Assembly: GCA_015064445.1 (NCBI GenBank)
Contig: SVSE01000008.1
Location: 1-64,000 of the forward strand
DNA from: Oscillospiraceae bacterium
GTDB taxonomy: Bacteria; Bacillota; Clostridia; Oscillospirales; CAG-272
DNA length: 64,000 nt
Direction of reading: 5' to 3'
In this document: piece after piece, positions 1-64,000 of the stretch
How the letters are laid out: every line of letters begins with the position of its first letter
Position numbering within the stretch: the stretch's first letter is position 1
Notes under the pieces: generated by a model
What the model saw: the letters and a program-made list of their open reading frames with translations, nothing else
Databases searched by the model: none
Told to the model about the DNA's origin: nothing
Made by a program: the position numbers and the translations under genes

Positions 1-1
1 T

Positions 2-103
2 TCATGGGTGTTTTGTTATGAATCGGCTAAAGGATTTGAAATATTATCGGATTTATACGAGGAATTAGATAGTTCTTTTGAAGATGTGATTTTCGAAGAC
101 TGA
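2..103 (+). CDS. C-terminal end of a truncated protein (33 codons)
   Basis: An open frame runs in from before the window start and ends at TGA 101-103. The visible tail is acidic (ends in FEDVIFED). I do not recognise the family. It lies just upstream of two direct repeats typical of a mobile-element end, so it may be the last part of a transposition protein, for example of an IS21-type element. That is an inference from position only; the residues themselves are not diagnostic. Confidence 0.5.
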   Translation, partial: SWVFCYESAKGFEILSDLYEELDSSFEDVIFED

Positions 104-209
104 TTACATAGGACTCGTTACAAGCATGGCGTTGCGCTCCGGAAGATAGCGGTTAAGTGCAACTCCCATCATCGCCAAGGGGGTAGTCTACCATCTGCAA
201 AATCTGCGC

Positions 210-256
210 GCATCTAAATCAGACACACACAGTTTTGCATCTAAATCAGACACACA
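210..256. repeat. two 20-bp direct repeats, probable mobile-element end
   Basis: The sequence GCATCTAAATCAGACACACA occurs at 210-229 and again at 237-256, a 27-bp period. The second copy ends in CACA, directly before an unrelated terminator. IS21-family elements carry multiple short terminal repeats and end in CA, which fits, but the other end lies outside the window and no target duplication can be checked. The stretch 104-209 between the truncated gene and the repeats holds no gene I can see. Confidence 0.45.
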
Positions 257-268
257 TCCCAAGAAAGA

Positions 269-305
269 CCTAATCCGAATCGTCGGGTTAGGTTTTTCTT
301 TTTTT
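269..305 (+). terminator. intrinsic terminator
   Basis: A 9-bp stem (269-277 with 284-292, one T-G pair) has a 6-nt loop and a T-rich tail to 305. It lies downstream of the putative mobile-element end and may have belonged to the gene that was there before insertion. Confidence 0.75.
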
Positions 306-347
306 GCAAAGATAATAAATATTTTTCGATATTCTTTTGCAATTATA

Positions 348-377
348 TTGACACGCGTGCTTTTAAAATGGTAAAAT
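348..377 (+). promoter_or_regulatory. sigma-A promoter of the Gfo/Idh gene
   Basis: TTGACA 348-353 and TAAAAT 372-377 are 18 bp apart. The 8-bp palindrome CACGCGTG (352-359) overlaps the -35 box and could be an operator. Confidence 0.7.
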
Positions 378-413
378 GATTTTAGCTATAAAATATATTT
401 TGGAGGACTTATT

Positions 414-1577
414 ATGGCTAAAAAAGATAGCATGAGCATTATGAATGAATTTAAGAATGCTCCTCAAAAGGAAAAGATTGAATCTGAAAGAAAGCTTAAG
501 GTTGCGATTATCGGTACTGGTTGGATTGCTGATGCGCACATAAACAGATACAAGGAAATGAGCGATGTTGAGGTTGTTGCTCTTGCTGACCTTGTACCTG
601 GCAAGGCTGAAAAGTTTGCTGAAAAGTGGGAAATCACGGGTGCGAGATGTTACCTTTCTCACAAGGAGCTTCTTGATGCTGAAAAGGACCTTGATGCAGT
701 TTCTATTTGTACATACAACAGAACACACGCAGAGTGCACAATTTATGCTCTCAAAAAGGGAGTGAATGTTCTTTGCGAAAAGCCTATGTCCGTAACTCTT
801 GAGGAAGCGATTGAAATGCGTCGTGCTGAAAAAGAAAGCGGAAAGATTCTCTCTATTGGATTCCAGCCAAGAATGGATCCAAATATGAAGAAGATTAAGG
901 AAATTGTAGAGTCTGGTATACTCGGCGACATTTACTATATTCAAACAGGTGGTGGACGCAGAAGAGGTATTCCTACACCATTTGGAACAACCTTTATCGA
1001 GGACAAGACCGCCGGAATCGGTGCAATGGGCGATATCGGATGCTATTCTCTTGATATGGTGCTCAATGCTATCGGCTATCCAAAGCCCCTTACTGTAAGC
1101 GGATACAAGTCCGACTTCTTCGGCAAGGATCCAAAGAATTATCCTTGGCATCCAGAATATGCTGATGTTTTTGGAGTTGAGGACTTTGCAGCAGGCTTTA
1201 TTCGTCTTGAGGGCGGAATCATTCTTGACTTCCGTATTGCGTGGGCTATGAACCTTGACACTCCTGGTGATACAATCATTATGGGTAAGAAGGGCTCACT
1301 TCGTATCCCTTCAACAGAGTGCTGGAACGGTTCTGTTGGCGGTCCTATGAAGATATATAGCGAAATGGCTGGCTCTCAGGTATGCACAGAGATTCCTATC
1401 ATTCCATCTCCTGACCTTTTCCACGAAAAGGTTCGCTCATTCCTTGATGCTATAATCACAGGTGGAAAGGCTCCTGTACCAACTGAGCAAATCATTATAA
1501 ATCAGGCTATTATCGACGGTATTATCAAATCTGCAGAGCTTGGCAGAGAAATCGAAATCAATATTCCTGAGGTTTAA
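414..1577 (+). CDS. Gfo/Idh/MocA family NAD(P)-dependent oxidoreductase
   Basis: A 387-residue cytoplasmic dehydrogenase of the Gfo/Idh/MocA family, which oxidises or reduces sugars, inositols and their derivatives. Seen: a Rossmann motif IIGTGWIADAH near residue 33, the family signature CEKPMS near residue 122, and the usual C-terminal alpha/beta domain. The first 28 residues are a polar extension before the Rossmann fold. The ATG at 414 has a GGAGG ribosome site at 402-406. It stands alone, with its own promoter and a bidirectional terminator downstream, so no operon partner hints at the substrate. A sugar or glycoside derivative is likely given the carbohydrate genes in the window, but the exact substrate cannot be read. 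Confidence 0.9.
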   Translation: MAKKDSMSIMNEFKNAPQKEKIESERKLKVAIIGTGWIADAHINRYKEMSDVEVVALADLVPGKAEKFAEKWEITGARCYLSHKELLDAEKDLDAVSICTYNRTHAECTIYALKKGVNVLCEKPMSVTLEEAIEMRRAEKESGKILSIGFQPRMDPNMKKIKEIVESGILGDIYYIQTGGGRRRGIPTPFGTTFIEDKTAGIGAMGDIGCYSLDMVLNAIGYPKPLTVSGYKSDFFGKDPKNYPWHPEYADVFGVEDFAAGFIRLEGGIILDFRIAWAMNLDTPGDTIIMGKKGSLRIPSTECWNGSVGGPMKIYSEMAGSQVCTEIPIIPSPDLFHEKVRSFLDAIITGGKAPVPTEQIIINQAIIDGIIKSAELGREIEINIPEV

Positions 1578-1583
1578 TAAAAA

Positions 1584-1606
1584 AAGGACACTCCCAGAGT
1601 GTCCTT
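1584..1606. terminator. bidirectional terminator
   Basis: Perfect 10-bp stem (1584-1593/1597-1606), 3-nt loop, A-rich on one side and T-rich on the other. It separates the convergent Gfo/Idh and DUF4886 genes. Confidence 0.9.
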
Positions 1607-1612
1607 TTATTT

Positions 1613-2353
1613 TTATTTATCAAAAGCAATTTCGTTGACAATATCGCAAATGGCGCTGATTATATTGATATCAAGCTCCTTAAAGGGCTTTGGCTCTTGG
1701 CGCTTGCCTGTAAGGATTGCGAGCCAAGTAAGAGCAACTGCGAATCTACCGTAGGTATGCGACATATGAAAGCCATCACAGCAGAGAGATTCGCCACCGT
1801 TTGCATAATCAAAAATTGGCAGGCGCTCTCGAAGTGCTTGAATAACATCGCCCGCAGGAATCAAGGTGCCACCGCTTACAAGACACGCCTTCTCTGTTGC
1901 GCCACAAATTTCCTCGAACATTCTCTTTTGGTCGCGAGCGTAATTAAGAAAGCCCTCGTGCTGTGAGTCTATCTCATACGCCCAGGTGCGATGAATATAC
2001 AAATCGGCGCTTGGCTGATGCGCACGCACATATTTAGTTAAGCTATCAAGATATGGCTGATAGGTTTCGTATTGTCCTGAAAAATGGCTTACCTGTTGCA
2101 GAGTAACCACATCAAAGCGCTCATTTTTTATAATCTCATCAATGGTAACGAGCTGTTCTGCCCAAGGTCCACCATTGATGCTATGCAAATAATTTGCGTT
2201 ATTCTCTGTAACATTGTTCCAGTGAGTTTCAAGGGAGCAACCACCGATTGCCAAATTAACTGTTATTAAATCCTCGCCCCTCTGCTCCGCCAAATCGTGC
2301 AAATATGCGTGTGCGTCTGCCGAAAAGCTATTACCGATAGATAAAATTTTCAT
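1613..2353 (-). CDS. DUF4886-type SGNH hydrolase-like protein
   Basis: A 246-residue protein with the layout of SGNH/GDSL-type hydrolases. The N-terminus MKILSIGNSFS carries the serine block, a GG pair follows near residue 50 (AIGGCSLE), and DGFHMS near the C-terminus supplies the Asp-His block. There is no signal peptide, so it should act inside the cell. Members of DUF4886 often sit in polysaccharide-use loci, and a carbohydrate esterase role is plausible but not shown. The ATG at 2353 was chosen because a GGAGG site (2362-2366) precedes it; the open frame extends 13 codons further upstream without a better site. Confidence 0.8.
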   Translation of the reverse strand: MKILSIGNSFSADAHAYLHDLAEQRGEDLITVNLAIGGCSLETHWNNVTENNANYLHSINGGPWAEQLVTIDEIIKNERFDVVTLQQVSHFSGQYETYQPYLDSLTKYVRAHQPSADLYIHRTWAYEIDSQHEGFLNYARDQKRMFEEICGATEKACLVSGGTLIPAGDVIQALRERLPIFDYANGGESLCCDGFHMSHTYGRFAVALTWLAILTGKRQEPKPFKELDINIISAICDIVNEIAFDK

Positions 2354-2426
2354 ATTAGAAACCTCCGTTAAGCTTCCATTTAAGTATATCATATTTTTCT
2401 ATACTTTGCAATATTATTACAGCTTC

Positions 2427-2455
2427 TTTACAAGGGTTATTTTTTGTGATATAAT
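2427..2455 (+). promoter_or_regulatory. promoter of the rhamnose mutarotase gene
   Basis: TTTACA 2427-2432, 17-bp spacer, TATAAT 2450-2455 preceded by TGTGA (extended -10). Confidence 0.8.
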
Positions 2456-2484
2456 TGTTTTGAAGATATGAAAGGTGGTACATT

Positions 2485-2802
2485 ATGGAAAAATATGCAT
2501 GGAAGGCGAAGATAGTTGATGGAGCCTTGGACGAGTACATTAGGCGTCACGACGCGATATGGGATGAGATGAAGCAGGTATTATCTGATGCAGGAATCGT
2601 AAATTACACTATTTGGAATGTAGGAAACGAGCTTTTCGGCTATTACGAGTGCGAAAAGGGCATTGAATACGCATCGAAAATTCAAAGAGAAAGTCCAGTC
2701 GTTGACAGGTGGAACGAATATATGAAGGATATTCTCATAATGGAGCTTGATCCAACAACAGGTGCTCAGCCAAAGCTTACTAAGGTTTTCTCGTTTAAAT
2801 AA
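2485..2802 (+). CDS. rhaM: L-rhamnose mutarotase
   Basis: A 105-residue member of the RhaM/YiiL family, which interconverts alpha- and beta-L-rhamnopyranose so that rhamnose isomerase gets the right anomer. The residues expected from the E. coli enzyme are in the same positions: Tyr18, His22 and Trp76. Length is typical (about 104). The ATG at 2485 has AAAGGTGG upstream. The gene is monocistronic; rhaA/B/D are not in this window, but an alpha-L-rhamnosidase-like gene lies at 61.3-63.8 kb, which fits a rhamnose diet. Some relatives act on fucose or other sugars, so specificity is inferred. Confidence 0.88.
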   Translation: MEKYAWKAKIVDGALDEYIRRHDAIWDEMKQVLSDAGIVNYTIWNVGNELFGYYECEKGIEYASKIQRESPVVDRWNEYMKDILIMELDPTTGAQPKLTKVFSFK

Positions 2803-2807
2803 AAAAT

Positions 2808-2832
2808 GCCGATGAGCTTCTCATCGGCTTTT
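2808..2832 (+). terminator. terminator after rhaM
   Basis: 9-bp stem GCCGATGAG/CTCATCGGC (2808-2816/2820-2828) followed by TTTT. Confidence 0.9.
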
Positions 2833-2900
2833 ACTTTTGCACGGAATAAATTTTCTCTTTTTCGAATACAATTCAAATAAATGATTATTCGAGGTGAGAT

Positions 2901-3422
2901 ATGAAGCAAAAGGTTAAGCTTTGGGAGCTGATGGGCTTTGCGATAACATCGCTTGGGGGAACTTTATTGCACTTTTTGTATGACTGGCTTGGGAAAGCAA
3001 AATGGATTGCACCCCTTTCGGGAGTAAATGAATCGACCTGGGAGCATATGAAGCTGCTCTTTTGGCCGATGCTCGCTTTTGCGATAGTGCAGAGCTTTTT
3101 CTTTCGTGAAAAGGAAGATTTTTGGTGCGTCAAGCTAAGGGGAATTTTACTTGGTCTTGTGTTGATTCCTGTTCTCTTTTACACATATAACGGTGTGATA
3201 GGCAGGTCGCCCGACTGGATTAACATTGCGATTTTCTTTATTTCTGCTGGCATTTCTTACATTTACGAGGCACGACTGCTTGAAAAGGAATCGAGGTGCA
3301 AAAATCCAAGGTGGGCCATTTTCGCCCTTTTAGTGATTGCAATTTTATTTGTGGTGTTTACCTTTGCCACGCCCAAAATTGACATTTTCAAGGACCCATT
3401 AAGTGGCACATATGGTATATGA
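2901..3422 (+). CDS. DUF6512-like integral membrane protein
   Basis: A 173-residue membrane protein with about five hydrophobic segments and a conserved-looking stretch HFLYDWLGK...GVNESTWEHMK near residues 24-51, which is typical of the uncharacterised DUF6512 family. The ATG follows a GAGGTGA site at 2890-2896. It has its own terminator. No catalytic motif can be recognised, and function is unknown. I see no convincing -35/-10 pair upstream; it may be read partly from the rhaM promoter. Confidence 0.75.
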   Translation: MKQKVKLWELMGFAITSLGGTLLHFLYDWLGKAKWIAPLSGVNESTWEHMKLLFWPMLAFAIVQSFFFREKEDFWCVKLRGILLGLVLIPVLFYTYNGVIGRSPDWINIAIFFISAGISYIYEARLLEKESRCKNPRWAIFALLVIAILFVVFTFATPKIDIFKDPLSGTYGI

Positions 3423-3425
3423 AAA

Positions 3426-3450
3426 AATCCCCAAATAATTTGGGGATTTT
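3426..3450 (+). terminator. terminator
   Basis: 10-bp stem AATCCCCAAA/TTTGGGGATT (3426-3435/3439-3448) with T-run. Confidence 0.9.
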
Positions 3451-3460
3451 TTGCGTGTTA

Positions 3461-3489
3461 TTGAATTTGGTGCTTTTGTGTGATATAAT
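3461..3489 (+). promoter_or_regulatory. promoter of the GDPD gene
   Basis: TTGAAT 3461-3466, 17-bp spacer, TATAAT 3484-3489 with a TGTGA extension. Confidence 0.8.
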
Positions 3490-3518
3490 TATAATATAAC
3501 ATTTTGCGAGGCAATTAT

Positions 3519-4238
3519 ATGAACACTATTAAATTTGACAAGAAAAGCGTAAGGATTATTGCACACAGAGGTCTTTCTGGAATTGAGGTTGAAAACACGA
3601 ATTCGGCCTTTGTGGCTGCTGGAAATCGCTCCTATTATGGAATAGAAACCGACATTTACAAGACTGCAGACGGACATTTTATAGTAGGACACGACGATAA
3701 TTACAAGCGACTTTCGGGCGAGGAGATATACCTTGAAAAAGAAACTCTTGCAAGGCTTCAAGAGGTTATATTTTTTGACAAGGACGGCACGAAGGGACGC
3801 GTTGACCTGCGCCCAGCGACGCTTGAAAGCTATTTGAGCATTGTCAAAAAGTACGAAAAGCACGCAATTTTGGAGTTGAAATCAGACTTTACGCAAGAGG
3901 AAATTGCACGCATAATCGAAATTATCAAGGAATACGATTATCTCGATAATTTAACCTTTATCTCATTCAATTACGAGAACCTCAAGAGAGTGCGCAAAAT
4001 TTTGCCAAAGCAAAGCGCACAATATCTGTTTTGGAAGCTAACTGACGAGGAGATTGCCCGACTTAAAGAGGACAAAATCGATGCCGATGTTTGGTGCGTT
4101 GAATTAACCGAGGAGCAAATCAAAAAGGCGCACGAGGCAGGTCTTGTGGTAAATTGCTGGACTGTAAACGAAAAGGATGAGGGCGAGAGGCTCGCCTCTT
4201 GGGGAATTGATTTTATAACAACAAATATTCTTGAATAA
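3519..4238 (+). CDS. glycerophosphodiester phosphodiesterase
   Basis: A 239-residue soluble enzyme of the GDPD/UgpQ family that hydrolyses glycerophosphodiesters to glycerol-3-phosphate and an alcohol. Seen: AHRGLSG near residue 18, the metal-binding IETDIY near 46, GHD near 59, and LELKSD near 113, all of which belong to the TIM-barrel GDPD active site. There is no signal peptide, so it is cytoplasmic. The ATG at 3519 with GCGAGG upstream is preferred over a TTG at 3504. It is monocistronic. Confidence 0.92.
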   Translation: MNTIKFDKKSVRIIAHRGLSGIEVENTNSAFVAAGNRSYYGIETDIYKTADGHFIVGHDDNYKRLSGEEIYLEKETLARLQEVIFFDKDGTKGRVDLRPATLESYLSIVKKYEKHAILELKSDFTQEEIARIIEIIKEYDYLDNLTFISFNYENLKRVRKILPKQSAQYLFWKLTDEEIARLKEDKIDADVWCVELTEEQIKKAHEAGLVVNCWTVNEKDEGERLASWGIDFITTNILE

Positions 4239-4270
4239 AAAAAGCACCTTTCGGTGCTTTTTCTTATTTT
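4237..4270. repeat. 34-bp exact repeat, copy 1 (terminator-containing)
   Basis: The 34 bp here are identical to 4768-4801. Each copy contains the hairpin AAAGCACC-TTTC-GGTGCTTT and the stop codon of the minus-strand gene that follows, so the YegP-like gene is flanked by two copies. Confidence 0.85.
4241..4260. terminator. bidirectional terminator between GDPD and YegP-like gene
   Basis: 8-bp stem (4241-4248/4253-4260), TTTC loop, T-rich on both outer sides. It serves both convergent genes. Confidence 0.88.
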
Positions 4271-4662
4271 ATGCTTTCGTCAATTATTTCAGCATTTGGT
4301 GCGTTTACACTAACGCTTTTAATGCCGTTAAGGCATCCGCTTTTAGACTTATATCCATCCTCGCTCATTGCGATGCTCTCGCCGTTTGAGGCTATAAGAC
4401 GATATCTGTATAAGCCCGCCTTGTCAAAATAAACCTCAAATTTGGGGCAGGTTTGGCTCTCAACCTTTTTGAGAGTTTTGTCCTCAATTTTGTTTTCTTC
4501 TATACAACGAACTGCGTGCTTGCCTATGCTTGCAATTCCATTTTTGCAAGCAGATTTTGTTGTATAAATTTGTGAAGAAACTGCGATTTTCTCCATGTTG
4601 TTTGCATAAAGGCTAAAATTAAAGCCTCCTGATGGTGTCTTTTTAATAACGAATTTTCCCAT
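4264..4662 (-). CDS. YegP/DUF1508-type protein with two domain copies
   Basis: A 132-residue protein made of two DUF1508 units, about residues 1-55 and 74-128. Both show the pattern F-x-(Y/F)-x-L-x-(A/S)-N-x-E-x-I-A followed by KSACKNGIASI or KSGCLNGIKSV. The family (YegP in E. coli) folds as a small alpha/beta pseudo-dimer; its function is not established. AAAGGAGAGC precedes the ATG at 4662. It is monocistronic, with promoter and terminator. Confidence 0.85.
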   Translation of the reverse strand: MGKFVIKKTPSGGFNFSLYANNMEKIAVSSQIYTTKSACKNGIASIGKHAVRCIEENKIEDKTLKKVESQTCPKFEVYFDKAGLYRYRLIASNGESIAMSEDGYKSKSGCLNGIKSVSVNAPNAEIIDESIK

Positions 4663-4696
4663 ATTTGCTCTCCTTTATTATTTGTTCTCTAATTAT

Positions 4697-4725
4697 ATAT
4701 TATCAAAAGTTTTCTTAATTGTAAA
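4697..4725 (-). promoter_or_regulatory. promoter of the YegP-like gene
   Basis: On the minus strand TTTACA (4725-4720), 17-bp spacer, TAATAT (4702-4697). Confidence 0.65.
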
Positions 4726-4767
4726 TAGATTTTGTCGAAAAACCTCAAAAAAGGATATATTGGAAGC

Positions 4768-4801
4768 AAAAAAAGCACCTTTCGGTGCTTTTTCTTATTT
4801 T
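4768..4801. repeat. 34-bp exact repeat, copy 2
   Basis: Identical to 4237-4270; includes the terminator hairpin of the larA fusion gene (4772-4791) and its stop codon. Confidence 0.85.
4772..4791 (-). terminator. terminator of the ECF-larA gene
   Basis: 8-bp stem with GAAA loop as read on the minus strand, followed by a run of seven T. Confidence 0.88.
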
Positions 4802-6600
4802 TGAACAATTACGGACACGCCGTCGGGGATTGCGACGATTGACAGCTCCTGCTTACCGAGAATCTTGCGCGCTATTGTTAGCGCCTCGTCAATTGAGTGG
4901 GCAGGTGTCATATGCATCTTCTCTATTATATCATCGGGCATATCGGAGATATAAATCACGCTTGCGTGCATCAAAACTCGAAGCATAACCTGTGTCTGCC
5001 ACTGGTCAGGCACGGTTTGAGACCTTGAGCGAGAGAGGAATATATCCATTGTTTTGTTAATATCGGGCTCGTCGGAGAGCTGATGATAGAAATGGTCGCC
5101 ACCTATACCGTCATTCGACTTAGCGAGCATTATAATTACTCCACCCTTTTTAACGGTTGCCTCGCCTGCTGTCATTCCCTTTACTGCTTGGTAAACATTT
5201 TGGTCAAGTGGATAACCACCATTTGTTGTGATAACGACATCGGCAGGGATTGCCTTAGCGCCACAAAGCGAGGAAAGGAAGTCTGTGCCTGCCTTGTGAG
5301 ATAGCTCAACATCTCCTGCTGTTGCAAAGATTACCTTTTTATCTGCGTTCAAAACAACATTTACAATAAATGCGAGCTTTGCCTGCTTGGCTGCCCAAAG
5401 CATATCCTTGTGCATAGGATTGTCCTCGAGAATTCCTGTTCTGCAATTTTCATTAGCAATAAACTCGGAGCAATGGTTTGCAAGAACTGTTTCTCTTGCG
5501 CAAACGCCTGGAAGCACGCTCTTGCGCCCACCTGAGAAGCCTGCGAAAAAGTGTGGCTCAATAAAGCCCTCGCTTACAAGAAGATCTGCCTCGCATGCGA
5601 TTTTGTTAATCTCGCACGGACCACCTGATGGAAGTGTGCCGATATTTACGAGCATATCTCTTTCATCACAATCGTGAATATAGATATTTTCGTTTTCAAC
5701 TATGTCAGCGCCGAACTTATACACAAGCTCGTCCTTTGTAGTACCTCTATGGCACCCTGTGGCGATTAAAATAGTAATTTTCGCATCTGGACTTGCCTCT
5801 CTTATCTCGGCGAGCATCGGTGGAATTATAAGCTTGCTTGGGACGGGGCGAGTATGGTCGCTCGCTATAATTACAATATTTTTCTTGCCCTTAGCAAGCT
5901 CACAAAGGCGCTTTGTACCAACGGGATTTGCAAGTGCGTTTTTGATAAGCGATGCTTCATCAAGCGTTGGCTCATACCTCTCTATTGAGGATTCGAGCAC
6001 GCCCAAAAGCTCCTCGCCCTTGAAATTGTATTCTATTTTTTCCTTACCATATGGGAATGCTACACGCTTCATTTTAGTTATTTCCTTTCTTTTTATAAGG
6101 CTAATAATCGTTGGAATAAGTAATGCCTGCAAAATTATTCCTGGCAGGGCATCTAAAAATCCACCTACAATAAATGCCTTAATGGTAAATGACTTTCCTC
6201 CAACGCCAAGCAAGATTGCCTTTGCTATTCCCCAAACGATTCGTCCAGAGATTTGCGCAATTCCAAGCGACGCCAAGAGATATGGTGTTGTTTTCTTTTT
6301 TGATAGCGACCAGAAAATTCCTATTACGAATCCGTATGTTGCAAGCTCAAGCGCCATCCAAATTGCGTTTGGATAAAGTGGTGGCATTGAGAATATAAGT
6401 GAGCGCAAAAATGGCAATATCAATCCGACAATCAGACCATATGGCGCACCACATATAAGCCCACAAAGCATAACCACAATATGCATAGGAAGAAGCGAGT
6501 CACCAATTTCCTTTATTTGTCCTGTGATAAGAGGTAGGACAATACCAAGCGCCAAGAAAAGCGCCGATGTAACTATTTTGTGTAATCTTTTGTTTTGCAT
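4795..6600 (-). CDS. larA: ECF transporter S-component fused to nickel-dependent lactate racemase LarA
   Basis: One 601-codon frame encodes two complete proteins. Residues 1-172 are a hydrophobic ECF-type substrate-binding component (about five or six membrane segments, LLPMHIVVMLCG near 36). Residues 177-601 are a full-length LarA (425 residues). Counting from Met177, the pincer-nickel cofactor and active-site residues fall exactly where they do in Lactobacillus plantarum LarA: Asp72, Arg75, His108, His174, Lys184 and His200 (motifs SDHTRPVP, TGCHR, EPHFFAGFSGGRK, ANH). There is no stop between the parts, but the Met177 codon (6072-6070) is preceded by AGAAAGG, so LarA may also be made separately. 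LarB, LarC and LarE are not in the window. The S-component substrate is unknown; a cofactor precursor or nickel is a guess. Confidence 0.88.
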   Translation of the reverse strand: MQNKRLHKIVTSALFLALGIVLPLITGQIKEIGDSLLPMHIVVMLCGLICGAPYGLIVGLILPFLRSLIFSMPPLYPNAIWMALELATYGFVIGIFWSLSKKKTTPYLLASLGIAQISGRIVWGIAKAILLGVGGKSFTIKAFIVGGFLDALPGIILQALLIPTIISLIKRKEITKMKRVAFPYGKEKIEYNFKGEELLGVLESSIERYEPTLDEASLIKNALANPVGTKRLCELAKGKKNIVIIASDHTRPVPSKLIIPPMLAEIREASPDAKITILIATGCHRGTTKDELVYKFGADIVENENIYIHDCDERDMLVNIGTLPSGGPCEINKIACEADLLVSEGFIEPHFFAGFSGGRKSVLPGVCARETVLANHCSEFIANENCRTGILEDNPMHKDMLWAAKQAKLAFIVNVVLNADKKVIFATAGDVELSHKAGTDFLSSLCGAKAIPADVVITTNGGYPLDQNVYQAVKGMTAGEATVKKGGVIIMLAKSNDGIGGDHFYHQLSDEPDINKTMDIFLSRSRSQTVPDQWQTQVMLRVLMHASVIYISDMPDDIIEKMHMTPAHSIDEALTIARKILGKQELSIVAIPDGVSVIVQK

Positions 6601-6628
6601 AAGCTTCTCTTTTCAATTTACTACTCTA

Positions 6629-6657
6629 ATTTTAACACAATAGCGCGTGTTTTTCAA
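6629..6657 (-). promoter_or_regulatory. promoter of the ECF-larA gene
   Basis: Minus strand TTGAAA (6657-6652), 17-bp spacer containing ACACGCG, TAAAAT (6634-6629). It is divergent from the mscL promoter; the two -35 boxes are only 7 bp apart. Confidence 0.75.
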
Positions 6658-6664
6658 TGCCATA

Positions 6665-6693
6665 TTGACACTTTTCGTTTTTCGTGGTAAAAT
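6665..6693 (+). promoter_or_regulatory. promoter of mscL
   Basis: TTGACA 6665-6670, 17-bp spacer, TAAAAT 6688-6693. Confidence 0.85.
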
Positions 6694-6712
6694 TGTTTGT
6701 GAGGTGATAAAA

Positions 6713-7285
6713 ATGAAGAATAAAATCGAAAAAGCCAAGAAAAATAGCAATAAATTTTGGGCTGATTTTAAAAAGTTCATAGCCAAGGGAAATGTTCTTG
6801 ACTTGGCAGTAGCAGTTGTTATTGCAACAGCCTTTAACGCGATTGTAAACGGTCTTGTTGATTACATAATAACACCATTTATTACATATATGACAAGTGG
6901 CGTAAGCATTCACGAATGGGAATATGTGCTTCGCGAGGAGGTTGTGAATGCCGAGGGAGTTGTTGAGGTAACAAAGATTTCTATTCAATATGGACTTTGG
7001 ATTCAAACAATAGTTGACTTCATTATAATTGCCCTCTCTATTTTCATTGCTGTGCGTATTATAAGAAATCTTCAACGCAAGCTTCGCGAGGATGAGCTTC
7101 GTGAAAAGGAAGAAAAGGAAAAGAAGGCTAAGGCAGAGGCTGAGGCTAAAGCAAAGGCTGAGGCTGAGGAAAAGGAGCGCGAAATAGCAAGAAAAGAGGC
7201 TGAAAGACAGGAAATGCTCTCTGACATCAATGCCCAAGCAGATATTTTAAAGGAAATTCGCGACATTTTAAAGGAAAGTAAATAA
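6713..7285 (+). CDS. mscL: large-conductance mechanosensitive channel with long C-terminal coiled coil
   Basis: A 190-residue MscL, the membrane tension valve that opens on hypo-osmotic shock. Seen: the N-terminal amphipathic segment, the first pore helix GNVLDLAVAVVIATAFNAIV near residues 27-46, an extracellular loop, and the second helix TIVDFIIIALSIFIAVRII near 102-120. Usual MscL proteins are about 130-150 residues. Here the cytoplasmic end continues for some 55 residues of alternating Ala, Glu and Lys that should form a long coiled-coil bundle. The ATG at 6713 with GAGGTG at 6701 is chosen over an upstream in-frame start at 6647 that would precede the promoter. Confidence 0.93.
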   Translation: MKNKIEKAKKNSNKFWADFKKFIAKGNVLDLAVAVVIATAFNAIVNGLVDYIITPFITYMTSGVSIHEWEYVLREEVVNAEGVVEVTKISIQYGLWIQTIVDFIIIALSIFIAVRIIRNLQRKLREDELREKEEKEKKAKAEAEAKAKAEAEEKEREIARKEAERQEMLSDINAQADILKEIRDILKESK

Positions 7286-7287
7286 CA

Positions 7288-7314
7288 AAAAGGAACGGAA
7301 ACCCCGTTCCTTTT
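7288..7314. terminator. bidirectional terminator
   Basis: 11-bp stem (7288-7298/7304-7314), 5-nt loop, between convergent mscL and the TIR-LRR gene. Confidence 0.9.
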
Positions 7315-7317
7315 CTT

Positions 7318-9531
7318 TTATTTATTTTCTTCATATCCCCAAATAAAATTGATATTTTCAGGATATTCGCACCAGCCCAAGTCCCAGCCACGAGATGGCT
7401 TTTCCATCACCTCACAGCATATGGTTTTAAGAGCACCACAGCTTGCAAATGCGCCATAGCGTATTTGAGTTACACTTTTTGGAATTACTATTTTTGTAAG
7501 AGATGAACAGCCCTCAAAGGCACTGCCCGATATTGTAGTTACGCTTCTTGGAATATTTATTTCTCTTAAAGCAGTGAGTCGCTCAAACGCGCTGGGCCCA
7601 ATTTCTCTTATACCATAGCCGAGATTTATTCTTTTAAGCGAAGTACAAAGCGAGAAAATTTTCTCCTCAATCTCGGTTATGCTTCCCGGAATTGTTATTT
7701 CGGCAAGTGATGAGCACCCTGCAAAGGCACACGTGCGAATGCGAGAAACCGTGCTTGGAATTTCCACTGACCTCAAGGACTCACAGCCCGCAAAGGCGCT
7801 ACCTCCGATTTCGTTTACACCATCGCAAATAACTATGCTTTTAAGAGACTTACAATCACTAAAAACATCTGGACTTATTACAGAAAGGCTTCCGGGAACT
7901 GTAAGCTCCGTTATCGCTCTACATTCTGAAAATGCACTTTCCTTGATTTGAGCCACTGTGCTTGGAAGAGTTAGCTTTTTAAGACTTTCACAACTAGTAA
8001 AGGCATATTCGCCGATATAAGTCAGTGCTTTAGGGAAATTCACCTCTTTAAGCGCATAACAGCTTGTAAAGGTGCCGTCCTTGATTTCGACTACTCCGTT
8101 TGGAATTGTGATTTTTACAAGATTAACGCAAGATTCGAATGCGAATTCTCCTATTTCGGTTACTGTATCGGGAATTTCAATCTCTTTAAGTCCATGACAG
8201 CAACTAAAAAAGCTCTTTGGTATTCTAGTTGTTCCCTCGGCAAGAGTTACCGCGCTCAATGCCTTGCAAAAGGAGAATGCACCTGATCCGGAAACCACAC
8301 TATTACCAACCGACACGCTTCTAAGAGATTCACAGCTCTCAAATGCGCCATCGCCTATTGTAGTTACTGTATTTGGAATTGTGAGGCTAACCATTTTCTT
8401 GTTGCCTGCAAACGCCTTGGGGGCAATAGTAGTAACTCCCTCGGGGATTTGGATGTCTGGGTCCTTGCCCTTGTATTTTTTAAGCTCATAGCCTGAAAGC
8501 TTGAAGCCCTTTTTCGCATACAGCTTTTTGTTTTTCTCAAACTCCTCAGCTATCTGAGCATCTGACTTTTTCTGTGTTTTTTCCTCAACCTTTATAGCCT
8601 TTACCGGCTTCTTTGTTGCAAATTTGGAAACGAAATCGTTTATTTTTTGAGAAGCGTCAAAATCGCGAAGGCTAATGCCCTGTAGCTTTCCCTTTAAGCC
8701 CGGAACTCTCTCAATTACGCTGTCAAAGAAGGCAACTACTATACTGCCCTTTTCCTTGTCCTCATCATTTAACATAGCATAATATCTTGTATATTCGTTT
8801 TGCACCCAAGGTGTTCTTAGATAATCCTCGTTTGAGCAAACGATTATCATACTCTTTGCTTTGTAGAGCGCATAAAGAATCAGTGCCTCATAGTCCTCGC
8901 CTGTTCTATCGCCTATTTCCTTTTCGGAATAGAATGGCTTTGCACCAGATTTAAGTATGCTATCATAGAGTCGGTTTGCCCACATACTATCCTGTGTAAA
9001 ACCACCGTTTTCGTCAGATACCTTTACGCAAATAAAGGTGTCGTACGAGAGTCCACCTTTCTCAAGCTCAGCAAACTTTTCTCTTATGTAATCAATCTCC
9101 TCAGCACGAGAGGTATATTCCTCCCTTTGCTCTGGAGTTGCACACTCGAGTGCGCGAAGATAGCTTTTATCCTCGCTAAATTTCCTGTCGCTTACCTCAC
9201 AGCAAATTGCCTGCCAACGGTTATTTACAACATCTCGTATGTACTTTATTCTATTCTTTGCGAGCGCCATTCCAAAGTACGCCTTTGACTCGCTTGGGTC
9301 GAGCTCTGATGCCTTGGCAAAGGCATTATATGCTCTTTCAAATTCGTAATCCTTTAGCTCCTCGTCTGCGTTATATAGATGATGCTTTACCTCGCTTGTC
9401 TGCTCGGGCTTTGGCAATACATTTACATATCCACAAAACGGGCATCTATGCACGCCCTTTTCGACGATTACCTCGCTTATCGGTGCAGTACAGCCTGCAC
9501 ATTCAAGTGTAAATAAATTCATAGCTGACAT
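7318..9531 (-). CDS. zinc-ribbon / TPR / TIR / BspA-type leucine-rich repeat protein
   Basis: A 737-residue cytoplasmic protein of unusual layout. Residues 11-33 form a zinc ribbon (Cys11, Cys14, Cys30, Cys33). Residues about 52-95 resemble a TPR. Residues about 161-305 form a TIR domain (SYDTFICVKVSD start, then CSNEDYLRTPWVQNEYTRY) in which Glu246 matches the catalytic glutamate of NAD-cleaving TIR domains. A charged linker leads to about 14 BspA-type LRR_5 repeats (residues about 360-710) with the pattern I-P-x-x-V-x-x-I-x-x-x-A-F. No signal peptide or anchor is present although BspA repeats are usually extracellular. The ATG at 9531 has AAGGAGA upstream. It is monocistronic. Sensing by the repeats with NAD depletion as output is an inference. 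Confidence 0.85.
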   Translation of the reverse strand: MSAMNLFTLECAGCTAPISEVIVEKGVHRCPFCGYVNVLPKPEQTSEVKHHLYNADEELKDYEFERAYNAFAKASELDPSESKAYFGMALAKNRIKYIRDVVNNRWQAICCEVSDRKFSEDKSYLRALECATPEQREEYTSRAEEIDYIREKFAELEKGGLSYDTFICVKVSDENGGFTQDSMWANRLYDSILKSGAKPFYSEKEIGDRTGEDYEALILYALYKAKSMIIVCSNEDYLRTPWVQNEYTRYYAMLNDEDKEKGSIVVAFFDSVIERVPGLKGKLQGISLRDFDASQKINDFVSKFATKKPVKAIKVEEKTQKKSDAQIAEEFEKNKKLYAKKGFKLSGYELKKYKGKDPDIQIPEGVTTIAPKAFAGNKKMVSLTIPNTVTTIGDGAFESCESLRSVSVGNSVVSGSGAFSFCKALSAVTLAEGTTRIPKSFFSCCHGLKEIEIPDTVTEIGEFAFESCVNLVKITIPNGVVEIKDGTFTSCYALKEVNFPKALTYIGEYAFTSCESLKKLTLPSTVAQIKESAFSECRAITELTVPGSLSVISPDVFSDCKSLKSIVICDGVNEIGGSAFAGCESLRSVEIPSTVSRIRTCAFAGCSSLAEITIPGSITEIEEKIFSLCTSLKRINLGYGIREIGPSAFERLTALREINIPRSVTTISGSAFEGCSSLTKIVIPKSVTQIRYGAFASCGALKTICCEVMEKPSRGWDLGWCEYPENINFIWGYEENK

Positions 9532-9561
9532 ATCTCTCCTTGAAATCAACTTTCTTTTTTG

Positions 9562-9590
9562 ATTTTATCATATATTATAGCGCTTTTCAA
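9562..9590 (-). promoter_or_regulatory. promoter of the TIR-LRR gene
   Basis: Minus strand TTGAAA (9590-9585), 17-bp spacer ending in ATGA, TAAAAT (9567-9562). Confidence 0.75.
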
Positions 9591-9594
9591 TAGA

Positions 9595-9619
9595 AAAAGC
9601 AGAGTTTTACTCTGCTTTT
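9595..9619 (-). terminator. terminator of the glnN-MFS operon
   Basis: 10-bp stem AAAAGCAGAG/CTCTGCTTTT (9595-9604/9610-9619). The MFS stop codon lies in the loop region. Confidence 0.85.
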
Positions 9620-10773
9620 GCTTTTTTATTATAAATTTCGAACATTACAATCATAAGAACGGTAAGAGCGCCAATATACCAAGGGAAGTATGCGATATTT
9701 ATGTGATTTGCGATGAGTCCAAAGACTGACGGCATAAGGCAAGTGCCCGTGTATGCCGATGCCATTTGAACACCGATTAGGGCTTGCGATTTATCAGCAC
9801 CAAAGCGCGCGGGGGTTGAGTGAATAATACAGGGGTAAATCGGTGCACTTCCTACACCGAAGACAACGAGTCCGATTAAGGCGCATACATTGAACGGTAT
9901 GAACAAAAGCACTATTCCAAGGAGCATCATTCCCTCTCCCAAGCGAGTCATTTGAGTGTCGTTTAGCTTGATTGTTATAAATCCGCCAACTGCGCGTCCT
10001 ATGGTAATTCCAAGCACATAAAGGCTTCCCCAAAGAGCCGCCGTTTCGGCATCTATGCCTCTATTAAGATTAAGATAAGAGCTTGCCCAAAGGGTTACCG
10101 TTACCTCAATTGCACAATAGCAAAAGAACGTAACCATTACCGACTTCGCGCCCTTCAACGAAACAATTTGACGCAAGGAAAGTGGCTTATCGGTTTTCTT
10201 TTCCTCGGCTTGTATATTATCCCTAAGCGGTCTTTTCCATATAGGCAAGGAGATAAACAAAATCGCAGTGATTACAATTTGAATTATGGCAACAATCAGG
10301 TAGCCTGTGTCCCATTTTCCACCGTTTGTAAGCACCGAGCCCATAATTGCAGGTCCGATTGCTGCGCCAAGACCCCACATACAGTGTAGCCAGCTCATAT
10401 GACGGCTTGCAAAATGGAGTGATACATAGTTATTAAGTGCCGCATCTATGCTTCCCGCACCAAGTCCGTACGGAATTGCGATTAAGCAAATTTGCCAAAA
10501 CTGTGTGCTAAATGAAAATCCGAGAAGCGCAAGAGCTGTAATAGCCGTGCTTATTGCCGTTGTTTTGGCTGCACCGAGCTTTCTTGTAACTCTGTCGCTT
10601 GCAAGGCTTGATACAACCGTGCCGAGCGCGATTATTGGCGACACTATGCTTGCATAGGATACGGGCACGCCAAAATCTACAAACATTGTAGGCCAAGCTG
10701 AGCCGAGCATTGAGTCGGGCAAGCCAAGGCTTACAAATGCTAAATATATAATTGCAAGTAGAAGTGTTAACAT
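9607..10773 (-). CDS. MFS transporter
   Basis: A 388-residue major facilitator with 12 predicted membrane segments and the loop-2 motif SDRVTRKLGAAKT near residue 59. The layout resembles FucP- and YfkF-like sugar or drug permeases, but the substrate cannot be read. Its ATG (10773) lies one base after the stop of the glutamine synthetase gene (TAA-A-ATG), and no clear ribosome site precedes it, so it is probably translated by coupling. The tight link to nitrogen assimilation suggests a nitrogenous substrate, which is inference. Confidence 0.85.
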   Translation of the reverse strand: MLTLLLAIIYLAFVSLGLPDSMLGSAWPTMFVDFGVPVSYASIVSPIIALGTVVSSLASDRVTRKLGAAKTTAISTAITALALLGFSFSTQFWQICLIAIPYGLGAGSIDAALNNYVSLHFASRHMSWLHCMWGLGAAIGPAIMGSVLTNGGKWDTGYLIVAIIQIVITAILFISLPIWKRPLRDNIQAEEKKTDKPLSLRQIVSLKGAKSVMVTFFCYCAIEVTVTLWASSYLNLNRGIDAETAALWGSLYVLGITIGRAVGGFITIKLNDTQMTRLGEGMMLLGIVLLFIPFNVCALIGLVVFGVGSAPIYPCIIHSTPARFGADKSQALIGVQMASAYTGTCLMPSVFGLIANHINIAYFPWYIGALTVLMIVMFEIYNKKAKAE

Positions 10774-10774
10774 T

Positions 10775-12859
10775 TTATTTTACGCTGAAAAGAAGGTCTC
10801 CATATGCTGGGAGTGGCCAATACTCCTTTGCTGTGATGCTTTCCATTTCGTCAACAAGTGCGCGAAGCTCTGCCATTTTTGTAAGAATTCTCTTTGCATA
10901 TGCCCTTGCAACTCTTTCTGCACCTTTAAGTCTTTTAACTGCTGTAAGCTCTCCCTCAAGCTCTCTTGTTCTTGCGAACGCCTCGGAGTTGAGATTTGAG
11001 AGTCTTTGAGCCACGCTTACCTCATAATCATCTCTTAAGCCAAGCTCCTTTTTAAGAGCGATTGACTTAGTGAGCTCTCTTGTATATTTAGAAACAGCAG
11101 GCAAAATAAGCTGATTTGCCATATCAATAGCTGTAAGAGCCTCGATATTAACAAGCTTTGAGTATGCCTCGAGCTGAATTTCGCATCTTGCGCGAAGCTC
11201 CTTTTCGCTAAATACCTTATTGTCAACGAAGAGCTTAATATTCTTTTCGTCGAGCAAATGAGGAATAGCCTCAGGAGTGGTACGGAGATTAGAAAGTCCT
11301 CTCTTTTCTGCTTCCTTTGTCCATTTTTCGTCGTATCCGTTTCCGTTAAAGAGGATACGCTTATGATTTTTGATAGTATCACGAACAAGGTCGTGAAGTG
11401 CCTCGGTAAAGTCCTCTGCGCTTGAGAGCACCTCATAGAAGCCTGTCAAAACCTGTGTTACTGCTGTATTGATTACCGTGTTTGCGTCTGCGATTGAATC
11501 AGATGAGCCAACCATACGGAACTCGAACTTATTACCTGTAAAGGCGAATGGCGAGGTTCTGTTTCTATCGGTTGTGTCCTTAGGGAACTTAGGAAGAATG
11601 TGAACGCCGATTCGCATCTGCTCCTTTTCCTTCTTGTCGTATCTTGCACCATTTTCGATAGCCTCAAGAATGCTCATAAGCTCATCGCCCAAGAAGATAG
11701 AAACGATAGCAGGTGGAGCCTCTGCTGCGCCAAGACGGTGGTCGTTACCAGCGCTTGCAACAGAGATACGGAGAAGGTCCTGATACTCATCAACTGCCTT
11801 GATAACAGCACTCAAAAAGAGTAAGAACTGTGCGTTCTCATAAGGAGTTTCTCCTGGCTCTAAAAGGTTTACGCCTGTGTTAGTGGATATTGACCAGTTA
11901 TTGTGCTTACCACTACCATTTACACCTGCAAATGGCTTTTCGTGAAGCAAGCATACAAGTCCGTGCTTCTTCGCAATCTTCTGCATAAGCTCCATTGTGA
12001 GCTGGTTATGGTCGGTTGCGAGGTTAGTTGTTGTAAATACAGGAGCGAGCTCGTGCTGAGCAGGTGCTGCCTCGTTATGCTCTGTTTTTGCGAGCACTCC
12101 AAGCTTCCAAAGCTCCTTGTCAAGCTCCTTCATATATGCCAAAACTCTTGCCTTGATTGAGCCGAAATAGTGGTCGTCAAGCTCCTGTCCCTTTGGTGGC
12201 TTAGCACCAAAAAGAGTTCTACCTGTGTAGATTAAGTCAGGGCGCTTTTCCCAAACCTCCTTATCAACGAGAAAGTATTCCTGCTCTGCGCCAACAGTTG
12301 TACGAACAGAGGTAACACTCTCATTTCCAAAGAGCTTGAGTATCTTCATTGTGGCCTTACCAAGCACCTCCATAGAGCGAAGAAGAGGTGTTTTCTTATC
12401 GAGCGCCTCTCCACCGTAGGAGCAGAATGCGGTAGGAATACAAAGTGTTTCGTCCTTAATAAATGCATAAGATGATGGGTCCCAAGCGGTATATCCCCTT
12501 GCCTCAAAGGTAGCACGAAGTCCGCCAGATGGGAAGGATGACGCATCAGGCTCACCCTGAACGAGCTCCTTACCACGGAAGTCCATAATAACTCCATTTC
12601 CTTTTGGGGATACGAAGCTATCGTGCTTTTCAGCAGTAACGCCTGTCATAGGCTGGAACCAGTGTGTATAGTGAGTTGCGCCCTTCTCGATAGCCCATTC
12701 CATCATCGCCTTTGCAACGACATTAGCAACAGTCAAATCGAGGTGCTTTCCATTTTTGATAGTATTTTGAATTGAGTTATAGATATCCTCGGGCAATCTT
12801 TTTTTCATTTCCTTGTCATCAAAGACCATTGTTCCGAAAATTTCAGATATTGTACTCAT
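10775..12859 (-). CDS. glnN: glutamine synthetase type III
   Basis: A 694-residue GSIII that makes glutamine from glutamate, ammonia and ATP. Recognised from the GSIII-specific N-terminus ([17 protein letters not shown]), the segment [18 protein letters not shown] near residue 64, VGAEQEYF near 207, and NNWSIST near 325. GSIII is the common form in Bacteroides and many Clostridia and is longer than GSI. The ATG at 12859 has AAGGAG upstream. It is the first gene of a two-gene operon with the MFS transporter and has the strongest consensus promoter of the window. Confidence 0.96.
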
Positions 12860-12921
12860 AAAAAGCTCCTTAAAGTTATTTGTGTACGCCTAATAAACGC
12901 ACACACGCGTCCTATTTGAAA

Positions 12922-12950
12922 ATTATACTCTAAATTTTAAATAATGTCAA
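12922..12950 (-). promoter_or_regulatory. consensus promoter of glnN
   Basis: Minus strand TTGACA (12950-12945), exactly 17 bp, TATAAT (12927-12922). The early transcribed region carries ACACGCGT (12903-12910). Confidence 0.9.
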
Positions 12951-12991
12951 CACTCTTTTTGCTTATTTTGTCGCTTTAAGTAAATTTTATC

Positions 12992-13020
12992 TTGCAATAC
13001 CCAAAAAAGTGTGCTACAAT
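12992..13020 (+). promoter_or_regulatory. promoter of the YoaK-like gene
   Basis: TTGCAA 12992-12997, 17-bp spacer, TACAAT 13015-13020. It is divergent from the glnN promoter. Confidence 0.75.
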
Positions 13021-13054
13021 GTGTCCATAGTAAATTTGTTTTTAGAGAGCATTT

Positions 13055-13615
13055 ATGGAAAAGAAGAAATATTTTTTCAGTTTAATTCTCATATTTATCG
13101 TCGGTGCGCTTGATGCATATTGCTATATGCTACACGACGGAATGTTTGCATCTATGCAGACAGGAAATATGATTAAGGTTGCAATTAAAATTGCACATGG
13201 AGATTTTACATATATTTGGAGCTATCTGCTTACAATCCTCACCTTTGCTGTGGGAATTGTGGTGGCATACTTCATTACGAGGAAAAAGCGTGGCGAGCTT
13301 ATATCTGTTATAGTGGCGCTCGGCTGTTATGTTGTAGGAATTCTTATTCCTCTTGGCAAGCTCAACTTCCTTGCAAATGCGATTATGGCTTTTGGTGTTG
13401 GCGCACAGCTTCACACTATTCGTGAAATAGACGGCTTCCCTGTTGCAACAACAATGTGTACAGGAAACCTTCGCTCTATGACCGAATGTGTTGGAAAGCT
13501 TATTACAACAAAGGACAAGAAATTCGCACACGGAATTTTCATCTACGGAACTCTTATTCTTACATTCATAATCGGAGTTTTTGTGGGAGCATTAATTATC
13601 AAGGCTGTAATATAA
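13055..13615 (+). CDS. YoaK/DUF1275 family membrane protein
   Basis: A 186-residue protein with six hydrophobic segments. The signature GALDAYCYMLHDGMFASMQTGN near residue 17 and the later TTMCTGNLRSM near 130 are typical of DUF1275 (YoaK) proteins, whose role is unknown; transport has been suggested. It is a little shorter than the usual 220 residues. The ribosome site is weak (AGAGAG). It is monocistronic, divergent from glnN. Confidence 0.85.
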   Translation: MEKKKYFFSLILIFIVGALDAYCYMLHDGMFASMQTGNMIKVAIKIAHGDFTYIWSYLLTILTFAVGIVVAYFITRKKRGELISVIVALGCYVVGILIPLGKLNFLANAIMAFGVGAQLHTIREIDGFPVATTMCTGNLRSMTECVGKLITTKDKKFAHGIFIYGTLILTFIIGVFVGALIIKAVI

Positions 13616-13617
13616 AA

Positions 13618-13640
13618 AAACGGAAGCGTGGCTTCCGTTT
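13618..13640. terminator. bidirectional terminator
   Basis: 10-bp stem AAACGGAAGC/GCTTCCGTTT, 3-nt loop, between convergent genes. Confidence 0.92.
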
Positions 13641-13648
13641 TTTATTTA

Positions 13649-14680
13649 TTACTCTACTGGTTGCTCAACCTTTTGCGCAGTTTCTTCAATTTCCTCGGCA
13701 GGTGTGTCGATAATTTGCTTCTTTTTGAAGATTTTTGTGTAAAGCTTAGATGCTGTGATTTTAGCCCAAAGGAGCTTCAAATTAGCAGGGAGCGCCTTGA
13801 CATCCTTTATGAATGTCTTGTGATCCCATATCATGCTTACCAAGAATGCAAGAGCTGTTACAAGAATATAGCATGGGAAGATGAGCCAGAACCAAGGCCA
13901 GTATTTTTCCTCGCCTGCGTGCGGTCCAACAGGAATTATCTTAAAAAACCTCGGTGTAAATGTTGCCAAGAACATACCTATTGCATCTCCGTCTGGTCCC
14001 CAAATATACGAGGTGTTCTTCCAGTTTACATCAAAGAAGTTATCATCTCTTAAAGGAATAAATCCAAGCTCTGCCTGGAAAAGCTGATTAAGCATTATGA
14101 ACAGCATAAGAAGGAGCAAGCCTGTTGGCGCGTTCAAAACTCTCTTGTATGAAAGCTTGTGAAGCCCCAAAAGCACCATAAGAAGTGGAACTGCGAGAAG
14201 CATCCAGTGGTGGAAATAGAATCTCAAAATGTCAATCCACTGCTCCATTTGAGGTGTGTATATGTCTGCCAAGCCTTGGCTCAAAACCTCCTCAAGCGAA
14301 GCGTTCTTTGCCATAGGCTCCTGTGGATAGAAAAGTGCAATCAAGCCACTAATTACGCCTATATAGAACATATAGTCCTTAACATGCTTATTTTTAGACC
14401 AAAACAGGAATGGGAAAAGCGCGATATTAGCGCCACATATATTAACAAACCAAGAGTCACGAAGATTTCTTGCCTCGTCAATTGAATATGGTGGATACAA
14501 GCTCTTTGTGAAGTGGGCGATGAGTCCTACCACAAGTATTCCGAATAGTACAGCCTTTTGAACCTTTGGGTCTTTATTTCTTAAAAGGTAGTAGAGACCG
14601 ACGATAGCGCCAGCACCTAAAATCAAGAAAAAGAAATACCAAAAGTTAAACCAGTCAATATAAAACCATGATTCTTTCAT
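13649..14680 (-). CDS. YwaF-like polytopic membrane protein
   Basis: A 343-residue membrane protein with about seven hydrophobic helices. FLFWSKNKHVKDYMFYIGVISGLIALFYPQ near residues 91-120 and the surrounding pattern resemble the YwaF/TMEM164-like family; its function in bacteria is unknown. The C-terminal 60 residues are charged and end in an acidic tail (EEIEETAQKVEQ). A GAGG site precedes the ATG. It is monocistronic with its own promoter. Confidence 0.65.
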   Translation of the reverse strand: MKESWFYIDWFNFWYFFFLILGAGAIVGLYYLLRNKDPKVQKAVLFGILVVGLIAHFTKSLYPPYSIDEARNLRDSWFVNICGANIALFPFLFWSKNKHVKDYMFYIGVISGLIALFYPQEPMAKNASLEEVLSQGLADIYTPQMEQWIDILRFYFHHWMLLAVPLLMVLLGLHKLSYKRVLNAPTGLLLLMLFIMLNQLFQAELGFIPLRDDNFFDVNWKNTSYIWGPDGDAIGMFLATFTPRFFKIIPVGPHAGEEKYWPWFWLIFPCYILVTALAFLVSMIWDHKTFIKDVKALPANLKLLWAKITASKLYTKIFKKKQIIDTPAEEIEETAQKVEQPVE

Positions 14681-14726
14681 AAAATTGCCTCGATTTAATT
14701 TGTCGTTTTTGCTTATCTATGATAAG

Positions 14727-14755
14727 AGTATAGCACAGCCACAAGGGAAAATCAA
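14727..14755 (-). promoter_or_regulatory. promoter of the YwaF-like gene
   Basis: Minus strand TTGATT (14755-14750), 17-bp spacer, TATACT (14732-14727). Confidence 0.7.
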
Positions 14756-14758
14756 GGC

Positions 14759-14791
14759 TTTACTTAAATTTTACTTAAATTTTACCTAAAT
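14759..14791. repeat. three tandem 11-bp repeats
   Basis: The unit TTTACTTAAAT occurs at 14759-14769, 14770-14780 and, with one change, 14781-14791, directly upstream of the -35 box of the YwaF-like gene. Repeats one helical turn apart could bind a regulator. Confidence 0.75.
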
Positions 14792-14843
14792 TTTAATTTA
14801 AGGATTGCCCTTAAATGACGATTTTCTACGGGAGGAAAAATAA

Positions 14844-14870
14844 AAAAGCTCACACAGGGTGTGAGCTTTT
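14844..14870 (-). terminator. terminator of the aromatic operon
   Basis: 12-bp stem AAAAGCTCACAC/GTGTGAGCTTTT (14844-14855/14859-14870). Confidence 0.9.
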
Positions 14871-14876
14871 TGCTTT

Positions 14877-15167
14877 TTATTCTTGATTTTCAAGATTGTC
14901 CAAGAGCTTATAGTATTCCTCAAACACAGCATCGATTATGGCATCGTCTGTTACAATGTTGAATTTATCCTCGCCATTTTCGCCTCTTGTTACACTAAAC
15001 ACAAGTGCCTCATCCTCGGACATACCCTCTATAAGCTCAACAGGCTGAAGAAGCGCATAGAAATTTCCTTTATGGGCAATTCCTGCGATTTCAATAAAAG
15101 CAATCTCTTCTCCTGTATCACTCAAAAGTGTTATAATATCGTCATTTTCGAATTCGTTCTCAGACAT
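14877..15167 (-). CDS. DUF1292 family small acidic protein
   Basis: A 96-residue acidic protein with the DUF1292 (YrzB-like) pattern: DDIITLLSDTGEEIAFIEI, then FYALLQPVE, and GEDKFNIVTDDAIIDAVFEEY. The family is widespread in Bacillota and has no known function. AAGGAGA precedes the ATG. It starts 10 bp after the DAHP synthase gene and shares its terminator, so it is the last gene of the aromatic operon. Confidence 0.88.
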   Translation of the reverse strand: MSENEFENDDIITLLSDTGEEIAFIEIAGIAHKGNFYALLQPVELIEGMSEDEALVFSVTRGENGEDKFNIVTDDAIIDAVFEEYYKLLDNLENQE

Positions 15168-15177
15168 ATTTTTCTCC

Positions 15178-16206
15178 TTATCTCAAATCAGCAATATCCA
15201 AAATGAGTCTTTCAGTCTTTTCCCAACCGAGACATGGGTCAGTAATTGACTTACCGTAAATGCCCTCCTCTGCCTTTTGACAGCCGTCCTCGATATATGA
15301 TTCAATCATAAGTCCCTTTACGAGCTTGCAAACATCTGCGTTGTGTCTTGTGCTATGGAGAATTTCCTTTGAAATTCTTACCTGCTCTGCCCACTTCTTG
15401 CCAGAGTTTGCGTGGTTGGTATCAACTATAACGCCTGGGTTTACAAGGTTTGTCTTTCCATAGAGCTCAAGAAGATTCATAAGATCCTCATAGTGATAGT
15501 TTGGAAGAGATTGACCGTGCTTGTTTACATATCCACGAAGGATTGCGTGAGTAAGTGGGTTGCCCTCACTTTCAACCTCCCAGCCACGATAGATAAATGT
15601 GTGCTTGTGCTGACCTGCGGTAATTGAATTCATCATAACAGAAAGGTCGCCACCTGTTGGGTTCTTCATACCAACTGGAATATCAAGACCACTTGCTGTA
15701 AGACGATGCTGTTGGTTTTCAACAGAGCGCGCGCCTACTGCAACATATGAAAGCAAATCAGAGAGGTATCTGTGGTTTTCTGGATAGAGCATTTCGTCAG
15801 CGCATGAGAAGCCTGTTTCCTCCATAGCTCTCATATGAAGCTTACGAATTGCGATGATTCCCTTAAGCATATCAGGATTTTCGTTTGGATTTGGCTGATG
15901 AAGCATTCCCTTGTATCCGTCGCCTGTTGTTCTTGGCTTGTTTGTGTAGATACGAGGAATGATAACAATCTTGTCCTTAACCTTTTCCTGTACGCCTCTA
16001 AGTCTTGTTATGTAATCAATAACTGCATCCTCTCTATCTGCTGAGCAAGGACCGATTACGAGTGCGAGCTTATTACTTTTGCCTGTGAAAATATCTTGTA
16101 TTTCCTTATCGTTTTCTGCCTTCTTCTGAGCGAGCTCGTCAGAAATAGGATACATCTCCTTAATCTCCTTTGGAGTTGGGAGCTTCCTTTTAAAATTCAT
16201 ATTCAT
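15178..16206 (-). CDS. aroF: 3-deoxy-7-phosphoheptulonate (DAHP) synthase, class I AroG-like
   Basis: A 342-residue enzyme that condenses phosphoenolpyruvate and erythrose-4-phosphate, the entry step to chorismate. Seen: VIGPCSADRED near residue 50, PRIYTNKPRTTGDGYKGM near 84, and the metal/ligand segment VDTNHANSGKK near 262. These are typical of AroF/G/H-type synthases. There is no fused ACT or chorismate mutase domain. It lies downstream of tyrA in the operon, with AAAGGA 16213-16218 as ribosome site. The paralog letter (F, G or H) cannot be decided. Confidence 0.95.
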   Translation of the reverse strand: MNMNFKRKLPTPKEIKEMYPISDELAQKKAENDKEIQDIFTGKSNKLALVIGPCSADREDAVIDYITRLRGVQEKVKDKIVIIPRIYTNKPRTTGDGYKGMLHQPNPNENPDMLKGIIAIRKLHMRAMEETGFSCADEMLYPENHRYLSDLLSYVAVGARSVENQQHRLTASGLDIPVGMKNPTGGDLSVMMNSITAGQHKHTFIYRGWEVESEGNPLTHAILRGYVNKHGQSLPNYHYEDLMNLLELYGKTNLVNPGVIVDTNHANSGKKWAEQVRISKEILHSTRHNADVCKLVKGLMIESYIEDGCQKAEEGIYGKSITDPCLGWEKTERLILDIADLR

Positions 16207-16234
16207 AGCTTTTATTTCCTTTCGTAGGGGTTAG

Positions 16235-17092
16235 TTATTTTTTATCGAAATATTTTCTGCGCTCGGTTGAAATGCGCATCATCTCACGCATTTTTTCCGT
16301 ATCTTCATTTTCAAGGGCATCGCGCAATTCCTTGAACTTGGACAAAAAGAGGTCCATTTGAGAGATAAGCTCGTCCTTGTTGAGCAAGAAAAGCTCACTC
16401 CACATAGCATCGTTTATCTTTGCAATTCTTGTAAGGTCACGGAAGGAGTCTCCTGTATAATCAACAAGATTCTTGCTCTCCTTACAATCCATAAGAGAAA
16501 CTGCAATACAGTGTGTTAGCTGTGAGAGGAAGCCTATCATCTCATCGTGCTTTTCAGGCGAAAGCTCGCAGACTGTTTTAAAGCCGAGCAAGCGTCCTAT
16601 CTGCTTTGTTGTTTCAATTGCGGATTCTGTATTTTTTTCAGTAGGTGTAACAATATAGTTGGCTTGAGCAAAAATAGATTTATCGGCATTTTGAACACCA
16701 TATACCTCTTTACCTGCCATAGGATGCGCACCGACAAATTCAACATCGTCACGAAGCATATCCTGAATTTTGTACACGATTGGGCTTTTTACACCCGTTA
16801 CATCGGTAATGAGCGCGCCTGACTTAAAGTACGACTGGTACTTGTCAATCCAGTCAATAAACACCTTTGGATAAAGTGCGAACACCACCACATCAAATTT
16901 TGACACATAGTCCTCTGTAACCTCGGTTGTACCGTGGGCAATCAGTCCGTTTTCGACAGCATAATCAATCGAAGACTGACTTCTTGTGATTGCGCCGACC
17001 TCGTAGCCCAAATCGGTCAATGCCTGTGCATAGCTACCGCCGATAAGTCCAAGACCTACTATCAGAAATTTTACATCATTTATTACTTTCAT
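16235..17092 (-). CDS. tyrA: prephenate dehydrogenase
   Basis: A 285-residue NAD-dependent enzyme that converts prephenate to 4-hydroxyphenylpyruvate for tyrosine. The N-terminus has a Rossmann motif VGLGLIGGSYA; AHPMAGKE near residue 127 and SQLTHCIAVSL near 195 are family signatures. No ACT domain is present at the C-terminus. The ATG at 17092 was chosen because it overlaps the aroA stop as ATGA and has GAGGA upstream; a second ATG five codons earlier lies inside aroA. Confidence 0.94.
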   Translation of the reverse strand: MKVINDVKFLIVGLGLIGGSYAQALTDLGYEVGAITRSQSSIDYAVENGLIAHGTTEVTEDYVSKFDVVVFALYPKVFIDWIDKYQSYFKSGALITDVTGVKSPIVYKIQDMLRDDVEFVGAHPMAGKEVYGVQNADKSIFAQANYIVTPTEKNTESAIETTKQIGRLLGFKTVCELSPEKHDEMIGFLSQLTHCIAVSLMDCKESKNLVDYTGDSFRDLTRIAKINDAMWSELFLLNKDELISQMDLFLSKFKELRDALENEDTEKMREMMRISTERRKYFDKK

Positions 17093-18291
17093 TTTAATTC
17101 CTCGCATTTGACACTATGAGCGCGCAATACCTCGAAAAAGTCAGGGTAGCTCTTTGACACGGCCTCTGCACCGTCAATTTCAGCGCCAACAGCTGTTGCA
17201 AGCACGCTTAATGCCATCGCTATTCTATGGTCATTGTGGGAGCTAAGTGGCACGCATGGCGCTTTTAGCTCTCCCTTGTTTATTTTCACTGCGTTTTCAT
17301 ACACATCTACGCGAATTCCAAGCTTAGAAAGCTCCTCTGCCATAGCAGATGCACGGTCGCTTTCCTTGATTTTGAGTCGTCTTGTGCCTGTGATATATCC
17401 ACCCTCGCAATAAGCGCAGAGTGCAAATAATACAGGTGCAAGGTCGGGGCAAGAGGAAATGTCTGCCTCTAAATATCCCTTTTTAATTTGCTCAAAAAGC
17501 TCAAGGTATGCCTTGTCTCCCTGCTTAGATGCGTAATTTAAGCCATTTACAGACACAGGTGCGCCCAAAATTTTAAACGCATCAAGGAACGCAGAGTTCG
17601 AAAAGTCGCCCTCTACTATCGTGTCCTGGCTAATATATTTTTGATTTCCCTTAATATAAAACTCGTTGTCTGCTCTTTCCACGATTTCAATACCAAAACG
17701 AGAAAGGCAATCAAGTGTGATATCTATGTATGGTCTGCTTTCAAGCTCGGTTGTGATTTTCACAACACTATCGCCATCGAGCATTGGCAAGGCGAAAAGC
17801 AAGCCTGTAATAAACTGACTGCTTATGTCTCCTCTTACCTCGTATGTGCCAGAGCGAAGCTTGCCATCAAAGCGTATAGAATCCTTTGTATATTCTACTG
17901 AAATTCCACACAATGCACAAATATCCTCGTAAACGCTTATACCACGAGAAATCAAGCGTTCTGTTCCCTTAAATACGCACACTCCCCCTCGCGAAAGTGC
18001 GATAGGAATGAAAAATCTAAGTGTGCTTCCGCTCTCTCGGCAATTGAACTCGTTGCCAAGAGGTGCGCCTTTTTTCTGAAAAACAACCACATCGCCCGAC
18101 TGGGCGTAGGCTACCCCAAGCGCCTTTACTGAATCAAGAGTTGCCAAAATATCCTCGCTTGGTGCGATGCCAGAAACAGTACATTCCTCGCCCGAGAGTG
18201 CCGAGCAAATAAGAAGCCTGTGTGCATAGCTTTTCGAGGGTGGGGCATTAAATACTCCACTTGGCAAGCCCTTTTCTATTTTGATTTTCAT
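17089..18291 (-). CDS. aroA: 3-phosphoshikimate 1-carboxyvinyltransferase (EPSP synthase)
   Basis: A 400-residue enzyme that joins shikimate-3-phosphate and PEP. Seen: PPSKSYAHR near residue 17, ESGSTLRFF near 86, the active-site region CPDLAPVLFALCA near 283, and KESDRASAM near 310. The segment equivalent to NAGTAMRP of E. coli reads ESGSTLRF here, so the proline is replaced by phenylalanine; this changes the glyphosate-contact loop, though its effect cannot be told. The start codon overlaps the aroQ stop by 4 bp. Confidence 0.95.
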   Translation of the reverse strand: MKIKIEKGLPSGVFNAPPSKSYAHRLLICSALSGEECTVSGIAPSEDILATLDSVKALGVAYAQSGDVVVFQKKGAPLGNEFNCRESGSTLRFFIPIALSRGGVCVFKGTERLISRGISVYEDICALCGISVEYTKDSIRFDGKLRSGTYEVRGDISSQFITGLLFALPMLDGDSVVKITTELESRPYIDITLDCLSRFGIEIVERADNEFYIKGNQKYISQDTIVEGDFSNSAFLDAFKILGAPVSVNGLNYASKQGDKAYLELFEQIKKGYLEADISSCPDLAPVLFALCAYCEGGYITGTRRLKIKESDRASAMAEELSKLGIRVDVYENAVKINKGELKAPCVPLSSHNDHRIAMALSVLATAVGAEIDGAEAVSKSYPDFFEVLRAHSVKCEELK

Positions 18292-18731
18292 TTTTTCTCT
18301 TTCATTCTTTCTATTAAAAAGTCGATAGCCTCGGTATAGCCTGCAAAGCCCTTACCACAAATTGTTTTTACTGCTACCTGTCTTACATAGCTTATACTTC
18401 TAAAATCCTCTCTTGCGCTAACATCGGAGATGTGAACCTCAACAGTTGGAATAGAAACCGCCTTTAAGGCATCAAGAATTGCTATGCTTGTATGTGTATA
18501 GGCTGCTGGATTGAAAACAATTCCGTCAACCTTATCATAATATGCCTTTTGAATTGCGTCAACCAAATCGCCCTCGTGATTAGATTGATAGAACTCAACC
18601 TTAACCTTGCGAGTAAGCGCGTGGTCGGTTACGATTTGAACAAGGTCATTATAGGTGTTGCCACCATATATTTCTGGCTCTCTTATGCCAAGAAAGTTAA
18701 TATTTGGTCCGTTAAGAACAAGAATTTTCAT
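18288..18731 (-). CDS. aroQ: 3-dehydroquinate dehydratase type II
   Basis: A 147-residue dodecameric-type dehydratase. Seen: LNGPNINFLGIREPEIYG with the catalytic Tyr near residue 22, the flexible-loop SNHEGDLVDAI near 50, FNPAAYTHTS near 73, and VEVHISDVSARE near 97. Length is typical. It overlaps both neighbours by 4 bp (ATGA), so translation is probably coupled. Confidence 0.96.
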   Translation of the reverse strand: MKILVLNGPNINFLGIREPEIYGGNTYNDLVQIVTDHALTRKVKVEFYQSNHEGDLVDAIQKAYYDKVDGIVFNPAAYTHTSIAILDALKAVSIPTVEVHISDVSAREDFRSISYVRQVAVKTICGKGFAGYTEAIDFLIERMKEKK

Positions 18732-19966
18732 CCAAAAAATTCTCCTTTTATAATCTCTGCGACCTGTACAACAGTTCCGTTTGCAGGAACTACAGCATCT
18801 GCGCAGGATATGTATTTTGAATATCTTTCGTTATATCTTTTTCTTAGTGCTTCGTAATCAGATGCTGTTGGACGGTCCGAGGTTGGAGTCAAAAGGTCAA
18901 GCGCGCGATTAAGGAAATAAACGCGACCATTCTGCTTCATATATCTTACATTCTCGTCCCTTAGGATTGCGCCACCACCTGTGGCGATAATTGCACCATT
19001 TTTGGCGCAAGCCTCTTTTACTGCCTCACTCTCAACCTCACGGAATTTTTCCTCTCCATAAAGAGCAAAATATTCAGAGATTTCCATACCTATCCTCTTC
19101 ACAATTTCGTCATCGGTGTCGATTAGCTCTCTACCTGTTTGTGAGGCAAGATAATGTCCTACTGTTGTTTTGCCACACGATGGCATTCCAACAAGGACGA
19201 TATTTTCCTTTTGTGAAAGGATTTCGTTAAAGGTAGCTGTGCAAAGCTCCTCACTTATTTTGTTGCCTGTAAATATTTCAGATGCATAAATAGCCTGTGA
19301 AACGAGCATATAAAGACCACTCTCAGCCTTTATTCCCTTTTTTCTCGCATCGAGAACTATATTTGTGCGAAGTGGATTATAAACAACATCAATTAGTCCC
19401 TCGAGCTTTGGAAAGTCGTTTACATCTATTATTTTGCCCTCGTTTTTAGGATACATTCCTACAGGAGTTGTATTTAGTATAAATTCTGCATCAGAATGCT
19501 CATTTAATACATCCTTATATAGAACATCGGCGCCCTCGCCCTCTCGTCCTACGCGAACGATTTGTCTTACTCCCAAATCACTCAAAACAGCGTATCCTGT
19601 TTTTGCAGTTCCACCACAGCCGAGAATAAGAGCCTTTTTATCCTTCAAATCTATTTTGTTGCGAAGGATAAGCGCACGCATTCCCATATAGTCGGTGTTA
19701 TAGCCATAAAGCTTACCGTTTTCGTTTTTAACGGTATTAACAGCGCCTATTTTTTTTGCATTATCGGAAACGAAATAAAGGTATGGGATTGCCTTTTCCT
19801 TATACGGAATAGTTATATTGATGCCCTCAAAGGTGGGATTTGACAAGAAATCTCCAAGCGCATCGGGTGCTATCTCATGAATTTCGTATTTATAATCTGC
19901 TATTCTTTCGTGAATTTCGCGTGAGAAGCTATGTCCTAAATGCTCTCCTATAAGTCCGTATCTCAT
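18728..19966 (-). CDS. aroE-aroK: fused shikimate dehydrogenase - shikimate kinase
   Basis: A 412-residue bifunctional protein. Residues 1-250 are shikimate dehydrogenase: GHSFSREIH at 11, catalytic Lys56 (IPYKEK) and Asp92 (YNTDY), and the NADP motif GCGGTAKTG at 116. Residues 254-412 are shikimate kinase: Walker A GMPSCGKT at 260-267, IDTDDEI near 282, and the shikimate-binding GGG at 330-332. The two domains catalyse consecutive steps, so fusion could channel shikimate. It overlaps aroC and aroQ by 4 bp each. There is no separate aroE or aroK in the window. Confidence 0.95.
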   Translation of the reverse strand: MRYGLIGEHLGHSFSREIHERIADYKYEIHEIAPDALGDFLSNPTFEGINITIPYKEKAIPYLYFVSDNAKKIGAVNTVKNENGKLYGYNTDYMGMRALILRNKIDLKDKKALILGCGGTAKTGYAVLSDLGVRQIVRVGREGEGADVLYKDVLNEHSDAEFILNTTPVGMYPKNEGKIIDVNDFPKLEGLIDVVYNPLRTNIVLDARKKGIKAESGLYMLVSQAIYASEIFTGNKISEELCTATFNEILSQKENIVLVGMPSCGKTTVGHYLASQTGRELIDTDDEIVKRIGMEISEYFALYGEEKFREVESEAVKEACAKNGAIIATGGGAILRDENVRYMKQNGRVYFLNRALDLLTPTSDRPTASDYEALRKRYNERYSKYISCADAVVPANGTVVQVAEIIKGEFFG

Positions 19967-21057
19967 TTTATGCCTTTCAAGAAAATATCTGTTCCATATC
20001 TTTGGGCAATCATATCAGCAACTGCAAGCGCACAAACGCTATCTACTACAACACATGCACGTCTTACGATTGCAGGGTCGTGTCTGCCCTTTATTTGAAG
20101 TGTTACCTGCTCGCCACTTGTAAAGTCAACTGTGTCCTGCTCCTTAGCAATTGATGGTGTCGGCTTTATAGCGAGGTTAAGCACGATTGGCATTCCGTTT
20201 GTAATTCCACCGTTTATGCCACCGTTATTATTTGTTTTTGTTGTAATTTTTCCACCCTTTATTTCAAAGGCGTCATTTGCCTGGCTTCCTCTCATTTTTG
20301 CCATATCGAAGCCAGCGCCAAATTCGATTCCCTTAACGCCACCTACTGAGAATAGTGCGTGGCTCAAAATGCTCTCAACGCTATCGAACCAAGGCTCTCC
20401 AACGCCTGCGGGAATTCCGTAAATTGCTGTCTGCAAAATTCCACCAACACTATCGGTGTCCATTCTCGCATCCTCAATTTGCGCAATCATCTTATCGCCC
20501 TTGTCTATATCAAGAACTGGGAATTTAGCCGATGCAAGTGCGTCTATTTCTGCGCTAATGTTATCAAAAGCGTTATCACGAACACCTGCACATTCAAGAA
20601 TGTGAGTGCCGATTTTTATGTTTATTTTTTCGAGCGCCTTCATAGCAATAGCGCCTGCTGCCACAATAGAAGCTGTAATTCTACCCGAGAAGTGTCCACC
20701 ACCACGATAGTCCTCGAAGCCGTGATACTTGCAATATGCGCTATAATCTGCGTGGGAGGGTCTTGCCTTGCCATACTGATAATCAGCGCTTTTTGTATTC
20801 TCGTTAGGAATTACGATAGCAATAGGTGTGCCTGTGGTTTTGCCCTCAAAAACACCACTTAAAATGCTATAATTGTCCTTTTCAACGCGGGGAGTGTCCG
20901 TTTTTCCACTTGGACGACGCTTTGAAAGCTGTGCGTCGATAAAGTCGAGGTCAACCTCTATTCCAGGACAAAGTCCGTCGATTACTGCGCCTATGGCATC
21001 TCCGTGACTTTCTCCAAATATTGTCACGGCTATGCTTTGACCGAATGTATTTTTCAT
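19963..21057 (-). CDS. aroC: chorismate synthase
   Basis: A 364-residue FMN-dependent enzyme that makes chorismate from EPSP. Seen: GESHGDAIGAVIDG near residue 14, RRPSGKTDTPR near 48, GGGHFSGRITA near 118, and RHDPAIVRRA near 325. Length is typical. One base separates its ATG from the aroB stop (TGA-T-ATG), and GGAGAT serves as ribosome site. Confidence 0.97.
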   Translation of the reverse strand: MKNTFGQSIAVTIFGESHGDAIGAVIDGLCPGIEVDLDFIDAQLSKRRPSGKTDTPRVEKDNYSILSGVFEGKTTGTPIAIVIPNENTKSADYQYGKARPSHADYSAYCKYHGFEDYRGGGHFSGRITASIVAAGAIAMKALEKINIKIGTHILECAGVRDNAFDNISAEIDALASAKFPVLDIDKGDKMIAQIEDARMDTDSVGGILQTAIYGIPAGVGEPWFDSVESILSHALFSVGGVKGIEFGAGFDMAKMRGSQANDAFEIKGGKITTKTNNNGGINGGITNGMPIVLNLAIKPTPSIAKEQDTVDFTSGEQVTLQIKGRHDPAIVRRACVVVDSVCALAVADMIAQRYGTDIFLKGIK

Positions 21058-21058
21058 A

Positions 21059-22069
21059 TCAAAATATCTCCGTTATATATTTTTTCATATCTGACACCTT
21101 GATTTTTTTCATTTCAAAGGTGCCTATTTCCTCACAAAATACTACTGTTACCTCGTCGCCTGACGCCTTTTTGTCATGAGTGATAAAATCAATTAGCTTG
21201 TCTGCATCTGCCTTTATTTCAGTTGGCAGATTATATTTTTTAAGCACAGGCAATAGTCTTTCTCTAACGCTCTTAGCGCTCATGGGAAGCATTCCAAGTG
21301 AAACGCACTCTCCGTGAAGCAATGCTCCAAGGTTATTGTCGCTTTCAATTGCGTGTCCTATTGTGTGTCCGAAGTTAAGCACACGACGGAGTCCCTGCTC
21401 CTTTGCGTCCTTTTCAACCACATCGCGCTTGATTTTAAGAGATTTTTCAATTATTTCGTCAATATCGTCACCCAGACTCTCGCTTCTTTCAATTAATTCA
21501 AAAAGCGCCTTATCGAAATTGAGCGACATTTTTATTGCCTCAGCCATACCTGCGCTAACTTGTCTTTTATCAAGAGTTGCAAGCGTGTTTGAGTCAATAA
21601 CTACTCTTTTGGGCTGATAAAATGCACCAACTATATTCTTAACGCCAAGAAAATCTATTGCAACCTTTCCACCTATCGAGGAGTCAACCTGTGACAAAAG
21701 TGTGGTTGGAATGTTATAAAAATCAACGCCCCTCATATAGCTTGACGCAACGAAGCCTGCAAGGTCGCCAACAACGCCACCACCAACTGCGACAACGCAA
21801 TCTGTACGAGTAAATGATGCCTTTACCATTTCGCCAAGAAGCATTGCGTAATTATCAAGGCACTTGCTCGCCTCTCCCTGCTCAATTGTCACAATGTAAG
21901 GGTCCTTACATTTGTCAGCCACAGCCTTAGCATATTCTGCGGGAACGCCACTATCGGTTACAATAAGAGCCTTGCGATTAAGGTTCAAAAGCTCGTCCAC
22001 GCGAGAGAGTGCCCCACGCTCGAGTATTATATCGTAGCTTTGCTCTGCTAAATTCACCGAGATTGTCAT
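21059..22069 (-). CDS. aroB: 3-dehydroquinate synthase
   Basis: A 336-residue NAD- and metal-dependent cyclase. Seen: GGGVVGDLAGF near residue 96, STLLSQVDSSIGGK-like motif TTLLSQVDSSIGGKVAID near 121, and the zinc-binding FGHTIGHAIE near 233. The ATG follows AAGAGGT, 10 bp after pheA. Confidence 0.96.
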   Translation of the reverse strand: MTISVNLAEQSYDIILERGALSRVDELLNLNRKALIVTDSGVPAEYAKAVADKCKDPYIVTIEQGEASKCLDNYAMLLGEMVKASFTRTDCVVAVGGGVVGDLAGFVASSYMRGVDFYNIPTTLLSQVDSSIGGKVAIDFLGVKNIVGAFYQPKRVVIDSNTLATLDKRQVSAGMAEAIKMSLNFDKALFELIERSESLGDDIDEIIEKSLKIKRDVVEKDAKEQGLRRVLNFGHTIGHAIESDNNLGALLHGECVSLGMLPMSAKSVRERLLPVLKKYNLPTEIKADADKLIDFITHDKKASGDEVTVVFCEEIGTFEMKKIKVSDMKKYITEIF

Positions 22070-22079
22070 TTTATACCTC

Positions 22080-23177
22080 TTATTTTATGTCTCTTGTTTG
22101 GTATGTACCTGCCAAGCGCAAGCGGTCTGTTGTAGCGCCAAGCGCCCTTAGCATCTCCTTGCCCTCTGCTGTATCAATGCTTCCGTCTGCCTCAATGTAG
22201 AAATAGTAGCTCCAAAGAAGCTCCTTCATAGGACGGGAGCGAAGGTTTCTCATATTAAATCCGTGTGCACCGATTATATCAAGCGTCTTTGCAAGTGCAC
22301 CAGCCTCGTTCTTAACTGTAAATGTAAGAATAAAGTGGTTATTCATCTTGCCTTGTGACTTAACATTATTTTGTGCGCGTGAAAATACTGCAAAGCGAGT
22401 TGTATTATTTCTGCTTGTGTTTACAGCATTTTCGATTATTTTAAGTCCAAATATTTTTGCTGTTTCATCAGATGCGATAGCGCCTATGCTTGTATCTGCC
22501 TTTTCCCTAACGAACTGAGCTGCAACCGCTGTATTTGAAAATGGCTCACTCTCATAGCCGTGCTTTTCAATAAATTCAGCGCATTGAGAGAGCGCCTGTG
22601 GATGGCTTACAACTCTCTTAATAGAATCGAGTGTTGCGGCCTCAACGCCCATAAGGTTATGAACGATTTCAAGGTCAATTACCTGATTTACATAAAGAGA
22701 ACCCGAGAAAATGAGGTCCATAACTGTACCAACATCTCCTGCATAGCTATTCTCAATAGGAAGCACACACGCATCACATTCTCCTTTTTCCACAGCATTA
22801 TATGCGCTGGCAAAATCGGAATAGGACACAGGATTTCCCTCTGGAAAAAGCTTCTTAGTAGCGATATATGCATATGCACCAGGCACGCCACTATAAGCAA
22901 CCTTTATTCCCTCATTGAGCCTTGATTGATATGAGCGAGAAATTGCCATTGTTTCCTTCAAGAACTGTACATAATATTCACGCACAGCTTGATTTTCAAT
23001 AAAGGATGCATTCTTGCTTATTATTTCATTTTCTCTTGAGGTATCAAGAATAGGAAGCGCGTGCTCCTTCTTATATGAAGCGACCATTTCTGATGCCTGC
23101 ATTCTCTTTTCAAAAAGCCTCGCCATCTCAGCGTCAACTTCATTGATTATTTTTCTTGCCTTTTCAAGCTCATTCAT
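22080..23177 (-). CDS. pheA: bifunctional chorismate mutase / prephenate dehydratase
   Basis: A 365-residue P-protein for phenylalanine. Residues 1-85 form an AroQ-type chorismate mutase (KIINEVDAEMARLFEKRM). Residues about 92-270 form the dehydratase (GVPGAYAYIATKKLFP, then NNTTRFAVFSR with the key TRF). Residues about 282-355 form an ACT domain (ALAKTLDIIGAHGFNMRNLRSRP), the usual site of phenylalanine feedback. The ATG at 23177 is preferred; in-frame TTG and GTG codons lie 3-4 codons upstream. It is the first gene of the operon, about 30 bp after the predicted transcription start, so there is no room for a classical attenuator. Confidence 0.94.
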   Translation of the reverse strand: MNELEKARKIINEVDAEMARLFEKRMQASEMVASYKKEHALPILDTSRENEIISKNASFIENQAVREYYVQFLKETMAISRSYQSRLNEGIKVAYSGVPGAYAYIATKKLFPEGNPVSYSDFASAYNAVEKGECDACVLPIENSYAGDVGTVMDLIFSGSLYVNQVIDLEIVHNLMGVEAATLDSIKRVVSHPQALSQCAEFIEKHGYESEPFSNTAVAAQFVREKADTSIGAIASDETAKIFGLKIIENAVNTSRNNTTRFAVFSRAQNNVKSQGKMNNHFILTFTVKNEAGALAKTLDIIGAHGFNMRNLRSRPMKELLWSYYFYIEADGSIDTAEGKEMLRALGATTDRLRLAGTYQTRDIK

Positions 23178-23215
23178 TTTATTCACCAAATTTCTTTTAT
23201 TATATAATATAAATA

Positions 23216-23244
23216 ATTATAAACCTATAAAAAAATATTGTCAA
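23216..23244 (-). promoter_or_regulatory. consensus promoter of the aromatic operon
   Basis: Minus strand TTGACA (23244-23239), 17-bp spacer, TATAAT (23221-23216). Confidence 0.88.
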
Positions 23245-23319
23245 GCAAAGAGAAAAAATTTATTTAATTTTTTATAGTTTTTGTGTATATTTATGTATAT
23301 TTTGTGAATATATACAAAA

Positions 23320-23349
23320 AAAGAACCTACGGAAATCCGTAGGTTCTTT
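23320..23349 (-). terminator. terminator of the lipoprotein gene
   Basis: Near-perfect 14-bp palindrome (23320-23333/23336-23349) followed by a T-rich run on the minus strand. Confidence 0.88.
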
Positions 23350-23354
23350 GTAAA

Positions 23355-25211
23355 TTATGGGTTTGTTGTGTCTGGAACTGGGTCCTCACCATAGAAGTAT
23401 ACGGTTGCATCGCCATCAAGTGATGTTGACTTAACCTTAAGCTCTGTGATGTCGCCATACTCGCAAAGGTCAATAAATCCGTTGCCTGTATGGTCGATTG
23501 TTTTGCCATTTACTGTGATAACAAAGGTTGCATCCTCATCATCTGTTACGATTCTGATAACTGAAATCTTTGTCGCATCAGGATTGCTTGCATTAACTTC
23601 TTCCTTTTCCTCATTTCCTGTAAGGCTCATAGCAGGCTTATCTGACTTGCTTACTGTGATTGTTACATTGAGGCTTGTATCATCGTCAAATTCGGTTTCC
23701 TCCTCATCCCACTCGGTCTCGCCGTCGTTGTACTTGGACTCGATGTATGTGGTATCATAGAAGGACTTCTGACAATATGTACAAGTGATAACACCTGTTG
23801 GCTCACCTGCTGTGAACTGGTGGTCAGCATAGGTTGTTCCGTAAACCTTTTCCTCGGTATGATCGCAACGAGTTGTTCCGTCCTCAGCTGTATTTGTACA
23901 AGCGTGGATTGTGTACTCGTGCTTAATACATGTCTCGGCAATAGGATCTCCTACTGCATTATCCATATCAACATTGTGGTTTGTAGGATCAATTGCTGTG
24001 TAGTTGTCCTTAAAGTCATTGCCCTGACATACTGTACAGCTATATACTGTATAGCCCTGTCTCATACATGTTGGGGCTACAACGCTTTGAGCCTGTGCCT
24101 CCTTGTATGTGCCAAGGAATTCATTGTTTGCATCATAATTCTTGTAGTCGTGTCTACCTGTTGGGTCCTCAAATACATGCGCCTTATTCATAGCGGAGCA
24201 CTGTGTACAGTTAGGATTAGACTTATCACAGGTTGTAGAAAGATTTACCTTTCCAGCAGCTACACAAGTGGAGCAAACCTGTGCATCAACACAAGTAGCA
24301 GCAGTGCCAGGCACGTGAGCTGTGTAAGTATTTTCAATAGTTATTTCCTTTGAAACTGGGCCCTGTGCAGGTGTACCAGTACAGCCATCCTGACCTTTTC
24401 TTGAGCACTCATAGTTTCTCTTTTCAAGAGATGAGCATGTAGCAGGAGATGAAACGCCAAGGTCTACTGTATAATCGTGACCAAGAGCTGTTCCTATATC
24501 TGCTTCCTCAGTATATTCGCAACGGCTACATTTCCATACGTCGTGCTGTGCAGTTGTACATGTAGCAGCTACTGTGCTTATACGATGTGTATCAGCGTGT
24601 GGAATATCATGTCCCAATGCTGGGAAATCCTTTGGAACCTCAGTAAATGAAGGATCCTTCTCATTACAAACTGTACATCTCTTGGTTATTACACCCTCTG
24701 AGCCTGTTGTACAGGTAGGAGCGATCTCGTTGTCATAAAGTTCCTTTTCTTGATAGTTATGTCCAGGAGCGACTATAACATTAACCTTCTTTTCCTGACC
24801 ACAAACGCTACACTTTTCAACCGAGTATCCGTTTACAGTACAGGTTGCCTGAATTGTTGAGTTTTCAACTGCAACATATGTATGCTGACCTGTAGGTGGC
24901 TTCTTATCAAGCTTTGCATCACCATTTGTGTCTCCACATCTTGAGCAGGTCTGAGTTGTATAGCCCTCTGTCTTACAGGTAGGCTCAACAACTGTTGATA
25001 CGTGATCATGCCCCAATGCAGGAATGATTTCATTCTTTGTGTTTTCACACTCAGAGCACTTCATAACCTTAACGCCTGATTTAAGGCAGGTTGCAGCAGT
25101 GCCAGCCTCTGGTACTTCAACAGTATATTCGCACTCATGTCCGCATGATGTGAATGCCATTACTGTAATTACTGTAACCAAGGCAAGAAGCAATAAAAGT
25201 AATTTCTTCAT
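23355..25211 (-). CDS. lipoprotein with ATC/CxxC repeats
   Basis: A 618-residue exported protein. The N-terminus is a lipoprotein signal with lipobox FTSC, Cys23 being the anchor. Residues 30-480 contain about nine degenerate repeats of the form (P/A)-T-C-x6-10-G-Y-x5-C-x2-C-G-x6-20-(A-L)-G-H, each about 35-60 residues with three cysteines. An acidic linker (EWDEEETEFDDD) precedes a C-terminal beta-rich domain of about 110 residues. Such repeats occur in surface proteins of gut Clostridia, but no function is established; metal binding or disulfide-stabilised stalk are both possible. GAAAGGA precedes the ATG. It is monocistronic. Confidence 0.8.
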   Translation of the reverse strand: MKKLLLLLLALVTVITVMAFTSCGHECEYTVEVPEAGTAATCLKSGVKVMKCSECENTKNEIIPALGHDHVSTVVEPTCKTEGYTTQTCSRCGDTNGDAKLDKKPPTGQHTYVAVENSTIQATCTVNGYSVEKCSVCGQEKKVNVIVAPGHNYQEKELYDNEIAPTCTTGSEGVITKRCTVCNEKDPSFTEVPKDFPALGHDIPHADTHRISTVAATCTTAQHDVWKCSRCEYTEEADIGTALGHDYTVDLGVSSPATCSSLEKRNYECSRKGQDGCTGTPAQGPVSKEITIENTYTAHVPGTAATCVDAQVCSTCVAAGKVNLSTTCDKSNPNCTQCSAMNKAHVFEDPTGRHDYKNYDANNEFLGTYKEAQAQSVVAPTCMRQGYTVYSCTVCQGNDFKDNYTAIDPTNHNVDMDNAVGDPIAETCIKHEYTIHACTNTAEDGTTRCDHTEEKVYGTTYADHQFTAGEPTGVITCTYCQKSFYDTTYIESKYNDGETEWDEEETEFDDDTSLNVTITVSKSDKPAMSLTGNEEKEEVNASNPDATKISVIRIVTDDEDATFVITVNGKTIDHTGNGFIDLCEYGDITELKVKSTSLDGDATVYFYGEDPVPDTTNP

Positions 25212-25258
25212 AAAAGTAAGTCCTTTCTCAAACGCTTAATGTCGCGTTTCATAAATAT

Positions 25259-25287
25259 ATTTTACTATATAAGAGGGGATTTGTCAA
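25259..25287 (-). promoter_or_regulatory. promoter of the lipoprotein gene
   Basis: Minus strand TTGACA (25287-25282), 17-bp spacer, TAAAAT (25264-25259). Confidence 0.82.
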
Positions 25288-25410
25288 GCAAATTGAGCAT
25301 TTTCGTGCAAAAGCACAATACAAGGAGCTCTATTTTGTGTATTTTGCACAAATTCAAGCTTTCGTGTTACATGTCAAGCAATTTGTTTCAAGGTCAATTT
25401 GTCATAAGAA

Positions 25411-25440
25411 AAAAGAGCCCGCATTTAAGCGAGCCCTTTT
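25411..25440 (-). terminator. terminator of the tilS-hpt-ftsH operon
   Basis: 12-bp stem with two G-U pairs when read on the minus strand (25440-25429/25422-25411) followed by six T. On the plus strand the same pairs would be mismatches, so it acts in one direction. Confidence 0.85.
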
Positions 25441-25443
25441 GCT

Positions 25444-27594
25444 TTATTTTTCAGTTTCGTCAGGGGATGTGTTTGTATTTTCGCCATTTTCCTCGTTTTG
25501 TGATGCTTCGATTTCAGGAGCGCTTTGCTCTTCATCGTCGCTAATTCCGAGTGCCCTTTCAAGCTCACGGCGAGCCTCCTCCTCTTGACGCTTCTTTGCC
25601 TCGATTTCTGCCTGTCTGCGTTGATTTTCCTCTTCGCTTCTACGCTTTTTCTCGGTAACGAGCGCCTCTACCTCTTCCATAGTAGCGCCGTCTCTCATAG
25701 CGAATTCAAATTGCTCATCATCCATAATTTCGTTACGGAGCAAGAATTCGGTAATAAAGTCGAGCTTTTCTCTATACTTGGCAAGAGTATCCCAAGCAAG
25801 CTTATAAGCCTCATCAATAATTTTCTTGATTTCCGAATCGATTTTAGCAGCAGTTTGCTCTGAATATGTCGGAGTTGAGCTGAAATCTCTGCCGAGGAAC
25901 ACTGCGTCGCTTGAATGGTCAGAGCCGAAGTGGATTGTTCCAAGCTCATCGCTCATACCGTAAACGGTAACCATCTTTCTTGCAACCTGTGTTGCCCTCA
26001 TAATATCGTTAGATGCACCACCTGTATAGTCACCAAAGCACATTTGCTCTGCCACTCTACCACCGAGCATCATAGCGATTCTTTCCTTCATCTCCTGTTT
26101 GGATTCGCTGTACTTATCCTCAACAGGTGGAGTAAGTGTATAACCAAGCGCGCGTCCACTTGGAATAATGGAAATTTGACGAACAGGGTCTTGAGTTGGA
26201 AGAATGTGTGAAAGGATTGCGTGTCCTGCCTCGTGTGTTGCAGTATTGCGCTTTTCCTTATCGCTCATCTTCTTTGCCTTCTTTTGAGTTCCTACGGTTA
26301 CCTTAATCATAGAATCCTCAATTTCAGCCATACCTATAAGTGCCTTACCGCGTCTTGCGGCAAGAAGTGCTGCCTCATTTAAGAGGTTAGCAAGGTCTGC
26401 GCCTGTAAAGCCAACGGTTGTTTGAGCAACCTTGCGAAGGTCAACGCTCTCCTCAAAGGGCTTTTCCTTTGAGTGTACCTTCAAGATTTCCTCACGACCA
26501 GTCAAATCTGGATAGCCAACTGTGATTTGTCTGTCAAATCTACCTGGACGAAGAAGTGCTGAGTCAAGAATGTCAGGACGGTTTGTCGCTGCCATTACGA
26601 TAATACCAGAATGACCGTCAAAGCCATCCATTTCAACAAGAAGCTGGTTGAGAGTCTGCTCTCTTTCATCGTGTCCACCACCAAGACCTGCTCCACGCTG
26701 TCTACCTACCGCATCAATTTCATCAATAAAGATGATTGCAGCGTTTGAGCGTCTTGCATTATCAAAGAGGTCACGAACACGAGATGCACCAACACCTACA
26801 TACATTTCAACAAAGTCAGAGCCCGACATCGAGAAGAACGGAACTCCTGCCTCTCCTGCGACTGCCTTTGCAAGAAGGGTTTTACCTGTACCTGGAGGAC
26901 CTACAAGAAGCACACCGTGAGGGATTTTTGCGCCGAGGCGTGTGAATTTAGTAGGATTTTTAAGGTATTCAACGACCTCAACAAGCTCTTCCTTTTCCTC
27001 GTCACAGCCTGCAACATCGTCGAATTTAACTATCTTACCATCATTTGAAGCATTTCTTGCCTTTGACTTACCAAAGCTTCCCATCTTACCGCCATTAGCC
27101 TGACGCATTGAGAATACCATAAAGATAATAAAGAGCACTACCAAAATAATGTAAGGAAGATAGCTTACAAACCAAGGTGTTTCCTTAACCTCTTTATATT
27201 GAATTTTAACAAGAATGCTTGTATCTCCGAGCTTTTCTTGAATTATTGCAAGCTTGCCCTCTCCGTAGTTACCAGGAGAGAAAAACTCATAATATTCAAG
27301 CTCAGAAAGCTCAGCAACCTTTATTCTGTCAGAGAGTCCTGCGTCGTTTTTCTTATCGCCATCGTGATAATTTTCCCAGTCCTCCTGAGTCTCAAAGAGC
27401 CAAATTTTAAACTCGTTTGGATCGCCTATAAAGCCATAAACCTTGTTTTCCTCAAATTGAGCAATCATATCGCTATATGAGAATATGGTTTCGTCCTTAT
27501 CGCTTGAAAATAGCGAGGCGATTGCCACTATAATAACTCCAATAAGCACAACATAGAATATCAGAGTTATAATACCACTTTTTTTCTTTTTCAT
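25444..27594 (-). CDS. ftsH: ATP-dependent zinc metalloprotease FtsH
   Basis: A 716-residue membrane AAA protease for quality control of membrane and regulatory proteins. Two membrane helices (about 8-30 and 144-163) bracket an extracellular domain. Walker A GPPGTGKT is at 232-239, Walker [13 protein letters not shown] about 288-299, the second region of homology [12 protein letters not shown] about 345, and the zinc site HEAGHAI about 454. The C-terminus after the protease is a Glu/Arg-rich coiled coil and an acidic Asn/Thr tail of about 80 residues. It follows hpt by 14 bp. Confidence 0.97.
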
Positions 27595-27608
27595 TAGTTC
27601 CTCCGAGG

Positions 27609-28157
27609 TTATTTATTGTATACTTCTGGCTTCAAAATTCCCACATATGGAAGTGTACGATAAAGCTCTGCGTAATCAAGTCCGTAGCCAACCACGAACT
27701 CGTCAGGAATTTCTGCGCCAGTATATGTAGCCTGGAAGTCAACCTGTCTTCTTGATGGCTTATCAAGAAGTGTACAGGTGTTTACGCTACGAGCGCCACC
27801 AAGCTTAAGATAATCAACAAGATAAGAAAGGGTCTTTCCACTATCAATGATATCCTCAACAACGAGAATATCGAGCTCTGAAAGGTCTGCTCTATGAAGG
27901 TCGAGAATTATGTTTATTTTACCTGTTGTTTCAGTTCCAGCGCCATAGGATGAGACCTTCATAAAGTCTATTTCAACAGGACGCTTGATTTTCTTCATAA
28001 GGTCAGACATAAACACAACGCTTCCCTTTAGTATGCACAAAAGGAGCAATCTCTTGCTTCTATCTGCATAATCTCTGTCAATTTGCTCCGCAATCCTTGT
28101 TGTCATTGCGTCTATTTCGCTCTCGCTAAACAAAACTTCTTTGATGTCATTTGTCAT
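27609..28157 (-). CDS. hpt: hypoxanthine phosphoribosyltransferase
   Basis: A 182-residue purine salvage enzyme that makes IMP (and GMP) from the base and PRPP. Seen: [15 protein letters not shown] near residue 40 and the PRPP-binding [12 protein letters not shown] near 100. It lies 12 bp after tilS; this gene pair is conserved across Bacillota. Confidence 0.96.
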
Positions 28158-28169
28158 TTTAACTTCTCC

Positions 28170-29471
28170 TCATCTATAAAAGTCAAGTCTAATATCTTTT
28201 CCCTTAGCGCCATCTCTTAGTGCCACCTCGGGAATAGCAACGATTCCATTATCGTCGCATATTATCGGAATTTTAGCCCTCAGGTGTGACGGAATTTTCC
28301 TCTCACACATAAGCTTCTTTACCTTTTTTGTCATCTTGCCCTGCAAAATAACATCTCCTTCACGCCTTGAACGAGCAATCAAATTACCATTTATCGCGTC
28401 CTGCGAAAGAGTTAGGCTTAGGTAGCATTCCTTATCGCTTGGCGCGTGGTCGCAATCGTATAAAATAACAACCGATGCTCCAGCAATTTCGTTTACTCCC
28501 TTACCAAGCGCACACTCAAACTCAACGCTATCAAGGTCCGTGGTTTTTATAAACACAAGGTGGTCGCTCTCTCGCTTAAGGGATATTCCCTTACAAAGAT
28601 TTATAAGCTCCCCACACTCGCTCCTTGGAATAAAATCAACGCACGCATTAATTGACTTAAAATCAAGATTTTCGCCCGAAAGAGCCTTAAAAACTCTTGC
28701 CTTTACGCTATCGTGGCATTGAGCTATCCTTTCAGGATAAATATATCCGTTCGGACAATGCTCCAAGATAAAGCTCTGCGCCATTTGCTCAATTAGCTCC
28801 TCATCCTGACGAAGCGTTGTACCAAGCCTTGCAACGGACTGGGCAAGTGACGGATTAAGTCGTACGAGCGCAGGCACGATCTCGTGTCTTATATAATTTC
28901 TTGTATAGTCAGTATTCGCGTTAGTAGAATCAGTAACATACTCGACACCGTTTTTCTCACAATAATCGAGAATTTCTTTTTTTGTAGCAAGGATAAGTGG
29001 TCGAATGATTTTGCCATTTACTGCCCTTATTCCTGCGATTCCGTTAGCACCACTGCCACGCACGAGGTTGAAAATAACGCTTTCAACATTATCGTCAGCA
29101 TTATGTGCAACCGCAATCGCATCAAAGCCACGCGCAATTCTTTCTTCCTCTAACACACGGTATCTTTCATCCCTTGCACATTCCTCGACTCCCTTACCAC
29201 TTTTCCTTGCAAGAGTAGGAATGTCGATTTTATGGCAAACAAATTCAACACCATATTTTTGGCACATTTTGCGACAAAAGTCCTCGTCCCTTTGTGCCTC
29301 GTCGGCGCGAATCATATGATTTACATGAACGCAGGCAATTTTTTCTGCCCTTTTGGAAAAATAATGTAGCAGAGCCGATGAATCAGCACCACCGGAAAAG
29401 CCGATTATTAATTTTCCATATGCGCAAGACATTTTGCTTTGCGAGATGGCCCTCTCGATTTTTCCTTCCAA
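28170..29471 (-). CDS. tilS: tRNA(Ile)-lysidine synthetase
   Basis: A 433-residue ATP-dependent enzyme that adds lysine to C34 of tRNA-Ile(CAU). The P-loop SGGADS is at residues 26-31; HNADDNVESVIFNLVRGSG near 125 and the C-terminal TilS domain (KVKKLMCERKIP near 382) follow. The start is TTG at 29471 with AGGTGG six bases before it; the next Met (codon 14) would remove conserved sequence. First gene of tilS-hpt-ftsH. Confidence 0.94.
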   Translation of the reverse strand: MEGKIERAISQSKMSCAYGKLIIGFSGGADSSALLHYFSKRAEKIACVHVNHMIRADEAQRDEDFCRKMCQKYGVEFVCHKIDIPTLARKSGKGVEECARDERYRVLEEERIARGFDAIAVAHNADDNVESVIFNLVRGSGANGIAGIRAVNGKIIRPLILATKKEILDYCEKNGVEYVTDSTNANTDYTRNYIRHEIVPALVRLNPSLAQSVARLGTTLRQDEELIEQMAQSFILEHCPNGYIYPERIAQCHDSVKARVFKALSGENLDFKSINACVDFIPRSECGELINLCKGISLKRESDHLVFIKTTDLDSVEFECALGKGVNEIAGASVVILYDCDHAPSDKECYLSLTLSQDAINGNLIARSRREGDVILQGKMTKKVKKLMCERKIPSHLRAKIPIICDDNGIVAIPEVALRDGAKGKDIRLDFYR

Positions 29472-29508
29472 GTCCTTCCACCTACCGTTGATGATTTTAT
29501 TATTTATT

Positions 29509-29537
29509 ATATTACTATAATTTTAACAAAATTTCAA
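29509..29537 (-). promoter_or_regulatory. promoter of tilS-hpt-ftsH
   Basis: Minus strand TTGAAA (29537-29532), 17-bp spacer, TAATAT (29514-29509). Confidence 0.65.
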
Positions 29538-29556
29538 TACTTGTTTAATAAAAAAA

Positions 29557-29588
29557 TGTTGAAATGGCGATTTTTCACCATTTCAACA
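29557..29588 (-). terminator. terminator of the 72-residue gene
   Basis: 11-bp stem (29557-29567/29578-29588); six A on the plus strand give a T-run on the minus strand. Confidence 0.85.
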
Positions 29589-29606
29589 CATTCACATTGT
29601 TTCACT

Positions 29607-29825
29607 TCACTTCTTCGACACATTTCCCTCTTTATCTTCCTTATCTTTATCTTCCTTGTCTTTTTCTATAATTTTTAACACAATTTTTCTCAAGGTCTTG
29701 TGTACATCTTTAGTTTTCTCATCAGGTACAGTTTTTATTTTAGTGCTGTACTGAAAATACTCGTTTGCCAAATCACCCTCGGGACATAATCTTTCGCCAT
29801 TTAGGTCTTCTATAATTTTTGACAT
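29607..29825 (-). CDS. small charged hypothetical protein
   Basis: A 72-residue hydrophilic protein not recognised as any family. It ends in a KDKEDKDKEDKEG low-complexity stretch. The evidence that it is a real gene is a strong AGGAGG site 7 bp before the ATG and its own terminator downstream. A TTGAAT/TAAAAT pair upstream has a 19-bp spacer, so the promoter is uncertain. Confidence 0.65.
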   Translation of the reverse strand: MSKIIEDLNGERLCPEGDLANEYFQYSTKIKTVPDEKTKDVHKTLRKIVLKIIEKDKEDKDKEDKEGNVSKK

Positions 29826-29989
29826 ATTTTTCCTCCTACTTTTTTTAGAAATTTTATCCTGAAAAGTAATAAATTATTCAAAAATGTTAAAAATTCTTTT
29901 ATGTATCAACTTTTTCGTGCTTCATCGACATAGATATCCATATTTTCCCCACAATGTAGAAAAAATGTATTTTTGGCAAAAATGTTTCG

Positions 29990-30018
29990 TTGATTTGCTT
30001 TACCTTTGATGCTAAAAT
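29990..30018 (+). promoter_or_regulatory. promoter of the 74-residue membrane protein gene
   Basis: TTGATT 29990-29995, 17-bp spacer, TAAAAT 30013-30018. Confidence 0.7.
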
Positions 30019-30038
30019 ATATCCATAAGGAGATAGAT

Positions 30039-30263
30039 ATGAAAATAACCGAAGGGGAGCGCGCCCATCTGCGCAATTTTATAAAGCTTTGCTACATACT
30101 CATAATCATCAGCGCGCTCTATTCACTCAAGATTTTCATCAATCCAGAGGGAGCGTACGAGATGCTTGTAGCGCCACATCAGATGAGCATTTATTTGGAG
30201 AATATTTTTTGGTCCTTGATGATCACAATTTCAGGAAATGCGCTCCTTGAAAGGGGAATTTAA
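30039..30263 (+). CDS. small membrane protein with two helices
   Basis: A 74-residue protein with hydrophobic segments at about 16-34 (LCYILIIISALYSLKIF) and 52-68. AAGGAGA at 30027-30033 and a promoter support it; the longer frame starting at 30006 would begin inside the -10 box. Function unknown. No terminator is seen before the non-coding region that follows. Confidence 0.65.
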   Translation: MKITEGERAHLRNFIKLCYILIIISALYSLKIFINPEGAYEMLVAPHQMSIYLENIFWSLMITISGNALLERGI

Positions 30264-30702
30264 CTTTTTGTGCAAAATGTCAATTTGACTCCTTGCTTCT
30301 CAACCAATATTCACTCGAAAAATGAATAAATTCTTGTCAAGTGCTTTTTTGATTTTTTTAAAAATTCTACACTTCATTTTCGGCAATTGTGTAATTTTCG
30401 ACACGATTTATCCACTTTTCCACGCCCTCGATGTGTGGAAAAGTGGATAAATTTCACCTCGAACACCGAGTTTTTCACACTTTCCACGCAGTTTTCCACG
30501 CTTTTGAACCATTTTAAAAGTGGATTGCCACCAAATCCATTATTGACAAGTGCAAAAAATGAATTTGTTTAATTTATACAATTTTTATTAGTTTACTAAC
30601 TATTTTCAAAAAATTTTTAGCCCATTTTTCTTTGTCCATTTTGCCGAATTTGAATATTGGCAAATGCAAAATGAATATTTTTGACAAGTCAATTTTGAAA
30701 CA
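30264..30702. other. non-coding AT-rich region with structured repeats
   Basis: About 440 bp contain no credible gene. They hold the 18-bp inverted repeat at 30406-30452, three copies of TTTCCACGC (at about 30418, 30481 and 30493), and degenerate copies of GTGCAAAAAATGAAT (about 30551 and 30666). An origin-like or protein-binding role is possible. Confidence 0.6.
30406..30452. repeat. 18-bp perfect inverted repeat with DnaA-box-like sites
   Basis: Arms 30406-30423 and 30435-30452 are exact reverse complements, separated by 11 bp. Each arm contains TTATCCACT, one base off the DnaA box TTATCCACA. There is no T-run on either side, so it is not an ordinary terminator. Confidence 0.85.
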
Positions 30703-30733
30703 AAAAAGGAGCAAGAAATTCTTACTCCTTTTT
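30703..30733 (-). terminator. terminator of the serine hydrolase gene
   Basis: 13-bp stem with one G-U pair on the minus strand, 5-nt loop, and T-run. Confidence 0.85.
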
Positions 30734-30743
30734 AGTTTACTCA

Positions 30744-31892
30744 TCACTCTATAATTTGGTTTACAAAGTTCTTGATTTTCGGATGAATTACCTCGTGATG
30801 AGGGTTCAAAAGATGCTGTGCATAAAGTATTGTTATTCCCTTTTCCGGATCCATCGATGCAAGGAAGCCGGCTGCGCCGTCCCAGCCAAACTCGCCCATT
30901 GAACAAAGGTTGCCACCTCTACCAACGCCTATCTTTGTGCGAACACCATAGCCATAGCCATATTCAGCATTATTCATCCATGTTCTGAACTCTGCCAAGG
31001 CGTTCGGATTTTCAAGCGTGTTTGTACGCATAAGGTTAACGCTCGCCTTCGAGAGAATTCTCGCTCCGTTTTCGCCAACGCCATAGTTTGTCATAGCAGA
31101 TGCGAATTTTGCGTAATCATCTATCGTGGATATAACTCCTGCACCACCAGAATCGTATTCCTCACCAAAAATATATCCGTTTGTCTTTTCGACTCTTTCA
31201 GGAATTCCCTTTTCGTGGTTAAATCTATATTGGGCGCAAATTCTGCCCTCAATTTCAGGAGTAACATGATAATAGCTATCCTTCATTCCAAGTGGATCAA
31301 AGATAACTCTTTTTACATAATCGGCAAATCTTTCGCCTGTCGCAACCTCAACAACGCCTGCCAAAACATCGTGGCAAAGGCTATACTGCCACATTGTGCC
31401 TGCCTCAAAATCGAGCGGTCTATCCGCTATCGCGCGCACCATATCTCTTGTTGGGCATTTCGGATTTTTAGCCATAAGCTCCATCATAGCAGGAGTTGCA
31501 TTATCATAGTTAAGGCCTGCTGTCATTGAGAAAAGGTCACAAATTTTGATATGATTTTTTATAGGCTCAAGCGTTTCTGTTCCATCAGCGTGCTTTTTTC
31601 TTACCTTGCAATTTGCGAACTCGCCAAGATACCACCAAACAGGGTGGCCCAAGAGAAAGTGCCCCTCCTCCATTGCGTGAAGAGCTGCCGCGCAGGTTAT
31701 AACCTTTGACGCAGAATACAAGAAAAACATTTCCTTGCCATTCATAGGGGTTTTATTTTCCTTGTCAGAATATCCTGCGTAATATCTAAAGACCTCCTTG
31801 CCGTAATGAAGCACCTTGCAATCAAAGCCAGGCACCTTTTCGCGCACAAGAATCGTGTCGAGGTAATTTTTCAAATCAGAAAAGGTATACAT
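30744..31892 (-). CDS. serine hydrolase of the beta-lactamase/class C family
   Basis: A 382-residue protein of the penicillin-binding/beta-lactamase-like (PF00144) family. The catalytic SxxK is Ser60-x-x-Lys63 (YSASK), the second motif is WQYSLCHD near residue 166 with Tyr-Ser in place of Tyr-x-Asn, and the third element is FGWDGAAG near 340. There is no signal peptide, so a cytoplasmic esterase or amidase role is more likely than antibiotic resistance. AAGGAAG precedes the ATG. Monocistronic. Confidence 0.88.
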   Translation of the reverse strand: MYTFSDLKNYLDTILVREKVPGFDCKVLHYGKEVFRYYAGYSDKENKTPMNGKEMFFLYSASKVITCAAALHAMEEGHFLLGHPVWWYLGEFANCKVRKKHADGTETLEPIKNHIKICDLFSMTAGLNYDNATPAMMELMAKNPKCPTRDMVRAIADRPLDFEAGTMWQYSLCHDVLAGVVEVATGERFADYVKRVIFDPLGMKDSYYHVTPEIEGRICAQYRFNHEKGIPERVEKTNGYIFGEEYDSGGAGVISTIDDYAKFASAMTNYGVGENGARILSKASVNLMRTNTLENPNALAEFRTWMNNAEYGYGYGVRTKIGVGRGGNLCSMGEFGWDGAAGFLASMDPEKGITILYAQHLLNPHHEVIHPKIKNFVNQIIE

Positions 31893-31926
31893 TTGTTTTC
31901 TTCCTTAATATATTTATTATAAATAA

Positions 31927-31955
31927 ATTGTATCACAGCGAAAGGCAAAAAGCAA
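31927..31955 (-). promoter_or_regulatory. promoter of the serine hydrolase gene
   Basis: Minus strand TTGCTT (31955-31950), 17-bp spacer ending TGTGA, TACAAT (31932-31927). Confidence 0.75.
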
Positions 31956-31966
31956 GATTTCAAAAG

Positions 31967-31992
31967 AAAAAACGGTAAAATTACCGTTTTTT
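31967..31992 (-). terminator. terminator of the metallo-beta-lactamase-fold gene
   Basis: 12-bp A/T-flanked stem around ACGGTAA/TTACCGT with 2-nt loop. Confidence 0.85.
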
Positions 31993-32000
31993 ATCTTGTT

Positions 32001-33188
32001 TTATTGTTCAGGCGGTGTTTGAGAATCTTCTTGCGAAGCATCCGGCGCAACCTCTTCTGGCGGAATCTCTTCTGCAGCAAATTCCTCAACGGCGGGATCG
32101 TCCAAAACCGGACCATCCAAAACAGGCGGTTCTGAAACAGCCTCGTTTAAAGTGAGCTCCTCATTTATCGACTTATTTGCCTTTTTCTTTTCCTTCTTTT
32201 TCATAGCCTTTTTATCGATTTTCTCCTCTACTACCTCTTCGGTCTGCGGAGTGGAGCCAAGCTCTGCATAAATATCAGCCACCGCAATTCCACTTTGATC
32301 AGTTAGAGTTGGGTCATCATATTCAACCATCTTTTCAAGCGCATCAACGAGCTGCTTCCTCATAGAGTAAGCCTTATTTTCTGCCTTTTCTGCCTTTATT
32401 GCCTGCTTTAAGGTTTTTGGGAATGGCGAAGGCTTTTCATCAAGCCCAAGCTTCAATCTTTCAGGTCCAGAAAGCTTTTTGGTTTCAGCGGTTTCAGCAT
32501 CAATCGGGATAACAACATATGGCTTTGCAATCATTTTATTTTTGCATTCGAACTTACGAGGATCGACATTATCGAACATTCCATAGTGAATAGGAACGAC
32601 AACCTTTGCATCAATTTCACTCACAAAGCGTTGTGCATCAGTTATGTTCATTGTGCTATATCGGCCCGTGATAGGGATATAAGCAACATCAAGCCCCTTT
32701 GGAACTGTCTCTATAACAGCTTTGTTGTAGAGAGTATTTCCAACATAGTAGATTTTTTTGTTCGACATAGAGTCCTCAATAAGAAGACCAAAGGCAGTCT
32801 TATCATCGGTTCTACATTTAATGCCTGTTACAAGGATATGGCCAACCGTCCACTCATCGCCCTCCTCAAACATAATGTTTGTATATCTACCTGGAATTCT
32901 TTCACTATACACTCTATCATACGCTCTACCAGATGCAAGAACAACTGTCTTTTGTCTTGTTTTGTACAAAAGCTTCTTTACGGTTTTCATATCTGCATGG
33001 TCTGCGTGAGAGTTTGTAAGAATAAGTAAATCAGGCTTTATCTTCAAAAATCTTTTATCAATTTTAAGTCTGCGCCTCATCGTGCGATCAAAATCGTGCA
33101 TGCCATTAGACAAATATGGGTCTATCATTATTTTAAGCTTACCTGAAATGATAAGCAATCCACCTTGTCCGAGCCAAATACTTTTCAT
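32001..33188 (-). CDS. metallo-beta-lactamase-fold (UlaG-like) protein with altered metal ligands and acidic tail
   Basis: A 395-residue protein. Residues 1-220 have the metallo-beta-lactamase fold of UlaG-like hydrolases: DPYLSNG near 23, NSHADH at 59-64, GNT at 150-152, and PIHYGMFD near 199. In active members the first motif is HxHxDH and the second is GDT; here the first His is Asn59 and the Asp is Asn151, so part of the metal site seems lost. His61, Asp63, His64 and His201 remain. Residues about 255-395 form a helical Lys/Glu-rich segment and a Pro/Glu-rich acidic tail not found in the family core. GGAGC precedes the ATG. No clear promoter was found. Confidence 0.8.
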   Translation of the reverse strand: MKSIWLGQGGLLIISGKLKIMIDPYLSNGMHDFDRTMRRRLKIDKRFLKIKPDLLILTNSHADHADMKTVKKLLYKTRQKTVVLASGRAYDRVYSERIPGRYTNIMFEEGDEWTVGHILVTGIKCRTDDKTAFGLLIEDSMSNKKIYYVGNTLYNKAVIETVPKGLDVAYIPITGRYSTMNITDAQRFVSEIDAKVVVPIHYGMFDNVDPRKFECKNKMIAKPYVVIPIDAETAETKKLSGPERLKLGLDEKPSPFPKTLKQAIKAEKAENKAYSMRKQLVDALEKMVEYDDPTLTDQSGIAVADIYAELGSTPQTEEVVEEKIDKKAMKKKEKKKANKSINEELTLNEAVSEPPVLDGPVLDDPAVEEFAAEEIPPEEVAPDASQEDSQTPPEQ

Positions 33189-33299
33189 TTTATTGCTCCT
33201 TTTAGAATTTATAAGCGACTAAATACTATTTAATGATATCATATTTTTTACAATTTGTATACATAATTTTTAAAATTTTAATATTTTTTCTTTTTCTTA

Positions 33300-33328
33300 T
33301 TGAAAAATAGTCGCATTTATACTAAAAT
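33300..33328 (+). promoter_or_regulatory. promoter of ribF
   Basis: TTGAAA 33300-33305, 17-bp spacer, TAAAAT 33323-33328. No FMN riboswitch-like structure fits in the short leader. Confidence 0.75.
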
Positions 33329-33360
33329 TACTGTAACGGAATTTTCAAAGGAGGGCTATT

Positions 33361-34269
33361 ATGACAATTTACGATTTGAAAACAATGCAAATTTGCGACA
33401 TACGTGAGAGCACGGTTGTAGCCCTCGGCTTTTTTGATGGCTGTCACGCAGGGCATCAAGCTGTTTTTGCGTCATGCAGAGCCCTCGCCCATAGAATGGG
33501 CGCCAAAAGCGCAGTTTACACATTCTCATCGTTGCCAAAAAGCAAGGATGCCAAGTGCATTTTCAGCTTAGACGAAAGAATTCGCGCCATAAGAAAAAGT
33601 GGAATTGACTATTTGTGCATCGAGAATTTCGAGCAGATTATGAATGTTGATGCACAGGCATTTTTAGAGGACATTTTGTGCAATAGGCTTCACGCAATTG
33701 GCGCTTGCTGTGGATTCAATTTCAGATTTGGCAAGGGCGCTGTAGCAGATGCATCAATTTTGACATCGTTTTTCGAAAATCGTGGGGGATGTGTGAATAT
33801 TTGCGATAAAATTCTCTATGGCGAAAGCACACTTAGCTCCTCACTTTTGCGTTCGTTTATCGAAAACGGAGAGCTCGATGCTCTTTGCGAGGTGGCAAGC
33901 CCATATTCGATTTATGCAACAGTTGAGCACGGCAAGGAGCTTGGCAGAACGATAGGAATCCCTACAATAAATCAAAAAATTCCACAAGATAAAATCGTTC
34001 CTGCAAGAGGTGTTTACATAACCGAGTGCGAAATCGGCGAGGATGTATATGCGTCCGTCACAAATGTTGGCGTGCGTCCCTCTGTTGACCTTAACGGTCA
34101 AGAAAACATGGAAACCCACATAATCGACTTTGACGGAAGCTTATATGGCTCTTGTGTGCGAGTTAATTTCTATAAAAAGATAAGAGATGAGAAAAAATTT
34201 GACTCTCTTGACGACCTTCGTGCCGAGGTGGAGCGAAACATCGAAATGGCAAAAAATTACTTTAAATAA
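33361..34269 (+). CDS. ribF: bifunctional riboflavin kinase / FAD synthetase
   Basis: A 302-residue enzyme making FMN and then FAD. The N-terminal adenylyltransferase has GFFDGCHAGHQ near residue 23 (nucleotidyl-transferase GxFDGxHxGH), CGFNFRFGKGA near 119, and STLSSSLLR near 157. The C-terminal kinase has GRTIGIPTIN near 198, GVYITE near 217 and NVGVRPSV near 235. AGGAGG precedes the ATG. It stands alone rather than beside truB/rpsO, its usual neighbours. Confidence 0.94.
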   Translation: MTIYDLKTMQICDIRESTVVALGFFDGCHAGHQAVFASCRALAHRMGAKSAVYTFSSLPKSKDAKCIFSLDERIRAIRKSGIDYLCIENFEQIMNVDAQAFLEDILCNRLHAIGACCGFNFRFGKGAVADASILTSFFENRGGCVNICDKILYGESTLSSSLLRSFIENGELDALCEVASPYSIYATVEHGKELGRTIGIPTINQKIPQDKIVPARGVYITECEIGEDVYASVTNVGVRPSVDLNGQENMETHIIDFDGSLYGSCVRVNFYKKIRDEKKFDSLDDLRAEVERNIEMAKNYFK

Positions 34270-34311
34270 AATCACCGTATCGCCCCAACGGGGTCAGCGA
34301 CACGGTGATTT
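34269..34311 (+). terminator. terminator of ribF
   Basis: 10-bp outer stem (34269-34278/34302-34311) with an inner TCGC/GCGA helix and T-rich tail. Confidence 0.82.
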
Positions 34312-34454
34312 TATTTTTAGCAGGCTATTATGCCCACCTACTTTCATTTTACTCAAAATCGCAAAAAAGTATACATTTGACTGTCATTTTTTACATTTTG
34401 TATAGATAACGTTGCTTTTTCTACCTATAATTTATAAAAAATTACAAAAAGGTC

Positions 34455-34483
34455 TTGAAATTGCTTCCTTTATATGTTAAAAT
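34455..34483 (+). promoter_or_regulatory. promoter of the secreted discoidin-like gene
   Basis: TTGAAA 34455-34460, 17-bp spacer, TAAAAT 34478-34483. Confidence 0.78.
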
Positions 34484-34525
34484 ACTCGTGTAAGAAATTT
34501 ATATTATACCAAGGAGTAGTACATA

Positions 34526-36304
34526 ATGAAAAAATTCCTTTCAATTCTTTTGTGCTTGCTTATGATTGTTCCTTGCTTCGCCTTCTCTGCTTTGGCAGAG
34601 GAAGAGGAGGAAGAGGAAATTTCTAACATAGCTCTTACCGCAGGCATTAAGGCGTCCTCATACTGGAACGCTTCTACACTTCCAAAATCTGCAACCAACG
34701 GTGTTACCGAAAAAGATATCGGTGGTGGACACAATAACTATTGGCGTCCAAGCTATCCTGGCCGTGACACCTGGACAGGTGGTACACCAGGCGAGGCTTC
34801 CTTCCAGCTTACCTTTAAGGGTAAAAACAGAGGCTATAAGCTCATTGATAGCGTAGACATTTGGGTTAAATTTAATGCAGAGGGCTGTTCAGCTTGCGAT
34901 CCAACATATGATGTTCAAGCGCTTATTAACGGTGTTTGGACAACCGTAGGTAAAGCTAGTGAAAGCGATGCAACTCCTGTTCAGGGCAAGCCAGAGGCTG
35001 GTATCATTCACATCGACTTCCCTGAAACAGTTATGGTTGATGATGTTGAGTGTCAAATTAACGCAAAGGCCTTGAGATTTATGATTGATAACTTTGGTAG
35101 CACAGGCTGTGGCGCTGGCTGGCACTGCCCTATCATTTATGAATTTGAGGTTTGGGGTAAGACAGGATTCATTCCTGAAATCGACCTTCATGACGGCGCA
35201 CTCCTTTCCACCAACGCTGCTGTTAGTGGACACAGAAGTGCTTCATCCTCTATGAACAACCAGTATCCATACCTCGGTGCTGACAACTCTGATGCTTCAT
35301 TCTGGGCTTCAAAGGTCACAACCGATGGCGAATGGTTCCAAACATTGTTTGACAAGCCATATGATCTTGAATCTCTTGAACTCAACTTCGGTAGCATTAT
35401 TATCGAGGCTGGTAGCAACAAAACATTCACATACACAATCAGCACAGCAGTTTTGGTCGATGGCGTTTGGAAGGACCTTGGCGAGCAGGATGTAACAACA
35501 TCCACCGGCAAGGCTAACAACGTTACTGTTGACCTTGGAACTAATAATATTGAGGTTTGTGGAGTTAAGGTAACCTTCGTTTCAACTGATGGCGCACAGG
35601 CTGCTATCAATGAGGTTATCGCAACAATCGCAGACAAAAAGAAGTGCGAATTCTTGGCTGAGTATCTCACAACTCCAAGAAAGCAATCCGCAGCTAACGG
35701 CAACATCGCAATTTATGGCGAGCCATATGCATTCAGCGTAATGGACCATATCGGTCTTTCTGATGTTTCTTATATCAACGACGGTGGTATAACAACCACT
35801 GACTTCGCTTGGTATGCAAAGGGCTTTGAAAAGGGACAATACTGTGGTGTTACACTTGAAGAGGCTTCAAAGGTAAACAAGGTTGTTCTCTACTTCAATG
35901 ATGGAATTATTGGTCAGCACAACGCAAGAGATTACTTCGTATTCGGCTTCGATGTACAGGCAAAGGTTGACGGCGAATTCGTAACCGTTGCAAGTGGAAC
36001 AAACTACAACGCAAAGAAGGATGAATATATCGTTTCAATCGAGTTTGACGAGGTTGAGGCAACAGATATAAGAATTGCATTTACTGAAATCGACATCGGC
36101 TTCACATACATCAAGGAGCTTGAGGTTTACGGTTCAACAAGGTATGATGACTTCTCTACATATGCTCATGGTAGAAAGAATGTTGCTAAGACAACTGATT
36201 TCGGCCCTGCATTTGTAATTGGTCAGGCAAACTTCTCAAAGGTTGCAAATCCTCTCCGTACAATGCTCACAATAAACGATATCAGAGCAAGCCTCTGGAT
36301 CTAA
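34526..36304 (+). CDS. secreted protein with three discoidin (F5/8 type C)-like modules
   Basis: A 592-residue exported protein. Residues 1-24 are a signal peptide (cleavage after SALA), followed by an EEEEEEE stretch. Three beta-rich modules follow, each opening with a discoidin-like start: NIALTAGIKASSYW near 33, LLSTNAAVSGHRSAS near 225, and GNIAIYGEPYAFSVM near 393. Such modules resemble CBM32-type glycan-binding domains. No catalytic domain, membrane anchor or sortase signal is visible, so it would be a released binding protein. AAGGAG precedes the ATG. Monocistronic. Confidence 0.75.
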   Translation: MKKFLSILLCLLMIVPCFAFSALAEEEEEEEISNIALTAGIKASSYWNASTLPKSATNGVTEKDIGGGHNNYWRPSYPGRDTWTGGTPGEASFQLTFKGKNRGYKLIDSVDIWVKFNAEGCSACDPTYDVQALINGVWTTVGKASESDATPVQGKPEAGIIHIDFPETVMVDDVECQINAKALRFMIDNFGSTGCGAGWHCPIIYEFEVWGKTGFIPEIDLHDGALLSTNAAVSGHRSASSSMNNQYPYLGADNSDASFWASKVTTDGEWFQTLFDKPYDLESLELNFGSIIIEAGSNKTFTYTISTAVLVDGVWKDLGEQDVTTSTGKANNVTVDLGTNNIEVCGVKVTFVSTDGAQAAINEVIATIADKKKCEFLAEYLTTPRKQSAANGNIAIYGEPYAFSVMDHIGLSDVSYINDGGITTTDFAWYAKGFEKGQYCGVTLEEASKVNKVVLYFNDGIIGQHNARDYFVFGFDVQAKVDGEFVTVASGTNYNAKKDEYIVSIEFDEVEATDIRIAFTEIDIGFTYIKELEVYGSTRYDDFSTYAHGRKNVAKTTDFGPAFVIGQANFSKVANPLRTMLTINDIRASLWI

Positions 36305-36315
36305 TCAAAAAACAA

Positions 36316-36340
36316 AAATCCGACACAGTGTGTCGGATTT
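36316..36340. terminator. bidirectional terminator
   Basis: 11-bp stem AAATCCGACAC/GTGTCGGATTT. The same hairpin recurs at 37654-37678. Confidence 0.92.
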
Positions 36341-36344
36341 TTTA

Positions 36345-37067
36345 TTATATTTCTTCAACTATGAGCTCTGCCTCGATGTTTGTTTTTCCATCTTGACGAA
36401 CAGTACGGAAATAGTATCTATTATCTGCCCTTGACATATAAATTTTAAGATTTTCGCCAAGGGCCGCCTCGTTCGGAAAATAAATTCCGATGCTTCTTAC
36501 TCGAAGTTTTCTTGCATTTGGCAGACAATTGCAAATTATTCTTGGATAGTTCGTGTTATTCATATGTCCGTTTAGGTCAATGTCGCTTAGCTGAACTGTA
36601 TATTCGCCAACGAGCGAGGTTGGAAGCGCGCTTGGAATACGGACACGAACAGGACGCTCTGTTTGAATTGGCTCATCCATAAAATAATTTGAGCAGTCAA
36701 TGTCCTCAACTGGAAGTAGTCTTTTTTCGTCAGTCGAAACAAGCGCCCAGGAGGATGCAGCCTCACACAAAATCTCGCCATCGCGCTCGATTTCATAGCA
36801 ACGCACAAAGTTCACACCACGGCTTGGGCAAGCCCAAGAGCGTGCAATTATTTCATCATATGCAAAGATGGGCGCGTGCATTTCAAGCCTTATCGAGCTC
36901 AAAATAAATGCTTTCTTTTGTTCAAAAAGCTCCTTGTAGGTTGGATGCTGATTTTCAAGCTGACACATTGCAGCCTCTTGAATATATTTAAAAATTTGAG
37001 AAACCCCTGCAACCTCGTTTGCATCTGTTTCGTGAAATTTAACCTTAAATTTTTCTTCCCACTTCAT
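36345..37067 (-). CDS. acyl-ACP thioesterase
   Basis: A 240-residue double-hotdog enzyme of the FatA/FatB type that releases fatty acids from acyl carrier protein. Seen: FHETDANEVAGVSQIFKYIQEAA at the start of the first hotdog, and DLNGHMNNTNYPRI near residue 165, which carries the catalytic Asn-x-His-x-x-Asn pattern. Length is typical of bacterial members (about 240-250). The chain length released cannot be inferred. Its promoter is TTGCTT-17-TAAAAT. Confidence 0.93.
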   Translation of the reverse strand: MKWEEKFKVKFHETDANEVAGVSQIFKYIQEAAMCQLENQHPTYKELFEQKKAFILSSIRLEMHAPIFAYDEIIARSWACPSRGVNFVRCYEIERDGEILCEAASSWALVSTDEKRLLPVEDIDCSNYFMDEPIQTERPVRVRIPSALPTSLVGEYTVQLSDIDLNGHMNNTNYPRIICNCLPNARKLRVRSIGIYFPNEAALGENLKIYMSRADNRYYFRTVRQDGKTNIEAELIVEEI

Positions 37068-37111
37068 ATTATTTTCCCTTCGTTCATCCGTGACAAAAAT
37101 TCAATAAAATC

Positions 37112-37140
37112 ATTTTATCACATATAAAGGTAAAAAGCAA
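37112..37140 (-). promoter_or_regulatory. promoter of the thioesterase gene
   Basis: Minus strand TTGCTT (37140-37135), 17-bp spacer ending TGTGA, TAAAAT (37117-37112). Confidence 0.75.
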
Positions 37141-37155
37141 GTGAAATTTTCAAGA

Positions 37156-37557
37156 TTAAGACAGCGTTGTTGTATCCGTATTTGGTGCTGGTGGAACAGG
37201 AATTTGAGGTTCACTTTCAAGTCCGAAGCTGACACTAAGTGCGTCGTTGACGGAGCGCATAGAATCATCATCAAGATGTCCCATTTTCTCCTTTAAGCGT
37301 GTCTTGTCAATTGTTCTTATTTGTTCAAGTAGGATAACAGAGTCCTTTGCAAGCCCTACCTTGCCTGCAAAAATATCTATATGAGTTGGTAATTTTGTTT
37401 TTGTAATGCGACTTGTGATTGCGGCGGCGATAACTGTTGGGCTGTATTTGTTGCCGATATCGTTTTGAACTATCAAAACAGGGCGAAGTCCGCCTTGCTC
37501 CGAGCCCACAACGGGGCTTAGGTCTGCGTAATATATATCTCCTCGTCTTATGTTCAT
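37156..37557 (-). CDS. mazF: MazF/PemK family mRNA interferase, no antitoxin beside it
   Basis: A 133-residue EndoA/NdoA-like toxin: [23 protein letters not shown] start, [11 protein letters not shown] with the catalytic Arg near residue 24, and [10 protein letters not shown] with the Thr/Ser near 48. The last 18 residues are a Pro/Thr-rich tail. The 139 bp upstream to the next terminator contain no antitoxin frame, so this is a solitary toxin gene or its partner lies elsewhere. AGGGAG precedes the ATG. A short inverted repeat GGAG-TTTAAT-CTCC (37602-37615) lies upstream. Confidence 0.9.
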
Positions 37558-37653
37558 ATCATTCTCCCTTGTTATGTGTATTTTAGTATTGACACATTTT
37601 TTGGAGTTTAATCTCCTCTACTTAGTATATTCAGCACGACACAAAACGACAAA

Positions 37654-37678
37654 AAATCCGACACAGTGTGTCGGATTT
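37654..37678 (-). terminator. terminator of the 2-hydroxyacid dehydrogenase gene
   Basis: Same stem-loop as at 36316-36340, T-run on the minus strand. Confidence 0.88.
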
Positions 37679-37696
37679 TCTCTTTTTATTAAATTT

Positions 37697-38698
37697 TTAT
37701 GCCATTCTTGCAAGCTTTTCTGGTGTTATCTCGTATTCGAGCTCCTTGCCGTCCAAGAATCGTTCAAACTCATCAATCATAAGCTCTGCCATTCTTCTTA
37801 CCTCGTTTGACATACTGCCAGCTATATGAGGTGTCAAAACAACATTAGGAAGCTTAAAGAAATCGCTATCAGGCTTAGGTGGCTCTTCAACCGTAACATC
37901 GAGAAGTGCACATATGTCTTGTCTTTGTGAAAGGACTGCAAGCATTTCGTCCTCAAGCACCTGTGCACCACGACCTGTGTTTATAAATGTGGCATTTTCC
38001 TTCATTTTTTCAAAGTGCGAGCCCTTCAAAATTCCAACGGTTTGAGGAACATTTGCAAGGTGGTTTGAAACGATATCGCACTCTGCGAAAATCTCATCGA
38101 GTGAGCATTTTTTAACGCCAAGTGCCTCAGCTCCCTCGTCACTTAAGAACTTATCATAAACGAGAATTTCAAGGCGATATGGTGCAAGAAGCTCAATAAC
38201 CTTGCGTCCTATCATTCCAACGCCGATAATACCAATTTTCGCATCATAGTTGCCTGCGTGCTTGCCTGCAACCTCGTTTGCCCTCTTGTAATCGCCTGCC
38301 TTTGCAAGCATTGAGGAGTGGAAAAAGCCCTTGTCAGCGAGCAGAATTTGTCCAACTGTAAATTCAGCTACTGGAATTGCGTTTGCAGCAAATGCGCTTG
38401 TAATTCTTACACCCTTGTCGAAATATTCGTTTGCAAAATATCTTATCGAGCCTGCTGCATAGAAAAGGCATTTAAGGCTTGGAAAATATTCCGTGAGCTT
38501 TATCTCTCCACCACCTGGCATTCCCCATGTTGAGAATATGTATTCTACCTCTGCGAACTTGTCAGGGGACGCAATAATGTCCTGCTCGCAATACGGTGTC
38601 AGGTCGAGGTCAATCATTGCCTTGAGTCTTTCTATATTCTTTTCTCCATAGACATAGTCTATGTTTCCCTTGTTATTTGTCAAAAATATCGCTTTCAT
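37697..38698 (-). CDS. D-isomer-specific 2-hydroxyacid dehydrogenase family protein
   Basis: A 333-residue NAD-dependent enzyme. Seen: the Rossmann motif IGIIGVGMIGRKV near residue 155, the catalytic Arg in NTGRGAQV near 245, the Glu in TVEEPP near 270, and the His in TPHIAGS near 288. The catalytic domain has the family split layout. The substrate is unknown; the divergent position next to the OYE/lyase operon hints at a keto acid or sugar acid from that pathway. TAAGGAGA precedes the ATG. Confidence 0.9.
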   Translation of the reverse strand: MKAIFLTNNKGNIDYVYGEKNIERLKAMIDLDLTPYCEQDIIASPDKFAEVEYIFSTWGMPGGGEIKLTEYFPSLKCLFYAAGSIRYFANEYFDKGVRITSAFAANAIPVAEFTVGQILLADKGFFHSSMLAKAGDYKRANEVAGKHAGNYDAKIGIIGVGMIGRKVIELLAPYRLEILVYDKFLSDEGAEALGVKKCSLDEIFAECDIVSNHLANVPQTVGILKGSHFEKMKENATFINTGRGAQVLEDEMLAVLSQRQDICALLDVTVEEPPKPDSDFFKLPNVVLTPHIAGSMSNEVRRMAELMIDEFERFLDGKELEYEITPEKLARMA

Positions 38699-38740
38699 AA
38701 TTTCTCCTTATATGCGATTTTGAAGCTATGCTCCTTTTAT

Positions 38741-38769
38741 ATTTTCTCACAAAAAGCGCTCAATGTCAA
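38741..38769 (-). promoter_or_regulatory. promoter of the 2-hydroxyacid dehydrogenase gene
   Basis: Minus strand TTGACA (38769-38764), 17-bp spacer ending TGTGA, GAAAAT (38746-38741). Confidence 0.65.
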
Positions 38770-38812
38770 GAGATTTTAAGGTATTTTAATAATTTTAAAA
38801 AAATCGCGCCCG

Positions 38813-38830
38813 CGCGCATTTTAATGCGCG
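38813..38830. promoter_or_regulatory. palindromic operator candidate of the OYE/lyase operon
   Basis: CGCGCATT-TT-AATGCGCG is a perfect 8-bp inverted repeat with 2-bp centre, ending 7 bp before the -35 box. It is GC-rich in an otherwise AT-rich intergenic region between divergent genes, as expected for a regulator site. Confidence 0.6.
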
Positions 38831-38837
38831 TATTTAC

Positions 38838-38866
38838 TTGACAAAATATATATAAAATGGTAAAAT
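38838..38866 (+). promoter_or_regulatory. promoter of the OYE/lyase operon
   Basis: TTGACA 38838-38843, 17-bp spacer, TAAAAT 38861-38866. Confidence 0.85.
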
Positions 38867-38907
38867 TAAGTTAAGTATAGACTTTATTGCAACGGAGGAA
38901 ATTTAAA

Positions 38908-40233
38908 ATGGCATATCAGGTTGTTCAGAATAAGGACGCACTTCTTGAAATGTGCAAGGAGGCTGGCACCTCATTCCCTTATTCAGATGACATTTCGCCT
39001 CTTTCAAAGGAAATCAAGGTTGGCACAAAAACCGTGCACAACAGAATAGTTTATCAGGCAATGGAGGGCTGTGACGGTACTTATGACGGTGCGCCCGACG
39101 AGCTTACAAAAAGAAGATATCTTCGCTTCGCAAGAGGCGGTGCTGGTATAATTTGGTTTGAGGCTACTGCTGTTCTCGGCGAGGGACGCGCAAATCCAAG
39201 ACAAATGTATCTCACACCTAAGACAAAGGATGATTTCAAGAAAATTGTTTCTGATATAAAGGAAGAATGCATTAAGACAAATGGCTTTGAGCCTATTGTT
39301 ATTTGCCAGCTTACACACTCTGGTAGATATTCAAAGCCCGAGGGCACTCCTGCTCCGCTTATTGCATATAACAATCCTATTTTTGAAAAGGACAATCCTA
39401 TCGACAAGTCTCGCATTGTAAGCGATGACTATCTTGATAGAGTTTGGGAGGCGCTTGTTAATGGCGCTGTTGACGCGCACGAGTGTGGCTTCGATGGTGC
39501 AGACATAAAGAGCTGTCACAGATATCTTTTGAGTGAAATTCTCTCTGCATACAATCGCGATGGCAAATACGGTGGAAGCTTTGAAAACCGTACTCGTCTT
39601 CTTAGTGGTGCTATAAAGGATGCGAGAATTGCAACTCCAAAGGACTTTATCATCACATCCCGTCTTAATATCTATGACGGATTTGAGTACCCTTACGGAT
39701 TTGGCACAAACGAGGGCGAGGGCATTACCCCTGACTTTACCGAGGCAAAGATGCTCGTTCGTAAGCTCGTTGAAAATGGTGCTGATATGCTCGACTTCAC
39801 TATGGGAAATCCATATTTCAATCCTCATGTTAACCGTCCATATGCAAAGGGCGGATATGAGCCACCAGAGCATCCTCTCTTCGGAGTTCAGCGTATGCTT
39901 GACGGTATTTCCGAGGTTGCCTCTGAAATCAAGGGCACTCCTGTTATCTGCTCTGGAATTTCATTCCTTGGTGGCACAAGCGCTAATGTAACAGCAGGTT
40001 ATATTAAAGAGGGAAAATTTGATTTTGCAGGCTACGGACGCGAAACTCTCGCTTATCCCGATGTGGCAAAGGAAATCACCTCTGGTAGAAATCTTGACCC
40101 TAAAAAGCTTTGCATTTGCTGTGGCAAGTGTACTGAAATTATGAGATGTAAGGGCGGTACTCCTGGTTGCGTAATCCGTGACACCGAGGTATATGCTCCA
40201 CTTTACAAAAAATTCGTTCTTGGAAAGGAATAA
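38908..40233 (+). CDS. OYE-type FMN oxidoreductase with C-terminal cysteine cluster
   Basis: A 441-residue Old Yellow Enzyme-like TIM-barrel flavoenzyme, a family that reduces activated C=C bonds. Seen: QLTHSGRYS near residue 135, GFDGADIKSCHRYLLSEILSA near 192 and YGGSFENRTRL near 220, all FMN-site landmarks. The end has CxxCxxC-x12-C (within CICCGKC...CKGGTPGC), likely to hold a 4Fe-4S cluster as in 2,4-dienoyl-CoA reductases, but the FAD/NADPH domain of those enzymes is absent. GGAGGA at 38894 and the ATG at 38908 set the start. First gene of a five-gene operon; electrons might come from the flavoprotein two genes on. Confidence 0.88.
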   Translation: MAYQVVQNKDALLEMCKEAGTSFPYSDDISPLSKEIKVGTKTVHNRIVYQAMEGCDGTYDGAPDELTKRRYLRFARGGAGIIWFEATAVLGEGRANPRQMYLTPKTKDDFKKIVSDIKEECIKTNGFEPIVICQLTHSGRYSKPEGTPAPLIAYNNPIFEKDNPIDKSRIVSDDYLDRVWEALVNGAVDAHECGFDGADIKSCHRYLLSEILSAYNRDGKYGGSFENRTRLLSGAIKDARIATPKDFIITSRLNIYDGFEYPYGFGTNEGEGITPDFTEAKMLVRKLVENGADMLDFTMGNPYFNPHVNRPYAKGGYEPPEHPLFGVQRMLDGISEVASEIKGTPVICSGISFLGGTSANVTAGYIKEGKFDFAGYGRETLAYPDVAKEITSGRNLDPKKLCICCGKCTEIMRCKGGTPGCVIRDTEVYAPLYKKFVLGKE

Positions 40234-40237
40234 TAAA

Positions 40238-40990
40238 ATGAAGGTTGCTTTGATTACAGGCGCTGCTGGCGGTATCGGCTACGCAAGCGTTGAAAAATTC
40301 GCAAGTGAGGGCTACGCTGTTCTCGCTATGGACATTCTCCCAAAGGAAAAGGTTGAGGATAAATTCACTAAATTTAATAATGTTGTATATGTTGCAGGAA
40401 ACCTTGCAAGCGCATCTGACAGAGAAAATGCGCTAAAGGCTTGTCTTGATGCATTTGGCAGAGTTGATGTTCTTGTAAATGTAGCAGGCGTTGCTCCAAA
40501 GGTAAGAAACGACATTCTCGAAATGACCGAGGAGAGCTACGATTTTGTTATGGATATTAACACAAAGGGCACTCTTTTCTTGACACAGATTGTTGCAAAT
40601 CAAATGCTCAAGCAGGAAAGCGACGAGGCTATCAAGGGCTATATTGCAAATGTATCCTCCTGCTCTGCCTACACCTCATCAACAAGTCGTGGCGAATATT
40701 GCATCTCAAAGGCAGGCGCTTCTATGATTACAAAGCTTTTTGCTGACCGTCTTGCAAGCGAGGGAATTCTCGTAAACGAAATCTGCCCTGGTATTATTCA
40801 AACAGGTATGACCGAAAAGGTTAAGGAAAAATACGACAACCTTATCGCAGGTGGACTTGTTCCACTTAAGCGTTGGGGCTTGCCTGAGGACTGCGCAAAT
40901 GCTATATTTGTGCTTTGCTCCGGTGCTCTCGGCTACACAACTGGCCAGTCAATTGATGTTGACGGTGGCATGCACATCCAAAGACTTTAA
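40238..40990 (+). CDS. short-chain dehydrogenase/reductase
   Basis: A 250-residue SDR. Seen: TGAAGGIG at residues 7-14, NVAGVAP near 84, the catalytic Ser in VSSCSAY near 139, Tyr-x3-Lys in EYCISK near 154, and the C-terminal TGQSIDVDGGM. Starts 4 bp after the OYE stop with GGAAAGGAA as ribosome site; an upstream in-frame start overlaps the OYE gene and is rejected. Substrate unknown; a sugar or uronate oxidation/reduction fits the neighbours. Confidence 0.92.
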   Translation: MKVALITGAAGGIGYASVEKFASEGYAVLAMDILPKEKVEDKFTKFNNVVYVAGNLASASDRENALKACLDAFGRVDVLVNVAGVAPKVRNDILEMTEESYDFVMDINTKGTLFLTQIVANQMLKQESDEAIKGYIANVSSCSAYTSSTSRGEYCISKAGASMITKLFADRLASEGILVNEICPGIIQTGMTEKVKEKYDNLIAGGLVPLKRWGLPEDCANAIFVLCSGALGYTTGQSIDVDGGMHIQRL

Positions 40991-40999
40991 TTTCAGTTC

Positions 41000-41021
41000 A
41001 AGCGCTAGGACACTAGCGCTT
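41000..41021 (+). other. intercistronic hairpin
   Basis: 9-bp stem AAGCGCTAG/CTAGCGCTT with GACA loop and only four T after it, between the SDR and flavoprotein genes. It could partly terminate transcription or protect the upstream mRNA, giving more of the first two proteins. Confidence 0.7.
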
Positions 41022-41038
41022 TTCCAAAAGGAGCTTTT

Positions 41039-42991
41039 ATGAAGGAAACCATTATTAAAATCGGCGACATATCAGTAAAAAAGGTAACTCTTGATGCTGT
41101 TATTATAGGTACTGGTGCAGCGGGCTACAACTGTGCACTTCGCCTCAGCGACTATGGTGTTGACGATATTGCAATTATAACAGAGGGTGTGAATATGGGA
41201 ACCTCCCGTAACACAGGCTCTGACAAGCAGACATATTACAAAATGAACCTTTGCGCTGACTATCCAGACTCGCCAAAGGCTATGGCACAGGACCTTTTCA
41301 ATGGTAAGTGTGTTGACGGAGACATTGCGTATGCAGAGGCTGCGCTTTCCGTTATGTCATTCTTGCATCTTTGTGAGCTTGGTGTTGAATTCCCTGTTAA
41401 CCGTTATGGCGAATATGTAGGCTACAAGACCGACCACGACCCACGCGCAAGAGCGACAAGCGTTGGCCCTCTTACCTCTAAAATGATGACAGAATGTCTT
41501 GAGAGTGCTGTTCAAAAGCGTAAAATCAAGATTTACGATAAGCTTCAAATTATCGAATTTATTAAAAACGGCGACACCTGTGTTGGTGTTTTGTGTCTTA
41601 ACAAAGCTTCACAAAACGAGAATGAGCGCTTTGTGCTCTTCAACTCTAAGAACACGGTTATAGCAACAGGTGGCCCTGCTGGCATTTATTCTAACACCGT
41701 TTATCCTATCGGACATCACGGTGCGTCTGGAGTTGCCTTTGAGGCAGGCGTTAAGGGCAGAAACCTAACCGAATGGCAATACGGACTTGCCTCCACTGCC
41801 CCAAGATGGAATGTTTCAGGAACATATATGCAGGTTCTCCCTCGCTTTGTTTCAGTTGACGAAAACGGAAACGAGTATGAATTCTTGAATGAATACTTTG
41901 ACGATATTGGTGTATGCCTTTCAAAGATTTTTAAAAAGGGCTACGAGTGGCCATTTGACTGTAAAAAGGTCCTCTCTGGCTCATCAATTATCGACCTTCT
42001 CGTATTCCGTGAGAATGTAATGAAGGGCAGACGCGTATATCTTGATTTTAGAAAGAATCCTTACGGTCTTGATGAGCTTCCATACGACAAGCTCGAGGAC
42101 GAGGCAAGAGAGTATCTTGAAAACGCTCACGCTTGCTTTGGCACACCACTTGCGCGTCTTCAGTTTATGAATATGCCTGCATACGACCTCTATCTTTCAA
42201 AGGGCGTTGACCTCGAAAAGGAAATGCTCGAAATCGCACTTTGTGCACAGCACAACAATGGTGGTCTTGATATCGATATGTGGTGGCAGACAAATGTTCC
42301 TCATCTCTTCGCTTGTGGAGAGGTTGCAGGCTCTCACGGTGTTTACCGTCCAGGTGGAAGCGCACTTAACGCAGGTCAGGTTGGCTCTACAAGATGCGCG
42401 CAATACATTTCAAGACATCAGGAAAACGATGCGTTTGATTGTGATTTTGACACTCTTTGCGCTGGCGCCGTTAACAAGCATCTTGAAATTACAAGATGTA
42501 TTCTTGGAGGCGAGGACAATGTTGCCTCACTTACCGATAAATATCAAAGACTAATGGACGAGGTTGCTGGTCCTATTCGTGATGCCTCAAGATTTGACTC
42601 GGCACAATGTGAGTTTATGGGAGCATTCGAGGACTTCAAATCAATAGTTAAGGTTAACTCTCAAAGCAGACTTTGGCTTGCATATCGCCTGCGTGATGCT
42701 CTTCTTGGCGAGATGATGTACATCGGTGCTATGAAGGCTTACACAATGGCAGGTGGAAAGTCGCGTGGCTCTGCTATTTACACATCAGAAAATGGTACTG
42801 CTCCTGCAAATATGGAGAGCGTGTTCCGTTTCGAGCTTGATGATGGCGCTTTGAACGACAAAATTTTTGAAATTACATACACAGGTACTGGCTTCGGTAG
42901 TGTAGCGCGCCCTGTAAGAGAGCTCCCCGAGGGTGGTGGCTTCTTCGAAAACATTTGGCGCGAATACAGAGAAAATAAAAATATTTACTAA
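41039..42991 (+). CDS. FAD-dependent flavoprotein of the fumarate reductase/L-aspartate oxidase family
   Basis: A 650-residue soluble flavoprotein. Seen: the FAD dinucleotide motif IIGTGAAGYNCALRL near residue 22, the ATGGPAGIY turn near 217, and the second FAD region CGEVAGSHGVYRPGGSALNAGQVGS near 426-450, with a helical C-terminal domain. No secretion signal, heme or iron-sulfur motif is present. It is not a normal succinate dehydrogenase, as no B or C subunit follows, nor nadB, as the nad genes are missing. Linked to OYE and SDR genes, so it probably oxidises or reduces the same carbon skeleton. GGAGC precedes the ATG. Confidence 0.88.
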   Translation: MKETIIKIGDISVKKVTLDAVIIGTGAAGYNCALRLSDYGVDDIAIITEGVNMGTSRNTGSDKQTYYKMNLCADYPDSPKAMAQDLFNGKCVDGDIAYAEAALSVMSFLHLCELGVEFPVNRYGEYVGYKTDHDPRARATSVGPLTSKMMTECLESAVQKRKIKIYDKLQIIEFIKNGDTCVGVLCLNKASQNENERFVLFNSKNTVIATGGPAGIYSNTVYPIGHHGASGVAFEAGVKGRNLTEWQYGLASTAPRWNVSGTYMQVLPRFVSVDENGNEYEFLNEYFDDIGVCLSKIFKKGYEWPFDCKKVLSGSSIIDLLVFRENVMKGRRVYLDFRKNPYGLDELPYDKLEDEAREYLENAHACFGTPLARLQFMNMPAYDLYLSKGVDLEKEMLEIALCAQHNNGGLDIDMWWQTNVPHLFACGEVAGSHGVYRPGGSALNAGQVGSTRCAQYISRHQENDAFDCDFDTLCAGAVNKHLEITRCILGGEDNVASLTDKYQRLMDEVAGPIRDASRFDSAQCEFMGAFEDFKSIVKVNSQSRLWLAYRLRDALLGEMMYIGAMKAYTMAGGKSRGSAIYTSENGTAPANMESVFRFELDDGALNDKIFEITYTGTGFGSVARPVRELPEGGGFFENIWREYRENKNIY

Positions 42992-43005
42992 TTTGAGGTG
43001 CTTAT

Positions 43006-43785
43006 ATGAAGCAAGGATTAGTTTCCGTATCCTTTCGTGAGCTTAGCGTAAAGGAAATTATCAAGCTTGCAAGGGAAAACGGTCTTAAATATATCGAATG
43101 GGGTGGTGGACCTCACGTTCCTATGGGCAACGTCAAGCTTGCGCGTAAGGTTAAAAGGCTTATGCACGCATCGGGCATTAAATGCGCGTCCTACGGAACG
43201 TATTACGGTGTAACCTATAACGAGGGTGAAAAGCCACCTATTTCATTCAAAGCAGTTTGCAAGACTGCCGTTGCACTCGGCGCGAGCGTTGTTCGTATTT
43301 GGGCAGGCTGGCCGGGCTGTGGCGACATTGACTGCGAGGGCGAGCGCAAGGCAGTAATCCACACAAAAAAGATAGCTACTATCGCTAAAAAATACGGTCT
43401 TACTCTCGCGTTTGAATGCCATTGGGGCACAATAACCGAGGAATATCATCGCTCAATTGAGTTTTTAAAGAAAATCGGCTGTGATAACGTAAAAATTTAC
43501 TATCAGCCAAATCCTCACAAGAGCGAGGAATACAATCTTGAGGCGGCAAAGGCGTTGCTTCCTTGGACCACAAACGTACACGTATGCAACCATCATTTTA
43601 TTGAGGGCAATTTCCACAAGGATTCGCTCGAAAAGGCTCATCTTGAATGGTGTAAGTACCTTAGCGTGCTCGAAAACGGCGAGGACCGTGTTTATTATCT
43701 CGAGTTTATGCCCGACGGTACGCCTGCAACGCTACCAACTGAATGTAAATGTCTTAGATTACTTGCAAGTGAGGTGCAAAAATGA
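43006..43785 (+). CDS. xylose isomerase-like TIM-barrel sugar phosphate isomerase/epimerase
   Basis: A 259-residue protein of the AP endonuclease 2/sugar isomerase family. Metal ligands are expected at AFECHWGT near residue 139, HVCNHH near 192 and YLEFMP near 232. The motif NGLKYIEWGGGPHVP near 26 is typical. Members act as ketose 3-epimerases, hydroxypyruvate isomerases or C-glycoside-cleaving enzymes. GAGGTG precedes the ATG. Overlaps the next gene by 4 bp (ATGA). Confidence 0.87.
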   Translation: MKQGLVSVSFRELSVKEIIKLARENGLKYIEWGGGPHVPMGNVKLARKVKRLMHASGIKCASYGTYYGVTYNEGEKPPISFKAVCKTAVALGASVVRIWAGWPGCGDIDCEGERKAVIHTKKIATIAKKYGLTLAFECHWGTITEEYHRSIEFLKKIGCDNVKIYYQPNPHKSEEYNLEAAKALLPWTTNVHVCNHHFIEGNFHKDSLEKAHLEWCKYLSVLENGEDRVYYLEFMPDGTPATLPTECKCLRLLASEVQK

Positions 43786-45482
43786 ATATTTTAGATAAAA
43801 GCTACAATCCCGAAATATGGGTAAAATCAAGAGAAATTCCCGAGCTTAAGGGTGCAATCGAAGCGCTTGAAAAGTCCTACAAGGATTTTTGCGAGGGAGA
43901 TATTCCATCCTCAAAATTCAGCCATTTCCGTCTTTTCCAGGACGTAGGCGACAGAAACGTTTATCAAAAGGATTTCTTCCGCCGTCAGCACAGACTCTTT
44001 ACCTGTGCCGTATATTGCCTCGTTTACCCTGAAAACGAAAAGGCATTTGAGCTTTTGCAGGATACCATTTTCGAAATTTGTGATATGTATGCGTGGGCAC
44101 TTCCCGCACATATGGGCGAGCTTGACAAGATAAACCAAATGGAGCTTGACCTTGACGCTACTACTATGGGTATGGCACTCGCGCTTATAAAGAGACTCTT
44201 TGGAGAAAGGTTCCATCCGCTCATTATAAAGCGAATTGACACCGAAATTGACAGGCGTATTGTTGAACCGTTCCTTGCGCAAAGATGGCACTGGGAATTC
44301 AGAGAAAACAACTGGACAACAGTTTGCTCAGGAGCTGTCGGATGCGCTCTTATGCTCAACCGTCCTGACGTTTTCGAGCTTGTAAAGGACCGTCTCAATC
44401 ACAATATGCAAACCTACGTTGATGCATACGGAGATGACGGCGTTTGCACCGAGGGTGCAGGCTACTGGGGATATGGATTTGGCTACTACGTTGCCTATGC
44501 CGATATGCTCCGTTCATATTCAAACGGCGAAATCGACCTTCTTGCAGGCGAGAAAATCAAGAGCATTGCGACCTTCTATCAAAAGATGATTCTCGATGAA
44601 AACGTTGTCGTTACCTACGGCGACTGCGGTCTTGGCGGAAAAATTACAATCAATGCAGGTCTTGTTTACAAATTCAAATCAATCTTTGGTGACATTTACG
44701 AATTTCCACCAAAGGACACGATGATTTACGACGTTCACTACTTCCCTTCATTCCTTGATACCTTTATTTGCTTTAACGAAGCATATTCCGATTCTACTCT
44801 TTCAAGAAACTGCGAATACTATATGGGTAACCAAGGCTGGTACGTAAAGAGAACTCCATATTACAGCTTCTCTTGCCGTGGTGGTTCGAACGGTGAAAGC
44901 CATAACCACAACGACGTTGGCTCGTTCATTTTCGTAAAGGACGACAAACAAGTGCTTTGCGATATCGGTGGCCGTCCGTACACAAGACAGTATTTCGAGA
45001 ACGAATATAGATATACTTATCTTGAAACCTCATCAAGAGGACACAACGTTCCGATTATCAACGGCAAATATCAGGTGAATATCCGCGACACTAAGTCCTA
45101 TACAACCTTTAAAAACGGTGTTGTAAGCATTGATTTCAAGGAGCTTTACGGTCAAGAGGAGCTTAAAAAGCTTGTCCGTAGCTTTAAGGGCGACGAAAAG
45201 GGTGTTGATATAACCGACGAGTTTGAAATTGAGGGCGAGGGCACATTTACCGAGAGATTTGTAACCTATACCGAGCCTACAATTGAAAACGGAGTCATCG
45301 AAACCGACGGTGTTAAAATTGTATTTGATCCAACGAAGGGCGTTGCATCCTACACAGTTGAAGAGCGCGCACTCGAGCTTAATGGCGACGGAAGCATCAA
45401 ACGCGGAAGCGATGTTTATTGCATAAATATCGACGTTAATATGCCTTGTGAAAGCTTCTCGTTTAGGGTTGAGGTAAAATAA
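43782..45482 (+). CDS. heparinase II/III-like protein
   Basis: A 566-residue protein with an N-terminal alpha/alpha toroid (about 1-320) and a C-terminal beta-sandwich (about 340-566), the layout of heparinase II/III and oligo-alginate lyases. Seen: WTTVCSGAVGCA near 179, GYWGYGFGYY near 225, and the conserved SCRGGSNGESHNHNDVGSFIF near 364-384, where the His-Asn-His-Asn lines the active site in the family. There is no signal peptide, so it would act on an imported oligosaccharide. Last gene of the operon, translationally coupled to the isomerase; a terminator follows. Confidence 0.86.
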   Translation: MNILDKSYNPEIWVKSREIPELKGAIEALEKSYKDFCEGDIPSSKFSHFRLFQDVGDRNVYQKDFFRRQHRLFTCAVYCLVYPENEKAFELLQDTIFEICDMYAWALPAHMGELDKINQMELDLDATTMGMALALIKRLFGERFHPLIIKRIDTEIDRRIVEPFLAQRWHWEFRENNWTTVCSGAVGCALMLNRPDVFELVKDRLNHNMQTYVDAYGDDGVCTEGAGYWGYGFGYYVAYADMLRSYSNGEIDLLAGEKIKSIATFYQKMILDENVVVTYGDCGLGGKITINAGLVYKFKSIFGDIYEFPPKDTMIYDVHYFPSFLDTFICFNEAYSDSTLSRNCEYYMGNQGWYVKRTPYYSFSCRGGSNGESHNHNDVGSFIFVKDDKQVLCDIGGRPYTRQYFENEYRYTYLETSSRGHNVPIINGKYQVNIRDTKSYTTFKNGVVSIDFKELYGQEELKKLVRSFKGDEKGVDITDEFEIEGEGTFTERFVTYTEPTIENGVIETDGVKIVFDPTKGVASYTVEERALELNGDGSIKRGSDVYCINIDVNMPCESFSFRVEVK

Positions 45483-45487
45483 AATAA

Positions 45488-45517
45488 AAAATCCACACTC
45501 GATTGAGTGTGGATTTT
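45488..45517 (+). terminator. terminator of the OYE/lyase operon
   Basis: 13-bp perfect stem (45488-45500/45505-45517) with GATT loop and TTTTG tail. Confidence 0.92.
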
Positions 45518-45550
45518 GTTTTGCAATTTGTCTTTAATTTAGCGATTTTG

Positions 45551-45743
45551 TAACGAAGCATAAAATCGTTAAATTTGGTTTAGAAGCAAGCAAGACAAGG
45601 CGCACCGCCTTGACGACTTTTTAACGATTCTTAGGCAAAGTTAGGCTAGGCTCTGCTTTTTCCTTGGACGATGGTGTACTTTCGTACATCGAGGTCAAGG
45701 GGGAAGCTAGTAACGACGCATAACGAAGCATAAAATCGTTAAA
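45551..45743. repeat. structured intergenic element bounded by 23-bp direct repeats
   Basis: An identical 23-bp sequence, beginning TAACGAAGC, lies at 45551-45573 and 45721-45743; each copy is itself a hairpin AACGA/TCGTT. Between them are a perfect hairpin CAAGGCG-CAC-CGCCTTG (45596-45612) and a long imperfect one around TGTAC-TTTC-GTACA (45662-45700). No open frame fits. It may be a small non-autonomous element or dispersed repeat. Confidence 0.75.
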
Positions 45744-45745
45744 AA

Positions 45746-46501
45746 TTATTGTGCTGCATTAACAATTGTAGCGAAATCAGCTGCCTTAAGTGAAGCACCA
45801 CCGATAAGACCACCGTCAACATTTTCCTTGGAAAGAAGCTCTGCTGCGTTGCCTGCATTCATAGATCCACCGTATTGAATTACGATCTTTTCTGCTGCTT
45901 CCTTTGAGTAGATAGCTGCGATTGTATCACGGATAACGCCACAGGTTTCGTCAGCCTGCTCAGGTGTTGCTGTAAGGCCTGTTCCGATAGCCCATACTGG
46001 CTCGTATGCGATGATAACATTAGCGAGCTGCTCCTCTGTTACGCCGAGCAAGTCAAGCTTTGTCTGCATTGCAACTACTTCATTTGTAATTCCGTTAACT
46101 CTTTCCTCTTTAACCTCGCCAAGGCAAAGGATAACCTTCATGCCAGCCTCAAGAGCTGCCTTTGTACGAAGGTTTACAGTCTCGTCTGTTTCGCCGAAGT
46201 ACTGTCTTCTTTCGCTATGACCAATGATTACATATTCAACGCCACACTCAACGAGCATTTCAGCTGAAATTTCGCCTGTGTATGCGCCCTTAGGAGCGAA
46301 GTGAACATTCTCTGCACCGATTTTGATGTTAGAGCCCTTTGCTGCCTCTTGTGCTGCATAAATGTCTACAAAAGGAACGCAAAAGATGATATCACAGTTG
46401 TCCTTACCCTCAACAAGTGGCTTTGTCTGCTCGATAAGAGCCTTAGCCTGTGAAGGTGTCATATTCATTTTCCAGTTTCCTGCAATTACTTTTCTTCTCA
46501 T
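45746..46501 (-). CDS. tpiA: triosephosphate isomerase
   Basis: A 251-residue glycolytic enzyme. Seen: GNWKMN with Lys at residue 9, the catalytic His in IIGHSERR near 95, the catalytic Glu in AYEPVWAIGTG near 166, and the phosphate loop GGSMN near 211. The ATG at 46501 with AGGGTGG upstream gives the usual length; an in-frame GTG four codons earlier lies on the ribosome site. It is 29 bp after pgk, so the two form an operon. Confidence 0.96.
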   Translation of the reverse strand: MRRKVIAGNWKMNMTPSQAKALIEQTKPLVEGKDNCDIIFCVPFVDIYAAQEAAKGSNIKIGAENVHFAPKGAYTGEISAEMLVECGVEYVIIGHSERRQYFGETDETVNLRTKAALEAGMKVILCLGEVKEERVNGITNEVVAMQTKLDLLGVTEEQLANVIIAYEPVWAIGTGLTATPEQADETCGVIRDTIAAIYSKEAAEKIVIQYGGSMNAGNAAELLSKENVDGGLIGGASLKAADFATIVNAAQ

Positions 46502-46530
46502 TTTTAAATCCACCCTTGTTGTTTATGCAA

Positions 46531-47832
46531 TTATTTGTCTTGGAGACAAGCGATACCTGGGAGCTCAAGTCCCTCGAGGAATTCGAGTGATGCGCCACCA
46601 CCAGTTGAAATGTGAGTCATCTTATCAGCATAGCCAAGCTTTTCAACTGCTGCTGCAGAGTCACCACCACCGATGATTGAGATAGCACCGCTGTTTGCAA
46701 CAGCCTCAGCTACACCCTCAGTACCAGCTGCGAAGTTCTTCCACTCGGAAACGCCCATAGGACCATTCCATACTACTGTGCCTGCGCCCTTGATTGTCTT
46801 AGCAAAAAGCTCACGAGTAGCAGGACCGATATCAAGACCCATCCAACCGTCAGGAATAGAGTCAGAGTACATCTTCATAAACTCGGTGTTTTCGTCATAT
46901 TCTCTACCGATAATGTTGTCAACCGGGATAAGGAAGTTTACGCCCTTAGCTCTTGCCTTAGCCATCATTTCACGAGCAAGCTCAAGCTTGTCGTCCTCGC
47001 AAAGAGATGTTCCAACGCTGTTGCCCAAAGCCTTGAAGAAGGTATAAGCCATACCACCACCGATGATGAGGGTATCAACCTTTTCGATGAGGTTGTTGAT
47101 AACGCCGATCTTGTCAGAAACCTTAGCACCACCGAGGATTGCAACGAATGGACGAGCAGGATCTGCAAGAGCCTTACCCATTACGCCGATTTCCTTCTGA
47201 ATGAGGTAACCACAAACTGCTGGGAGATAATCAGCAACGCCTGCTGTTGTAGCGTGTGCACGGTGAGCTGTACCGAATGCGTCGTTTACATAGAGATCTG
47301 CATACTCAGAAAGCTCCTTAGCGAATGCAGGATCGTTCTTTGTTTCTCTTGCGTCAAAGCGAACGTTCTCAAGAAGAACTGCCTTACCAGCCTCGAGAGC
47401 TGCAACCTTAGCCTTTGCATCAGCGCCTACGATATCCTCAGCGAATGTAACTGTGCCCTCGCCAAGAAGCTCATTAAGTCTTACTGCAACAGGAGCGAGT
47501 GTGAGCTTTTTCTTGTCATCAACAAGAGCCTTGTCAAGAAGCTTCTTTGTTTCTGCTGCTCTTTGCTCCTCTGGGAGCTCCTCAACCTTCTTCTTTTCCT
47601 TCTTTGTAAGTCCAAAGCCCTCAGTCAAGATGCTGTGTGGCTTACCCATGTGTGAGCAAAGAATAACCTTTGCACCATTGTCGAGAAGGTATTTGATTGT
47701 TGGAAGTGCGCCTACGATTCTCTTGTCAGAGGTAATAACGCCATCCTTAAGTGGTACGTTGAAATCGCATCTTACGAGAACTCTCTTGCCAGCAACTTCA
47801 ACATCTTCAATAGTTTTCTTGTTGTAGGTCAT
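46531..47832 (-). CDS. pgk: phosphoglycerate kinase
   Basis: A 433-residue kinase. Seen: [12 protein letters not shown] near residue 17, CSHMGKP near 59, LLENVRFD near 152, [12 protein letters not shown] near 236, and [13 protein letters not shown] near 391. The usual length is about 395-400; the extra residues lie directly after GKP, where a charged insert ([28 protein letters not shown] region, about residues 74-108) widens the N-domain loop. GGAGA precedes the ATG. Confidence 0.96.
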
Positions 47833-47875
47833 TTTTAAAATCTCCTATTTTATTATATAAATTTTTTCCACGACT

Positions 47876-47904
47876 ATATTATCACACTTTTTTCAAATAT
47901 GCAA
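47876..47904 (-). promoter_or_regulatory. promoter of pgk-tpiA
   Basis: Minus strand TTGCAT (47904-47899), 17-bp spacer ending TGTGA, TAATAT (47881-47876). Confidence 0.7.
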
Positions 47905-47923
47905 CAATTTTTTATAAATTTCT

Positions 47924-48775
47924 TTAATATTTTATTAAAGCGTATACTATTAGTATAGCTCCGATTGCAATTCTGTACCAGCCAAACACCTCAAAGCTAT
48001 GGTTTTTAACAAAGCTCATAAGGAATTTAACAGCGACAAGCGATACTGCAAAGGCTGTGAGTGTGCCGACAATCAAAACGATGACTTCGGTTGAGGTCAT
48101 TGATATATGGTCGATAAGTATTGCCTTAGCGCCCTTTAAGAGCGATGCGCCAAGCATTACAGGAATTGCAAGGAAAAATGAAAACTCGGCTGCTGCAGAG
48201 CGCGACACTCCAAGCACTGATGCGCCAAGTATTGTTGAGCCTGAGCGAGAGGTGCCCGGAATTACCGAAAGGGACTGGAAGCAACCGATTCCGATTGCTG
48301 TTTTATAGTCAATTTCGTACACATCCTCGCACTTTTTTGATTTATTCTTGTTAAGACGCTCAATTAAAATGAACGCAATTCCGTACACAATAAGAGCCAC
48401 ACAAATGGTCAAAATTCTTGCAAGCTGAGAGTCGCCAACGAGGTAATCAAAGAGCAAATCAATCGGCACGCCGATTATGGCTGTTGGGATTGTTGCAATT
48501 ACAACCTTTAACCAAAGAGACCATGTTTTCTTTTTTAGCTCAGGTGTTTTATTTTTCGACCAAGGATTGAGCTTATCGAAAAACAAAACGATTATAGCAA
48601 GGATTGAGCCGAGCTGAATTACGACCTCGAAAAGCTCCCAAAACTCGCTTGAAACCTTGAGGGGCACTAAATCATTTACAATTATCATATGGCCCGTGCT
48701 CGACACAGGAAGCCATTCTGTAATGCCCTGCACTATTCCGATAAGAATAGCCTTTAATATTTCTATAAATACCAT
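47924..48775 (-). CDS. uppP: undecaprenyl-diphosphatase
   Basis: A 283-residue membrane enzyme (BacA/UppP) that recycles the cell-wall lipid carrier and can give bacitracin tolerance. Seen: QGITEWLPVSSTGH near residue 15 and PGTSRSGSTI near 173, the two active-site motifs, with about eight membrane helices. Three bases after the U32 gene, with AGAAAGGTG as ribosome site. No convincing terminator follows. Confidence 0.96.
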   Translation of the reverse strand: MVFIEILKAILIGIVQGITEWLPVSSTGHMIIVNDLVPLKVSSEFWELFEVVIQLGSILAIIVLFFDKLNPWSKNKTPELKKKTWSLWLKVVIATIPTAIIGVPIDLLFDYLVGDSQLARILTICVALIVYGIAFILIERLNKNKSKKCEDVYEIDYKTAIGIGCFQSLSVIPGTSRSGSTILGASVLGVSRSAAAEFSFFLAIPVMLGASLLKGAKAILIDHISMTSTEVIVLIVGTLTAFAVSLVAVKFLMSFVKNHSFEVFGWYRIAIGAILIVYALIKY

Positions 48776-48778
48776 ATT

Positions 48779-50017
48779 TCACCTTTCTGACGAGCGCAAA
48801 ATGTCGCCAACCTTGACATCAATAGGTGTCTTGATTTTGAAAAGCATTGAGGGATGTGGCGCGCTTTCGAGCTTATTGCCATTCATATCAAGTAGCTCAG
48901 TAATATCAAATGGTGTGCCACATTTGCCAGGAGTGATGAGTTCAACTCTATCGCCCACAACAACCTTATTTTTCTGCATAAAGGTTGCGTATCCGTCCTC
49001 GTCTCTTTCGCTTTGAGCGACACAGAGGTACGCCTTTTCACGAAGATAGCCCATATTTGTAACGGTCTGAGAATTAGATGATGGGCTGTCAAAATAGAAG
49101 CCTGTTGCGTATTCACGATGGCTTACACTCTCAAGCTCTCTTAGCCATTTTTCGTTATATTTATATTCAGCTGGATTTGCCAAATATGCATCCATTGCCA
49201 TTCTATATGTGTTTGCGCATATTGCAGTATAATACGCACTCTTCATTCTTCCCTCGATTTTAAAGCTGTCAATTCCACTTTCCATCAAGGCAGGAATATG
49301 CTCTATCATACACATATCCTTTGAGGACATAATGAAGCTACCTTCCTTGTATTCCTCAATTGAAAGAGCGTCCTCGGTGCGCTTTTCCTCTGCAAACTCA
49401 ATGGGGCGTGCGTTAGTGTAATTCCATCTACAAGGCTGAGCACAAGCGCCTCTATTGGCATCTCTGCCCGTATAGTAATTAGAAAGCAAGCACCTGCCAC
49501 TATATGAGATACACATTGAGCCATGAATAAAGCATTCAAGCTCCAAGGATTTTGGAGTATTGGCGCGAATTTCGTTTATTTCATCAAGCGAAAGCTCTCT
49601 TGCCAAAACGACTCTCTTTGCGCCCATTTTATGCCAAGCAGCTGCAGTATGAGCAGACACCGTGCTTGCCTGTGTAGAAATGTGAATCTCCATATTTGGA
49701 ATGATTTCACGCGCTAATGTGAAAACTCCAAGGTCGGAGATTATAAGCGCATCAACACCGATTTCATCAAGACGAAGAAGATATTTTTTTAGTCTTTCAT
49801 ACTCATTTGTATGAGGCATTGTATTAACAGTTACATATAATTTAACATTGCGAGCGTGTGCGTATGCGACAGCCTCCTCAAGCTCATCAAGCGTGAAGTT
49901 GTCAGCCTGTGCGCGCATTCCAAACAAATCCGAGGCAAGATATACAGCATCTGCACCGTAGAGGATTGCGCTTTTCATTTTTTCAAAATTGCCCGCAGGA
50001 CAAAGAAGCTCCTTCAT
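48779..50017 (-). CDS. U32 family peptidase / tRNA hydroxylation protein TrhP-like
   Basis: A 412-residue U32 protein. Seen: LLCPAGNFEKMKSAILYGADAVY at the N-terminus, ECFIHGSMCISYSGRCLLSNY near residue 162, and NRGACAQPCRW near 189 with cysteines for an iron-sulfur site. Relatives (TrhP/YegQ, YrrO) take part in hydroxylating uridine 34 of tRNAs and were once called collagenases. The ATG at 50017 has AAAGGAGAGG; the longer frame starts upstream of the predicted transcript start. Confidence 0.92.
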   Translation of the reverse strand: MKELLCPAGNFEKMKSAILYGADAVYLASDLFGMRAQADNFTLDELEEAVAYAHARNVKLYVTVNTMPHTNEYERLKKYLLRLDEIGVDALIISDLGVFTLAREIIPNMEIHISTQASTVSAHTAAAWHKMGAKRVVLARELSLDEINEIRANTPKSLELECFIHGSMCISYSGRCLLSNYYTGRDANRGACAQPCRWNYTNARPIEFAEEKRTEDALSIEEYKEGSFIMSSKDMCMIEHIPALMESGIDSFKIEGRMKSAYYTAICANTYRMAMDAYLANPAEYKYNEKWLRELESVSHREYATGFYFDSPSSNSQTVTNMGYLREKAYLCVAQSERDEDGYATFMQKNKVVVGDRVELITPGKCGTPFDITELLDMNGNKLESAPHPSMLFKIKTPIDVKVGDILRSSER

Positions 50018-50049
50018 TTTTGCCTCTCCTTTAATAAATTCTCTTCTAT

Positions 50050-50078
50050 ATTTTATCACACGCGTGTGCGTATGTCAA
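50050..50078 (-). promoter_or_regulatory. promoter of U32-uppP
   Basis: Minus strand TTGACA (50078-50073), 17-bp spacer, TAAAAT (50055-50050). The spacer holds the perfect 12-bp palindrome CACACGCGTGTG (50057-50068), well placed for a repressor. Confidence 0.82.
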
Positions 50079-50118
50079 TAAAAAGAAGAATTTCAGCATT
50101 TATGCCGACAAAACAAAA

Positions 50119-50140
50119 GCCTATCGCAAATGCGATAGGC
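50119..50140 (-). terminator. terminator of the short peptide gene
   Basis: 10-bp stem GCCTATCGCA/TGCGATAGGC followed by TTTTGTTTTG on the minus strand. Confidence 0.9.
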
Positions 50141-50148
50141 CTAAATTC

Positions 50149-50331
50149 TTAACCAAGGAAGTCAGAAGCGTCACCGTGAATGATAGGATTCTTGTTTTCG
50201 TCAAGACCGATCCAAGCGTTTCCGTTGTCTTCTTTTCCACCTGCAAGGATTTCTCCCCAAGTGTCGCTTTCTGTGAGGATGTCCTCTGAAAGAATTTCAT
50301 TATATTCAATTTGTGGTTTAATGTATTTCAT
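50149..50331 (-). CDS. 60-residue peptide of unknown function
   Basis: A short acidic peptide starting MKYIKPQIEYNEILSEDIL and ending in NPIIHGDASDFLG. Support for a real gene is strong: a consensus promoter, an AGGAGG site 9 bp before the ATG, and a terminator right after the stop. It has no cysteines and no membrane segment. The N-terminal pattern M-K-Y-x-x-P-x-x-E recalls small leader-like peptides that I have seen in gut Clostridia, but no modifying enzyme or exporter lies nearby, so calling it a RiPP precursor would be a guess. Confidence 0.72.
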   Translation of the reverse strand: MKYIKPQIEYNEILSEDILTESDTWGEILAGGKEDNGNAWIGLDENKNPIIHGDASDFLG

Positions 50332-50407
50332 TTAGAGTATCCTCCTATGGAACTATAAGAAGGTCTCAAATGGGCATAATTTCCCCATTGGATTCCTTTA
50401 CACGATT

Positions 50408-50436
50408 AGTATATCACATAAAAGTATCTTTGTCAA
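50408..50436 (-). promoter_or_regulatory. promoter of the short peptide gene
   Basis: Minus strand TTGACA (50436-50431), 17-bp spacer ending TGTGA, TATACT (50413-50408). The leader contains an AATGGG/CCCATT hairpin. Confidence 0.85.
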
Positions 50437-50477
50437 CATTTTTTTAAAAGTTTATTAAAAAATATATTATAAGAAAA

Positions 50478-50499
50478 CTTCCCCGATTACTCGGGGAAG
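50478..50499 (-). terminator. terminator of nifJ
   Basis: 9-bp stem CTTCCCCGA/TCGGGGAAG with TTTTC tail on the minus strand. Confidence 0.88.
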
Positions 50500-50512
50500 C
50501 TTTTTATTTGAA

Positions 50513-53500
50513 TTAGTCGTTGTAAAGCTCGGTGAACTTGGTAAGTCTCTTGTACTTAGCCTTTGCATTCTCCTCTGCCTTAGCAAAGAGCTCTGCTGCT
50601 CTGTCTGGGAACTGCTGAGCAAGACGGCTATAACGAGTTTCACTTGTGATGAACTCCTTATAGTCTGCTGTTGGCTCCTTAGAGTCGAGAGTGAATGGGT
50701 TCTTGCCCTCTGCCTTGAGTGCAGGATTGAATCTGAACATCTGCCAGTAGCCTGCCTCAACTGCCTTCTTCATCTCGCCCTGACAGTTGGTCATACCACC
50801 CTTAAGACCGTGCATCTCACATGGAGCGTAGCCGATGATAAGTGATGGTCCTGGGTAAGCCTCTGCCTCTGCCATAGCCTTGATGGTCTGTGCAGGGTCA
50901 GCACCCATAGCGATTTGAGCTACATATACATAACCGTAGGACATAGCGATTTCTGCAAGGTTCTTCTTGCCGATTGACTTACCTGCAGCTGCGAACTGTG
51001 CAACCTGACCGAGGTTGGAAGCCTTAGATGCCTGTCCACCTGTGTTGGAGTAAACCTCAGTATCAAATACCATTACATTTACATCCTCACCAGATGCGAG
51101 AACATGGTCAAGACCACCAAATCCGATGTCATATGCCCATCCGTCACCACCGAAGATCCATACGGACTTCTTGGAGAGGTAATCCTTTTCAGCGAGAACA
51201 TCCTTCGCTATTGGGCATCCTGCCTCTGCTGCCTTTTCGAGCTCTACTACAAGAGCCTTAGTAGCTGCATCGTTTGTCTTTCCGTTATCCTTTGTATCGA
51301 TGAACGCCTGAGCTGCTGCCTTGAATTCGTCAGAAGCCTTGTCGCTGTTCATCATTTCAACAACCTTGCTAATAAGTCTTTCACGGATTGCCTTCTGGCC
51401 GAGGTACATACCAAGACCGTGCTCTGCGTTATCCTCGAAGAGTGAGTTAGCCCAAGCTGGTCCACATCCGCTATCCTTATTTACTGTATAAGGAGTTGAA
51501 GGAGCTGAGCCACCCCAAATGGATGAGCATCCAGTTGCGTTAGAGATGTACATTCTCTCACCGAAGAGCTGAGTGATAAGACGAGCGTATGAGGTTTCAG
51601 CACAGCCTGCGCAAGAGCCTGAGAACTCGAGAAGTGGCTGGTTGAACTGGCTTCCCTTTACAGAGAACTCTGCGAATGGGAGATCCTTCTTAGAAACGTT
51701 TGCTACTGCGTAGTCAAATGCAGCCTGCTGATCTGCCTGTGAAGCCTGTGGTACCATTCTGATAGCGGTCTTTTCTGGTGTTCCGTTTGCCTTAGCCTTG
51801 ATAGCAACAGGACAAACATTTACACAAAGTCCGCAACCCATACAGTCAAGTGGGCTGATAGCCATTGTGAACTTGTAATCCTCGCATCCCTTACCGATCA
51901 TCTTAGCTGTGAACTTAGTTGACTTAGGAGCCTTCTTAGCCTCCTGAGCATCCATAGCGAATGGACGGATTGTTGCGTGAGGACATACATATGCACAGTT
52001 GTTACACTGGATACAGTTTTCAGGAATCCACTCTGGAACTGTTACTGCAACACCACGCTTTTCGTATGCAGCAGCACCCTGTGGGAATGTACCGTCTGCA
52101 TAGTCTACGAATGCAGATACTGGGAGTGAATCACCCTGCATGTTAGATACAGGAAGAAGTACGTTTTCAACATACTTAACGAGCTCTGGACGAGTTCCGT
52201 TAACCTTTGTCTTCTTCTTTGTAACCTTAAGATCCTTCCAAGAAGCAGGAACATCAATCTTAACGATTGCGTCCTTACCAGCGTCGATAGCCTTGTAGTT
52301 CATTTCAACTACAGCCTCGCCCTTCTTGAGGTAGGACTTCTTAGCCATGTATTTCATCTTATCGATTGCAACATCGATAGGCATAATGTTTGCGAGTGTG
52401 AAGAATGCGCTTTGGAGAATTGTATTTGTTCTCTTGCCCATACCAATCTCAATAGCCTTGTCAATAGCGTTAACAATATAGAAGTTGATGTTGTTATCAG
52501 CTATATACTTCTTAACCTCGTTAGGAAGGTTAGCCTCGAGCTCCTCAGGAGTCCACTGACAGTTGAGAAGGAATGTTCCACCAGGCTTAACATCGTTTAC
52601 GATCTTGTAGCCCTTGAGCATATATGATGGGTTATGGCAAGCTACGAAGTCAGCCTTTGTAATGTAGTAAGGGCTCTTAATCTGCTTGTCACCGAAGCGA
52701 AGGTGAGAAATTGTAATACCACCTGTCTTCTTTGAGTCATACTGGAAGTATGCCTGAATGAACTTATCTGTGTTGTCACCGATAATCTTGATGGAGTTCT
52801 TGTTAGCACCAACTGTACCGTCACCACCAAGTCCCCAGAACTTGCAGGAGATTGTGCCCTCTGCGCTTGTATCTGGAGCAACCTTTTCAGGAAGTGAAAG
52901 ACCTGTTACGTCGTCTACGATACCGATTGTGAAGTTAGCCTTTGGCTCTCTCTTCTTGAGGTTTTCATAAACTGCGAAGATAGAAGCAGGTGTTGTATCC
53001 TTAGAACCAAGACCGTAACGACCACCAACTACCTTTGCCTTTGAGCCCTTGATTGCAAGAGCAGAAACAACATCGAGGTAGAGTGGCTCACCAAGAGAGC
53101 CTGGCTCCTTTGTTCTATCAAGAACTGCGATCTTCTTAGCTGTTGCAGGAATAGCCTCGAAGAGCTTGTCTGCTACGAATGGACGGTAAAGTCTTACCTT
53201 AACAAGACCAACCTTTTCACCCTTAGCTGTGAGGTAATCAATAACCTCCTCACAAACGTCACAGATAGAGCCCATAGCTACGATAACTCTATCAGCGTCC
53301 TCAGCACCGTAGTAGTTGAAGAGCTTGTAGTTTGTGCCGATCTTTTCGTTTACCTTATCCATGTATTCCTCAACAATTGCAGGAAGTGCATTGTAGTAGG
53401 AGTTACATGCTTCTCTGTGCTGGAAGAAGATATCGCCGTTTTCAGCTGAACCACGAAGAACAGGATGCTCTGGGTTGATAGCTCTTGAACGGAACTGTGC

Positions 53501-54103
53501 GATAGCGTCCTTGTCAACCATTTCCTCGAGATCCTTGTAATCCCAAACCTCGATCTTTTGGATCTCGTGAGATGTACGGAAGCCGTCGAAGAAGTTAAGG
53601 AATGGAACTCTACCCTTAATTGTAGAAAGGTGTGCAACTGCACCGAGGTCCATAACCTCCTGTGGGTTGGTGTTTGCCATCATAGCATAACCTGTCTGAC
53701 GGCAAGCATATACGTCGGAGTGGTCTCCGAAAATGTTAAGTGCGTGTGATGCTACACAACGAGCAGATACGTGAATTACGTTAGGAAGCAATTCACCAGC
53801 AATCTTGTACATGTTAGGAATCATCAAAAGAAGACCCTGTGATGCAGTATAGGTTGTTGTGAGAGCTCCTGCTGCGAGTGAGCCGTGTACAGTACCTGCA
53901 GCGCCTGCTTCGGACTGCATTTCTGTAACTCTTACGTTTTCGCCAAAGATGTTCTGAAGACCTGTAGCTGACCAAGAGTCAGTAAGCTCTGCCATTACAC
54001 TTGACGGGGTGATAGGGTAAATAGCTGCAACTTCTGTGAACGCATAGCTCACGGTAGCGGCGGCGGTATTACCGTCCATCGACTGTTTCTTTCTTGTTAC
54101 CAT
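50513..54103 (-). CDS. nifJ: pyruvate:ferredoxin (flavodoxin) oxidoreductase
   Basis: A 1196-residue single-chain PFOR that converts pyruvate and CoA to acetyl-CoA, CO2 and reduced ferredoxin, the main pyruvate outlet of anaerobes. Domains in order: pyruvate-binding (YPITPSSVMAE near residue 29), transketolase-like central part, two 4Fe-4S clusters (CIQCNNCAYVCPHA near 698 and CMGCGLCVNVCPVA near 755), a further cluster-linked CAGCAETSY near 832, and the TPP domain (GGDGWAYDIGFGGLDH near 985 with YSNTGGQASKAS). Length is normal. AGGAGG precedes the ATG. Monocistronic. Confidence 0.97.
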   Translation of the reverse strand: MVTRKKQSMDGNTAAATVSYAFTEVAAIYPITPSSVMAELTDSWSATGLQNIFGENVRVTEMQSEAGAAGTVHGSLAAGALTTTYTASQGLLLMIPNMYKIAGELLPNVIHVSARCVASHALNIFGDHSDVYACRQTGYAMMANTNPQEVMDLGAVAHLSTIKGRVPFLNFFDGFRTSHEIQKIEVWDYKDLEEMVDKDAIAQFRSRAINPEHPVLRGSAENGDIFFQHREACNSYYNALPAIVEEYMDKVNEKIGTNYKLFNYYGAEDADRVIVAMGSICDVCEEVIDYLTAKGEKVGLVKVRLYRPFVADKLFEAIPATAKKIAVLDRTKEPGSLGEPLYLDVVSALAIKGSKAKVVGGRYGLGSKDTTPASIFAVYENLKKREPKANFTIGIVDDVTGLSLPEKVAPDTSAEGTISCKFWGLGGDGTVGANKNSIKIIGDNTDKFIQAYFQYDSKKTGGITISHLRFGDKQIKSPYYITKADFVACHNPSYMLKGYKIVNDVKPGGTFLLNCQWTPEELEANLPNEVKKYIADNNINFYIVNAIDKAIEIGMGKRTNTILQSAFFTLANIMPIDVAIDKMKYMAKKSYLKKGEAVVEMNYKAIDAGKDAIVKIDVPASWKDLKVTKKKTKVNGTRPELVKYVENVLLPVSNMQGDSLPVSAFVDYADGTFPQGAAAYEKRGVAVTVPEWIPENCIQCNNCAYVCPHATIRPFAMDAQEAKKAPKSTKFTAKMIGKGCEDYKFTMAISPLDCMGCGLCVNVCPVAIKAKANGTPEKTAIRMVPQASQADQQAAFDYAVANVSKKDLPFAEFSVKGSQFNQPLLEFSGSCAGCAETSYARLITQLFGERMYISNATGCSSIWGGSAPSTPYTVNKDSGCGPAWANSLFEDNAEHGLGMYLGQKAIRERLISKVVEMMNSDKASDEFKAAAQAFIDTKDNGKTNDAATKALVVELEKAAEAGCPIAKDVLAEKDYLSKKSVWIFGGDGWAYDIGFGGLDHVLASGEDVNVMVFDTEVYSNTGGQASKASNLGQVAQFAAAGKSIGKKNLAEIAMSYGYVYVAQIAMGADPAQTIKAMAEAEAYPGPSLIIGYAPCEMHGLKGGMTNCQGEMKKAVEAGYWQMFRFNPALKAEGKNPFTLDSKEPTADYKEFITSETRYSRLAQQFPDRAAELFAKAEENAKAKYKRLTKFTELYND

Positions 54104-54122
54104 AAGAAAAAATCCTCCTAAA

Positions 54123-54141
54123 TTTATATAAAAAATTTTTT
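54123..54141. other. AT palindrome in the nifJ leader
   Basis: TATAAAAAATTTTTTATA is a self-complementary stretch in the roughly 75-nt leader, close before the ribosome site. It could fold and influence translation or mRNA life. Confidence 0.5.
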
Positions 54142-54183
54142 ATAACGCCGGTGATTCGGACAAGCTGTGCCCGTACCTAATCT

Positions 54184-54212
54184 ATGATAGCACTTTTTTG
54201 TCCTAAATTCAA
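54184..54212 (-). promoter_or_regulatory. promoter of nifJ
   Basis: Minus strand TTGAAT (54212-54207), 17-bp spacer, TATCAT (54189-54184). Confidence 0.65.
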
Positions 54213-54263
54213 TAGATATATGGCAAATTTTTAATTTTTAATTAAAATATACAAATTTTTTGC

Positions 54264-54473
54264 TTATTTTTGCTCGGAAATCTCAAATTCGTCAAGATTT
54301 GCCTCGGACAAGTCCTTGATATTGCCCTTCGTTCTCTCAAAGTATGAGATTTTTTGCCTTGCCAAAAATATGAGAAGCTTCTCTGCGCTCATTCCCTCTT
54401 TTTTCGCAACATAGGCGAGCCTTTTGGCATCCTGCTCATTAAATCTAATTTTGATATCTAAGGTTTTCTTCAT
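54264..54473 (-). CDS. small ribbon-helix-helix-like protein
   Basis: A 69-residue protein. Residues 3-40 (LDIKIRFNEQDAKRLAYVAKKEGMSAEKLLIFLAR) fit the beta-strand/helix/helix pattern of CopG/Arc-type DNA-binding proteins; the acidic C-terminus follows. TAAGGAG lies before the ATG. It lies between nifJ and the divergent comM and could regulate either or be an orphan antitoxin-type regulator; no toxin is adjacent. Confidence 0.65.
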   Translation of the reverse strand: MKKTLDIKIRFNEQDAKRLAYVAKKEGMSAEKLLIFLARQKISYFERTKGNIKDLSEANLDEFEISEQK

Positions 54474-54529
54474 TTTGTACTCCTTAATGCTTATTCACAT
54501 ATATGATAGCATAAATTTCTTCATTTGTC

Positions 54530-54558
54530 TTGCTATTTCTTACAAATTATGATAATAT
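54530..54558 (+). promoter_or_regulatory. promoter of comM
   Basis: TTGCTA 54530-54535, 17-bp spacer ending ATGA, TAATAT 54553-54558. Confidence 0.65.
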
Positions 54559-54589
54559 TTTTTTAGAGACTTTTTAAAGAGGTGTTACT

Positions 54590-56152
54590 ATGTTAAGCTG
54601 TGTACACAGTGCAGGCATTTGTGGAATTGACGGATTTCTCGTAACTGTCGAGTGTAACTGCACAAAAAGACTATCCGCCTTTGAAATAGTAGGCTTGCCC
54701 GACAACGCAATAAAGGAAGCAAAGGAGCGTGTAAGAAGCGCTTCTCTTAATGCTGGCTATGGTTTTCCCGACTGTGAAATCATTGTCAACCTTGCCCCTG
54801 CCGATGTTAAAAAAGAAGGCTCTGCCTTCGACCTTGCAATTCTTGTAAGCTTGCTTAAGGCATCAGGCAAGCTCGGCACTCCATCGCAGAGTGAGCAGAT
54901 AAATTTGGATGACGACTGCTTTATTGGAGAGCTTTCGCTTTCTGGAGAGCTTAGAGGCGTGCGTGGTGCGCTTTCTATGGCAATTTCGGCGAAGCAGGCT
55001 GGCAAAAAGCGCATTTTTGTTCCTGTGCAAAACGCAAAGGAGGCTTCAGTTGTAGACGGAATCGAGGTTTACGCAGTTAAGAGCATAAACGATGTTGTCA
55101 ATTTCCTTTTAGGTCAAAGAAAGCTTGAAAGGTCAATATATGTACCAAGCGATGAGGAATTAAATATTAAGCTTCCCGATTTTGCAGATGTAAAGGGACA
55201 GGCAAAGGCGAAGCGTGCAGCCGAAATTGCGGCAGCAGGTGGACACAATTTGCTTCTTATAGGCCCTCCTGGTACAGGAAAATCAATGATTGCAAAGCGA
55301 ATTCCGTCTATTCTTCCAGAAATGTCCTTTGAGGAAAGCATCGAAACAACCAAGGTGCACTCCATTTCGGGCATTTTACCGAGTGATGTGTCGCTTATTC
55401 GTACTCGCCCCTTCCGTTCCCCACACCACACAATGTCATCTCCATCGCTCGTTGGTGGTGGCAGAATTCCTATGCCTGGCGAGGTTTCTCTTGCCAACAA
55501 TGGCGTTTTGTTCCTTGATGAATTCCCTGAATTTGCAAAGAGTGTAACCGAGGCATTGCGTCAGCCGCTCGAGGATGGCTCTATTACCATTACTCGCGCA
55601 TCGGGACGCATTAAATATCCCTGCTCCTTTATGCTCGTTTGTGCGATGAATCCCTGCCGATGTGGATATCGTGGTCATCCTACGCACGACTGCACCTGCA
55701 CCGACACAGAGATAAGAAAATACATAGGCAAAATAAGTGGTCCATTGCTTGACAGAATTGACATTCAAATTGAGGTCCCATCTATGCCTTACGCTGAGCT
55801 TTCCGGAAATGAAAGAGTCGAGGAGCCATCGAGCGCTATAAGGGCTCGAGTAAATGAGGCACGTGCGATTGCAAGAGCGAGGTTTGAGGGCGAAAAGACA
55901 GACAACGGCTCATCAATCTTCTGCAACGCACAAATGGAGGCGCGACACATTCGCAAGTTCTGCCCTCTCGACGAGGCTTGCCAAAGCCTTATGGAGCGCG
56001 CATACAACAACCTCGGCTTGTCAGCGAGAGGTCACGACAGAATCTTAAGGCTTGCGCGCACAATTGCCGACCTTGATAAGCAGGAAAATATTCTTCCAAA
56101 GCATTTAGCAGAGGCAATTCAGCTTCGCACGCTTGATAAAAATTACTTTTAA
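54590..56152 (+). CDS. comM: YifB/ComM family Mg-chelatase-like AAA ATPase
   Basis: A 520-residue ATPase. The N-terminal ChlI-like domain has AFEIVGLPDNAIKEAKERVRSA near residue 30; Walker A GPPGTGKS is near 225, Walker B VLFLDEFPEF near 305, and the C-terminal Mg_chelatase domain has CNAQMEARHIRKFC near 445. In naturally competent bacteria ComM is a branch-migration helicase for transformation; its role in Clostridia is not settled. GAGGTG precedes the ATG. Confidence 0.95.
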   Translation: MLSCVHSAGICGIDGFLVTVECNCTKRLSAFEIVGLPDNAIKEAKERVRSASLNAGYGFPDCEIIVNLAPADVKKEGSAFDLAILVSLLKASGKLGTPSQSEQINLDDDCFIGELSLSGELRGVRGALSMAISAKQAGKKRIFVPVQNAKEASVVDGIEVYAVKSINDVVNFLLGQRKLERSIYVPSDEELNIKLPDFADVKGQAKAKRAAEIAAAGGHNLLLIGPPGTGKSMIAKRIPSILPEMSFEESIETTKVHSISGILPSDVSLIRTRPFRSPHHTMSSPSLVGGGRIPMPGEVSLANNGVLFLDEFPEFAKSVTEALRQPLEDGSITITRASGRIKYPCSFMLVCAMNPCRCGYRGHPTHDCTCTDTEIRKYIGKISGPLLDRIDIQIEVPSMPYAELSGNERVEEPSSAIRARVNEARAIARARFEGEKTDNGSSIFCNAQMEARHIRKFCPLDEACQSLMERAYNNLGLSARGHDRILRLARTIADLDKQENILPKHLAEAIQLRTLDKNYF

Positions 56153-56156
56153 ATCA

Positions 56157-56187
56157 AAAAGGCAGAGAGTAAAGCTCTCTGCCTTTT
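56157..56187. terminator. bidirectional terminator
   Basis: 13-bp stem AAAAGGCAGAGAG/CTCTCTGCCTTTT between convergent comM and the symporter gene. Confidence 0.92.
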
Positions 56188-56189
56188 AT

Positions 56190-57602
56190 TTATTGATTCT
56201 CGATTTCGAGTGGCTCTTCCGTTTTCTTTTTTCGCCTAAAAATTTGCTTTCTGAAAAGAATTATATTCATAACGAGGAAGAAACCGACCAAAATTATGAA
56301 GGTCAAAATCGGACGCTCTGGTGCAAGGGTTGCCAAAAGCATAAGTGGGAATCCAAACACGATTGCTGGGAAGTTCTGATAAATCATATTATCCGAGGCT
56401 GGAGTTTTGAACTCGCTATCTACCTCTCTTAGCAAAATAACACCTGTACTTGCAGTTCCTGTAAGCATTCCATACATCATAAGGAATTGCTCCTCATAAT
56501 AGTCATGGAAAAGAACCTTTGCTACTATTCTGTTATATACATAAGTAACAACCAAGCCAACAACACCAATAATAAGAATAATTCCCCAGTACTGCTCAAG
56601 AACATCAGCACGAATTGCAGCAATTCCTGCAACAACCATTATGTCAAAGCAAAGGTTGCTTACACGAGTCATAAGGAAGTTGTTGGTGTACTTCTTTTTC
56701 ATTATCTTCTTTCTGCGAAGGAAGTTCATTGTTATCTTAATAAGTGTAGCGCTGATAACACCGAGCAAGAAGTTGAAGCCATAAATTGTAGACTTCATTC
56801 CTGGCAAAAGCTCGCCAAGTCCGTACATCATAAGATATGTGATGCCATATGCAAGAGCGATGATAGCGACCTGAATTGTAAGCTTGTCAATGCTCTCCTG
56901 CATAGGAATCTCGCCTCTTGACTCTACCTTATCACTATGTGTGCTTCCGTCAGTACGAGTCGAAAGAACGAGCTTGTTTCTCTTTTTCATGATTGCAAGG
57001 TGAATTACACCACCTATGCTGGCGCTCAAAAATCCGAGGGCTGCGATTGCAAGTCCAAAGCTTCTGCCACCTACAAAGCCATAATCAGTCTCGTAAATTG
57101 AGCCATAGTTAAGCGCTTGTCCTGTTCCCTGTCCGTAGCCGAATGGCAAAAGCACGCCAGCCGCTGGGAAAAAGTCCTTTATGATAAGTGCTACGATAAG
57201 AGTAATACCAAAGCCGAAAACAGCTTGAATTAGATATGTCGAAACTGTTGTAACGCCTGTGTTAAAGATTTCAGTTGAGCGTTGCTTTGTAAGCTTTGTT
57301 CCTGTTGTTTTAAGTGACGAAGCAATAAAGCCGAGCGCAAGGGCGTGATATGTGATAAGCTCAAGTATTTGTGTTCCCTTGAAATTGAACATTCCTGTAT
57401 CGAAGAACACCTCGCCTGTTGCCACCTTCCATATAGAGGTAAAAATCAAAATAAGAATACCCGCTATAACTGATGTAGGCACGAGCGAATCCCTCAAGAA
57501 AGGAATTGTCTTTTTAACTACATTTCCGATAAGCAATGCTCCGAGCAATATTCCGATGAGGAATATTCCACTCCAAGAGCTATAATCCCAAAAATTTCCC
57601 AT
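56190..57602 (-). CDS. GltS-like sodium/glutamate symporter family protein
   Basis: A 470-residue membrane carrier with about ten to twelve helices in two inverted halves. The re-entrant loop motifs FGYGQGTGQA near residue 154 and MLTGTASTGVILL near 388 are the GltS hallmarks. It is longer than GltS (about 400) because of a cytoplasmic loop near 210-245 and a basic C-terminal tail. Glutamate is therefore a likely but unproven substrate. AAGGAGA precedes the ATG, which lies 22 bp inside the plsC gene. Confidence 0.85.
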   Translation of the reverse strand: MGNFWDYSSWSGIFLIGILLGALLIGNVVKKTIPFLRDSLVPTSVIAGILILIFTSIWKVATGEVFFDTGMFNFKGTQILELITYHALALGFIASSLKTTGTKLTKQRSTEIFNTGVTTVSTYLIQAVFGFGITLIVALIIKDFFPAAGVLLPFGYGQGTGQALNYGSIYETDYGFVGGRSFGLAIAALGFLSASIGGVIHLAIMKKRNKLVLSTRTDGSTHSDKVESRGEIPMQESIDKLTIQVAIIALAYGITYLMMYGLGELLPGMKSTIYGFNFLLGVISATLIKITMNFLRRKKIMKKKYTNNFLMTRVSNLCFDIMVVAGIAAIRADVLEQYWGIILIIGVVGLVVTYVYNRIVAKVLFHDYYEEQFLMMYGMLTGTASTGVILLREVDSEFKTPASDNMIYQNFPAIVFGFPLMLLATLAPERPILTFIILVGFFLVMNIILFRKQIFRRKKKTEEPLEIENQ

Positions 57603-58794
57603 TTGAATCTCCTTTCAACAAGTTCTTGTAGCGATGATAGAAATGAACATACTTCAAGGCATTGAAGCGCTCATCACTCTTAATCTGATAGATTGTATCG
57701 CCAGAATAGATATCCAACTTGTTTTTGCCGAGCAAGGTTATATAAGGAGTTTCGCTAAACTCAAAGACCTTTTTCTCCTCGCCCATAACAATTTCCATTT
57801 TTGTTCCGTAAAGTGAGATTTTTGCGTCCTTGCAAATAAGGTTTTTCTTTTTGTAAGGGATAACCTCGTAAATATCGCCTCGCTCCTCATAAAGAGGCTC
57901 ACTATCATATTCAAGCAAATTCAAGCTGTTTATGAAATCTGCCTGAGCCTCGTACCAGTCGTTATAGAACCTGAACGGGAAGTCGAAGCCAACGCCCTCA
58001 AGAGTTTTGTTTGGCATATAGCGAACCTGCATTCCACATTTTTGGCAGGTAATTATGTCGTTTTTGCTTTTGAAGGTTGAAAGTCCACAATGTGGACAAT
58101 AATATGCTGCTCTTTCAAGATATTCAGCAAGCTTTTTGTGCTTAAAGGTCGCATCATCTGTCGCCTCGTTTACATACAAGCCCTCCTCGATAACCTTGAA
58201 AAGCTCGTCCTCGGAGAGCTCCTTGCACTCCTCGGGGGAGATAACACGCGACACATAGGCACGCATTTTTCCTTTTCTTACAACATCGCTCCATCTTGGA
58301 TGAACTCCATAGCCCCCCTCAATTCTAAGAAGTGCGACAGGAATTCCGAGCTTCTTTGCAAGGGATGCAATCGATGGACTCATATACTCGGTCTTGCCAC
58401 TATATGTGCGATTGCCCTCTGGCGCGATTGCAAGTGTGCCACCCTCCTTTACAACACGAATACAATTCAAGATTGCCTTTACATCGGTTGTCTGCTTTTT
58501 TATTGGAATAGGTGCAACAAGGTATCTTATAAGAGATGAGGCAAAGCCCATTGAAAACAGGTCCTCAGATGCGAGGTAGTAAACAGGGCCCTTAAACGCC
58601 ATTCCAAGAATAAACTGGTCAAAGGCTGTTTGATGATTCATCAAAATAAGATATGGGCGCTTTTCTTGATTTTTAAAGCGCTGAACCTTAACGCGATATT
58701 TAAGACGGACATAAACTCCAAGCGTAATAGACAAAAGATTTCTGACTATTCTGTGCCTGAATTTAAGCCATTTTTTCTTTTTGTTTTTCTTCAT
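57580..58794 (-). CDS. PlsC-type acyltransferase with zinc ribbon and C-terminal extension
   Basis: A 404-residue protein. Residues 1-185 are a 1-acylglycerol-3-phosphate acyltransferase domain with the His-x4-Asp pair His54/Asp59 (NHQTAFD) and APEGNRTYSG near 124. Residues 233-253 are a zinc ribbon (Cys233, Cys236, Cys250, Cys253). The remaining 150 residues form a beta-rich domain of unknown type. Ordinary PlsC is about 200-250 residues. The N-terminus is very basic and near a membrane helix. It overlaps the GltS-like gene by 23 bp. AAGGGGG precedes the ATG. Confidence 0.87.
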   Translation of the reverse strand: MKKNKKKKWLKFRHRIVRNLLSITLGVYVRLKYRVKVQRFKNQEKRPYLILMNHQTAFDQFILGMAFKGPVYYLASEDLFSMGFASSLIRYLVAPIPIKKQTTDVKAILNCIRVVKEGGTLAIAPEGNRTYSGKTEYMSPSIASLAKKLGIPVALLRIEGGYGVHPRWSDVVRKGKMRAYVSRVISPEECKELSEDELFKVIEEGLYVNEATDDATFKHKKLAEYLERAAYYCPHCGLSTFKSKNDIITCQKCGMQVRYMPNKTLEGVGFDFPFRFYNDWYEAQADFINSLNLLEYDSEPLYEERGDIYEVIPYKKKNLICKDAKISLYGTKMEIVMGEEKKVFEFSETPYITLLGKNKLDIYSGDTIYQIKSDERFNALKYVHFYHRYKNLLKGDSNGKFLGL

Positions 58795-58826
58795 TTGAGT
58801 TGCCCCCTTTGAAAAAATACGGATAT

Positions 58827-58856
58827 ATTATATCACAAATTATACGCTATTGTCAA
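58827..58856 (-). promoter_or_regulatory. promoter of plsC-gltS
   Basis: Minus strand TTGACA (58856-58851), 18-bp spacer ending TGTGA, TATAAT (58832-58827). Confidence 0.82.
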
Positions 58857-58902
58857 TAAATTTGCCATATTTGCCATTTTCTGAAATATTTTAAAAAAAC
58901 AC

Positions 58903-58931
58903 TTGCATTTTCAAAAAAGCTATGATATACT
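58903..58931 (+). promoter_or_regulatory. promoter of tRNA-Trp
   Basis: TTGCAT 58903-58908, 17-bp spacer ending ATGA, TATACT 58926-58931. Confidence 0.8.
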
Positions 58932-58950
58932 ATACTTCGCGTAAGCAAAT

Positions 58951-59026
58951 AGGGGTGTAGTTCAGTCGGTAGAACACCAGTCTCCAAAACTGGGTGTCCA
59001 GGGTTCGAGTCCTTGCGCCCCTGCCA
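58951..59026 (+). tRNA. tRNA-Trp (anticodon CCA)
   Basis: A 76-nt cloverleaf. The 7-bp acceptor stem AGGGGTG/CGCCCCT has one G-U pair; the anticodon arm CCAGT-CTCCAAA-ACTGG gives CCA; the T arm contains GGTTCGAGTCC; discriminator G and an encoded CCA end at 59026. A dedicated promoter and terminator surround it. Confidence 0.96.
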
Positions 59027-59028
59027 AA

Positions 59029-59060
59029 AAAGAACGAAGCAATCGCTTCGTTCTTTTTTT
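59029..59060 (+). terminator. terminator of tRNA-Trp
   Basis: 12-bp stem AAAGAACGAAGC/GCTTCGTTCTTT followed by a T-run. Confidence 0.92.
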
Positions 59061-59064
59061 ATTC

Positions 59065-59240
59065 AAGCCACAGGCTTGGTATATCATTCGACGCAAGTCG
59101 GTATATCATCAGCCCCTTTGGGGCTGTATCTCATCACGCGCTAGCGTGTATTCCCTTGTGGCTTGATGATATACAACACTTTGTGTTGATGATATGCAAT
59201 TCCTGTGGAATTGATGATATACACGCCTCACGGCGTGATG
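59065..59240. repeat. mosaic of seven small palindromes joined by a conserved 10-bp linker
   Basis: Seven short hairpins with different stems lie at 59065-59077, 59089-59100, 59111-59125, 59136-59147, 59175-59187, 59198-59212 and 59223-59236. In the left half the linkers are GTATATCATC or close variants; in the right half they are the reverse complement GATGATATAC. The two halves are therefore mirror images, and AAGCCACA (59065-59072) can pair with TGTGGCTT (59157-59164). This fills most of the 305-bp gap between tRNA-Trp and the GH5-like gene; 59241-59301 shows nothing further. Confidence 0.85.
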
Positions 59241-59301
59241 TGGCGCACGAGTTCAAGTCCATATCAAAACAACGGAAAATATTTTTTCATAAAATCATTT
59301 T

Positions 59302-59329
59302 AAAAGCCAAGTCATTCGACTTGGCTTTT
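59302..59329 (-). terminator. terminator of the glycosidase operon
   Basis: 12-bp stem AAAAGCCAAGTC/GACTTGGCTTTT with 4-nt loop. Confidence 0.92.
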
Positions 59330-59331
59330 TC

Positions 59332-60423
59332 TTATTTATTCTCGAAATCCTTATCTGCAAAATCGCAGAATTTTTTAATCAATTCGGTTTCCCTTGGGTC
59401 GTATGGGCGATGCGACGGGCGATAGAGGTCGTGGAACCATTTTGTGAAATCTATCGGTGCTCTTGGATCGTCCTTATACCATTTCCAGTGTGCCTCATAT
59501 GGCTCATAGGTTTGATATTTGCCTGCAACAAAGCCCCAGTTATAACAGCCTATATTTTCAAGATAGAAAAGTGGGAAATTCTCGAAAACAGTATTCCCTG
59601 TGCATCTTGCGAGCCATTCGGTGTTTATAATCGGACGGCCAAGGCTCTTTAAGTATTTGAGCACACGGACATGCTCCTCATAGGTGCTATAATTGTGATA
59701 GGTTATTATATCGGAATTGTCGAGCGCAAACTGATTTACCTCGCTTGTGTGGAAATCGTCTTGGTCAAACCACCACGCGCCAGCAGTTAATGGCTGTGAG
59801 GGATTGATATTACGCACGGTTTCAAACATACGAGAAAGATATGGCATTGTTATATTCTCACGGTTACTATTTCCAGGCTCGTTAAACAAGTCCCACATAA
59901 GCACACGCGAGTCGTCCTTATAGATGGTTACAATTTCCTTTACCATCTCAAAATACTGCTCTCTTAGCTCATCATCATCAAAATAATAATGAGGGGCAGG
60001 ACAGTTATGTCCACCGTGCTGTGAGTGCTTTCTTCCACCGTGGTAGCCTATGTCATAATGCTGTTCTCCTATGTCGGGCATTTTCCAAAGCTCCGTTTTT
60101 GGTGGCATACAGTCATTTGCCAAAACTATCATACAGGAAATATCATATTTCGCACACAGGGAGAGGTATTTGTCGAAATTTTCAAGGAATACATCGTGCT
60201 CCCTTTGCCAAACGACAAACTCCAAAATCAAGCGCACGCTATTGAAGCCGAGCTCCCTCATTAGCTTTAGCTCCTGCTCTGTTTCTTCAAGATATTCATC
60301 AAAATGCAAGGACTGCCACTGGTCAACTCTATTAGCGCACGATGCGCTCATATAGTTACAGCCTCTTATCCAAGGGCGCGAGTTATACCACTCCCAAGCC
60401 CTTTTTTCACTCCATCTTTCCAT
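59332..60423 (-). CDS. GH5-like glycoside hydrolase (cellulase-fold)
   Basis: A 363-residue TIM-barrel enzyme of the GH5/clan A kind. The acid/base Glu is in MWDLFNEPGN near residue 180 and the nucleophile Glu in IINTEWLAR near 268; the barrel strand FNSVRLILEFVVW near 60 and YHNYS near 240 also fit. There is no signal peptide, so it acts on imported oligosaccharides or glycosides. Substrate unknown. GGAGC precedes the ATG. Last gene of the cluster. Confidence 0.83.
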   Translation of the reverse strand: MERWSEKRAWEWYNSRPWIRGCNYMSASCANRVDQWQSLHFDEYLEETEQELKLMRELGFNSVRLILEFVVWQREHDVFLENFDKYLSLCAKYDISCMIVLANDCMPPKTELWKMPDIGEQHYDIGYHGGRKHSQHGGHNCPAPHYYFDDDELREQYFEMVKEIVTIYKDDSRVLMWDLFNEPGNSNRENITMPYLSRMFETVRNINPSQPLTAGAWWFDQDDFHTSEVNQFALDNSDIITYHNYSTYEEHVRVLKYLKSLGRPIINTEWLARCTGNTVFENFPLFYLENIGCYNWGFVAGKYQTYEPYEAHWKWYKDDPRAPIDFTKWFHDLYRPSHRPYDPRETELIKKFCDFADKDFENK

Positions 60424-60431
60424 AAAAGCTC

Positions 60432-61211
60432 CTACTGTGCCTTAAACTCAACTATTCTCTTAAAATAGTCACAGCTATCGGCAAAAAAGTCGTCATCTGT
60501 GTTTATAGTTTTGACAACGCACATAAGTGTATCTTGAGGTACATCGTCAAATTCGTCAAAATAAATTGCGAAATCGGTCTTGCAAAAATATATCGCCTTT
60601 TCATCATATTTTAAACTCTCGTCACACTCGTAGCCAAGCACATCCGAGAGTGGCACGCAAGCGGTCTTCGCCATTTGGTTGTAAAGATATGGGTCGATTA
60701 GATATATCGAGAGTTCGCCCGACATAATCTGCCCTGCAAACTGATTATATGCGTCGTTATTTGCCTTGTCCATAGCGCTCAAATCCCTGTTTGGATTTTC
60801 CTTTTTGTACGCCTCAAGCTGTTCGGGGCTCTTGTAAATCAAGGCAGGAGAGCTAACATAAACCTCTCCATTTTCGTCATAGTCGGGGCAAATAAGTGAG
60901 AATTTCTCATTCATCGCAGTCAGCTTTTCATTATATGACAAATCATAATTTGGACCTACATAAATGATGTTCATATCGCTCTTTTTATCGTGGCAAAGCG
61001 TAAATGTCAGAGCGATAAGCAAAAGAAGTGTTATGCCACCTATGATAATTGCCCATTTTCTTTGATACCACAGGTTCGCCCAAAAGCTTCCCTTTACGCT
61101 CTCATCACTTTTGAGATGAATATCCTCGCTTGTGGCATCACCGAGCATACGAAGCCTTTTCGCAGAATTAGATTCGTTTTGAAGCTCTTGCTTGTTTTCG
61201 TTATTTTCCAT
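60432..61211 (-). CDS. hypothetical single-pass membrane protein
   Basis: A 259-residue protein with a polar N-terminus of about 50 residues, one membrane helix (WAIIIGGITLLLLIALTFTL, about 53-72), and an outer acidic domain of about 185 residues rich in Tyr and Asp. I do not recognise the family. It lies 8 bp upstream of the GH5-like gene and 42 bp after the GH106-like gene, so it belongs to the same operon. The ribosome site is weak. Confidence 0.7.
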   Translation of the reverse strand: MENNENKQELQNESNSAKRLRMLGDATSEDIHLKSDESVKGSFWANLWYQRKWAIIIGGITLLLLIALTFTLCHDKKSDMNIIYVGPNYDLSYNEKLTAMNEKFSLICPDYDENGEVYVSSPALIYKSPEQLEAYKKENPNRDLSAMDKANNDAYNQFAGQIMSGELSIYLIDPYLYNQMAKTACVPLSDVLGYECDESLKYDEKAIYFCKTDFAIYFDEFDDVPQDTLMCVVKTINTDDDFFADSCDYFKRIVEFKAQ

Positions 61212-61253
61212 ATTTAAAATCCTATTTTAAAATTTTTCAAAGATTTACTGATG

Positions 61254-63848
61254 CTAAATTCCATATTTGCAAAGTGCAATTCTGCCCATAATTCCAGATG
61301 GTGGAATTTGAATAAAGCTCGAGAGCATATCGCGACGACGGTGTGCAAGATTACTCTTTACTATCGCCTCGATTTTATTCTCGCCCTGCACAAGCGCGCT
61401 ACTCATATCGAATTTATATGGTGCATTTATGCGTGCGCCAAGGTATTTGCCATTTAGCCACAGCTCAATAACCTCGCCAACCTCGCCAAAATCAATTGTA
61501 TTAAAGCCATCCCTTGATGTAAAGACTCCCTCGTATTTGATTTCGCCCGAGAAGCTTGACATTTTATCGGGAGCAGAAATGTCAAAGGGCTCAGAGTCCT
61601 TGGCAATAAGGCGATAAGAGTCCTCGCCCTCGTCCTTTACCGAAATATCAAAGCGCATATCTATCTCTTCTCTTTCAAGTGCGCGCTTAAAATACGGAAT
61701 GTCGCTTGGAATTTCATCGCCAAAAATAACGAAAAGCATATTGCCCTTTTCGATATTTAGTTTAAGCACGCCATCCCTTGCGTCCGAGCGATAGAGCTTG
61801 TTTTCCCAAGGCTCATATATCATACAGTCGCCACAGTGTGGTAAAAGAATAGATGCGTCAATGTCGTTTTTAATTCCCTCGTTCGAGAAGAGGTAAATGT
61901 CCTTGCCCTCTCGCCTTATATGGTAGAAGCGAAGCAGGTCAAGTCCCTTGCCCTCGCCTGATAGCTGACAAAGCCCACGCGACCTTAAATTTTCGGCAAT
62001 AAGGCTACTTGAAATCGCCTCAAAGCAAGGCAAAATATCTGAAATATCGACACTCTCTGCGCTTTTTGATGGCAAGGAGTCCGTAAAGATAACGGGAAGT
62101 CCCTTACGCGAAAGTCTTGCAAAGGCTGACAGTCTATCATATGGCAAAATCTCGCTTTCGCTTATGATAAGCGCGCCATAGCTCTCGCCATTGATTTGCA
62201 ATCTGCCATTTTCCACCTTTGCGTCCTTTATAGCGTCATATGGAACAATGTCAAAATCAATTAAGCCTTGTGTAAGGGTGCGACAGGTATCGTAAAATAG
62301 CTGATTTTTGCCACCTGTCCATTCGCCCTCGGCATTATAGAATACCGCAACATCGGCAATATGTGTGCCACCACTAAGCGCGTGGGAGCATCTGCCCATA
62401 TATTCCATTAGGTTTTTAAAGAGCGGATATTGAATGTTCTTGCCACCATTATAGAAATGTGGTGGGCAATCCTCGTCCTCATCCTTTGGGGAAAAGGCGT
62501 GGGGCACGAAATAATTCACTCCACTTGCGAGCATAATGTCGGCAAGCCCCTTCATATAAGGGAGTCCCTCTGCCCAGCCGAATGCGCCGAAAATCTCGCA
62601 CATTGCTCTGCCCTTTTTAAGTGGCTGAATGTGGGAGTGTGACGAGGCGAGCTTTGGCAGTGTGTAACGGAAGAACGCAGGGTCTGCCTTACCACCATCA
62701 GTCAAAAGCGACCTGTGTGCGTTATTTGTAACGCCTGGTATGTCCTGTGTTAGCACCATGTCAATTCCTGCCATATCTTGACCGTCAAGAGCACGGAAGA
62801 AATGTCCACTTCCGTAGCCGAGCCTTGTATGTGCGCCCATATCCTCGATGACATGGCCGATATACATAACTCCTCTTTCTCTGCACCAGTTGCCGAGCAT
62901 ATAGCTAAAGTTTTCACTATAAAGCTTGGTTATAACCTCCATATAGTGCGCCCTTATAAGCGAGGTAATCTCGCCAAGGTCCTCCCAAAGCGCACACATA
63001 TTCAAGCGCACGATTTTCTCATCAATGCCAGCGCTTTGTGCAATAAGGCTTGGAAGGTCCTCTCTCCAAGGATATGGAGAGTTTATCATTCCGAGCTTGT
63101 TATAGTATGTATAGCAAACATTCAAAAATCCTGGCTCATCGGAGAAAAAGCCTGCAAAGGTGTTGCCAAAATATTTTGAAAAATGCTCATAATGTGGCTG
63201 ATAAATGGCATCAATCATTGCGTGGCACGAATCGGGATTGAGCATATCGATATAGTAAAAGATGCGCTCATTTTGATAGTCGTACGGTGCGCTTTCAACC
63301 ATTACGCAAACGCGCCAGTTGCCATCGGGAATATCCCAGTACACCATTTTGTCCGAGAGAGTGTGTGTTAAATCCACCACACTACTTGAATCGAGTCCCT
63401 CATTAGAGTCAGCATAGCGATATGCGACAACCTGTAAAATCCTCTCATCATCTCTTACTCTGCCACCGACAAAGAGCTTTGCGCCCCTCATAGGTCCGAT
63501 AGCATCAATTTGAAGCTCTCTTACAAGGCGCTTGCGAAGATGTGCGTTTTCCTCTTTTTCAAGATAACCATTTGCGTAGCCTGTTGGGAACTTTTGGTCG
63601 TCGAGAAGCCAAACTCTCATTCCAAGCTCACGCGCGGTTTCGAGAATAAAGGCAAAGTCATCCCACCACTCGTCCTGACAAAATTTCTCATAAGGGCGAC
63701 TCTCTGCACAAAATTCGCTTATTCCACTATTTTTGATTGCCAAGATTTCCTCACGCAAGCGCTCCTTTGGCTCTCCGTGAAGCCACAAAAAAGGCAAAAT
63801 ATAGCTATCCTGAGCGCCCGATAGGCACTGCTTGATTTTTGTATCCAC
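61254..63848 (-). CDS. GH106-like (alpha-L-rhamnosidase-type) glycoside hydrolase
   Basis: An 864-residue enzyme. A catalytic barrel region (about 15-470, with FLWLHGE near 20, FAGFFSDEP near 233, and HVIEDMGAHT near 333) is followed by a Rossmann-like domain (about 490-620) and a C-terminal GH2-type beta-sandwich (about 745-864, WLNGKYLGARINAPYKFDMS). This order is that of GH106 and related glycosidases. There is no signal peptide. A rhamnoside substrate would fit the rhaM gene at 2.5 kb but is not proven. The start is GTG at 63848 with AAGGAG 6 bp before it. Confidence 0.78.
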   Translation of the reverse strand: MDTKIKQCLSGAQDSYILPFLWLHGEPKERLREEILAIKNSGISEFCAESRPYEKFCQDEWWDDFAFILETARELGMRVWLLDDQKFPTGYANGYLEKEENAHLRKRLVRELQIDAIGPMRGAKLFVGGRVRDDERILQVVAYRYADSNEGLDSSSVVDLTHTLSDKMVYWDIPDGNWRVCVMVESAPYDYQNERIFYYIDMLNPDSCHAMIDAIYQPHYEHFSKYFGNTFAGFFSDEPGFLNVCYTYYNKLGMINSPYPWREDLPSLIAQSAGIDEKIVRLNMCALWEDLGEITSLIRAHYMEVITKLYSENFSYMLGNWCRERGVMYIGHVIEDMGAHTRLGYGSGHFFRALDGQDMAGIDMVLTQDIPGVTNNAHRSLLTDGGKADPAFFRYTLPKLASSHSHIQPLKKGRAMCEIFGAFGWAEGLPYMKGLADIMLASGVNYFVPHAFSPKDEDEDCPPHFYNGGKNIQYPLFKNLMEYMGRCSHALSGGTHIADVAVFYNAEGEWTGGKNQLFYDTCRTLTQGLIDFDIVPYDAIKDAKVENGRLQINGESYGALIISESEILPYDRLSAFARLSRKGLPVIFTDSLPSKSAESVDISDILPCFEAISSSLIAENLRSRGLCQLSGEGKGLDLLRFYHIRREGKDIYLFSNEGIKNDIDASILLPHCGDCMIYEPWENKLYRSDARDGVLKLNIEKGNMLFVIFGDEIPSDIPYFKRALEREEIDMRFDISVKDEGEDSYRLIAKDSEPFDISAPDKMSSFSGEIKYEGVFTSRDGFNTIDFGEVGEVIELWLNGKYLGARINAPYKFDMSSALVQGENKIEAIVKSNLAHRRRDMLSSFIQIPPSGIMGRIALCKYGI

Positions 63849-63876
63849 TTAATTCTCCTTTAAGCTTCATAGATGG

Positions 63877-63892
63877 TCACGGAAATCCGTGA
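63877..63892. other. intercistronic hairpin
   Basis: TCACGGA-AA-TCCGTGA lies between the partial gene and the GH106-like gene; no T-run follows on the minus strand, so it is more likely an mRNA-stability or processing structure than a full terminator. Confidence 0.55.
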
Positions 63893-63902
63893 TCGTTGCT
63901 TT

Positions 63903-64000
63903 TTATTTTATGTTTACCGACGGATGCTTCATTTTGAACTTGCCTACATATGTAGAAAGCAAGAAATAATAGTTGTCGGCAAGGTAATTATAGCCACAGG
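63903..64000 (-). CDS. C-terminal end of a gene running out of the window
   Basis: The last 32 codons of a minus-strand frame (ending VGKFKMKHPSVNIK, stop at 63903-63905). The visible part is aromatic-rich (NYYFLLSTY). The family cannot be told. It precedes the GH106-like gene by about 55 bp and may belong to the same operon. Confidence 0.5.
   Translation of the reverse strand, partial: CGYNYLADNYYFLLSTYVGKFKMKHPSVNIK

Follow-up and report, generated by a model that had tools for sequence, protein, structure and literature searches.

A gene on the minus strand of the window (the whole stretch of 64,000 nucleotides from Oscillospiraceae bacterium contig SVSE01000008.1 that was analysed) encodes an ECF transporter S-component joined in frame to a complete lactate racemase, LarA. 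We think it probable that the subfamily to which this S-component (hereafter S) belongs takes up a compound that other microbes release, namely the nickel-pincer nucleotide (NPN), the nucleoside left on its dephosphorylation or a precursor very late in its synthesis, and that LarA captures the cofactor. That S serves the LarA cofactor is supported, at the level of genome sequences, by gene linkage and by a distribution complementary to that of LarC.

The fused gene and its surroundings

The preliminary description of this DNA had claimed a single uninterrupted frame of 601 codons without naming a strand; we confirm the frame and place it on the minus strand, with its ATG at 6600 and its stop at 4797–4795 (Table 1). 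Both parts score above their family cut-offs, residues 8–165 against PF12822 (ECF_trnsprt; 43.3 bits, cut-off 30.7) and residues 180–600 against the NCBIfam model of Ni-dependent LarA (NF033504; 607 bits, cut-off 460, profile positions 2–422 of 422), in agreement with the earlier assignment of an S-component and a full-length LarA to one chain. The internal AGAAAGG that had been reported ahead of Met177 was also located, at 6090–6084.

An mscL-like gene lies divergently upstream of the fused gene. From a promoter-like site and a hairpin, both consensus matches only, the fused gene seems to be a stand-alone unit; the region holds 10 promoter-like sites against 6.1 expected, and the terminator-hairpin scan returned 3 hairpins against 2.3 expected. 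Riboswitch control was rejected: at Rfam gathering thresholds the window yielded a tRNA and nothing else, and the matches in 17 related loci (RNase P, a tRNA, Gut-1 and pemK RNA) included no riboswitch. Immediately downstream of the fusion, a small protein with two DUF1508 stretches is encoded (4264–4662, minus strand). Elsewhere in the window, a run of aromatic amino acid genes (15178–23189) contains an apparent join of shikimate dehydrogenase and shikimate kinase (18728–19966, minus strand), both judged by eye from the translations.

Table 1. Features of the fused gene and its flanks (window coordinates)
Feature	Position	Strand	Basis
ECF S-component + LarA fused frame, 601 codons	4795..6600	-	ORF, Pfam/NCBIfam matches
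S-component domain, residues 1-172	6085..6600	-	PF12822; alignment of 78 rows
AxxxA motif in helix 1 (A13 to A17), described EcfT docking motif	6550..6564	-	motif as given in the accessible part of PMC11109136
Residues 173-176, end of Lys-rich junction ahead of LarA Met	6073..6084	-	translation, junction comparison
AGAAAGG, Shine-Dalgarno-like, within the frame, upstream of LarA ATG (6072-6070)	6084..6090	-	sequence, hybridisation energy
LarA, 425 aa; cofactor residues D72, R75, H108, H174, K184, H200; substrate residues F175, F176, W358, Q359	4795..6072	-	profiles, alignment
Promoter-like site TTGAAA-17-TAAAAT, TG before second hexamer, upstream of fused gene	6629..6657	-	consensus match only
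Hairpin just past LarA stop, T-runs on both sides; bidirectional terminator candidate	4770..4793		hairpin scan, which lists it on + only

The S-component domain

Membership of the ECF S-components is indicated by PF12822 scores of 43–48 bits against the cut-off of 30.7, covering profile positions 2–168 of 169, and all 78 family members match PF12822 at E ≤ 0.001. P23, G33, H40, C46, R66, E85, Y89 and R120 are among the residues invariant across the 78 S rows, and C50 is kept in 99% of them; H40, C46, C50, R66, E85 and R120 are absent from those columns in four other, loosely alignable S-components of the same genome. The His and Cys of helix 2 are residues that would suit a nickel–sulphur cargo, as the two Arg would a carboxylate or phosphate group. 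The window member has A13 and A17 at the AxxxA docking motif, for which 57 of the 78 rows read A/A and 76 have small residues.

The one NCBIfam subfamily matched, the folate S-component TIGR04518, gave 26.3 bits, below its cut-off of 60. A PDB search with the S family profile found no relative at E ≤ 0.1, and one with the S sequence no convincing relative (best 4tkr, E = 0.41). S belongs to an uncharacterised ECF subfamily. With the PF12822 group, which we take to comprise FolT, PanT, RibU and relatives, it shares the family match and the docking motif, and it differs in its own invariant H/C/R/E/Y set and in falling below the TIGR04518 cut-off. The genome carries five PF12822 loci, and a shared EcfAA'T module is therefore likely. 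According to the accessible part of PMC11109136, 5TMR sensor proteins combine the S-component fold with C-terminal cytosolic domains. A C-terminal cytosolic domain is common to both, but the 5TMR proteins have no AxxxA and their attached domains are of signalling and other kinds; PMC11109136 nowhere uses the word 'racemase'.

The LarA domain

The LarA part matches both Pfam LarA domains as well, and its closest solved structures are 2yjg (lactate racemase apoprotein), 6c1w, 5huq and 8ezf. All six NPN/catalytic residues (Table 1, numbered from Met177) occur at the positions that the preliminary description had listed, and they are intact in 54 of 54 LarA rows (52 different genes), whether the genome is LarC− S+, LarC+ or an exception. 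At the four substrate positions stands FFWQ, the pattern that PMC11770544, as far as accessible, gives for lactate racemases (its LAR group); the same source links Q359 in LarAH43 to a glycerate preference. Compared with L. plantarum LarA1 and the NF033504 family, the domain is alike in its score and in its full set of cofactor and catalytic residues; it differs in being borne at the C-terminus of an S-component, in a genus with no LarB, LarC or LarE above cut-off.

LarA, S and NPN biosynthesis genes in the genus

LarA needs NPN, which is made by LarB, LarE and LarC. These usual companions of LarA in the same cell were not found above cut-off in any of the 29 genomes of the genus: LarC (PF01969) had no match at E ≤ 0.001, LarE (TIGR00268) reached at best 49 bits against 150, and LarB (NF033503) gave weak matches of up to 45 bits against 175, which are probably PurE-like. 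In a control set of 14 genomes, the same searches for LarC, LarE and LarB gave matches above cut-off in 6, 5 and 6, respectively. The LarB and LarE searches covered the genus and the LarC search the whole order.

LarA itself is found in 20 of the 29 genomes. S accompanies it in all 20, against 3 of the 9 genomes lacking LarA (p = 2e-4); it is fused to LarA in frame in 5, directly upstream but out of frame in 9, after LarA in 2 and on another contig in 4. With none of LarB, LarE and LarC above cut-off in the genus, the expected cargo is NPN or a very close form, and niacin as the imported precursor is rejected on the same ground. Of the earlier suggestion that S imports a cofactor precursor, the link to the cofactor is borne out by gene linkage and LarC complementarity, whereas a simple precursor such as nicotinic acid or NaAD is not.

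S and LarC across the order

We scored 394 genomes of the order for LarA (61 at E ≤ 1e-80), LarC (107 at E ≤ 1e-6), S (191 at the search cut-off of E ≤ 1e-15) and Lar_N (116 at E ≤ 1e-6, 79 of them strong, that is with a best Lar_N E ≤ 6e-36). Since assemblies are incomplete for many of these genomes, the absence of a gene from any one of them is soft evidence. LarC and S tend to exclude one another (Table 2); among genomes with a strong LarA, S is present in 41 of the 48 without LarC and in 5 of the 31 with it. Weak-Lar_N genomes show the pattern too, and it persists when each genus is counted once.

Table 2. Co-occurrence of LarC and S (numbers of genomes; genera in the last line, mixed genera being given their commonest state)
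Set	LarC+ S+	LarC+ S-	LarC- S+	LarC- S-	p
All 394 genomes	23	84	168	119	4e-11
79 strong LarA	5	26	41	7	7.5e-10
37 weak Lar_N	2	11	18	6	0.001
Without Lar_N	16	47	109	106	
One state per genus (48 genera)	2	17	24	5	8e-7

Exactly one of the two genes occurs in 67 of the 79 strong-LarA genomes, against 48.6 when S is shuffled within families (p ≤ 5e-5) and 63.3 when it is shuffled within genera (p = 0.03); for the 65 genomes at least 85% complete, the family-stratified test gives p ≤ 5e-5 and the genus-stratified test p = 0.11. Within one genus, g95, three genomes have LarC without S and three have S without LarC. A LarA tree was built with 73 of the 79 strong genomes as input, six being left out; G215 gave no usable row, leaving 72. 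The tree offers few independent pairs: of 7, S on average opposes LarC in 4.6, agrees with it in 0.2 and shows no difference in 2.2 (median p = 0.125). S and any Lar_N are weakly associated across the order (p = 0.04), and 109 of the 191 S+ genomes match neither Lar_N nor LarC. Because genomes with the importer are usually without the cofactor-making gene, the importer probably brings the nickel cofactor in from outside.

Gene neighbours of S and alternative explanations

Gene neighbourhoods were compared at 72 loci (60 drawn from the order and 12 others; L046 repeats the contig of L123). S was present at 70; the exceptions are L160, taken for LarC, and L044, which has LarA only. A P-loop kinase of the uridine kinase/phosphoribulokinase class forms the partner cluster seen most often, at 15 loci. 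It is either a protein of about 185 aa by itself or makes up the C-terminal half of one of 350 aa, and it matches known families weakly to moderately, staying below every NCBIfam cut-off. Several S–kinase gene pairs overlap by 4 or 8 bases, and in genome G019 (L188:1486-2607, minus strand) S is fused in frame to a uridine-kinase-like P-loop kinase. At L155:6334-7386 (plus strand) and in relatives, an N-terminal part of about 170 aa is joined to the S-linked kinase; the whole L155 protein has no Pfam match at E ≤ 0.001.

At E < 1e-50, a cut set after seeing the gap between scores of at least 203 bits and of at most 68, the kinase is found in 14 of 25 LarA+ LarC− S+ genomes (a random draw from 39 outside the genus) versus 0 of 26 LarA+ LarC+ S− genomes (p = 3e-6), 10 of the latter having weaker matches (at most 68 bits). 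Inside the genus, the same cut returns four LarA genomes with S not beside LarA and two genomes without a LarA match, versus 0 of 16 with S beside LarA, three of which have weak matches of about 50 bits; S therefore pairs with LarA or with the kinase. The window's own genome gave no match to the S-linked kinase, so a nucleoside cargo would there need another kinase.

Other neighbours were seen as well. S lies 12 bases before LarC1 in G182 (L158:6050-7570, minus strand) and 6 bases before LarC2 in G408 (L159:5401-6495, minus strand), neither genome having a Lar_N match, and in the LarC+ genome G112 (L063:2790-3370, minus strand) the S copy that stands beside LarA is itself split over two frames. 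At L137:932-2173 (plus strand) a glycerate kinase-like gene (DUF4147/MOFRL, a family check made for this locus only) adjoins S on the opposite strand, and beyond it lies a regulator-like gene, judged by eye; the same cluster occurs at L138 and L178. The window's own genome (G000) also carries, on contig C13 (L033:145-1995, minus strand), a folate-family S-component fused in frame to FolC in a protein of 617 aa, with 97 bits for TIGR04518 (cut-off 60) and 388 bits for FolC (TIGR01499, cut-off 163). The order of the parts and the single frame are the same as in S–LarA, but whereas FolC modifies its cargo as a substrate, LarA would capture the cargo of S as a cofactor. In the FolC fusion the S-component is on one chain with the enzyme acting on its cargo, which is also the logic proposed for S–LarA.

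The class of the adjoining kinase, together with the many S+ genomes matching neither Lar_N nor LarC, is also what one would expect if S imported, for general use, a pyridine nucleoside or vitamin (the riboside of nicotinamide or of nicotinic acid, or some other nucleoside), which the kinase would convert to the nucleotide; the link to LarA would then be indirect. We consider this unlikely, as it does not account for the 14 genomes of the genus in which S either is fused to LarA or directly precedes it, for S tracking LarA within the genus, for its place beside LarC in two genomes or for the way S and LarC complement each other among LarA genomes.

Less probable still is that no functional link exists, some gut lineages having inherited S and larA side by side and lineage composition producing the anti-correlation with LarC. 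The tree-based independent pairs, which fall short of significance, and the genus-stratified p values would fit such an account. Against it stand the several forms of linkage (S–LarA, LarA–S, S–LarC, S–kinase and two kinds of fusion), a signal that holds within families and within g95, and the S tree, which requires 5 changes of the LarA-linked state, well supported branches making 3 of these unavoidable (bootstrap not settled).

Import of lactate or another 2-hydroxyacid, to be racemised by LarA, had been offered in the preliminary description and now looks very improbable. S does adjoin LarA, and the glycerate kinase-like cluster gene lies beside S at three loci of one genus (family checked in one), but such an importer does not predict the absence of LarC or the S/LarC pattern, the S-linked kinase is nucleoside-kinase-like, S adjoins LarC in two genomes, and ECF S-components are known, in the accessible literature, for micronutrients.

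Junctions and origin of the fusion

The same two-domain order was sought in relatives and is present, with different junction sequences, in four other genomes of the genus (G021, G024, G012 and G003) besides G000. Rather than all relatives having two separate genes, the two are fused in 5 of the 14 genomes of the genus in which S directly precedes LarA. Linker length and sequence differ among the five, and none has a stop. The named relatives are metagenome assemblies and the window's genome is in 13 contigs, but in-frame fusion in four other genomes with different junctions cannot be explained by a single assembly error, and an artefact (a stop or frameshift lost in assembly) was rejected as next to impossible.

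We compared 17 S-to-LarA junctions (14 of the genus plus L040, G159 and G211), 5 fused and 12 separate, the two genes of the latter overlapping by 4 to 14 bases or lying 1 to 16 bases apart. At the LarA starts within the five fused genes, the anti-Shine-Dalgarno hybridisation energy is -5.8 to -8.1, better than at 279 internal ATG/GTG control codons (mean -2.9, p = 0.003) and no different from that at the 12 separate starts (p = 0.92). Because 24% of the control codons also reach -5.5 or better, the start site kept in the five fused genes is no more than suggestive of free LarA being made as well. Since LarA keeps its ribosome-binding site even when fused, we regard the fusion as an apparently labile state of a coupled S–larA pair that slips in and out of frame. 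Membrane tethering of LarA, suggested earlier, is possible; it is not needed, as 9 of the 14 S-upstream genomes keep two genes and the LarA start is kept in all five fused ones.

On a tree of S plus LarA (17 rows), the fused state needs 5 changes, of which well supported branches force 1, and none of 200 bootstrap trees unites the fused rows in one clade. A single ancestral fusion kept by descent is thus not favoured, although the AU test for one clade does not reject it (p = 0.15), and separate origins of the fusions are likely from these sequences.

Proposed function

We postulate that the S domain binds its cargo outside the cell and that its AxxxA helix docks on a shared EcfAA'T module, which would drive uptake; family and motif are read from the sequence, and module and cargo would follow by inference. 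At loci that pair S with the P-loop kinase, a nucleoside would be imported and then re-phosphorylated by the kinase, as the kinase class and its linkage to S suggest. LarA, made beside S or on the same chain, would capture the cofactor through Lys184 and His200 and then racemise lactate or a similar 2-hydroxyacid such as glycerate, the residues being observed and the chemistry that of known LarA. Free LarA may also be produced from the kept internal start. Such uptake would let the cell do without LarB, LarE and LarC.

The NPN-import reading is weakest for the 109 S+ genomes that match neither Lar_N nor LarC, where NPN may be used in other proteins or S may have a second cargo. In the accessible part of PMC11796402, about 15% of genomes are reported to have larB, larE and larC without larA, and non-LarA NPN proteins are proposed; NPN uptake for proteins of this kind could also cover the LarA-less S+ genomes.

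With about as much belief as doubt, we propose S as the first candidate transporter for an organometallic nickel cofactor: an ECF S family that would salvage NPN, or its nucleoside to be re-phosphorylated by the linked kinase, for gut bacteria living without LarB, LarE and LarC on cofactor shed by their neighbours, with fused LarA as a covalent trap and with NPN enzymes yet to be recognised in the S+ genomes that have no LarA.

Implications

NPN biosynthesis by LarB, LarE and LarC is known, and an uptake route would be new within the literature searched. Full-text searches returned no paper pairing lactate racemase with ECF transporter or energy-coupling factor, and no NPN uptake route was found, most subscription papers lying outside the search. 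In their accessible parts, PMC7583248, PMC11770544, PMC11796402, PMC9283937 and PMC7702098 describe no NPN uptake, and the accessible part of PMC12611868, which matched NPN and transporter, concerns sugar transporters. If NPN import by S is correct, NPN would be a shared community nutrient like B12, and LarA genomes seemingly unable to make their own cofactor would be explained. Lactate racemisation in gut communities would then depend on cross-feeding, and the S+ genomes lacking LarA would form a list of places in which to seek the non-LarA NPN enzymes that PMC11796402, in its accessible part, proposes.
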